Below, piece after piece: positions 1 to 32,287 of a stretch of DNA of 32,287 nt. Source of the stretch: Pseudomonadota bacterium. Its GTDB lineage: Bacteria; Oederibacteriota; Muellerivitia; Muellerivitales; Muellerivitaceae. The stretch covers positions 1 through 32,287 of the forward strand of contig JAJPJW010000208.1 in assembly GCA_021324075.1 (NCBI GenBank). The letters are read 5' to 3'. A program made the translations under genes and the position numbers. Under the pieces are notes generated by a model. It ran no database searches and had not been told where the DNA came from. It was given only the letters and a program-made list of their open reading frames with translations. How positions within the stretch are numbered: the first letter of the stretch is position 1; each line of letters opens with the position of its first letter.

Positions 1-2
1 CT

Positions 3-785
3 ACCGGCACGCCCACCGATACGCAAACAGCCACGGCCAGCTCAACGCCCAGTGGAACCCCGACGGATACGCCGACCCCTACCATCACCCGGACGCCCAC
101 TGCCACGCAAAGCTTGACCCCGACACAAACCGCCACTGTTACCGCGACCTTGACGCCGACGGCGACCCCGACCGGTACGCCCACCGATACCGTTACGTTT
201 ACTTCCACCGGAACGCCGGCTAATACGGCGACGGGCACGGCCACTTCCACTCCCAGCGCGACGCCGACGTATACGGCTACCGCCACGGTTACGGAGACTC
301 CCACGGATACGCAAATCCAGACCCCGACGGCAACGGCCACTGACACGGCGACTTTGACCCCGACAGCGACCCAAACCGGGACTCCTACGGATACCGCCAC
401 CCAAACCTTGACCAGCACCCCGACGGATACGGTGGCATCCACGCCGACCTTGACGCCAACCAACACGGCAACCGCGACGGCCTCCCTTACCCCCACCCAA
501 ACCCCCAGTTCCACGCCGTCGGCCACCCCGACCTTGACGGCCAGTCTGACCAGCACCCGTACTCCCACCCAAACCCCGACGGATTCGGCGACACCGACGG
601 CGTCCCGCACCGCCACCGCTACGCCATCCTCCACACCCAGTCCGACACCACCCTCTACAGCGACGTCGAGTCCCACCTCGACTGTCACCGGTACGCCCAG
701 CCAGACCCCCACCCCCACGATTACGGACACGCCCACCCTGACCGATACCCCCACCGTCAGCCCCACGCCTTCGGCTTCGGGCACG
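3..785 (+). repeat. Degenerate tandem repeat coding for Thr/Pro array
   Basis: Imperfect short repeats built from ACNCCG/ACG/GAC-rich codons run through the first ~785 bases. They code for the TPT-type stalk of the protein above. The opposite strand is also open through this stretch and reads as an Arg/Gly-rich product, which is a by-product of the composition. Such an array is prone to slippage, so length variation between strains is expected (inference). Confidence 0.8.
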
Positions 786-1082
786 CCCACGGTGGCTATT
801 TCCCTGGCCCTGGGCGCCAACCGGTTCAATGATCTTTCGGACCCGCCCCTGAGGGTGGATTACTGGGTCCTCAATGGCGGCACGGTGGAAGTGCGGGTCT
901 ATAACGTGGCGGATGTGGCGGTGCGCCACCTCTCCTCGGCCACGATGGCGCCGGGAGCCTATACGCTTTACTGGGACGGGAAGGACGACACGGGGGCGCC
1001 GATGGCTTCGGGGCTTTACCTGATTGCGGTGACCGAGCCGGGCCGGGTGGACATCAAGAAAGTGCTGGTACTGAAACAATGA
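3..1082 (+). CDS. Thr/Pro-rich repeat protein with FlgD-like C-terminal domain (5' partial)
   Basis: The frame is open from the first bases of the window, so the start lies upstream. About 260 residues are a low-complexity Thr/Pro/Ala/Ser array (TPTxTxTxTP type), probably an extended surface stalk. The last ~95 residues are a folded domain with the pattern YTLYWDGKDDTG followed by ASGLYLIAV and a basic end (KKVLVLK). This matches the FlgD Ig-like fold and resembles C-terminal sorting domains of type IX secretion cargo. Its stop overlaps the next start by ATGA, so it is translationally coupled to a PorV/PorQ-like gene. An exported or surface-anchored adhesin-like protein is inferred; the missing N-terminus prevents a firmer call. 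Confidence 0.75.
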   Translation, partial: TGTPTDTQTATASSTPSGTPTDTPTPTITRTPTATQSLTPTQTATVTATLTPTATPTGTPTDTVTFTSTGTPANTATGTATSTPSATPTYTATATVTETPTDTQIQTPTATATDTATLTPTATQTGTPTDTATQTLTSTPTDTVASTPTLTPTNTATATASLTPTQTPSSTPSATPTLTASLTSTRTPTQTPTDSATPTASRTATATPSSTPSPTPPSTATSSPTSTVTGTPSQTPTPTITDTPTLTDTPTVSPTPSASGTPTVAISLALGANRFNDLSDPPLRVDYWVLNGGTVEVRVYNVADVAVRHLSSATMAPGAYTLYWDGKDDTGAPMASGLYLIAVTEPGRVDIKKVLVLKQ

Positions 1083-2989
1083 TGAAAACCGGTCCGCGGT
1101 CCACAGTCCGCAGCCCACAGGTAGAGGCCGTTTGGAAACCTTGGTATCCGGCCTTTTTTACTTTTGCACTTTTTTACTTTTGCACCTTTCCGGCTTTTGC
1201 CGTGCCCTTGACCACCGGCGCCGATTTCCTCCTGATGACTACGGGGGCCCGGCCCGACGGCATGGGCCAGGCCTTCAGCGCGGTGGCCGACGACATCAAC
1301 ACCCTGTCCTTCAATCCCGCGGGGCTGGGCAACATCCGGTCCGCCCAGGTGGGTTACGGTTACGAAAACTTCGTGGCGGGCGTCCAGTACGACTTCATCG
1401 GCCTGGCCCTGCCCGTGGGGAACGCCGGGGTGCTGGGGCTCGGCTATATCGACATGGGCACGGCGCCCTTCAACAGCACCGCCAATCCCTCCACGCCCGC
1501 GGTTTCGGCGGAGGACCGGGCCTTCATCGCCGGATGGGGAAGGTCCTTTTACGATTTCCACGTGGGCATCGCGGGCAAATACATCCAGCGCCAGTTGGAC
1601 ACGGTCCAGGGCAACGGCTGGGGCGTGGACCTGGGCTTAAGGTACCGACCGGCCCCCAATTGGACCCTGGCGGCCAGCCTGATGAACCTTGGGCCCGGCG
1701 TCCAGCTTTCCTCCCTGGAGCCGCTGCCCACCTTGGTGAACGCCGGATTGGCCTGGACGGCCGTGGAGCAGCCCTTCCACAGCCTCACCTTCGCCGGCAA
1801 CGGGACCTTCAACCTCGCCACCAACACCCAGCAGTTCGGGGTGGGGGCCGAATACTGGTACCAGGACGCCTTCGCCTTGCGGGCGGGCTATGTGCTCAAT
1901 TCGCTGGACCTGGGAGGGGACTTCAACCCCGACGGGTTCTCGGCGGGCGCGGGCTTCAAGCTGTCCTTCGTTGAACTGGATTACGCCTTCCAACCCCTCA
2001 ACACCATCGGCATGGTGCACCGTTTTTCGGGAATGCTCCGCTGGGACGGACCCTTCGCCGGGGATGGAGAGCCGAACCCGCCCAAATACGTGAACGTCAG
2101 GCCCACGGCCCGGGCCCTGGAGATACGCTGGGACAAGGCCCTGGGGCCGGTGAAAGCCTATGAGGTGATGATCCAGCCGCTGGACGGCGGTGAAATGTTC
2201 CTTTCCGATCCGGTGGTCAACCCGATCTATTATTTCGAGAAATTCAAACCCGGCGTCCTTTACAAAATCTCGGTCAAGACCATCGGGCCGGGGGGAAACC
2301 GGAGCTTTCCTTCCAACGAAGCTTACACGGCCGCTCCTAACGAACAGCAAATGGCCCGGTTGACGGGGGACAAGGAGGCTTCCACCGGCCAGGGAGTCAC
2401 GGGCAAGGTGGATGGGGTGGGGCTCCAACTTTCCTGGCCGAAAACGGACGGGGCGGTGGGAGGCTACAATGTTTACCGGAAGTCGCCCGGCGGGGAAGTG
2501 GTGAAGCTGACGCAGGATCCCAAGCAGGCCAGCCAGGTCTGGTTGACCGACGTTTCGGGCCTCCAAGGCTGGGAATGGATCGTGACGGCGGTGGGGGAGA
2601 AGGGCAAGGAGAGGACCCTCGGGTCTTTTCACTGGTACCCGGGCAGCGCGGAAACGGACCGTATATTGGAGAAGCCCGTCCAGCGGCTGACCGCCAGCCC
2701 CCAGAAGGACCGGGTGCTTTACCTGGATTGGGACAGCGTCCCCCAGGCCTCGGGTTACGTCATTTTGTTTTCACACAGCAATGACGACATCTACGAGGTG
2801 TTCCGGGATCTGAACCAGACCAAGCCCAGCCTCCTCCTGCAAATCGGCGGCAAGCACGAGGTTTATCATTTCCTCGTGGTCCCCAAGGATGCCAAGGGCC
2901 ATTGGCTTAAAAGGTCCAAGGAGGCCGTCGCGGACTTGTGGAATTTAGCGCCCCCCAATTCCCCCCACCCTTTGAAACCCATCCGGTGA
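1079..2989 (+). CDS. PorV/PorQ-like outer-membrane barrel with three Fn3-like domains
   Basis: The 636-residue product has an unusual basic N-terminus, a very aromatic hydrophobic segment near residues 22-41 ending in AFA (likely signal cleavage) and then GADFLLMTTGARPDGMGQ. Together with the DDINTLSFNPAGL motif this is typical of the PorV/PorQ (UPF0164) barrel family. The barrel spans about residues 42-330. Three fibronectin type III-like modules follow at roughly 338-425, 440-525 and 540-625. Two ATG codons (1079, 1082) are possible starts; ATG 1079 overlaps the upstream stop as ATGA. The first 40 codons contain two short repeat arrays (1091-1125 and 1155-1186), so the N-terminus has been remodelled. 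PorV family members shuttle type IX secretion cargo in Bacteroidetes; that role is only inferred here from pairing with a cargo-like gene. Confidence 0.8.
   Translation: MMKTGPRSTVRSPQVEAVWKPWYPAFFTFALFYFCTFPAFAVPLTTGADFLLMTTGARPDGMGQAFSAVADDINTLSFNPAGLGNIRSAQVGYGYENFVAGVQYDFIGLALPVGNAGVLGLGYIDMGTAPFNSTANPSTPAVSAEDRAFIAGWGRSFYDFHVGIAGKYIQRQLDTVQGNGWGVDLGLRYRPAPNWTLAASLMNLGPGVQLSSLEPLPTLVNAGLAWTAVEQPFHSLTFAGNGTFNLATNTQQFGVGAEYWYQDAFALRAGYVLNSLDLGGDFNPDGFSAGAGFKLSFVELDYAFQPLNTIGMVHRFSGMLRWDGPFAGDGEPNPPKYVNVRPTARALEIRWDKALGPVKAYEVMIQPLDGGEMFLSDPVVNPIYYFEKFKPGVLYKISVKTIGPGGNRSFPSNEAYTAAPNEQQMARLTGDKEASTGQGVTGKVDGVGLQLSWPKTDGAVGGYNVYRKSPGGEVVKLTQDPKQASQVWLTDVSGLQGWEWIVTAVGEKGKERTLGSFHWYPGSAETDRILEKPVQRLTASPQKDRVLYLDWDSVPQASGYVILFSHSNDDIYEVFRDLNQTKPSLLLQIGGKHEVYHFLVVPKDAKGHWLKRSKEAVADLWNLAPPNSPHPLKPIR
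1091..1125 (+). repeat. Heptamer array (left-arm type, GGTCCGC family)
   Basis: Five consecutive 7-nt units occupy exactly 35 nt: GGTCCGC, GGTCCAC, AGTCCGC, AGCCCAC and AGGTAGA. The array begins 8 nt after the stop codon of the upstream Thr/Pro gene and is preceded by TGAAAACC. Unit length, unit number and the RGT head match the left arms at 27776, 30304 and 32034. It lies in the coding sequence of the PorV-like gene and gives the peptide PRSTVRSPQ. Confidence 0.75.
1155..1186 (+). repeat. Octamer array (right-arm type) inside signal peptide
   Basis: Four 8-nt units ending in ACT or ACC (TTTTTACT, TTTGCACT, TTTTTACT, TTTGCACC) include a perfect 16-bp tandem duplication at 1154-1185. Read on the other strand the units begin AGT or GGT, so it has the polarity of a right arm relative to the heptamer array at 1091-1125, 29 nt away. 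It is not complementary to that array. It codes for the Phe/Leu-rich core of the signal peptide. Confidence 0.65.
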
Positions 2990-3144
2990 TCGGCCTTTTC
3001 CCACAGGCCGAAAGCCTGGGAAATTGACCCTTTTCCGGCCTTCCCAAGGTAAAAGAGCCGCCAATTTTTGTGGAATTTCGCCCGGCCACCGGGTCCCCAG
3101 CCAATGGTATTGTTCAGGTTTGGGGGAGGTGCTAGGATGATGCC

Positions 3145-4326
3145 ATGTCGCATAGCCGGAAATACTTCACCCTTACCCTACTGATTTCGGGCTTTCTCGC
3201 CGCTCCGGCTTTGGCCAACAACCGGGGCGAACAGTTCAGCTTGAGCCTTGACGCCCTGGGCCAGGGCATCTTCTACAACACACCCACCAATACCACCAGT
3301 TACGGCGGCTTCGGCGGGCAGGCCTTCATCGACTGGCGCCCTTACCGGGTCATCTCCTTCGGCCTCGGTGGGCAGTACGCTTATTACCCCCTGACTTCCA
3401 CTTTCCAGCTGACCTCCTTCGATTTGGGCGGCCGCATCTTCCCGTCCGGCGCGCATTTTTCCAACGGCGAACTTTACCTGCAGGGCGGCGTGGGCCTCCA
3501 GCTCCTCATCAACCCCGGCAACTACCCGGGCCACTACCACGGCTATGCGGGCCTGGGCTGGCGCCAGTTTTTGGAACCCACCATGGCCCTGGACCTGGGG
3601 GCCCAGTACGACTTTTTCTCGCCCATCGGCCTGCCCTTGAACGGCGCTTCGGCCAAGTTGGGGCTGACTTTCATCTTTGGAAGGGACGATTGGTCCGAGC
3701 CCAAGGCGGCCCACATGATGCGGCCCCGCACCCTGAACATCGGGGCGGACTGGGCCGGGCCCCCGACCTTCGTTTACGATGGGAAGACGGACCTGCGTTC
3801 GGTGGCTTTCCAGGTTTACGGCGACGAGGGGCTTTATCCCCTGATCGTGAACGCCAACAAGGACCTGCTGGCGAAGGAAGGCTTGAGGGCCGGCATTACC
3901 CTGAGGATCCCGCCGCCGCCCAAGACCGCCGTCGAGGTCGATAACATGGAGGATATGGCCTTCAGCAACCCCCATTACATCGAATGGGAACAAAAGAGCG
4001 AAGGCCTCTTCCCCCAGCCCTTCAATCCCAGCGTCTCCAGCTACCGGTGGAAGGAATCGGACAACCTTCCCGCCCTGGCCCAAAGGCTTTATGGCGACGA
4101 GGACATGTATCCCCTGATCGTGGACGCCAACGAAGAACGGCTGATCCTCCCCAACAACCTGGTGGCGGGCAAGGTCCTCAAAATCCCCCAATTGCCCTCG
4201 ACAGATAAACAAGACACGGTCCGAGACGAAGCCCTCAATGACCCCCATTACATCTGGTGGCGCAATGTCAGCCGCGAAGAGGGACAGCCTAAAGACTCCT
4301 CGCGCATCGAGTCCGACAACGAGTAA
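3145..4326 (+). CDS. Outer-membrane beta-barrel protein with two LysM-like repeats
   Basis: The 393-residue product has a signal peptide ending near residue 24 (PALA), then a barrel-like domain to about residue 180 with alternating aromatic and Gly-rich strands and the motif LDLGAQYDFFSPIGLPL. Two homologous segments of ~45 residues follow, near 213-262 and 303-350, sharing VYGDEGLYPLIVNAN and LYGDEDMYPLIVDAN and ending in LRIP or LKIP. This is the LysM layout. Each is followed by a NPHYI or DPHYI motif. The start ATG 3145 follows a GGGGGAGGT stretch at 3122-3130. Binding peptidoglycan through LysM while embedded in the outer membrane is the likely role; no enzyme motif is visible. It is a paralogue of the barrel downstream. 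Confidence 0.75.
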   Translation: MSHSRKYFTLTLLISGFLAAPALANNRGEQFSLSLDALGQGIFYNTPTNTTSYGGFGGQAFIDWRPYRVISFGLGGQYAYYPLTSTFQLTSFDLGGRIFPSGAHFSNGELYLQGGVGLQLLINPGNYPGHYHGYAGLGWRQFLEPTMALDLGAQYDFFSPIGLPLNGASAKLGLTFIFGRDDWSEPKAAHMMRPRTLNIGADWAGPPTFVYDGKTDLRSVAFQVYGDEGLYPLIVNANKDLLAKEGLRAGITLRIPPPPKTAVEVDNMEDMAFSNPHYIEWEQKSEGLFPQPFNPSVSSYRWKESDNLPALAQRLYGDEDMYPLIVDANEERLILPNNLVAGKVLKIPQLPSTDKQDTVRDEALNDPHYIWWRNVSREEGQPKDSSRIESDNE

Positions 4327-4432
4327 GCCGGTGCCGGCCGCCGGTCCGCCCACCCCGGGCGTTTTCCCTGTAACATCCTTCTTCCCCCTAACTATTTAAA
4401 GGCGTCCCTTCGCGGGGCAGGAGCCATATCCC

Positions 4433-5110
4433 TTGAGAAATAAGTCCATCGCCTTCCTGGTTCTTTTGCTGGCCGCGGTTTGGGTCCCGGGGGCCTCTGC
4501 GGACGAAAACGACCAGCAATGGAGCGTCAACCTGGACCTTTTGGGGCTGGGGGCCTTCGCCCCGAAAGGCGGGGCGTCGCTTGCCGGCGGGGCCGGCGTG
4601 GCGGCCTTCGGGGACTGGCGTCCCATTCCTTTCCTGGCCCTGGGCACGGGTTTGGATTTCACGGGTTATCCCGGAGGAAGCTGGGTGACTTCTTCCTGGA
4701 GTTTGGGTGCCCGCCTTTTCCCCCTGCCCATGGAAAAGGGCGGGGAATGGTATTTCCAGGGAACCTCGGGGTTGAGCCTGGCCACCCAGACGCTCAAGGG
4801 CGAATGGCCGGGTAATTTTCACGGCACGGCGGGCGTCGGGTACCGGTTGTTCCAAGGCTCCTCCAGCGCGCTGGACCTGGGGCTCCAGTACGACTTCTTC
4901 AGCCCGGTGCACGTGCCCTTGCAGGCCCTGGGCCTTAAGGTGGGCTGGACCTGGCTTTTCGGGAAAGTTCCCACGCCGCCCCCGGCCGTCTTCACCCCGC
5001 CCATCTATTCTTCCCCCGGGGCGTCCGGATCCGCGCCCACTCCGGGGACGGACGGCAGTTCGCCGGTAACTGTGCAAAAAGGGGAGAAGGGGCCGGATTC
5101 GGACCAGTGA
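4433..5110 (+). CDS. Outer-membrane barrel protein, paralogue of the upstream barrel without LysM
   Basis: The 225-residue product starts at TTG 4433, chosen because AGGAG lies at 4419-4423 with a 9-nt spacer. A signal peptide ends at about residue 23 (ASA). The domain repeats landmarks of the previous gene in order: WSVNLDLLGLGAF, GDWRPIPF, SLGARLFP, the NFHG(T)AGVGYR segment and LDLGLQYDFFSPVHVPL. The LysM part is absent; the tail is Pro/Gly/Ser-rich and likely disordered. The pair probably arose by tandem duplication. Its position just before the export genes suggests an envelope role but gives no specific function. Confidence 0.7.
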   Translation: MRNKSIAFLVLLLAAVWVPGASADENDQQWSVNLDLLGLGAFAPKGGASLAGGAGVAAFGDWRPIPFLALGTGLDFTGYPGGSWVTSSWSLGARLFPLPMEKGGEWYFQGTSGLSLATQTLKGEWPGNFHGTAGVGYRLFQGSSSALDLGLQYDFFSPVHVPLQALGLKVGWTWLFGKVPTPPPAVFTPPIYSSPGASGSAPTPGTDGSSPVTVQKGEKGPDSDQ

Positions 5111-5158
5111 GGGCTGCCGGAGAAGGCATTGAAAACAAGGATTTTTCAAACAATTCAT

Positions 5159-5170
5159 CCCAATATTGGG
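5159..5170. promoter_or_regulatory. 12-bp perfect palindrome upstream of the export operon
   Basis: CCCAATATTGGG lies in the AT-rich gap before the Wza-like gene, 23 nt upstream of its ATG. A TAAAAT box at 5180-5185 could be a -10 element, but no convincing -35 sits at the correct distance. An operator is possible; a chance palindrome cannot be excluded. Confidence 0.25.
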
Positions 5171-5193
5171 TTTAAGCGATAAAATAACTAGCC

Positions 5194-5934
5194 ATGAACG
5201 CCTTGTTGAACGCCCTCCATCACCTACCGCGCTTGCTCGCCGGTTTATTGGCTTTCATGCTTGCCGTCCCCCCAACCCTTTGCCTGGCCGATTCCTCCAC
5301 GCCCGCTTCTTCCACCAAGGACGAAAACAACTATCCCAAACTGGTCATTGGGCCGGGTGACTTGCTCCTCATCCAGGTCTACGGGGAAAATGCGACGGCC
5401 ATGAGTTCCGCCTCTTTGGGCGGCAACAACCAGCTTCCCACCAATTACCAAGTGGATTCGGACGGGGAGGTGGTCTTTCCCTTCCTGGGCCGGGTAAAAC
5501 TGGGCGGATTGACCCCCGTGCAGGCCAGCGAAAAGATCGCCGGATTGCTTTCCAAGCCCCGCAAGGTGACGGTCCTCATCCAGGTGTCCAACACCTATTG
5601 GGTGTCGGTCCTGGGCAACGTCAGCAAGCCGGGGAAGTACCAGATCATGGGGCGGCCCACGGTTCTTTCAGCCCTGGCGGACGCAGGGGGACCCTTGCCG
5701 GGGTCCGATTTGGGAGGAACGATTTTGCTGCACGATAACCTGAAGAAGAAGGTCAACTTGAACGAATATCTTTCGGGGGAAGGTGAGATCCAGGCCGAAC
5801 CCTATCTTTACCCCGGGGATACGCTGATGATCCAAAAAAGCCCCTGGCCGGACCTGGGCGAATTGGCCATCGTGGCCTCCATCCTGGCCAGCGGGGCTGT
5901 CATCACAGTTGAACTTAGCAATCTCCACCACTGA
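5194..5934 (+). CDS. wza: Wza-like polysaccharide export protein
   Basis: The 246-residue product has a hydrophobic N-terminal signal (about residues 12-32). The polysaccharide export domain opens with KLVIGPGDLLLIQVYGE and continues with VDSDGEVVFPFLGRVKLGGLT. A SLBB-like segment follows (VLGNVSKPGKYQI, PTVLSALADAGG), with YLYPGDTLMIQ near the end. The last ~25 residues form a hydrophobic helix that could cross the outer membrane, as the C-terminal helix of Wza does. There is a Cys near the signal end, but its context (PTLC) is a poor lipobox, so lipidation is doubtful. It is shorter than E. coli Wza, with only one obvious SLBB. The next gene begins 9 nt downstream. Confidence 0.88.
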   Translation: MNALLNALHHLPRLLAGLLAFMLAVPPTLCLADSSTPASSTKDENNYPKLVIGPGDLLLIQVYGENATAMSSASLGGNNQLPTNYQVDSDGEVVFPFLGRVKLGGLTPVQASEKIAGLLSKPRKVTVLIQVSNTYWVSVLGNVSKPGKYQIMGRPTVLSALADAGGPLPGSDLGGTILLHDNLKKKVNLNEYLSGEGEIQAEPYLYPGDTLMIQKSPWPDLGELAIVASILASGAVITVELSNLHH

Positions 5935-5943
5935 GGCGTTGAA

Positions 5944-7629
5944 ATGGCAGAACTGACTGAAATTCCACAAAATGGCGCAGGGGATTCCTCCCAGGATGAT
6001 TTGAACCTTAGTGAAATCCTCCGTGTGGCCATGTCCCACGCCAAGTTTATCGGTACCACCATGGCGTTTTTCCTGGTCGTGGCCCTGCTTTACGCCTTCT
6101 TCTGGCCCAAAACCTATGAAGCCGTCACTACCGTCAAGGTGCCGGATGCCTCCCAAACCGCCCAGGGCATGCTCCGCCAACTGGTGCCCACCGGCAGCGG
6201 CGATCCGGTGGAAACCTACGTGCAGATCAGCAAGTCCGAAACCGTCGCATCGGGGGTGTCCAAAGCCCTCACCCTCGCCTCTCGTCCTGAATACGCGGGT
6301 TTAACCGAGCAAGACCTGGAGCAAAGGTTGCTGAAAACCGTTTCCGTTTCCAATGTGCTGAAGACCAACATCATCTCCGTCACCGCCCGCTCACGCGACC
6401 CGAAACTGGCCGCTGACCTGGCCAATGCCTGGGCCCAGGCCTTTATCCAGGTTAATTTGGACCTTTCCCACAAGGGCGCCGAATCCAAAAGGGAATTTCT
6501 GGAAAACCAGGCGAAGGAGATGCGGGAAAGGCTGGCCAATCCCGATCTGCGCCTCAACGACGAATCCAAAGCCGACGAACTCATTTACGCCCAGCTCTTG
6601 CAAGACCTTCAACAAGCGGATATTGAAGCCAAGGTGAATGATGCAGGCATCGTGGTGGTGGATGAGGCGGCCACGCCGGAAAAGGCCGTCAGCCCCAAGA
6701 AATTTCGTTCCCTGTTGCTGTCCCTGCTCCTGGGCCTGATCGTCGGTCTTCAAGGGGCTTTTCTCCTGGAAAAAATGCAGGACCGCGTGAAGGACGAGGA
6801 AGTGTTAAGCAAGGTGACGGGCCTTCCCAATTTTGCAGTGGTGCCCGACTTCCGGCAGGATTATCCCGAAGGCCTTGCTTCTTCTAGTTCGACCGAGAGA
6901 TTCAGCCCGAAGTTTCTCATCCATAACCCGGTGTTCGAGCACGCCTATTACCGCGAAAGCTTCAAGGTGTTGCGCACCAACCTCACCTTTGCCCGGGCCG
7001 ACAAGCCCTTAAAAGCCATGGCTGTGCTTTCCCCCGGCCAGGAAGAAGGGAAAACCTTGATCAACGCCAACCTGGCTATCTCCTTGGCCCAGGGTGGCAA
7101 GAAGACCCTTCTTATCGACACAGACCTGCGCAAATCGTCGGTGCGCAAAATCTTTGGCCTGGAAAACGGCATGGAAACGGGACTGCCCCTGGCCCTGACC
7201 GGCCAGAAGCCCTGGCGCGAGATGGTGCGACCCTCGGGCGTGGAAAACCTTGACCTCCTGCCCAACACTGTGGTTCCGCCCAATCCGGCGGAGCTTTTAG
7301 GCAGCGAAACCATGAAGAAGCTCATTGGGGAAGTGAAGGCCGCCTATGATTTCGTGGTCTTCGATGGCGCGCCCGTATTGGCCGTGACCGACTCAGTGGT
7401 GCTTTCCACCCTCCTGGACGGCGTGGTCTTGATGGCTTGCTTCAACCAGACCCGATCCTCCAACATCCGGCGGTCGCTGGAACAATTGCGCCGAGTCGGG
7501 GCAAATGTGGTGGGCACGGCCCTTAATTACGTCCCCACCAAGAAGGGCCTCTACGGCTACGGTTATGGCTATGGTTACGGCTATGGTAACTACAAGTACC
7601 ACGAGGATAAGGAAGCGGCGAAGAAGTGA
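5944..7629 (+). CDS. wzc: Wzc-like polysaccharide co-polymerase with BY-kinase domain
   Basis: The 561-residue product joins a Wzz-type chain-length domain to a bacterial tyrosine kinase domain. Membrane helices lie near residues 36-55 and 258-278, with the Pro-containing ATPEKAVSPKKF stretch before the second helix. The kinase has a P-loop (SPGQEEGKT, about 362-371), Walker A' (LLIDTDLRKS, about 389) and Walker B (FVVFDGAP, about 469). The C-terminus is a Tyr/Gly cluster, the usual autophosphorylation site. Cycling of tail phosphorylation controls chain length and export in this family. The periplasmic part is shorter than in E. coli Wzc. Its TGA overlaps the next GTG start (GTGA). Confidence 0.92.
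   Translation: MAELTEIPQNGAGDSSQDDLNLSEILRVAMSHAKFIGTTMAFFLVVALLYAFFWPKTYEAVTTVKVPDASQTAQGMLRQLVPTGSGDPVETYVQISKSETVASGVSKALTLASRPEYAGLTEQDLEQRLLKTVSVSNVLKTNIISVTARSRDPKLAADLANAWAQAFIQVNLDLSHKGAESKREFLENQAKEMRERLANPDLRLNDESKADELIYAQLLQDLQQADIEAKVNDAGIVVVDEAATPEKAVSPKKFRSLLLSLLLGLIVGLQGAFLLEKMQDRVKDEEVLSKVTGLPNFAVVPDFRQDYPEGLASSSSTERFSPKFLIHNPVFEHAYYRESFKVLRTNLTFARADKPLKAMAVLSPGQEEGKTLINANLAISLAQGGKKTLLIDTDLRKSSVRKIFGLENGMETGLPLALTGQKPWREMVRPSGVENLDLLPNTVVPPNPAELLGSETMKKLIGEVKAAYDFVVFDGAPVLAVTDSVVLSTLLDGVVLMACFNQTRSSNIRRSLEQLRRVGANVVGTALNYVPTKKGLYGYGYGYGYGYGNYKYHEDKEAAKK
7551..7589 (+). repeat. Tandem Tyr-Gly codon repeat (kinase tail)
   Basis: Alternating TAY-GGN codons (GGTTATGGCTATGG type, roughly 12-nt units) encode five to six consecutive Tyr-Gly pairs at the Wzc C-terminus. 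The near-perfect DNA repetition means the number of phosphorylatable tyrosines can change by slippage in steps of 6 nt without a frameshift. Confidence 0.7.
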
Positions 7630-9224
7630 AAGTATTCCACCTCCAATTTGTTTTCCTTGGCGCCTTGGTCCTCTCCCTGGTTCTGACGCCCCTCTTCCGC
7701 AGTCTGGCCCTGCGCCTCCACATCGTGGACAGGCCCGGCCATCGCAAGACCCACAAGACACCCGTCTCCTATCTAGGGGGGGCGGCGCTTCTTCTTTCAT
7801 TTCTACTGGCTTTCGGACTTACACTTTGGGTTTCCAATGGTTTGGAATCCACTTTAAGCCTGCGGGGCTATATGAAGTCCTTCCTGATCCTGGGCTGCAC
7901 CCTGGGGGTGGCCCTCGTCGGCTTGCTGGACGACGTCCGGAACCTTTCGGCTAGGTACAAGTTCATGGGCCAGGCGGTTTTCGCCCTGGCCTTCACTTTT
8001 TTCGGTTTTCAGTTCCAGGTTTTGCACCTGCCGGGCTTGCCGCCGGTCAGCTTAGGGCTCCTCAGCGTGCCGGTCACGGCCTTCTGGATCCTTTCGGTGG
8101 TCAACGGCTTCAACATGATTGACGGCGTGGACGGCTTGGCGGTTTCGGTGGGATCGGTTTCATTGGTACTCCTGGCCGTGGCCAGTGCCTATGTTGAGAA
8201 CGGGTTGGAAATGCTATTGGCCCTGGGCGCTTTGGGAGCCTTGATGGGTTTCCTGCCCTTCAACTGGAAACCCGCCACCATCTACCTCGGCGACGCCGGA
8301 TCGGGGGCCGTCGGCATGTTCGTGGCCTGCTCCCTGGTCGCCTTAGGTCAATCTTACGGAACAACCCCTCGCATGACCCCGCCCTCTTGGGGCCAACCCT
8401 TTTTTTACCAGATCGTTATTGTGACCCTTTTAGTGTCCTACCCGGCCATGGAGATCCTGCTCTCCGTCACCCGCAGGCTTCTTCGGGGCCGACCCGTTTG
8501 GCGGGCGGACAAGGGCCATATCCACCACCGGCTCCTCAACCTGGGATGGCAACCCCAAGGCATTTGCGTGGCCGCGGTGGGGTTTACCCTACTCCCCGGC
8601 CTGGCTGCCCTGACGACCCTGGCCCATTACCACGGTTGGGCCGCCTTGGTTCTCGTCCTCTTTGGCCTCATCATCGGTTTCGGCCTTTCGGCCCTGGGCT
8701 TTCTCGATTTTCTTAAGCCCAACCTCATCGACCGCCTGAGGCCCCATTACCAGATTGCTCACCATTTCATTGCCATGCAAAAGGTCAAACTGACCCTGGC
8801 CGGAAGCCGGGAAGAGGTTTTGGCACTGGTGGATCAGGCCTGCCACGAGATGGGGGTTAAAGGCTACCGCCTGATCGTCATGTCCGATGAGCACCAGCGG
8901 GGGGGGCTCGACTACACCCACGACTTTGATCCGACCCGCATTTCCACACTGGACGCCAGCCAAAAGGGGCCCGTGGATAGGGTGCAATTACACGGGGGCA
9001 TGGGCGGGGCGGAATGGATGTTTGAACCCCAGGCAGCCGAGGGAGAATTGGACGTGGAGTACCGTGTGCTTTTAAGTGAATTCATGAGGGAAGCATTGGA
9101 AAAAACGGTCCAACTCGGCAGGCACCAGGTAACTCTAGAGCTGCCCAGCGTGATAGCTTTCCCCCAGCGCCATATCAGCGGACATCACTTGCGCAAACGT
9201 AGCCACCACGAAAAGACCAGTTGA
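7626..9224 (+). CDS. WecA/TagO-like undecaprenyl-phosphate sugar-1-phosphate transferase with C-terminal extension
   Basis: The 532-residue product starts at GTG 7626, overlapping wzc by 4 nt. Family marks are present in order: VDRPGHRKTHKTP, the LLDDVRNL aspartates (about residue 100), FNMIDGVDGLA (about 163), a YLGDAGS loop and the HIHH motif (about 297), among roughly ten membrane helices. These place it in the MraY/WecA superfamily, which transfers a sugar-1-phosphate from UDP-sugar to undecaprenyl phosphate and starts repeat-unit synthesis. The last ~165 residues are soluble and are an addition to the usual ~350-residue enzyme. The donor sugar (GlcNAc, GalNAc or other) cannot be read from the sequence. 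Confidence 0.88.
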   Translation: MKVFHLQFVFLGALVLSLVLTPLFRSLALRLHIVDRPGHRKTHKTPVSYLGGAALLLSFLLAFGLTLWVSNGLESTLSLRGYMKSFLILGCTLGVALVGLLDDVRNLSARYKFMGQAVFALAFTFFGFQFQVLHLPGLPPVSLGLLSVPVTAFWILSVVNGFNMIDGVDGLAVSVGSVSLVLLAVASAYVENGLEMLLALGALGALMGFLPFNWKPATIYLGDAGSGAVGMFVACSLVALGQSYGTTPRMTPPSWGQPFFYQIVIVTLLVSYPAMEILLSVTRRLLRGRPVWRADKGHIHHRLLNLGWQPQGICVAAVGFTLLPGLAALTTLAHYHGWAALVLVLFGLIIGFGLSALGFLDFLKPNLIDRLRPHYQIAHHFIAMQKVKLTLAGSREEVLALVDQACHEMGVKGYRLIVMSDEHQRGGLDYTHDFDPTRISTLDASQKGPVDRVQLHGGMGGAEWMFEPQAAEGELDVEYRVLLSEFMREALEKTVQLGRHQVTLELPSVIAFPQRHISGHHLRKRSHHEKTS

Positions 9225-9345
9225 TCAACCAAGAATTAGTTAAACCTTAATGAGAATTTTTTCGGTTTCATTTCGAAATTTTTTTGAATTGCAAGGCAAA
9301 TAGTGAAACGACAGCAGCTTTCTGATTCTTTAAAAAGGGATTCTA

Positions 9346-10173
9346 ATGTCTGACCCGATACAGATGTATCTTGATCTGATGAAGAAAACCCTAACTTTCT
9401 ATCTTTGGCCGGAACCGCCACACCCACTTGAATCCACTTTTTACCGAAGGCCCCAAATCAGCCGCGTTATTTTGACTAGTATCGCTAAGGTTTTGAAAAA
9501 GTTCCGCCTTCGCTTGATGTTGGATAGGCCATTTACCCAGGAACAACGAGAAAATGGACTGGTGTGGCCTGGTTACGCCGATACCATGATCGGGCTTAAA
9601 CGGTTGGACAATCTCCAATATTGTGCCGAGACTGCAATTCGGGAGGGCGTTCCGGGAGATTTTATTGAAACGGGTGTTTGGCGTGGAGGCGCATGTATTT
9701 TTATGCGTGCGATATTAAAGGCACATGGTGTTACGAACAGGAAAGTATTTGTGGCCGATTCCTTTGAGGGGTTACCCAAGCCAGACGAGGAAAAATATCC
9801 TGCGGACAAAGGGGATCGCCATCACACTCACACCGTTTTGGCGATTTCTCAAAAAGAGGTTGAAACAAATTTTTCTAAGTATGACTTATTAGACCATCAG
9901 GTCGTTTTTTTAAAAGGTTGGTTTAAGGACACGCTTCCTTCCGCGCCTATTGAAAAGTTGGCTGTTCTCCGGTTGGATGGAGATATGTATGGATCAACAA
10001 TCGAAGTTCTTGACAACCTTTATCCTAAATTGTCCAAGGGCGGTTTTTGTATTATCGATGATTACGCGCTTAAAGGGTGCCGTCAGGCAGTAGATGATTA
10101 TAGAAAAAATCATGGAATTGACTCTCCTTTGAATGAGGTGGATTGGAGCGGGCGGTGGTGGCGGAAAGGGTAA
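9346..10173 (+). CDS. TylF/MycF-type O-methyltransferase
   Basis: The 275-residue product opens the AT-rich cassette. ATG 9346 has AAAGGGA just upstream. The SAM-binding core shows GDFIETGVWRGGACIFMRAI and VADSFEGLP, and the metal-binding region LRLDGDMYGSTIEVLDNLYP with CIIDDY. This matches the macrocin O-methyltransferase (TylF) family of Mg-dependent sugar O-methyltransferases. In this setting it probably methylates a hydroxyl of a sugar in the polysaccharide repeat or its lipid-linked precursor. It is separated from the WecA-like gene by a 121-bp AT-rich gap, and base composition changes abruptly there. Confidence 0.82.
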   Translation: MSDPIQMYLDLMKKTLTFYLWPEPPHPLESTFYRRPQISRVILTSIAKVLKKFRLRLMLDRPFTQEQRENGLVWPGYADTMIGLKRLDNLQYCAETAIREGVPGDFIETGVWRGGACIFMRAILKAHGVTNRKVFVADSFEGLPKPDEEKYPADKGDRHHTHTVLAISQKEVETNFSKYDLLDHQVVFLKGWFKDTLPSAPIEKLAVLRLDGDMYGSTIEVLDNLYPKLSKGGFCIIDDYALKGCRQAVDDYRKNHGIDSPLNEVDWSGRWWRKG

Positions 10174-10228
10174 TACGGGGCGATAAAAGATTCTTTCAGC
10201 TTACTTGCGAAACTTTGTCAGGAGCAAA

Positions 10229-11584
10229 ATGATTCAAGGCCTCAACCGCATCATCATTTCCAACTCGCATGTTGAAAACTTGCTGAATCGCATAAAAAAA
10301 TCACCCATAGGTTATCGCCTGGCTCATGGGGCGTTTTGGGCGGTTTTTGGCGCCGCAATTTCCCGATTGATCCAACTTGCCGCTTCCGTTGTCGTCGCGC
10401 GCTTAGTGGGAAAAGACCATTACGGTGAATTGGGAATTGTACAGGGAACAGTTGGAATGTTTGGAATGTTTGCGGGTTTTGGTATGGGGCTGGCTGCGAC
10501 TAAATATATCGCCGAATTCCGCAATAAAAATCAGAATAAAGCTGGAAATATTATTTCTGTTTCGTTTCTTGGATCCTTGTTGGCCTCTCTTTTTTTTGCA
10601 GTTCTTTTACTGTTGCTTTCGCCCTGGCTTGCGGTTCACAGCTTAAATAATCCTTCGCTTGTAGGTCTTCTTAGGATCAGCTCTCTTTTATTATTTTTGA
10701 ACGCCATGAATTCAACCTGCATTGGAATGCTCTCCGGCTTTGAAGCTTTCAAAGCAATATCGAATATAAATTGGATTTCGGGAATTTTTACTTTTCCCTT
10801 GTGTGTTGTCATGACCTGTTGGTGGGGCATTAATGGAGCCGTTATTGGAATGATTATCGGAGGTGTATTCAATTATTGGCTGAATGTAACCGGCCTTCGG
10901 AAAGAGACGGCAAGATTTAAGATTCCATTCCGATTTTGGCCTCGTAAACCGGATTGGGGAATTTTTTGGAAATTCAACGTTCCATCAGTCTTATCTGGCG
11001 CAATCTTAAGTCCGACTAATTGGATTTGCGGAGTGATGTTGGTGAACACGGTGAATGGTTATTCGGAAATGGGGGCATATAGTGCAACGAACCAATGGTT
11101 TGCGGCCCTAATGTTTCTTCCCACCTTGCTTGGCCAAGCATCTTTGCCTGTGATGTCCGAGAGAATCTCATCTAAAAACATAAACCAGATAAAAAAAATA
11201 TTGAAAATATCCATGGTAATTAATTTGGTATTGGTAACTCCGCTACTTTTGTTGAGCTTTATTAGTCCACTCATAATGGGCCTATATGGAAAGGGTTTTT
11301 CAGAAAAATGGCTTACTCTGGTTTTTACCTTGTTCACTGCTTGGGTTGTGGCGATTTTGACACCCATAGGACAACTCATAACTGCGATAGGGAATTTTTG
11401 GCCTCTTTTTATAATGAATATTGCTTGGGCGATAGTATTTATAGCATTTTCTCGATTGTGGCTCATTCATGGATCGGAAGGATTGGCAGGAGCGCGACTT
11501 TTCGCTTACCTATGCCATTCTATTTGGGTTTTTGTTTACCTGTTTAGAATGAAAATTTGGAAGTTTGGGAAACATGGGATCTAA
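10229..11584 (+). CDS. wzx: Wzx-type oligosaccharide flippase
   Basis: The product of about 451 residues is a multi-pass membrane protein with roughly 12 hydrophobic segments. The N-terminal GAFWAVFGAAISRLIQLAAS and ARLVGKDHYGELGI are characteristic of the polysaccharide/MATE-like flippase superfamily. I chose ATG 10229 because AGGAG lies at 10220-10224; an in-frame TTG at 10205 is the alternative. The role is to flip undecaprenyl-linked repeat units across the inner membrane. The 3' end overlaps the next gene by 11 nt, indicating operon transcription. Confidence 0.85.
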   Translation: MIQGLNRIIISNSHVENLLNRIKKSPIGYRLAHGAFWAVFGAAISRLIQLAASVVVARLVGKDHYGELGIVQGTVGMFGMFAGFGMGLAATKYIAEFRNKNQNKAGNIISVSFLGSLLASLFFAVLLLLLSPWLAVHSLNNPSLVGLLRISSLLLFLNAMNSTCIGMLSGFEAFKAISNINWISGIFTFPLCVVMTCWWGINGAVIGMIIGGVFNYWLNVTGLRKETARFKIPFRFWPRKPDWGIFWKFNVPSVLSGAILSPTNWICGVMLVNTVNGYSEMGAYSATNQWFAALMFLPTLLGQASLPVMSERISSKNINQIKKILKISMVINLVLVTPLLLLSFISPLIMGLYGKGFSEKWLTLVFTLFTAWVVAILTPIGQLITAIGNFWPLFIMNIAWAIVFIAFSRLWLIHGSEGLAGARLFAYLCHSIWVFVYLFRMKIWKFGKHGI

Positions 11585-12593
11585 AACCAAAGATAATATA
11601 AGTGTCTTAATTCTAAATTGGCTGAATTGGGAAGACACGATAAGGGCAATCGATTCGGTTATGGAGAGTCGAGGGGTAAAATATAATTTGGTTGTAATCG
11701 AAAACGGATCGGGAAACGACTCGGCCCGCAAAATTCGGGGTCATCTACAAAGATCAACTGGACGGAACAGTCGGGAAATCAGTGATTTTAACTACAAGTT
11801 TCCTGGCCAAGAAACAAAAGGGAAAGTTGAAAAAATAGGTTCTGCTTCATTGATTATCTGTGAAAAAAACTATGGATTTTCAGGTGGATGCAACGTCGGA
11901 ATCCATTACATCCTTTCAAAAAAAATCACAGGGATTTTTCTCTTGAATAGCGATGCCCTCATAGAAAGTCATACATTGAAAGAAATCACCTCAATGCCCC
12001 CACAAAAAAAAGATGAAATAGTTGGGTGCAGGGTATTCGACATAAAAGATGGTAAAGAAATACTATGGAGTGACAGTTGGACATCAGTGTTTTTTGGAAT
12101 TAAAGAAGGCAAAAAAAAAGAACCAATCCCGAGATATTGGGCGGTTGATAGAGTGAATGGTAGCGCAATGTATATTTCCGGACCGGTGTTGAAAAAAAGA
12201 TTCAGAGATAAAAAATTTTATTTTGATCCCCGGTATTTTTTATATTGCGAGGAAACGGATCTTTGCTTTTATGCAACTCGGAAATTAAATAATAAATGTT
12301 GGGTCCTAAGGGATGGCAGGGCTTTTCACCACATTTCCAAAAGTCTGGGTGGAAGAGGTAACGCAAGAACAGCCTATTACTTAACCAGGAATTCATTTCT
12401 ACTGGCTAAAGTCTGGCTGTCAAAACCGATGTTTTCCCTGTTTTGTATTCATCGATTAATCTGGATAACCTATCTAACACTGGGCCGATTGATAAAGCGG
12501 GGGATAATTAGGATACCGGTTATCAAAGCGGAATGGCTTGGGGTTAAAGATGCCTTCACCAATCGATTCGGTGAAAAAACATTTAACACATGA
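11574..12593 (+). CDS. Family 2 glycosyltransferase
   Basis: The product of ~339 residues shows the GT2 layout: SVLILNWLNWEDTIRAIDS, then VVIENGS, CEKNYGFSGGCNVGI, FLLNSDA in the DxD position, and YFLYCEETDLCFYATR, the typical ED acidic motif of rhamnosyltransferase-like GT2 enzymes. It should act on the cytoplasmic face, adding a sugar to the lipid-linked repeat. ATG 11574 has GGAAG at 11559-11563; an in-frame TTG 11565 is possible. It overlaps wzx by 11 nt. There is a Lys-rich region near the middle and no transmembrane helix is needed for activity. Sugar specificity cannot be read. Confidence 0.85.
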   Translation: MGSKTKDNISVLILNWLNWEDTIRAIDSVMESRGVKYNLVVIENGSGNDSARKIRGHLQRSTGRNSREISDFNYKFPGQETKGKVEKIGSASLIICEKNYGFSGGCNVGIHYILSKKITGIFLLNSDALIESHTLKEITSMPPQKKDEIVGCRVFDIKDGKEILWSDSWTSVFFGIKEGKKKEPIPRYWAVDRVNGSAMYISGPVLKKRFRDKKFYFDPRYFLYCEETDLCFYATRKLNNKCWVLRDGRAFHHISKSLGGRGNARTAYYLTRNSFLLAKVWLSKPMFSLFCIHRLIWITYLTLGRLIKRGIIRIPVIKAEWLGVKDAFTNRFGEKTFNT

Positions 12594-12650
12594 CTGTCTG
12601 TTATTTTCTAAAAGTCGAATCAAATCCAAGGGACGGGTTCGCTCAGAAGA

Positions 12651-14066
12651 ATGAATCAAAACATCATCAAAGCAATTTCGTTATTGTTCTTCCCTGTTTT
12701 GTTAATTTTGGGGGTATGTTTGACGAAATCGTTTTCAAGCACCTATTTATGGTGTGTTGTTCTTTGCTTGGTGTTTTATCGGCTTATCGTATCTTCGCTA
12801 AAATTGCCCTTAATTTATTCGGCCCCGACGTGGATATTGCTGGGGCTGTTTTCACTTGGCTATTTTTCTAAGTTTTTTTTAATCCCCCTTTTGCCAGACA
12901 ATTTAATCGATTTGCTTGGATTCAAATTTGCCGATCTGTCCGCAGACAATGAGCTGGTTCAAAATTCATTTTTATTAACGACGGCCGGTTTTTGTGTTTT
13001 TTGCACTACAACAGTGGTGTGGCCGAAGATTGCCGGGAATAAACAGTTGAACACGGCTCATTTCCCGGTGGAGAATCAAAACGAGACAAAAAATAAATAT
13101 TTATATTTTTTCGTTCTAATGTTTTTGTGCTGCATAGTGACCGGTTATTTTCAGTTTATTTATAAAATTGGAGTAATGGGCCGGCAATTTGAAGGGCTGC
13201 CGTACAGGTTGGGGGGAATTGTTTTTTATATGCGGACCGGGGTGCTGCCTTATCTCTTGACGATTTTGATTTATGTAAGTGAAAAGGCCAAAGTGAAAAA
13301 ATTCCGGCTGGCTTTTTTGATTCTGCTGATTTTACATGCATTATCCCAAAGTCTTTTAACTTCCAGTCGGAGTCAGGTTTTGTTGATGTTGCTCCCATTG
13401 TTTTTTATCTATTCCTTCGAAAAAAGGATAAATAGAAAGTTCTTCATCTCTGCGCTTTTCATACTTTTATTCACGGTTATTAGTGCCTCACTATTTACCT
13501 ATCTGCGGTATTACTATATTGATTATGGCTATTCAAATATTATCAATGCGGTTTCGAGTTACAACGACCAAAATGATTTCAATTCTAAGTTAATTGGGGG
13601 AACCCTTTTTTTGTTCGGAAGAATTACAGGTTTTGATGGAGTTTTGCTCTCGTTAACGGTCCCGCCCCCTGAGATTTCACTATCTCGTGTTATATCTTTG
13701 CTTTTTAGCGAGCCGTCCCTTTCTGAGTACTACACTCACGATGTTGCCGGCGTAAGGAATGCTGGCGTGGGATTTTCACCAGGTTTGATAGGAGGACTTT
13801 ATCTTTTATCGGGATACCCCGGCGTATTAGTTGGCATTCCTTTGTGGATCATCCTTTGGGCAAAATTTTGGAGTTTTTTTACTTCTTCACGTTACAAGAG
13901 TTCCTTGGTAATGATTTCCTATTTGGCTTTTTTTTATTTTTTGCAATCCCAGGAAGGGACGTTCGACGCATTCCTGAAGATGATAGCGGTTCTTCTTTTT
14001 TCGTTTTACGTGGGCGAGGTATTAACAAACTATCTCGTGAAAAAAAGCCCGGGGAAACATCTGTGA
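12651..14066 (+). CDS. wzy: Wzy-type polysaccharide repeat-unit polymerase
   Basis: The 471-residue product is an integral membrane protein with about 11-12 predicted helices and a larger loop near residues 300-380 containing TSSRSQ upstream and a GRITGFDG segment. This hydrophobicity pattern, together with its place between flippase and glycosyltransferase genes, fits an O-antigen/oligosaccharide polymerase, a family with very low sequence conservation. It would join repeat units in the periplasm. ATG 12651 is preceded by a weak AGAAGA. The stop overlaps the next GTG start by 4 nt (GTGA). The call rests mainly on topology and context. Confidence 0.75.
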   Translation: MNQNIIKAISLLFFPVLLILGVCLTKSFSSTYLWCVVLCLVFYRLIVSSLKLPLIYSAPTWILLGLFSLGYFSKFFLIPLLPDNLIDLLGFKFADLSADNELVQNSFLLTTAGFCVFCTTTVVWPKIAGNKQLNTAHFPVENQNETKNKYLYFFVLMFLCCIVTGYFQFIYKIGVMGRQFEGLPYRLGGIVFYMRTGVLPYLLTILIYVSEKAKVKKFRLAFLILLILHALSQSLLTSSRSQVLLMLLPLFFIYSFEKRINRKFFISALFILLFTVISASLFTYLRYYYIDYGYSNIINAVSSYNDQNDFNSKLIGGTLFLFGRITGFDGVLLSLTVPPPEISLSRVISLLFSEPSLSEYYTHDVAGVRNAGVGFSPGLIGGLYLLSGYPGVLVGIPLWIILWAKFWSFFTSSRYKSSLVMISYLAFFYFLQSQEGTFDAFLKMIAVLLFSFYVGEVLTNYLVKKSPGKHL

Positions 14067-15310
14067 AAATTTTGTTTTTGTTTCAAGATTTTCCCTTCCC
14101 GCCAAACAACGGCATAAGAATAACTTTATTTAACATCCTAAAAAATGCCATTAAAAAAAGTAAGTGTGATGTTCTTTGTTTTGGAGAACCAAGCGAAAAT
14201 GATTTGAAGGGTTTTAAGGCGGAATTTCCAAAAGTCGAGTTAATTCAAATATTTTCGCCCAATAAGGGACTAGGCCTTCGCCTTCGTCAATTGCTTTCAA
14301 TGTTCACCAACTCAATTCCATCCGTCGAAAGATTTAAGAATAAGAATTATTTGAAAAGGTTGGACGATGTCTTAGGGGAAAATGAATACGATTTGATCCA
14401 TTTTGATCTTTTGAATCTTGCACCCTATAGGATCGCAACCGGCAATATCCCGACAATACTTTCTGCAAATGATGCAATTTCACTTTATTACCGCAAAATG
14501 AGCAGTGGGACTAACAATGCATTTAAAAAAAATTATTACGATTTTTTGGCCTCGAAAATAGCTCGTTTTGAAAAATATTGGTACCCAAAATTTGACCAGG
14601 TGCGGGTTGTTTCGGACCTGGATAAAAGTTACTACCGTGAACAATTGGGGTTAAGGAATATTATGACCGTCCACATTACCGTCGAACCTTCCCGGTTTGT
14701 AGCCAGCAATAAACCATTAAAACGAGAAAAAACCTTCAATATATTTACTTCGGGCGCAATGCATTTGCCTTACATAAAAAGACCGATTTTGGAATTTGCA
14801 AATACTCATTGGCCGAAAATTCACGCACGGTTTCCGGATACAGCAATGACTATCGTTGGCCGGCATGGAAATGAAAATATAAAAAAAACATTGGAGAAAA
14901 TAAAAGGCATAAAGTTTTTCAGATTTCTCGCGAATTACCACGAGGTTTTGAAAAACTCTCAGTTAGTGTTGATGTTTGACCGTGGCGGAGTGGGGATGAA
15001 AAACAGAACAATAGAGGCTTTCTCCACGTCGAAAATAGTGCTTGGATATCCTGAGGCTTATTTGGGTATTGAAATTGAAAATATGAAAAACTGTATTGTT
15101 GCAAATAACGCAGAGGAGTTTGATGAAAGCTTAATTTATGCAATTGAAAACTATAAAAAATTAAAACCAATGGGTGCTTCAGCCAAAAACCTAATCTCCG
15201 GGAAATATTCCTGGATCAACGCCGAAAAAGAATGGAATTCTTTATATGCAAAGGCTTTACGGACTCAACATTCCAGGGGCTCAATTGAGGAAATCTCTTT
15301 TGGAAAATAA
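14063..15310 (+). CDS. Glycosyltransferase, GT4/GT1-like (GT-B fold)
   Basis: The product is about 415 residues from GTG 14063, which overlaps the wzy stop by 4 nt and has GGGGAAAC upstream. A longer open frame starting at 13844 lies inside wzy and is not used. The N-terminus (VKILFLFQDFPFPPNNGIR) is a GT-B style first strand and donor/acceptor loop. ANDAISLYYRK and VRVVSDLDKSYY follow, and the C-half has GAMHLPYIKRPI, MTIVGRHGNE and MFDRGGVGMKNRTIEAFS. The usual EX7E motif is not obvious: the equivalent region reads GVGMKNRTIEAF. A sugar transferase in repeat assembly is the likely role. Confidence 0.75.
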   Translation: MKILFLFQDFPFPPNNGIRITLFNILKNAIKKSKCDVLCFGEPSENDLKGFKAEFPKVELIQIFSPNKGLGLRLRQLLSMFTNSIPSVERFKNKNYLKRLDDVLGENEYDLIHFDLLNLAPYRIATGNIPTILSANDAISLYYRKMSSGTNNAFKKNYYDFLASKIARFEKYWYPKFDQVRVVSDLDKSYYREQLGLRNIMTVHITVEPSRFVASNKPLKREKTFNIFTSGAMHLPYIKRPILEFANTHWPKIHARFPDTAMTIVGRHGNENIKKTLEKIKGIKFFRFLANYHEVLKNSQLVLMFDRGGVGMKNRTIEAFSTSKIVLGYPEAYLGIEIENMKNCIVANNAEEFDESLIYAIENYKKLKPMGASAKNLISGKYSWINAEKEWNSLYAKALRTQHSRGSIEEISFGK

Positions 15311-16217
15311 GAATATTCCCAACCTTTTCATATTAGGGGCTCCCAAAAGCGGGACGACTGCGTTAAGTGAGTACCTAAGGAATCATCCAAACATATTTTT
15401 TAGTCGGATAAAGGAACCGCATTACTTTAACTTTGACGCGAAAAAAGGGTATGAAATAGACCTCAAAACGTATCTTTCTTTATTTAAGGACGCTGATCCC
15501 CATGTTCATAAAGTGATCGGTGAGGGATCAACGGCCTATTTGTTTTCGAAGATCGCGGTTTCCGAAATTATCAAGTTTAATTCCAAGGCAAAGTTCGTTG
15601 TGATGTTAAGAAATCCCGTCGATTTGGTATATGCCTGGTATTCGCAGAAATATTATGAAGGTCTGGAGACAATCGGCGATTTTGAGTCGGCCTGGCGCGC
15701 GGAAGAAGAAAGGAAAAAAGGAAAAAACATACCCAGATCCTGTTTCGATCCCGCCCAATTATTCTATTCAGAATGGGGAAAATTGGATGAGCAGATTGAA
15801 AGGCTGTTTTCGCTAGCGAGAAAAGAAAACATAAAAGTAATAATTTTTGACGATTTCGTAAAAGATACAAAAAGTGTTTATGAAGATGTCCTAGCCTTTC
15901 TTGGGGTTCCATCAGACAATCGCCAATCATTTCCAGTAATCAATGAAAGTAAAAAACCGAAATTTGTAAGGCTGCAGCCGCTTTTCGCATATTTGATAAA
16001 TTTCATGCGTGGATTACGATCAATGGTTGGCTTGAATTTGGGCTACGGAAGCGGAGTATTTCAAAACCTATTGATGGCGAATAGCGAACCGACTGTTAAA
16101 AGTAAGCTCCCGGATGATTTTAAAAGTGAGTTAAAAACCTACTATCGAAACACAATAATTAATTTGTCAAAGCTGCTAAACCGCGATCTTGCTTACTGGA
16201 TTGAAAAGAGCTTGTAG
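15300..16217 (+). CDS. PAPS-dependent sulfotransferase
   Basis: The product is about 305 residues. The 5'-phosphosulfate loop reads LGAPKSGTTALSEYL and the 3'-phosphate site VVMLRNPVDLVYAWYS, the two diagnostic motifs of PAPS-dependent sulfotransferases. EPHYFNFD is also typical. I prefer TTG 15300 because GAGGAAA lies at 15287-15293 with a 6-nt spacer; ATG 15246 (GGAA upstream) would add 18 residues and overlap the previous gene by 65 nt. The enzyme probably sulfates a sugar of the polysaccharide, making it acidic. No PAPS synthesis genes are in the window, so the donor must come from elsewhere in the genome. Confidence 0.85.
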   Translation: MENKNIPNLFILGAPKSGTTALSEYLRNHPNIFFSRIKEPHYFNFDAKKGYEIDLKTYLSLFKDADPHVHKVIGEGSTAYLFSKIAVSEIIKFNSKAKFVVMLRNPVDLVYAWYSQKYYEGLETIGDFESAWRAEEERKKGKNIPRSCFDPAQLFYSEWGKLDEQIERLFSLARKENIKVIIFDDFVKDTKSVYEDVLAFLGVPSDNRQSFPVINESKKPKFVRLQPLFAYLINFMRGLRSMVGLNLGYGSGVFQNLLMANSEPTVKSKLPDDFKSELKTYYRNTIINLSKLLNRDLAYWIEKSL

Positions 16218-16249
16218 AACGCGTACGAATCAAGCTGAAGTGAGAAACC

Positions 16250-17413
16250 ATGAAAGTGTTGATGCATTGTCTTTCCCAGTTGAGCGGTGGGGCAAAGGCC
16301 TATTTGCGAAACGTGGCTCCTTTGCTATGCCAACATTTCAAAAACTCACCAGAAGGCCATACTCTTAAATTACTGGCCCACAATGAACAAAGAGATCTAC
16401 TGGAGTTTGTTGACCCAGCCCAGATTATTTGGGTTACTGGCGAAAGGCCAGCCGGTAAAAAGAGGGTAATTTGGGAATTAAAGAATTTGCCACGAATCAT
16501 TGAAAGTGAGGGAATTGATGTTTTTTTCAATCCCTACCAAATCGGTCCGAATGTTCCAAATGTAAAACAAGTATTGATGCTCCAAAATATGGAGCCCTTC
16601 CTCTGCAAAGGCTTATCATATAGTTTCAATTCTCGAGTGAGAAATTACCTCCTGAAAGAGTGGTCGACCTATTGTCTGAAAAAGGCCGATAGAGTCATTT
16701 CAATATCCGAGTTTGTAAAAAAATATTTAGTTCAAAATTTGGGTATTGAGAAAAGCCGAATTCGTTTGATCTACCACGGGACAGACCAAGAAAAATATTT
16801 AAAACTAAATCCAGGAAGGGCCAAGGATGTTCTTGAGAAGCTTGGAGTACGAGAAAAGTTCATCCTAACATGTGGTTCGCTATTGCCTTATAGGCGTTGC
16901 GAGGATGTAATCGGCGCATTTAGTAAATGTGCTGAAAAAATTGGAGAAAATGTGCAGTTGGTTATTGCAGGCACCGGGAACGACAAAAAATGTCACCAAC
17001 TAATAGAAAATTCGATAAAAAAATCACCCTATCGAAATCGCATCTGTCGCGTCGGCTTTGTCCCCTGGGAATTAATGATTGATCTTTATAAGAGAAGTTT
17101 ATGTTGTGTGTTAGCCACGGAAATCGAAGCGTGTTCTATTATTGCTATAGAAGCTATGACCATGGGATGCGCAATTATTTCTTCGGATTGCCCCCCGCTG
17201 CCTGAAATTTTAAACGGGTCAACTTTGCAATTTGAATCGCGAAACGTTGACCAGCTTGCCAATCGAATTCTTCATTGTGTCGAGGACGAAAACGTAAGGA
17301 AGAAATTAAAAAGCCTTGCTTTGAACAGGGCGAAAGACTTTTCGTGGGTGAAGTGTGGTTTGGAAACTTATTCGGCTCTAACCGATTGGCAACAAGGTGA
17401 AAACGATCGATGA
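16250..17413 (+). CDS. Family 4 glycosyltransferase
   Basis: The 387-residue product starts at ATG 16250. The GT-B fold is marked by CLSQLSGGAKAYLRNVAP at the N-terminus, ISEFVKKYLVQ and LIYHGTDQEKY in the linker, LTCGSLLPYRRCEDVI at the start of the donor domain, and the EX7E element EACSIIAIE followed by AMTMGCAIISSDCPPLPEI. These are standard GT4 retaining transferase features. It would act at the cytoplasmic membrane face. No sugar preference can be assigned. The carbamoyltransferase downstream starts about 50 nt after the stop if the short start is used. Confidence 0.88.
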   Translation: MKVLMHCLSQLSGGAKAYLRNVAPLLCQHFKNSPEGHTLKLLAHNEQRDLLEFVDPAQIIWVTGERPAGKKRVIWELKNLPRIIESEGIDVFFNPYQIGPNVPNVKQVLMLQNMEPFLCKGLSYSFNSRVRNYLLKEWSTYCLKKADRVISISEFVKKYLVQNLGIEKSRIRLIYHGTDQEKYLKLNPGRAKDVLEKLGVREKFILTCGSLLPYRRCEDVIGAFSKCAEKIGENVQLVIAGTGNDKKCHQLIENSIKKSPYRNRICRVGFVPWELMIDLYKRSLCCVLATEIEACSIIAIEAMTMGCAIISSDCPPLPEILNGSTLQFESRNVDQLANRILHCVEDENVRKKLKSLALNRAKDFSWVKCGLETYSALTDWQQGENDR

Positions 17414-17462
17414 GAAGAGTCCTGGGCTTGTTCCTTATGAAAATCGAAAAATGGACGAAATC

Positions 17463-19229
17463 ATGAGTGTAATTCTTGGAATAAATAGCTTCCACACGGA
17501 TTCATCGGCCTGCATCGTGGTGGATGGTTCTTTAAAAGCCGCAATTTCTGAAGAAAGACTCGGGAACAGAATAAAACATGTTTCTTGTTTTCCTTCTTTG
17601 GCCGTCCAAAAGGTACTCGAGTTGTCAAATCTCACGATCAAAAATGTTGATTGGATTGCTATTGGAAATAATCACAATGCGAACCTGTACCCGAAAATAG
17701 CGAAAGTAATGTCCCATCCCTTGAGAACCGTTAAGGGTGTTGTTTCACACTTAAAACGGAGGAAAAAACATCGCGGATTATTGGAAGTTCTTAAGTCGGA
17801 GTGCGGCTTTTATGAAGATGAGTGCAACTTTAAGATAGCGCGAGTAGAGCACCATGTTTCCCATCTTGCCAGTTCGTTTTTTTGTAGCCCGTTTAACGAG
17901 GCTTCCGGTTTTTCATACGATGGGTCTGGGGATTTTGTTTCGGGAATGTATGCACGTTGTCAGGACAATAAAATTTCAGTTTTGGACCGGGTTTATATCC
18001 CGGATTCATTGGGCTTGTTTTATACGGCTCTTTGCCAATTCATCGGTTTTGACCGTTTTGGGGAGGAGTACAAAGTCATGGGTCTTTCTGCTTTTGGGAG
18101 ACCCAGCTTTATGGATTTGATGGGAAAGATTCTGTCCGCTTCTGGATTTCGATACAAATTAAATAGAAAATTCATCCCTGATATTACCGGAAAAACAATT
18201 GATTGGACGGCGGCTGAAAGTGGCGAGATTATCATTCCTGCGTTGTTTGGCGATAAATTGCGGGAATTGTTCGGCGAACCTCGGAATAGAAACGGCGAAT
18301 TTAGCCAAAGGGATAAGGACTTGGCCTCATCTATGCAGATGAAGTTTGAAGAAATTGTTATGGAATGTTTGAAGTGGTTATGGAAAAAGGCTCCCAGCGA
18401 AAACCTAATAACCGCGGGTGGATGTGCCTTAAACGGAGTCTGCAATGCAAGAATTTTGAGAGAAACATCTTTCAAGAAATCCTATATCCAGTGTGCCGCA
18501 TCGGATGATGGTACGGCAATTGGTGCTGCTTTTTATGTTTGGCACGAGATACTGGGGAAGCCGCGTAGCTTTGTAATGGAACATGCTTATTACGGTTCGG
18601 AAGCAAGGGATGTGGAAATCGAAAAAGCACTGACTGAAAAGGGTCTTAACTATGAAAAACTCGAGACCGGGCCATTGCTCGATAAAGTCGCCAATCTCTT
18701 AGCAAAGGGCCAGGTGGTGGGTTGGTTCCAGGGGAGGAGTGAATGGGGTCCCCGAGCCTTGGGGAACAGGTCTTTATTGGCACATCCCGGTTGGCCGGGA
18801 ATGAAAGACTCGATTAACAAGAAAATCAAACGAAGAGAATCATTTAGGCCTTTTGCACCTTCTATCCTTTGGGAAGAAGTGCCTAATTATTTTGAGCAAA
18901 CAATCGAGAGCCCTTTCATGATGCACGTCGTTAAAATTCGTCCGGAAAAACGTCAGGCTCTTTCGGCGGTTTGCCATGAGGACTTTACGGGCAGGCTTCA
19001 CACCGTCAAGAGAAGCCAAAATACCTTGTATTATGACCTGATACAAAATTTCTTTAGGCGGACAGGAATTCCGGTTTTGTTGAATACTAGTTTCAATGAA
19101 AACGAACCCATAGTTGAGACCCCCGAGCAGGCCATTGCTTGTTACCTTCGGAACGATGTAGATGCTTTGTGCATAGGCTCTTATCTAACCTCCAAAGAAA
19201 TGGGTAAACCGCCCTTGGTTCAGGCCTGA
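17463..19229 (+). CDS. NodU/CmcH-type carbamoyltransferase
   Basis: The product is ~588 residues from ATG 17463, the position where homologues begin (SVILGINSFHTDSSA); a GTG at 17397 would overlap the upstream gene. Motifs: EERLGNRIKH, EHHVSHLASSFF (metal-binding His), YDGSGDF, FGEEYKVMGLSAFG, TAGGCALNGVCNA, then the YrdC-like C-terminal domain with GRSEWGPRALGNRSLLAHP, RESFRPFAPSI and LLNTSFNENEPIV. The family forms carbamoyl-adenylate from carbamoyl phosphate and ATP and transfers the carbamoyl group to a hydroxyl. Here the acceptor is most likely a sugar in the surface polysaccharide. Confidence 0.9.
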   Translation: MSVILGINSFHTDSSACIVVDGSLKAAISEERLGNRIKHVSCFPSLAVQKVLELSNLTIKNVDWIAIGNNHNANLYPKIAKVMSHPLRTVKGVVSHLKRRKKHRGLLEVLKSECGFYEDECNFKIARVEHHVSHLASSFFCSPFNEASGFSYDGSGDFVSGMYARCQDNKISVLDRVYIPDSLGLFYTALCQFIGFDRFGEEYKVMGLSAFGRPSFMDLMGKILSASGFRYKLNRKFIPDITGKTIDWTAAESGEIIIPALFGDKLRELFGEPRNRNGEFSQRDKDLASSMQMKFEEIVMECLKWLWKKAPSENLITAGGCALNGVCNARILRETSFKKSYIQCAASDDGTAIGAAFYVWHEILGKPRSFVMEHAYYGSEARDVEIEKALTEKGLNYEKLETGPLLDKVANLLAKGQVVGWFQGRSEWGPRALGNRSLLAHPGWPGMKDSINKKIKRRESFRPFAPSILWEEVPNYFEQTIESPFMMHVVKIRPEKRQALSAVCHEDFTGRLHTVKRSQNTLYYDLIQNFFRRTGIPVLLNTSFNENEPIVETPEQAIACYLRNDVDALCIGSYLTSKEMGKPPLVQA

Positions 19230-19259
19230 AAAAACTGAGCCGAATTCAGGAAGTGACCA

Positions 19260-20261
19260 ATGCGAATATTAGTTACAGGCGGTTCGGGCTTTATTGGAAC
19301 AAATTTGCTGAATGTGCTCCTTGAGGGCAAGCATGATTTCCTGAGCTTGGATATTAGCGAACCGCGGTTGTCCTCCCATTTTAAGTTCTACAAGAAAGTT
19401 GATGTCCTTGATCCGGAGACCTTGACCCGAACAATTAAATCTTTTGCACCTGAGTTCGTATTTCATTTGGCGGCTAGGACTGATTTGGACGAAAAGAAAG
19501 ATATAAAGGGTTATGCAGCCAATATTGATGGGGTTAGGAATTTAATAAAGGCCATTTCGGCAACGTCTGCCGTCCGAAGATGTATTTTCACTTCAACGAA
19601 ATTAATCGTGCCCAATGATTCCGGTCCGGAAGATGATCAGGATTTCCGCCCGAATACGTTATATGGCCAAAGCAAGGTTGAAGGTGAAAAAATAGTTCGC
19701 GATTCCAACGAATTACACTGCGAATGGTGCATCATCCGTCCTACCTCCATCTGGGGGCCATGGTCCGATGCACCTCATAACCCCTACGGACGTTTTTTTG
19801 AAATGGTAGCCAAGGGCTGTTATTTCCATACGGGGGAAACAGATCCCCCCCGTTATTTTGGTTATGTGGGTAATACGGTGTTTCAAATGATGAAATTACT
19901 GGAAGCCAAGACTGAATCCATACAGGCCAAGGTTTTTTACTTGGCCGATTATGAGATATACCACATCCGACAGTGGGCTGACCTGATCTCATTCAAAACA
20001 ACTGGAAAAAAGGTAAGGGCGATTCCAATGTCCGTCATGAAATTTGCGGCCTTGGCCGGTGACCTTTTAAAAATGCTTGGAATTTCAAACCCGCCTATGA
20101 CAACTTTTAGATTAAAAAACATGCAGGCGGACACGACTAAAATGTCCCTTGAATCGATCCGCGCCCTAACGGGTTCTTTGCCTTACTCGATTGAATCAGG
20201 TGTTGAGGAAACAACCAGATGGCTTTTTCGAAAGAATGACGAGGATTTAAATGGACTTTAA
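19260..20261 (+). CDS. NAD(P)-dependent sugar epimerase/dehydratase (extended SDR)
   Basis: The 333-residue product has the N-terminal dinucleotide fold ILVTGGSGFIGTNLL, FHLAART, the Ser/Thr region CIFTSTKLIV and the catalytic YGQSK (YxxxK). The substrate side includes IIRPTSIWGPW and PPRYFGYVGN. ATG 19260 has AGGAAG 6 nt upstream. This is an extended SDR of the nucleotide-sugar epimerase/dehydratase/reductase type, presumably supplying a modified sugar for the cassette; the exact reaction is not readable. Its 3' end overlaps the next gene by 11 nt. Confidence 0.85.
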   Translation: MRILVTGGSGFIGTNLLNVLLEGKHDFLSLDISEPRLSSHFKFYKKVDVLDPETLTRTIKSFAPEFVFHLAARTDLDEKKDIKGYAANIDGVRNLIKAISATSAVRRCIFTSTKLIVPNDSGPEDDQDFRPNTLYGQSKVEGEKIVRDSNELHCEWCIIRPTSIWGPWSDAPHNPYGRFFEMVAKGCYFHTGETDPPRYFGYVGNTVFQMMKLLEAKTESIQAKVFYLADYEIYHIRQWADLISFKTTGKKVRAIPMSVMKFAALAGDLLKMLGISNPPMTTFRLKNMQADTTKMSLESIRALTGSLPYSIESGVEETTRWLFRKNDEDLNGL

Positions 20262-20982
20262 AAACTGGTTCTATCCTGAAAGTGGAATCGGAGGATTTTC
20301 GGATGTGGATGGAACGATTATTTTTTTTAATCGTGTTAACTCGCTTTTAAAACCCGACTTTGTTGTTCTCGATTTCGGTTGTGGAAGAGCCGAGTATAAG
20401 AAAGACCCCAGCGAATATAGGAGGAATTTGCGGATTATTAAGGGAAAGGTCAAAAAAGTTATTGGCTTGGATGTTGACAGCGCTGCAAAAAAGAACCCTT
20501 TTTTAAATGAATTTCATCTGCTCAAGGGAACCCAATGGCCAATCGACGACAAAAAAATCGACGTAATCATTTGCGATTGGGTACTGGAACATTTGACCAA
20601 TGTGGAAAATTTTTTTTCTGAGTCAAACCGAGTATTGAAAAAGGGTGGCTATTTATGTATTCGGACCCCTAATAAATGGGGATATGTGGCTATTGGAGCG
20701 CGTCTTATTCCTAATAAACATCATTCGTTTGTAACGTCTTTTGTCCAGCGTAAAAGACAACGGAAAGATGTTTTCCCGACGGTCTACAGTTGCAACAGTG
20801 TCCACGAATTAAAAAAAGTGATGAAGAAGTACGGTTTTGAATCGGTAGTGTACGAATATGACGCCGAACCTTCGTATTTTGCATTTTCCAGAATTTTTTA
20901 TTTTTTTGGCGTTCTGTATCACCGATTTGCTCCCTCAATTCTCAAGGGAACAATTTTTGCTTTTGGTAAAAAGGTAAACTGA
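20251..20982 (+). CDS. Class I SAM-dependent methyltransferase
   Basis: The 243-residue product carries a Rossmann methyltransferase core: VVLDFGCGRAEYK (motif I), VIGLDVDS (motif II), DVIICDWVLEHLTNVE (motif IV/post) and LKKGGYLCIRTPNKWGY. This is the Methyltransf_11/23 type. The C-terminal ~60 residues are aromatic and hydrophobic and may sit on the membrane. It overlaps the SDR gene and ends the AT-rich cassette. A polysaccharide- or lipid-linked substrate is inferred from context. Confidence 0.85.
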   Translation: MDFKNWFYPESGIGGFSDVDGTIIFFNRVNSLLKPDFVVLDFGCGRAEYKKDPSEYRRNLRIIKGKVKKVIGLDVDSAAKKNPFLNEFHLLKGTQWPIDDKKIDVIICDWVLEHLTNVENFFSESNRVLKKGGYLCIRTPNKWGYVAIGARLIPNKHHSFVTSFVQRKRQRKDVFPTVYSCNSVHELKKVMKKYGFESVVYEYDAEPSYFAFSRIFYFFGVLYHRFAPSILKGTIFAFGKKVN

Positions 20983-21161
20983 TTCCCCTGGTTTATTCAG
21001 TGAACTCCACCGCTAACCATGAAAACCTTTCCTTTGCATTTCGTGAAGTGGTTCTTTTCACTAATTCGTTAAATAACAATTAAATTTGGTTTATTTGTTC
21101 GATTTTTTTCGAATTCTCCCTACAATGCTCCGCTAATAAACCTGGAAACTTGGATTGCCTT
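20983..21161. other. AT-rich intergenic gap at the cassette's downstream edge
   Basis: No gene is seen. An inverted repeat TTCGA-N6-TCGAA occurs near 21097-21112 and a TACAAT box at 21121-21126 could serve as a -10 element for the next gene, but its -35 (TTCGAT at 17-nt spacing) is poor. Base composition switches from AT-rich to GC-rich just downstream. The T-tract resembles the gap at 9255-9290 at the other cassette edge. Confidence 0.3.
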
Positions 21162-22466
21162 TTGCCCAAAATTCTTGTCCTCTATCATTACTATTCTCCC
21201 GACGATGTCGTGAGCGCACGACACTATGCCGACCTGTGCGAGAGCCTTGTTCAAAGAGGGCATACAGTCGAAACCTGGCCTGGGAATCGGGCCTGCCACG
21301 ATGCTTGTGTTTCCTATTCGACCCGTCCGGAAACAATCAATGGGGTGACGGTCAAGCGGGTCTGGCGGCCGGCTTTAAAACAACATTCAGTAGTCGGTCG
21401 GATTGTGAACTCGCTCTGGATTCAAAGGGCCTGGAAAACCAGGCTCCGTTCCTCTTCCTACCAACCGGACGTGATCCTCATTGGCACCGACCCCATACTG
21501 GCCCTTTCTTGCGCGCCGGTCCTAAAGGTTCTGCGGCCCCAGGCCAAGATCGTCCATTGGTGTTTCGACCTATACCCCGAGGCGGCGGTAGCGGACGGGA
21601 TGCTGGGGGAGGGAAGTAAGATCATCGCGGGGGCCCATGAACGTATGGCCAAGGGCTACGCCAGCTGTTCCCTCGTGGCTAATCTGGGGCCCTGCATGGC
21701 AGAGCGGTTAAAGAGTTACCCTGTAGGAAAACAGACAACCTTGACCCCATGGGCTTTGCAGGAACCGGCCGAGCCGCTTCCTTTGGGCAAGGACGAGCGA
21801 AAAGAACTCTTCGGGGCCGAGCCCTCTGGTGATGCCTCCGCAGGCTCCGGCATCTCAGCTCGGCCCGTCCAAGGCTCGCCCTTCGGCGTGAAGGCCTCAG
21901 GGCAGGGGGCCGAGGCCCCTCTCGCCCTCCTCTATTCCGGCAACCTGGGCCGGGCCCATGAGTTTTACCTGACCCTGAAGTTATCCCAGCTCATGAAAGA
22001 AGAGGGGGCCGTTTTTTGCTATGCCGCCCGGGGAGGACGGATGGAGGCGCTCCGCAAGGCCCACAACCCCGAATATACCAATGTCCGTTTCGGCACCTTC
22101 GCCCCGGAAAACGAACTGGAAGTCCGTTTGGCCGCTCCCGACGTCCACATCGTTTCCTTGAGGACGGGCTGGACCGGTGTGGTGATGCCCTCCAAGTTCT
22201 TCGGGGCCTTGGCTGTGGGAAGGCCCGTTCTCTTTGAGGGCGACGAGCACTGTTCCATCGCCCGATGGATCAGGGAATATAAAGTGGGCTGGGTACTGAC
22301 CACCTCGAGTCTGGAAACGGTGAAAAACGACCTGTTGAAGTTTTCCAAAAGCGCCAAACAAAAATCCGAAATGTTCAAGCGGTGTCACCAGGTTTATTCC
22401 CAATATTTCTCCAAAAAAGTGGTTTTGGAAGCCTGGGAAAAGGAACTTAAGGCGATTTTGCCTTAA
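21162..22466 (+). CDS. WbuB-like family 4 glycosyltransferase with an in-frame insert
   Basis: The product starts at TTG 21162 (PKILVLYHYYSPDD; a TTG at 21150 is the alternative) and has about 434 residues. The GT-B N-domain shows PDVILIGTDPILALS and IVHWCFDLYPEAA, and the C-domain LLYSGNLGRAHEFYLTL, HIVSLRTGWTGVVMPSKFFGALAVGRPVLF, as in WbuB/WcaI-type enzymes. Codon use is GC-rich, unlike the cassette upstream. Between the two domains, about residues 220-251, a Gly/Ala/Ser-rich stretch corresponds to a palindromic DNA insert (21813-21905). The enzyme is likely still functional because the insert is in frame and in the inter-domain linker. Confidence 0.85.
   Translation: MPKILVLYHYYSPDDVVSARHYADLCESLVQRGHTVETWPGNRACHDACVSYSTRPETINGVTVKRVWRPALKQHSVVGRIVNSLWIQRAWKTRLRSSSYQPDVILIGTDPILALSCAPVLKVLRPQAKIVHWCFDLYPEAAVADGMLGEGSKIIAGAHERMAKGYASCSLVANLGPCMAERLKSYPVGKQTTLTPWALQEPAEPLPLGKDERKELFGAEPSGDASAGSGISARPVQGSPFGVKASGQGAEAPLALLYSGNLGRAHEFYLTLKLSQLMKEEGAVFCYAARGGRMEALRKAHNPEYTNVRFGTFAPENELEVRLAAPDVHIVSLRTGWTGVVMPSKFFGALAVGRPVLFEGDEHCSIARWIREYKVGWVLTTSSLETVKNDLLKFSKSAKQKSEMFKRCHQVYSQYFSKKVVLEAWEKELKAILP
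21813..21905 (+). repeat. In-frame palindromic insert within the glycosyltransferase gene
   Basis: Arms GGGCCGAGC (21814-21822) and GCTCGGCCC (21858-21866) enclose a second pair, GATGCC (21831-21836) and GGCATC (21849-21854). A further palindrome, GGGGCC-GA-GGCCCC, sits at 21906-21919. The 5' edge GGGGCCGAG-CCCTCT (21813 on) is repeated as GGGGCCGAGGCCCCTCT at 21906-21922. Removing one copy with the intervening DNA deletes 93 bp, exactly 31 codons, and joins LFG to a normal PLALLYSGNLG strand. This is the behaviour of coding palindromic elements such as those known in Rickettsia. Confidence 0.65.
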
Positions 22467-22467
22467 T

Positions 22468-22496
22468 TGAATCGCCCCTGTTCGCCTGATAAACTA
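22468..22496 (+). promoter_or_regulatory. Candidate sigma70-type promoter for the small-gene module
   Basis: TTGAAT at 22468-22473 and TAAACT at 22491-22496 are separated by 17 nt, just after the glycosyltransferase stop and 19 nt before the start of the 62-residue gene. The spacing is ideal; each box has two mismatches from the E. coli consensus. Confidence 0.4.
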
Positions 22497-22515
22497 TTTC
22501 CCAAAAGGGGGTCCC

Positions 22516-22704
22516 ATGTCCAAAGCTTTTAAAAAAGATGAAGCTCACAAATTGATCGATCAATTGCCCCCGGACGCCACCTGGGACGATTTGATGCATG
22601 AAATCTATGTTCGGGAAACTGTTGAACGCGGGTTGGCCGATAGTGAAGCGGGGTTGACGAAGGATGTCAGGGAGGTTCGAGCAAAATACGGCTTGCCTGA
22701 ATAA
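22516..22704 (+). CDS. Small antitoxin-like protein
   Basis: The 62-residue product starts at ATG 22516 with GGGGG just upstream. It reads LIDQLPPDATWDDLMHEIYV followed by a helical acidic part (VERGLADSEAGLTKDVREV). This resembles small proteins commonly found as partners of RelE/ParE toxins. No RelE/ParE gene follows; the next genes are a DUF433/DUF5615 pair. It may be an orphan antitoxin or part of a three-gene module. Assignment is from remembered family pattern and is moderate. Confidence 0.6.
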   Translation: MSKAFKKDEAHKLIDQLPPDATWDDLMHEIYVRETVERGLADSEAGLTKDVREVRAKYGLPE

Positions 22705-22796
22705 CATTGTTCACGGCTTAATCCGGGGCCTTGTTAGTGCCGCGCTTGACGGCCTGTTGTCGTCCTCCTATGATTGAGTCCGAAAGGGATAGGCCA

Positions 22797-23021
22797 ATGG
22801 ATTTTAGCAAGATCATAACGATGGAACCCGGAAAGAGGGGCGGCAAGCCCTGCATCCGCGGCATGCGGATTACGGTTTATGATGTTTTGGAGTACCTCGC
22901 TTCCGGAATGTCCCACGAGCAAATTTTGAAAGATTTTCCCTACCTGACTGAAGAAGATATCCGGGCCTGTCTCGGCTATGCCGCCGAAAGGGAACACCAC
23001 AGCCTAGCCATCCAGCCGTGA
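22797..23021 (+). CDS. DUF433 antitoxin-like protein
   Basis: The 74-residue product (ATG 22797, AGGGATAGG upstream; ATG 22770 is a longer option) contains PGKRGGKPCIRGMRITVYDVL and LKDFPYLTEEDIRACLGYA, the signature of DUF433 helix-turn-helix proteins, which act as antitoxins. Its stop overlaps the next GTG start (GTGA), so antitoxin and toxin are translationally coupled in the usual antitoxin-first order. Confidence 0.85.
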   Translation: MDFSKIITMEPGKRGGKPCIRGMRITVYDVLEYLASGMSHEQILKDFPYLTEEDIRACLGYAAEREHHSLAIQP

Positions 23022-23350
23022 AGCTGCTTTTCGATCAGAACCTTTCACCCCAACTCTGCGAAAAATTGAAGGATCTTTTTCCCGGGTCTTCCCATGTCCA
23101 TTTGTGCGGCCTGGGCGGCGCTAAAGACCTGGAAATTTGGGAATTCGCGAAAAACGAGGGTTTCAACATCGTTTCCAAGGACGCCGATTACGGTGAACTC
23201 AGTACGACTTTGGGCGATCCACCGAAGGTGATTTGGGTGCGGCGGGGCAATTGCACGACGGCCCAAATGGAGGAGCTGATCCGGGCGGATGTTGATTTTA
23301 TCCGTCAATTGGAATCAAACCCTGAACTCAGGGTTATTTCGCTGCTTTAA
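23018..23350 (+). CDS. DUF5615 PIN-like toxin
   Basis: The 110-residue product begins KLLFDQNLSPQLCEKL and contains IVSKDADYGEL and VIWVRRGN. These are the acidic and conserved positions of the DUF5615 (Mut7-C related) PIN-like family, presumed ribonuclease toxins. It is coupled to the DUF433 gene by a 4-nt overlap. It sits within the polysaccharide gene neighbourhood, just upstream of the epimerase, a common place for toxin-antitoxin genes in variable loci. Confidence 0.85.
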   Translation: MKLLFDQNLSPQLCEKLKDLFPGSSHVHLCGLGGAKDLEIWEFAKNEGFNIVSKDADYGELSTTLGDPPKVIWVRRGNCTTAQMEELIRADVDFIRQLESNPELRVISLL

Positions 23351-23359
23351 AAGGGTTTT

Positions 23360-24337
23360 ATGAAACGCATCCTTGTCAACGGCGCCGGTGGGTTCATCGG
23401 CGGGCACCTGGTCAAGCGGCTCAAGGCCGAGGGGCTCTGGGTGCGCGGAACGGATTTGAAGGCCCACGAATATACCCGGCTTCCAACCGACGAATTCCTG
23501 CAAGGCGACCTGCGGGACCAGGCCTTCGCCCAAAAGGCCGTGCAGGGCATCGACGAGGTCTACCAACTGGCCGCCGATATGGGCGGGGCGGGCTACATCT
23601 TCACCGGCGAGCACGACGCGGACGTCATGCACAATTCCGCCACCATCAACCTGAACACCCTCCACTTCGGCCGCCTGGCGGGCATCAAAAAGTTCTTTTA
23701 CTCCTCCTCGGCCTGCATCTATCCGGCCCATAACCAGGAAGATCCAAACAACCCCATCTGCTCGGAGGATTCGGCTTATCCGGCCAATCCCGACAGTGAA
23801 TATGGATGGGAGAAGCTGTTTTCCGAGCGGCTCTATTTTTCCTACATGCGCAACTACGGGTTGGAAGTGCACGTGGCCCGCTTCCACAACATTTTCGGCC
23901 CTGAGGGCACCTGGGACGGCGGCAAGGAAAAGGCCCCGGCGGCCCTCTGCCGCAAGGTGGCCATGGCCAAGGATGGCGGGGAAATCGAGATTTGGGGCGA
24001 TGGCCTGCAAACCCGGTCCTTCCTTTATGTCGATGAATGCCTGGAAGGTGTGCGGCGCATGATGGAATCCAAAGAGCCGGGACCCCTCAATATCGGCTCG
24101 GAAGAAATGGTGACCATCAACCAATTGGCCGAAATGGCCATGGGCATCGCGGGCAAAAAGCTTTCCATCAAGCATATCGCCGGGCCCCTGGGCGTGCGTG
24201 GCCGCAACTCGGACAACCGCCTGATCCAAAAGAAGCTGGGCTGGGCGCCCAGCCGCCCTCTCAAAGAGGGGATGGAAAAGACCTACCGCTGGATCGAGAA
24301 ACAGGTCCAGGCCAAAACCGCCCCCGCCCGGAAATAG
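23360..24337 (+). CDS. GDP-mannose 3,5-epimerase-like SDR enzyme
   Basis: The 325-residue product is an extended SDR (ILVNGAGGFIGGHLV) that follows the GDP-mannose 3,5-epimerase pattern closely: LAADMGGAGYI, SSACIYP with its catalytic Cys, YGWEK (YxxxK), RFHNIFGPEGTWDGG, KEKAPAALCRK with the key Lys, GDGLQTRSFLYVDECLEGV and GVRGRNSDN. In plants this enzyme converts GDP-mannose to GDP-L-galactose or GDP-L-gulose. In this locus it would supply a rare L-sugar for the polysaccharide. ATG 23360 lies 9 nt after the toxin gene. Other GDP- or UDP-sugar epimerases of this subfamily remain possible. Confidence 0.82.
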   Translation: MKRILVNGAGGFIGGHLVKRLKAEGLWVRGTDLKAHEYTRLPTDEFLQGDLRDQAFAQKAVQGIDEVYQLAADMGGAGYIFTGEHDADVMHNSATINLNTLHFGRLAGIKKFFYSSSACIYPAHNQEDPNNPICSEDSAYPANPDSEYGWEKLFSERLYFSYMRNYGLEVHVARFHNIFGPEGTWDGGKEKAPAALCRKVAMAKDGGEIEIWGDGLQTRSFLYVDECLEGVRRMMESKEPGPLNIGSEEMVTINQLAEMAMGIAGKKLSIKHIAGPLGVRGRNSDNRLIQKKLGWAPSRPLKEGMEKTYRWIEKQVQAKTAPARK

Positions 24338-24339
24338 CC

Positions 24340-24939
24340 TTGCCCAACGCCGCGCTTCCAACGCCCACCCGAAAGAGAATCTACCGCGTTGCGGCTCTCT
24401 TACTGCCGCTGGCTTTATCCGTCCAAGCCCTTTATTTCACCTGGGTTTATGCCAGCCTGCCATCCCCAATGCCCGCCTGCGACCTGGTGCTGATCTACAG
24501 CGGCAATGAGGACCGGACGGAGTTTTTCCGTGAATGGACGGGGCCCAGGCCGATTTTTCTTTTTTCGGGCGAGGACTACAACAGCTGGAAACTTAAAAGG
24601 GAAGTGGAGTCGGGAAAACCCTTCCTGCTGGAAAACCGGGCCCGGACGACCGACCAGAACGCCCGCTATTGCGCGCCGATGATCCTCAGGACCGGGGCCA
24701 AGAGGGTGGTGCTGGCCCTGCCCTGGTATCACCTGCCCCGGGCGCTTTTCCTGACCCGCTACTATCTTTTGGGAAGGGGTATCAGCGTAACGCCCTACGC
24801 CACAACGCCCCTGCCTTCCGGGTGGTTTTTCCGGCCCTTCTTTTGGGAGGAGATGGTGAAGTTCTGGGGCAGCTTGGGCCGAATCGCGCTTTCCTGGGTG
24901 GGCGTGGAAAACTGGCCGCCGCCTTCCAGCAGTTATTGA
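24340..24939 (+). CDS. DUF218 (YdcF/SanA-like) membrane-anchored protein
   Basis: The product is about 199 residues from TTG 24340 (GGAA 8 nt upstream), two bases after the epimerase stop. One N-terminal hydrophobic helix (about residues 14-35) is followed by CDLVLIYSGNEDRTEFF, ENRARTTDQNARYCAPMI and VLALPWYHLPRALFLTRYY. These match the DUF218 strand order and its ARTTxxNA and HxxRA elements. Members such as SanA and ElyC affect envelope integrity, but the biochemical reaction is not established. Co-transcription with the epimerase is likely. Confidence 0.7.
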   Translation: MPNAALPTPTRKRIYRVAALLLPLALSVQALYFTWVYASLPSPMPACDLVLIYSGNEDRTEFFREWTGPRPIFLFSGEDYNSWKLKREVESGKPFLLENRARTTDQNARYCAPMILRTGAKRVVLALPWYHLPRALFLTRYYLLGRGISVTPYATTPLPSGWFFRPFFWEEMVKFWGSLGRIALSWVGVENWPPPSSSY

Positions 24940-24964
24940 AGGGACCCGCCGGCGGTAAGTAGGG

Positions 24965-26470
24965 TCAGTGGCTCTGGGCCACTTGCAAGGGGGCCCGGGC
25001 GATGGCCGCCGAAAGGGCTGGGGCCGGGGCCTGGTTTGGGACCGGCTTGGACGGCTGGGTTTTCAGGGCCACCGCGGTGGGCCTGGTCTTTTTCAATATC
25101 CCGTACTTCTGCTTGGTGGCCATGATCCGGTAATAGGCCGTGTCGATGTTCTTCAACGAAACCCGCCCCGAAACCACCGCCGAAACCAGGCTGTCCATGA
25201 CCCGCTTCTCGTAGTTGTCCGTGACCAGGAGCACGTCCACGCCCGCGTTGACCGCCTGCACCACCGATTCCTCAAGGGGAAAGCGCTGCTTGATGGCGTC
25301 CATCCGCAGGTCGTCCGAAATAACCAAGCCCTTGTAGCCCAATTCCCCCCGCAGGATCTTCTGGATCATTTCGGGCGAGAGGGAGGCGGGGAAATCCGGG
25401 TCCACGCTCTTGTAGACCACGTGGGAAAGCATGACGGCGTCCAGCAAGTGGCTTTGGATGAGGGTACGGTAGGGCGCCAGGTCCAGGGATTCCAGTTCCT
25501 TCAAGGGGACGTCGGCCACGGCCACGCCCTCGTGGGGGTTGGCCGCCGACTCGGTCTCGGTGGGGAAATGCTTGGCGGTGGCGATGATGTCCTCGGCCCG
25601 CATGCCCTTGACGATCTGGAGGGCCATCTTGGACACCAATTGGGGGTCGGAGCCCAGGGAACGGTGGTATCTGGAAATCACCGAGTCCGACAGGCCTCGG
25701 TCGATGTCGACCACCGGCGCCAGGTTCAGGTTGGCCCCCACGGCCCTCAACTGCTTGCCGCTGAGGAGGCCGAACCGGTAGGCCAGGGAGGGGTTTTGGG
25801 TCCTGCCAAGGGCGGCCAGGGAGGGCAGCCTTTGGAAGCCTTCCGATTCCTTGAGGCGGCGCACGGCCCCGCCTTCCTGGTCCACGGCCACGAAGAGGGG
25901 GGTGGGGGAGTTTTTCTGGAGCTGGCGGATATAGCCCGCGACCTGCCTTTTGTTGCGGATGTTCTGGTCGAAGAGGATGACGCCCCCGATCCAGCCCGAA
26001 TTGAGCATGGCCTTCTTCTGGCCCGAAAGCCGGGTGCCGGGCACGCTGACCATGATCATCTGGCCGATCTTGCGGCGCAGGGAGCCCAGTTCGGCCGGGC
26101 TCAAGTCCACCAGGGCGGGGCGGGGGCCTTCCCTGCGGAGCTTTTCCACGAAGGGCGGCAGGTGGCCGACGTCCGGGTCCCGCTGGAGCGCCATGGAGTA
26201 ATACCAAAGGGCCGCCCGGTCCTGGCCCTGCAGGTAGAAGCAGTTGCCGGTCAAAAGCCAGGGCGCCGCCGAATCGGGCAGGTTGATCCGCGCCAGGGCG
26301 GCCAGGTGTTCGGCCTGGAAATAATCCTGGTGGTTGAAGGCTTCCTTGGCTTGTCCGAACTGCAGTTCGGCCAGGAGATGGTTGCCGTTGGGGAGAGGGG
26401 ACGGGGAAGCGAATAGGGTGACGATGAGGGAACAGAATAAGATCAGAAGACCTTTATTCATGGACTTCAT
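24965..26470 (-). CDS. GH3 beta-N-acetylhexosaminidase-like enzyme with TPR-like N-terminus
   Basis: The product is about 501 residues on the minus strand. Its start is set near 26470 (MKSMNKGLL, signal peptide); a longer frame to 26548 runs into a repeat element and is unlikely. Residues ~30-110 look like TPR helices (AKEAFNHQDYFQAEHLAALA, ALWYYSMALQRDP). The GH3 domain shows GQMIMVSVPGT, FVAVDQEGGAVRRL, NLNLAPVVDI, KHFP and VISDDLRMDAI, with the nucleophile Asp. The loop after KHFP is TETESAANPH instead of the NagZ form GHGDTxxDSH: the acid/base His is kept but its partner Asp is Asn. The C-terminus is Pro/Ala-rich. A role in peptidoglycan or glycan turnover is inferred. Confidence 0.82.
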   Translation of the reverse strand: MKSMNKGLLILFCSLIVTLFASPSPLPNGNHLLAELQFGQAKEAFNHQDYFQAEHLAALARINLPDSAAPWLLTGNCFYLQGQDRAALWYYSMALQRDPDVGHLPPFVEKLRREGPRPALVDLSPAELGSLRRKIGQMIMVSVPGTRLSGQKKAMLNSGWIGGVILFDQNIRNKRQVAGYIRQLQKNSPTPLFVAVDQEGGAVRRLKESEGFQRLPSLAALGRTQNPSLAYRFGLLSGKQLRAVGANLNLAPVVDIDRGLSDSVISRYHRSLGSDPQLVSKMALQIVKGMRAEDIIATAKHFPTETESAANPHEGVAVADVPLKELESLDLAPYRTLIQSHLLDAVMLSHVVYKSVDPDFPASLSPEMIQKILRGELGYKGLVISDDLRMDAIKQRFPLEESVVQAVNAGVDVLLVTDNYEKRVMDSLVSAVVSGRVSLKNIDTAYYRIMATKQKYGILKKTRPTAVALKTQPSKPVPNQAPAPALSAAIARAPLQVAQSH

Positions 26471-26770
26471 TCTAACAGAGGAACACCCCAAGACGAAATT
26501 CAAAAACGATTTTGCCACAGATGTCCCATATGTCCTAAAAGGTGTCAATGATTTATGGGACTATACCGATCTCTTTAAATGCTTTATGGAAGATCGGCAT
26601 GCAGGGGATGCATTGGATAAAGCAAAACTGAAAAAGAAAAAAGATCAAAACTTAAGGTGGCATGCTTGTCTTTTGGCCTCGTCCATCCCATTTATCCCAT
26701 TCATCTGTGGCTAATTCGTCTCTGATTAGCTGTTGATTCGATCCTGGCAGGGAATTATTCTGAGGCCACC
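26471..26770. other. 300-nt gap between divergent genes, mostly an inverted-repeat element
   Basis: The gap separates the hexosaminidase (minus) from pyrD (plus). Most of it is the inverted-repeat element at 26511-26712. A plus-strand frame of 126 residues crosses part of it, but it starts inside the opposite-strand gene, has no ribosome site, and ends in the repeat. No convincing promoter was recognised. Confidence 0.5.
26511..26712. repeat. Inverted-repeat element with 9-nt-period arm (GCCACAGATG ends)
   Basis: Perfect ends GCCACAGATG (26514-26523) and CATCTGTGGC (26702-26711) bound the element. The right arm is built of 9-nt units, ATCCCATTT then ATCCCATTC, before ATCTGTGGC. A nested pair GTCCCATA (26523-26530) and TATGGGAC (26554-26561) lies in the left part. 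Both ends extend to the same outer bases as the element at 29551 (TTTTGCCAC and CTGTGGCT), and the interiors share A-rich GAAAAAGAAA-like and CTTAAGG-like sequence. Confidence 0.65.
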
Positions 26771-27817
26771 TTGTACAAGCTCCTTCGACCTTTCCTGTTC
26801 TCCCTCCAGCCGGAGACCGCCCACCACCTGGCGGTGACGGGCTTGAACCTTTCCAAACCCATCCTTCCCCTTTTGTCTCCCTGGTTGTCCACCCGGGACA
26901 CCCGGTTGGAACGGAAAGTATTCGGCTTGACCTTCCCCAACCCCGTCGGCCTGGCGGCGGGCCTGGACAAGAACGGCGAATTGGCTGATGTTTGGGGCCG
27001 GATCGGGTTCGGATTTGCCGAACTGGGTACTTTTACGGCCCTGCCCCAGCCGGGCAACGACAAACCCCGGATTTTCCGGTTCCCCGACCAAAAAGCCCTC
27101 ATTAACCGTATGGGTTTTCCCAACGTGGGGGCCCAGGCCGTGGCTTCGCGGCTCAAAAGGCTCAAGGATAGCGGTCATTGGCCTTCCATCCCGATCGGCC
27201 TGAATATCGGCAAGAGCAAAGCCAGGCCCCTGGAAGAGGCGGTGGAGGACTATCTGGAATCATTGCAACACCTCAAACCCTATGCCGACTACCTGGCGGT
27301 CAATGTCAGTTCCCCCAATACGCCGGGTTTGCGCCAACTTCAGGCGGCGAAGCCTTTAAAGAAACTCCTTTCCGCCGTCGTGAAGGCTTCTTCGGGCAAA
27401 CCTGTGCTGCTCAAGCTGGCCCCGGACCTGGAATCGAAGACCCTGCGGGAAGCCGCCGCCACCGCAGTGGCCGCTGGCTGTGCGGGGCTGATCGCCACCA
27501 ACACGACCCTTTCCCGGGAAGGGTTGCCCGCGGGGGAATATCCCGAGGGGGGCCTTTCGGGGGAACCGCTCCGGAAAAAGGCCCTGCTGAGGCTGGAGGA
27601 CCTGGCCCGCATGACCAAGGGAAGGGTGCCCCTGGTGGCCGTGGGGGGTATTTTTACGGCCCAGGATGCCCGGGAAAGGCTGGAGGCGGGGGCCAGCCTG
27701 GTCCAGGTCTATACAGGGTATATTTATGAGGGCCCCGGATTACCCACCCGGCTTTGCCGGGAACTGCTGAAAAGCAGTCCGCGGTCGGCAGTTCGCAGTC
27801 GGCAGTTTAAAGCTTGA
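26771..27817 (+). CDS. pyrD: Dihydroorotate dehydrogenase, class 2 (quinone-dependent)
   Basis: The 348-residue product starts at TTG 26771 with GAGG 6 nt upstream. It has the N-terminal membrane-associating helices of class 2 enzymes (YKLLRPFLFSLQPETAHHL), FPNPVGLAAGLDKNGE, the FMN and substrate loop VNVSSPNTPGLR with the catalytic Ser, and ATNTTLSR with GGLSGEPLR. It oxidises dihydroorotate to orotate with quinone, the fourth step of UMP synthesis. The natural end is probably near ELLK; the last ~13 residues (PRSAVRSRQ region) come from a heptamer repeat that reads through the expected stop position. pyrF and pyrE follow further downstream. Confidence 0.95.
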   Translation: MYKLLRPFLFSLQPETAHHLAVTGLNLSKPILPLLSPWLSTRDTRLERKVFGLTFPNPVGLAAGLDKNGELADVWGRIGFGFAELGTFTALPQPGNDKPRIFRFPDQKALINRMGFPNVGAQAVASRLKRLKDSGHWPSIPIGLNIGKSKARPLEEAVEDYLESLQHLKPYADYLAVNVSSPNTPGLRQLQAAKPLKKLLSAVVKASSGKPVLLKLAPDLESKTLREAAATAVAAGCAGLIATNTTLSREGLPAGEYPEGGLSGEPLRKKALLRLEDLARMTKGRVPLVAVGGIFTAQDARERLEAGASLVQVYTGYIYEGPGLPTRLCRELLKSSPRSAVRSRQFKA

Positions 27818-27923
27818 GTCCTTTTATGACGATTTCGAGGGGAAATCGATGAAAAAAACGAACCGTAAAATTCACATCACAATGAGGGTTTTACTGCGGA
27901 CTGTGAACTGTGGACTGTGGACT
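27776..27923. repeat. Inverted-repeat element with five-heptamer arms, spanning pyrD end and rlpA start
   Basis: Left arm 27776-27810: units AGTCCGC, GGTCGGC, AGTTCGC, AGTCGGC, AGTTTAA. Right arm 27889-27923: five units of NNNNACT form whose complements are AGTCCAC, AGTCCAC, AGTTCAC, AGTCCGC, AGTAAAA in matching order. The third unit carries the T variant in both arms. The loop is 78 nt. The left arm codes for the PyrD tail and the right arm for the hydrophobic core of the RlpA signal peptide. Confidence 0.75.
27830..27851 (+). promoter_or_regulatory. Hairpin presenting the rlpA ribosome-binding site in its loop
   Basis: CGATTTC (27830-27836) and GAAATCG (27842-27848) pair perfectly around the loop GAGGG, which is the Shine-Dalgarno sequence; the start ATG follows at once (27849). 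It lies in the loop of the larger heptamer element. It could fix the accessibility of the ribosome site; the short arms may also be chance. Confidence 0.4.
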
Positions 27924-28367
27924 TCCTTATTTTTTGCCGTGGGCTGCGTACCCATAAGGCAAACCCTGGGGGGCGGCCACGCCGCCGTCGCCAAGGCCCC
28001 TTCGGGATCGGCCACCGTTTTTGAAAGTCCGGAGGACTACAAGAACGCGGGCAAGGACGCCTGGAAGGACGAAATGGAAGGCGTCGCTTCCTGGTATGGG
28101 GAGGATTTCAACGGGAGGCTGACGGCCAGCGGGGAAGTCTACGACATGTACCAGATGACCGCGGCCCACAAAACCCTGCCCCTGGGCACGGTGGTGAGGG
28201 TCCACAACCAGGACAACGGGAAGACGGTCGAAGTGAGGGTCAACGACCGGGGGCCTTACGTGAAGGGGCGCATCATCGACCTCTCCCGCACGGCGGGCCG
28301 GGCCATCGGCATGCGGGAAACGGGAACGGCCAACGTGAAGCTGGAGATCGTCCGCTGGCCGAAGTGA
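27849..28367 (+). CDS. rlpA: RlpA-like septal ring lipoprotein / lytic transglycosylase
   Basis: The 172-residue product has a lipoprotein signal (LFFAVGC, lipidated Cys near residue 33) and a double-psi beta-barrel domain: GVASWYGEDFNGRLTASGE, MTAAHKTLPLGTVVRV, VRVNDRGPYVKGRIIDLSR and AGRAIGM. These are the signature stretches of RlpA, which cleaves denuded glycan strands in peptidoglycan. No SPOR domain is present, so it is a short form. The signal peptide's hydrophobic core is encoded by a heptamer array, so its N-terminus has been rebuilt by the repeat. Confidence 0.92.
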   Translation: MKKTNRKIHITMRVLLRTVNCGLWTSLFFAVGCVPIRQTLGGGHAAVAKAPSGSATVFESPEDYKNAGKDAWKDEMEGVASWYGEDFNGRLTASGEVYDMYQMTAAHKTLPLGTVVRVHNQDNGKTVEVRVNDRGPYVKGRIIDLSRTAGRAIGMRETGTANVKLEIVRWPK

Positions 28368-28376
28368 GGGTCCCGC

Positions 28377-28547
28377 TCAAACGGCGGTGTTTTCTTTTTT
28401 CCTATTCTCCAATTCGTACTCGAGTTCCATCAGGCAGGGTTTGCAGAAGTACCATCCGTCCTTGTTGAAGATGCTTTTGTTCAGGACACCCTGGAGTTTG
28501 CAGAAGTCGCATTCCAAGAAAATGGATTCGACGGTTGATGTCGTCAT
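28377..28547 (-). CDS. Small double-CxxC (zinc-ribbon-like) protein
   Basis: The 56-residue minus-strand product starts at the ATG complementary to 28545-28547, with GGAGG 6 nt upstream. It contains CDFC and CKPC separated by about 17 residues, with an aromatic GWYF between them, and an acidic-to-basic helical tail (MELEYELENRKKE). This is a treble-clef or zinc-ribbon-like metal-binding pair. The longer open frame to 28730 lacks a ribosome site and overlaps pyrF. It lies on the opposite strand inside the pyr region; function unknown. Confidence 0.7.
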   Translation of the reverse strand: MTTSTVESIFLECDFCKLQGVLNKSIFNKDGWYFCKPCLMELEYELENRKKENTAV

Positions 28548-28606
28548 TTCATTCCTCCGTTTTAAGTTGCAGGAAGGGTAATCCCGGGCCATTAAATAGC
28601 TGTAAC

Positions 28607-28631
28607 GGTTCCTGGAACCTTTCGTTACAAT
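28607..28631. promoter_or_regulatory. Palindrome and -10 box between the CxxC gene and pyrF
   Basis: GGTTCCTGGAACC (28607-28619) is a perfect 13-bp palindrome inside a looser TAACG...CGTTA repeat, followed by TACAAT at 28626-28631, a good -10 box. The -35 at normal spacing is weak, which would fit an activator or a repressor site. It lies in the divergent region between two genes. Function is inferred only from position and symmetry. Confidence 0.35.
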
Positions 28632-28711
28632 GACGGGAATCCATAAAGCAAAAGTCGTTCCGGACGGCAAAAGGGACGCCGATTCAACAAAACCGGGGCG
28701 GGGGCGGGCAA

Positions 28712-29539
28712 GTGGCCAATAGGGCGACATTTTCAGCGAGGTTGGAAAAGGCGATCCGCAGGACCGGCGGCTGCCTTTGCGTGGGATTGGACGTCGATCC
28801 GACGAAAATGCCGGGCGACATCCCCCGCGACGGACAGGGGGTCTTGAGGTTTTGCCGGTCGATCATCGACTCCACCCACGACCTGGCGGCCGCCTACAAG
28901 CCCAACATGGCCTTCTTTGAGGCGATGGGGGTGCAGGGTTTCGAAATCCTGGAACTGCTGCGACAGTCGGTGCCGCAGGAAGTGCTCTTCGTCATGGACG
29001 CCAAGCGGGGGGATATCGGCAATACCTCCCAGGCCTACGCCAAATCCTTCTTCGGCCTTTTGAAATCCGACGCCGTCACCCTTTCGCCCTATATGGGAAA
29101 GGATTCGGTCGAACCCTTCCTGGAATACGAGGGGACCTGTTCCTTCGTGCTGTGCCTGACCTCCAACCCCTCCGCGGCCGACTTCCAGACCCAGGCCCTC
29201 CAAAGCGGCGAGAAGCTTTACGAGAAGGTGGCCAAGACCGCCGTGGGTTGGGCCCAGGGCAAGAAGGCCGAGGTCGGCCTGGTGGTGGGGGCCACCCAGG
29301 CCCAGTTCATCGGGGATATCCGGAAACTGGTTCCTAATGCCCCTTTCCTGGTCCCCGGCGTGGGGGCCCAAGGCGGCGACCTGGGGGCGGCGCTGAAGGC
29401 AGGGCGGGCCAAGGACGGTTTTGGAATCCTGGTGAACGTCTCCCGGCAGGTGTTGTATGCTTCCAGCGGCAACGACTTCGCCAACGCGGCCCGCGAACAG
29501 GCGCAAAAGATCGTAGGTGAGATGAAACCCTATTTCTGA
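28712..29539 (+). CDS. pyrF: Orotidine 5'-phosphate decarboxylase (type 2)
   Basis: The 275-residue product starts at GTG 28712. Motifs: CVGLDVDPTKMP, YKPNMAFFEAMG and the catalytic VMDAKRGDIGNT (DxKxxD), with TLSPYMG, LVVGAT and FLVPGVGAQGGD near the phosphate-binding end. The length and the DAKRGDI form are of the longer bacterial type 2 family. It converts OMP to UMP, the last step of the pathway. It precedes pyrE, with an inverted-repeat element inserted between them. Confidence 0.95.
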   Translation: MANRATFSARLEKAIRRTGGCLCVGLDVDPTKMPGDIPRDGQGVLRFCRSIIDSTHDLAAAYKPNMAFFEAMGVQGFEILELLRQSVPQEVLFVMDAKRGDIGNTSQAYAKSFFGLLKSDAVTLSPYMGKDSVEPFLEYEGTCSFVLCLTSNPSAADFQTQALQSGEKLYEKVAKTAVGWAQGKKAEVGLVVGATQAQFIGDIRKLVPNAPFLVPGVGAQGGDLGAALKAGRAKDGFGILVNVSRQVLYASSGNDFANAAREQAQKIVGEMKPYF

Positions 29540-29550
29540 AACCAAACGAA

Positions 29551-29668
29551 GATTTTTGCCACGGATGCATGGGATGAATGGGATTAAAAAAGAAAGATTG
29601 AAAAACGGGGAACTTGGCTTAGGTTGAAGAAAGATTTTATCTGTGTGTATCCCATGAATCTGTGGCTC
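29551..29668. repeat. Inverted-repeat element with 9-nt-period arm between pyrF and pyrE
   Basis: The left arm at 29558-29575 (GCCACGGATGCATGGGAT) and the right arm at 29649-29666 (ATCCCATGAATCTGTGGC) match at 16 of 18 positions as inverted repeats. The left arm continues in 9-nt units, ATGCATGGG then ATGAATGGG. The outer edges GATTTTTGCCAC and CTGTGGCT are shared with the element at 26511. It begins 11 nt after the pyrF stop codon. Confidence 0.7.
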
Positions 29669-29717
29669 GAAATGCCTTCGGTTGCGCCGTTGATGTTTCA
29701 TCGTGAAAAGGCTTAAA

Positions 29718-30299
29718 GTGACCAACGACGAAGTCCTGAAAATCTACGAAGAAACCCAGGCCCTCCTGAAAGGGCACTTCCGGCTCTCCTCGGGCCGCCA
29801 CAGCGACCGCTACCTCCAATCCGCCCTGGTGCTCCAATACCCCGACAAGGCTGAGAAGCTCTGCCGGGCCCTGGGTGAAAAAGTGTCGCCTTTGAAGCCA
29901 CAGACCGTCCTTTCCCCGGCCATGGGGGGGTTATTCGTGGGCCATGAATTGGCCCGGGCCCTTGGAATCCGGCATGTTTTCACCGAACGCAACAAAGACA
30001 CCGATGCCATGGAACTTCGCCGGGGTTTCAGTGTCCAACCGGGGGAGAGGGTCTTCGCGGTGGAGGACATCATCACCACCGGAAAGTCCGTGCGCGAGTC
30101 CTACCAGGTGGTCCGCGCCATGGGCGCCGAGGTGGTCGGGGTAGGCTGCCTCATCGACCGCAGCGGCGGGGAAAACATCTTCGACGTGCCGGTGAAGTAC
30201 CTGGCTTCCCTCAAGGTGGAGAGCTGGGACGAGAAGGACTGTCCCCTGTGCAAGCAGGGAATCCCGGTCGTGAAACCCGGATCCAGGGCAAAGTTCTAA
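29718..30299 (+). CDS. pyrE: Orotate phosphoribosyltransferase
   Basis: The product is about 193 residues. GTG 29718 is chosen because AAAAGG lies 6 nt upstream and homologues begin here (TNDEVLKIYEET); GTG 29703 lacks a ribosome site. Motifs: GHFRLSSGRHSDRYLQ, SPAMGGLFVGHELA and the PRPP loop VFAVEDIITTGKSV. It joins orotate and PRPP to OMP. The C-terminus carries CPLC, seen in some long OPRTases. A heptamer element begins 4 nt after the stop. Confidence 0.95.
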   Translation: MTNDEVLKIYEETQALLKGHFRLSSGRHSDRYLQSALVLQYPDKAEKLCRALGEKVSPLKPQTVLSPAMGGLFVGHELARALGIRHVFTERNKDTDAMELRRGFSVQPGERVFAVEDIITTGKSVRESYQVVRAMGAEVVGVGCLIDRSGGENIFDVPVKYLASLKVESWDEKDCPLCKQGIPVVKPGSRAKF

Positions 30300-30303
30300 T
30301 GAA

Positions 30304-30756
30304 AGTTAGGAATTAGGAGTTAGAAGTTAGGAGTTTAAGGCGAAAGGCGCGCTCGGATTGGCCTCGAACAGCATCATTCAGCAAAAGAGTTTTGATTTCG
30401 CCTTAAAGATTATAAAACTGTATCAGGTACACAGGAAAAAAGGCGAGTCTATTTTGGCAAGGCAGATCCTCAGAAGCGGGACAAGTATTGGCGCTAATGT
30501 GGAAGAGGCCTTGGCGGCCCAAACCCGGAAAGAATTTCACTCTAAAATGACGATTGCGTTTAAGGAATGCCGGGAAACCCGTTATTGGTTGAGGCTTTTA
30601 AAAACTTCCGGAATTGTCCCTTATGATTATGCTGAATGCTTGAAAGATGTTGAAGAGTTAAACCGAATATTGTCTTCGATCACTAAAAGTACAAAAGCTG
30701 AAAGTAATTAATCTGGAAGGTGTAAACTCCTAACTCCTCACTTCTAACTCCTGACT
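30304..30756. mobile_element. Heptamer-arm inverted-repeat element carrying a four-helix-bundle gene
   Basis: Left arm 30304-30338: AGTTAGG, AATTAGG, AGTTAGA, AGTTAGG, AGTTTAA. Right arm 30722-30756: five units ending ACT, whose complements read AGTCAGG, AGTTAGA, AGTGAGG, AGTTAGG, AGTTTAC. The inner 30 nt of the arms match at 26 positions. The 383-nt loop is almost filled by the gene at 30358-30711. The element begins 4 nt after the pyrE stop codon. The layout recalls intervening sequences of 23S rRNA, which are stem-loops carrying a four-helix-bundle ORF, but here the site is not rRNA. Confidence 0.7.
30358..30711 (+). CDS. Four-helix-bundle protein (S23/IVS family)
   Basis: The 117-residue product (TTG 30358) reads KSFDFALKIIKLYQ, ARQILRSGTSIGANVEEALAA, FHSKMTIAFKECRETRYWLRLL and EELNRILSSI, which is the pattern of the 23S rRNA intervening-sequence / four-helix-bundle family (TIGR02436 type). 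It is basic and forms multimeric bundles in known structures; related Avd proteins assist reverse transcriptases in diversity-generating elements. The gene is AT-richer than its flanks and lies wholly within the loop of an inverted-repeat element. Function in this setting is unknown; a role in maintaining or moving the element is a hypothesis. Confidence 0.85.
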   Translation: MASNSIIQQKSFDFALKIIKLYQVHRKKGESILARQILRSGTSIGANVEEALAAQTRKEFHSKMTIAFKECRETRYWLRLLKTSGIVPYDYAECLKDVEELNRILSSITKSTKAESN

Positions 30757-30771
30757 TAACTGGACTTGAAT

Positions 30772-31041
30772 ATGCCCAACAACCAACAACCTCTAAAGAC
30801 GGCACAAAAACAATACTCGCGTTTTGAGGAGTATTTCTACGCTAACTTGCTTTGGTGGGGCTTCCTCGTCGCCTTGGCGGTCATCAGCTTTTTCACCTGC
30901 GGCGGCGTTCTGGACGACGTTACTTCCGGCGTCCTGGAATTCCTATTCGTCATCCTGGGAGGCGGGTTTACCCTGGTCTCCGTTCTGGATTATATTTATG
31001 AAACCAACCTTGTCCGCAACGCGGCAGAAGGAAAGAAATGA
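30772..31041 (+). CDS. Small two-helix membrane protein
   Basis: The product is about 89 residues from ATG 30772 (a TTG at 30766 is in frame but lies next to the repeat arm). Two hydrophobic segments follow a polar N-terminus: one around LLWWGFLVALAVISFFTC and one around FLFVILGGGFTLVSVL. I do not recognise a family. It overlaps the next gene by ATGA and so is probably coupled to the coiled-coil protein. Any original upstream region has been displaced by the inserted element. Confidence 0.65.
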   Translation: MPNNQQPLKTAQKQYSRFEEYFYANLLWWGFLVALAVISFFTCGGVLDDVTSGVLEFLFVILGGGFTLVSVLDYIYETNLVRNAAEGKK

Positions 31042-32018
31042 AACGGTTGCTCCGGAACGCCCTGGTCCTGCTGATGGCCTGGATGCTCATCCTCAGCCCC
31101 CGTCTGGCCCAAGCGGCCCTGGCCCAGGATGACACGGCCTCCCCCGACGAGGTGAAACTGCTCCAGCAACTGGCTAAGGACGGCTACCTGGGCGACAAAA
31201 AGGACTACTACCTTTCGGCCAAAAGCCTGACCGACGACGAAGTGACCGACGGGCTGCTCCTGGCCGATGAAGTCCTTTCTAAGGTGGACGCGAAGACCCT
31301 CAAGCCAGGCATGGCCGATTATCCCTTGGAAGACCTCCAGGCCCTGTTAAAGCTGGCGGAGGACAGGGCGGACGACATCCTGGACCGGAAGGTGTCCGCC
31401 TGGAAATTCGAGAACCACCTGAAGAAAATGATCGCCGCCCTGACCCCGGCGGAAGGCGGCGAGGCGGCCCCCGTCTCCCAGGCCGCCCCTGCCCCCCAAC
31501 CCACGGCCTCCCCCACTTCGACCCCGACGCCCGTCCCCGGGCCCAGCCGGGCCGAATGGGACGACATGAAGGGAACGGTCAAGGACCTCCAAAAGGCCAC
31601 GGCGGACCTGCAGGCTTCCTACGACAAGAAGTTCGACGCCCTGCAAAAGACCGACGACCAGGTCGCCGCCTCCAACGCGGACAACCAGGAGCAATTGAAA
31701 CTGGTGAAGAGGCTTTTGGACCGCGTGCAGGAGGACCTGGGCAAGATGGGCGAGCACCTGGATGAGGTGGAAAAGAAGGCCTCGCAAAAGTCCATCACGG
31801 ACACCGAATTACAGCAGGAATTGACGATCATGCACAAGGACCTCCGGGACAATTCCCAGGACGTGGGGGTCCTGAAAGAGGAAGTCGCTAAGCTGAACAA
31901 GGAGGACGCCAAGGACGGCCAGAGCCCCTTGGACGATTTCCTGACCTCCAAATGGCTGGCCGGTGGGGCCCTGGTAGTCGGTTTGACGGCGCTTGTGGTA
32001 TCGTTGACGCGCAAATAG
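31038..32018 (+). CDS. Exported coiled-coil protein with Pro/Thr linker and C-terminal anchor
   Basis: The 326-residue product has a signal peptide ending near residue 29 (AQAALA), a helical N-domain (about 33-135, rich in Asp/Lys/Leu), a Pro/Thr/Ser linker (about 140-170) and a long coiled-coil region (about 175-295: DDMKGTVKDLQKATADLQAS, heptad-like). A hydrophobic helix (ALVVGLTALVVSL) closes the chain with a basic end. The layout suggests an envelope-anchored spacer or scaffold in the periplasm. No enzymatic motif or known family is recognised. It starts inside the stop of the two-helix gene. Confidence 0.7.
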   Translation: MKRLLRNALVLLMAWMLILSPRLAQAALAQDDTASPDEVKLLQQLAKDGYLGDKKDYYLSAKSLTDDEVTDGLLLADEVLSKVDAKTLKPGMADYPLEDLQALLKLAEDRADDILDRKVSAWKFENHLKKMIAALTPAEGGEAAPVSQAAPAPQPTASPTSTPTPVPGPSRAEWDDMKGTVKDLQKATADLQASYDKKFDALQKTDDQVAASNADNQEQLKLVKRLLDRVQEDLGKMGEHLDEVEKKASQKSITDTELQQELTIMHKDLRDNSQDVGVLKEEVAKLNKEDAKDGQSPLDDFLTSKWLAGGALVVGLTALVVSLTRK

Positions 32019-32033
32019 GAATGATGGGTTTGA

Positions 32034-32138
32034 AGTTTTGAGTGTTGAGTTATGAGTGTTAAGTTTTGGCCTGTTTTTGAACGGGTACCGTTCAAAAACA
32101 TTCATTAACTCAAAACTAAAAACTGAGAACTCAAAACT
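32034..32138. repeat. Compact heptamer-arm inverted-repeat element with a perfect central hairpin
   Basis: Left arm 32034-32068 has five heptamers: AGTTTTG, AGTGTTG, AGTTATG, AGTGTTA, AGTTTTG. Right arm 32104-32138 has five complementary-facing units whose complements read AGTTTTG, AGTTCTC, AGTTTTT, AGTTTTG, AGTTAAT. The 35-nt loop holds a perfect 13-bp hairpin, TGTTTTTGAACGG (32072-32084) and CCGTTCAAAAACA (32088-32100), with a 3-nt loop. It lies between a stop codon (15 nt upstream) and the ribosome site of the next gene. It could also work as a bidirectional terminator. Confidence 0.75.
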
Positions 32139-32155
32139 TTTCGATGGGAGGTTTT

Positions 32156-32287
32156 ATGTTCATCGGACATTACGCCGTGGGGATGGCCGCTAAAAAATGG
32201 GCCCCCAAGGCCTCGCTGGGAACCCTGGTGGCCGCGGCCATCTGGATGGATATCGCCTGGCCCCTTTTCCTGCTCCTGGGCCTGGAG
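32156..32287 (+). CDS. Membrane protein of unknown function (3' partial)
   Basis: ATG 32156 has a strong GGGAGG at 32146-32151. The 44 visible residues read FIGHYAVGMAAKKWAPKASL followed by a hydrophobic stretch with an acidic residue (AAAIWMDIAWPLFLLLGLE). This resembles a widespread family of bacterial integral membrane proteins of unknown role that begins FIGHxAVxxAAKxxAP. The gene continues beyond the window, so length and domains are unknown. Confidence 0.6.
   Translation, partial: MFIGHYAVGMAAKKWAPKASLGTLVAAAIWMDIAWPLFLLLGLE

Follow-up and report, generated by a model that had tools for sequence, protein, structure and literature searches.

S23 genes between inverted five-unit repeat arms point to an overlooked class of mobile element in bacteria

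Main finding

Genes for S23 four-helix-bundle proteins recur in many bacterial groups as the sole gene between two inverted arrays of short tandem repeats. The presence and absence of this package, as read from sequence, points to an overlooked class of mobile element. The comparisons below establish its architecture, its generality, the coupling of arms to protein, a five-unit rule, and dispersal between loci and lineages. To our knowledge, S23/four-helix-bundle genes are common in environmental bacteria and have been without an assigned function since the 1990s, when only the S23 genes inserted in rRNA were considered mobile. We think it fairly probable that the package constitutes a minimal mobile element, with five-unit arrays for ends and a pentameric S23 protein of its own that reads them.

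The S23 element downstream of pyrE

The window, the whole stretch of 32,287 nt that was analyzed, carries the element between the end of pyrE and a gene for a small membrane protein. The left arm (30302..30336, + strand) starts 2 nt past the pyrE stop codon and consists of the heptamers AAAGTTA, GGAATTA, GGAGTTA, GAAGTTA, and GGAGTTT. It is followed by the S23 gene (30358..30711, + strand; 117 aa from the listed TTG start) and by the right arm (30724..30758, − strand), which reads TAAGTCA, GGAGTTA, GAAGTGA, GGAGTTA, and GGAGTTT from outside to inside on the − strand. Each arm is a run of heptamers of the form NNARTKA in register, the right arm being the left one inverted, and an inverted-repeat search of the window returned the arms as a 35-nt pair (30303-30337 and 30723-30757), 86% complementary and 385 nt apart. 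The ORF is thus enclosed by terminal inverted repeats. No Rfam family matched the element over any gathering score.

The protein belongs by sequence to the S23 / 23S_rRNA_IVP family, exceeding the curated cut-offs of both PF05635 (87.8 bits, E 6.7e-25, cut-off 33.8) and TIGR02436 (103.3 bits, E 7.9e-30, cut-off 24). Its predicted structure has four helices (pLDDT 93), and the nearest fold found with Foldseek is 2RLD (TM 0.87); 2GSC matches at TM 0.78. The original prediction, an S23/IVS-type gene in the loop of a heptamer-arm element, is thereby confirmed, with inverted arms of exactly five heptamers each.

Gene-less elements

Two other elements of the window have the same 5+5 build and no gene. 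The arms of the first (27774-27925; loop about 86 nt) are read as protein: the left (27774..27808, +) codes for the C-terminus of the pyrD ORF, and the right (27891..27925, −) for part of the signal-peptide region of an rlpA-like lipoprotein (ORF 27849-28367). The second (32032-32140; loop about 42 nt) has a left arm of GAAGTTT, TGAGTGT, TGAGTTA, TGAGTGT, and TAAGTTT (32032..32066, +), an apical stem GTTTTTGAACGG-GTA-CCGTTCAAAAAC (32073..32099, unstranded), and a right arm at 32106..32140 (−). These neighbors, placed at 27776 and 32034 in the original prediction, had been expected to share the arms of the S23 element. Their gene-less heptamer architecture stood; the arm sequences proved different, AGTYSGC-type and AGTTTTG-type, respectively, against AGTTAGG. 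The notion of a gene-carrying form with gene-less relatives is still supported; the build is common to all three, the heptamers are not.

Such hairpins recur in the genome, as counted in samples of 0.29 and 0.84 Mb. The smaller sample (291,634 bases) has eight period-7 inverted pairs and its shuffles none; at control periods there are none at 5, 8, 11, or 13 and three at 10. The larger (836,047 bases) has 18 period-7 pairs vs. one in three shuffles. Plain tandem tracts of period 6, 9, and 12, which are frequent in the genome, were excluded. Fourteen of the 18 pairs have loops of 7-138 nt and are gene-less, and four have loops of 372-403 nt, three of these being known S23 genes. Five gene-less AGTTTTG-type elements have common outer arms and an apical stem whose sequence is different in each; in the four sisters of the window element, stems of unrelated sequence stand where GTTTTTGAACGG-GTA-CCGTTCAAAAAC stands. 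That the stem is kept despite differing sequence speaks for a role of hairpin shape as well. Another abundant hairpin family is built of longer and less regular units of the CACAGAGG / CGCGGAGG type (L024 6179-6332 in the same genome; around 2200-2400 of L188 in genome G030); 26 period-9 inverted pairs were counted in 836 kb, and no gene was seen in the CACAGAGG / CGCGGAGG-type hairpins.

Periodic arms at S23 genes of other bacteria

The window genome (G000) has four S23 genes and its congener G002 three, and all seven are enclosed by period-7 inverted arms, with a different heptamer in each. For a wider view, S23 genes were taken from a species-wide set, in which one genome per species was scanned (80 S23 loci from some 20 phylum-level groups), and from genomes of the window's phylum. 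Of 147 S23 genes, 91 lie between period-7 inverted arms found within 200 nt, as compared to 4 of 1850 control placements and none in shuffles. Many of the genes lacking period-7 arms have arms of 8-, 9-, 10-, or 13-nt units, and when all unit lengths are counted periodic inverted arms are present at 73 of the 78 S23 genes of the species-wide set. In a replication set chosen on family score alone, arms were found at 23 of 30 genes (one of the 23, L278, is doubtful) vs. 1 of 180 control placements, and all eight plasmid copies inspected have them. The labels of unit length are ambiguous for L002 and L031 (mixed 7/8), L175, and L278. Collecting such genes from many genomes had been proposed as the check on the idea, and most homologues lacking the arrays as the outcome that would count against it; the check is strongly positive, and most homologues have arms. 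Composition or coding can be set aside as the source of the arms, because other periods, shuffles, and control placements fail to reproduce them.

Two locations may be mentioned here. In a Lysobacteraceae genome (L336, G076), the S23 gene lies between carA- and carB-like genes, within GGGACCC heptamer arms. In cyanobacterial plasmids, S23 elements lie between drmD-type helicase and methyltransferase/restriction genes, or adjoin a DNA methylase gene (L200, L211, L212, L204, L206).

Five units per arm

Exactly five cores are present in 94 of the 184 heptamer arms; another 35 arms have four cores and 18 have six. The median number of units per arm is 5.00 for 7-mers, 5.12 for 8-mers, 5.22 for 9-mers, and 4.75 for 10-mers, corresponding to arms of 35, 41, 47, and 47.5 nt; the arms of the single 13-mer element have 4.9 and 5.1 units. 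What is constant across elements is thus the number of units, near five, while the length of the arm varies. Since these counts cover 94% of the species-wide set, the peak at five does not reflect a truncated tail. In the genome sample, where most elements are gene-less, 17 of 36 arms have five units. Some cyanobacterial arrays far exceed five units, which counts against the rule.

The S23 proteins with solved structures are homopentamers: 2GSC and 2RLD contain five chains per entry, and for Xcc0516 five four-helix bundles are described as making up the assembly (reference in PMC3936711; see also PMC4990558). The simplest reading would be one S23 subunit per repeat unit.

Within the arms, cores are better conserved than spacers: the mismatch between the two arms of an element is 0.19-0.26 in cores and 0.34-0.38 in spacers. 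In a mirrored-unit test, the spacer identity was 0.64 with units mirrored vs. 0.55 unmirrored (p 0.0006). With cores conserved above spacers and spacers only slightly mirrored, the arms look like arrays of a recognized core at both ends, in an inverted-repeat relation that is real but loose. That the mirroring is partial counts against recognition of the ends as proposed here.

Coupling of arm sequence and protein

Unit length (7, 8, 9, 10, or 13 nt) follows the S23 clade in the sequences compared. On a tree of 152 S23 proteins, which has few columns and many open forks, unit length takes 18 changes vs. a mean of 46.7 for shuffled labels. Nearly all 8-mers belong to one starred clade, in which they account for 11 of 12 rows; the 9-mers and the 10-mers fall in a single starred clade each. 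Among heptamer elements, arm sequence is correlated with protein identity (Mantel rho 0.614), and the correlation holds for pairs from different phyla (0.386; permutation maximum 0.225). For example, a Planctomycetota S23 gene is 66-76% identical to Bacteroidota genes, and the arms are of the AATTACG/AATTAGG type in both. The polarity of the unit is also mostly fixed, ARTK reading from outside to inside in 86 of 98 heptamer elements. By these sequence comparisons, the correlation shows the arms and the gene moving together; it is not evidence of binding, and joint inheritance alone could explain it.

Filled and empty sites

Gene order around pyrD-pyrF-pyrE is conserved among relatives, which allows the junctions of the window to be compared. 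The S23 element is missing after pyrE in G026, G029, and G030, and only a partial left arm, AAGGTTAGGAATTCGGAGTT, is left in G002. Element-free strains had been suggested as something to look for at this site, and the pyrE 3' region is indeed not invariant. At the same junction, G029 and G030 (L187, L188) have another hairpin, of the GTAGGGGCG...CGCCCCTAC type, and the junction looks like a hot spot for hairpin elements. The gene-less element at 27774-27925 is absent from the corresponding junction in G001, G002, G026, and G029. At the junction of the 32032-32140 element, a heptamer hairpin of another type (AGGTGTC) stands in G002, and no such hairpin is present in G026 or G029.

Filled and empty sites were also found in Nostocaceae plasmids. 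In those of Nostoc TCL26-01 and Anabaena cylindrica an S23 element lies between cas1 and cas2, and in two other plasmids cas1 and cas2 are 2 bp apart or overlap. In the filled sites (L202 2401-2930; L208), the last residues of Cas1 are replaced by an arm-encoded sequence of the KSQKLKGKREES type. Some flanking bases at the Nostoc junction are replaced and no clean target-site duplication was seen, a point against the reading favored here. 23S_rRNA_IVP genes in cas loci have been listed earlier as candidate cas genes (PMC3936711); those reported may, by this comparison, be insertions.

The same element is found at different loci, with filled and empty sites. In Microcystis, S23 occupies two loci, A and B, each with or without it among 12 genomes; in the three genomes with both copies where this could be measured, the two S23 genes are 95.5-98.8% identical. 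Of 12 genomes compared at locus B, eight have S23 and three have other heptamer arrays. Among the four S23 genes of the window genome, pairwise identity does not exceed about 55%, indicating no recent burst of transposition there, which also counts against the favored reading.

The main rival to an element handled by its own protein is that the arrays themselves move or expand, by slippage or by recombination between dispersed heptamer arrays, with S23 being one of several loop cargos and having no role at the ends. Locus A of Microcystis speaks for it: among 12 genomes, arms of the same kind enclose S23 in six and an unrelated non-coding cargo in four, one has a solo array of AACTGAT units, and one a different heptamer element. 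Unit numbers differ between Planktothrix plasmids by exact multiples of 7, that is, by whole units, and most of the elements found in the window genome are gene-less. However, arrays moving alone give no reason for unit length and heptamer to follow the S23 clade from phylum to phylum, or for the number of units to stay at five over unit lengths from 7 to 13. We regard this explanation as unlikely, even as the strongest competitor.

Relation to 23S rRNA intervening sequences

The closest known system is the 23S rRNA intervening sequence, which with its S23 ORF is known in Leptospira and Coxiella (Ralph and McClelland 1993, as cited in PMC4990558). The protein family is the same, and the ORF occupies the loop above a stem of about 28 bp formed by terminal inverted repeats; in Coxiella the 28-bp stem is cut by RNase III, and tandem heptamers, GACAGAT, precede the ORF in numbers that vary between strains (PMC4990558). 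The distribution is sporadic and mobility has been proposed. The Coxiella sequence is reported to have heptameric repeats at its 5' end (PMC4990558), which strengthens the link to these sequences made in the original prediction. Unlike them, the window element lies between protein genes, outside rRNA; elements of its type have five-unit arms on both sides and gene-less relatives; and their unit sequence and length vary with the S23 clade. No 23S signature was found within 3 kb in 80 GTDB loci. Because the rRNA location, the defining feature, is missing, we do not file the window element under 23S rRNA intervening sequences; most likely they represent one branch of this class, established in rRNA.

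The Coxiella anatomy (terminal stem, S23 ORF in the loop, heptameric repeats; PMC4990558) also suggests an element acting in RNA: the arms would pair in the transcript, RNase III would excise or trim the hairpin, the insertion would be tolerated, and S23 would bind the excised RNA. The apical stems that gene-less elements retain with unrelated sequences fit this. Against it, the 80 GTDB loci examined show no 23S rRNA signature, the spacers are poorly mirrored, and the conservation of the cores goes beyond the needs of pairing. As a full account we find it improbable, but it is compatible with, and not exclusive of, end recognition by the S23 protein.

Symmetry of the arms

Counted by gene direction, the upstream and downstream arms are alike in units (5.08 vs. 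5.25) and in core identity (0.865 vs. 0.869). The arms are thus similar whatever the direction of the S23 gene, as the ends of an element should be. This symmetry speaks against an autoregulatory operator, by which S23 would bind repeats in its own 5' leader and control its own translation, as TRAP does. The S23 start codon is close to the left arm (median distance 13 nt) and often overlaps it, and the published TAACTGA arrays of Beggiatoaceae are just upstream of start codons (PMC4679880), both of which would suit an operator. However, an operator confined to the 5' leader would have the better arm upstream; the downstream arm is as long and as conserved, and the gene-less elements have two arms too. 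We consider this reading very improbable.

Other related systems

Avd, the accessory protein of diversity-generating retroelements (DGR), has the fold and superfamily of S23, and the predicted window protein matches it in the solved complexes 8UB7, 8UB8, and 4DWL (TM about 0.7; Foldseek E 0.04 or worse); the original prediction noted that Avd-type relatives work with reverse transcriptases. That S23, like Avd, partners a reverse transcriptase copying the hairpin RNA is hardly credible: RVT_1 (PF00078) has no match in the 98%-complete window genome or in G001 and G002, and of 45 genomes of the phylum 34 are without a match, although S23 elements are present in many of the 34.

The REP/BIME elements with their RAYT (TnpA-REP) proteins are similar in that they too are short hairpins scattered over a genome that also encodes their partner, whose gene has the same palindromes on its flanks. 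They differ in that the window arms are periodic arrays and the S23 protein is a helical bundle without known catalytic residues. A RAYT was rejected as the mover, since no match to the Y1 transposase (PF01797) was found in the window genome, and five control genomes match.

Heptamer arrays themselves have been described before. In Xanthomonas, GGGAATC repeats form many inverted pairs, and Nostoc has GGGGATT arrays (PMC4692102). These resemble the present elements in being 7-nt units dispersed between genes, and X. campestris, with about 70 convergent inverted heptamer pairs, is the species of the S23 protein crystallized as a pentamer, Xcc0516. The arrays are treated as G-quadruplex repeats in PMC4692102, which leaves four-helix-bundle genes unmentioned. 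Similarly, TAACTGA direct repeats upstream of start codons are known in Beggiatoaceae and cyanobacteria (PMC4679880), and the identical heptamer makes the arms of Microcystis and Nostocales S23 elements; that paper describes direct repeats and draws no link to S23. The published arrays of Xanthomonas, Nostoc, and Beggiatoaceae are probably related to S23 elements. We did not find S23 genes linked to flanking heptamer arms in the open PMC literature; an earlier description in subscription papers or preprints is possible.

One S23 clade is without flanking arms in all 19 of its rows. In 16 of the 19 (L150, L152-L155, L157, L161-L163, L165, L045, L048-L051, L054), the gene follows a tRNA gene (Ser, Glu, Asp, Met, Arg, Ala, Gln, Asn) or the tmRNA gene on the same strand, at a distance of 180-530 nt. 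In the gap, a terminator-like stem is connected to the tRNA 3' end, and in most cases there is also an inverted-repeat hairpin of period 7 or 8, frequently containing (G)CGGTC. The clade looks like a second S23 element type, residing at 3' ends of structural RNA genes.

Proposed mechanism and significance

The mobile element that we favor would be about 460 bp long, with ends made of inverted arrays of about five tandem units (7 nt in the window) and a sole gene for an S23 four-helix-bundle protein that would form a homopentamer. Each ring would most likely read one arm, one subunit per unit, through the conserved ARTK core, and would mark and handle the ends while an arm is single-stranded or folded into a hairpin, either as DNA in replication or as RNA. 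Because the element encodes no transposase, the movement is proposed to be finished by host replication, repair, or recombination functions. The gene-less 5+5 hairpins would be non-autonomous relatives, usable in trans. In this scheme the binding, its stoichiometry, the strand bound, and the chemistry of movement are what we infer.

To the wider proposal we give somewhat less than even chances. It holds that S23 proteins are the end-recognition rings of widespread transposase-free mobile elements, the pentamer wrapping a five-unit arm with one subunit per unit and the clade setting the unit length from 7 to 13 nt, and that 23S rRNA intervening sequences and the S23 type at tRNA/tmRNA 3' ends are branches of the class.

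These results connect the S23 genes with the many orphan heptamer hairpins of bacterial genomes, and a simple, testable rule is offered for them, five repeat units per end and five subunits per ring. If true, this would be a mobile element that recognizes its own ends by a non-enzymatic ring, and many of the palindromic heptamer arrays that lie between bacterial genes would be explained.
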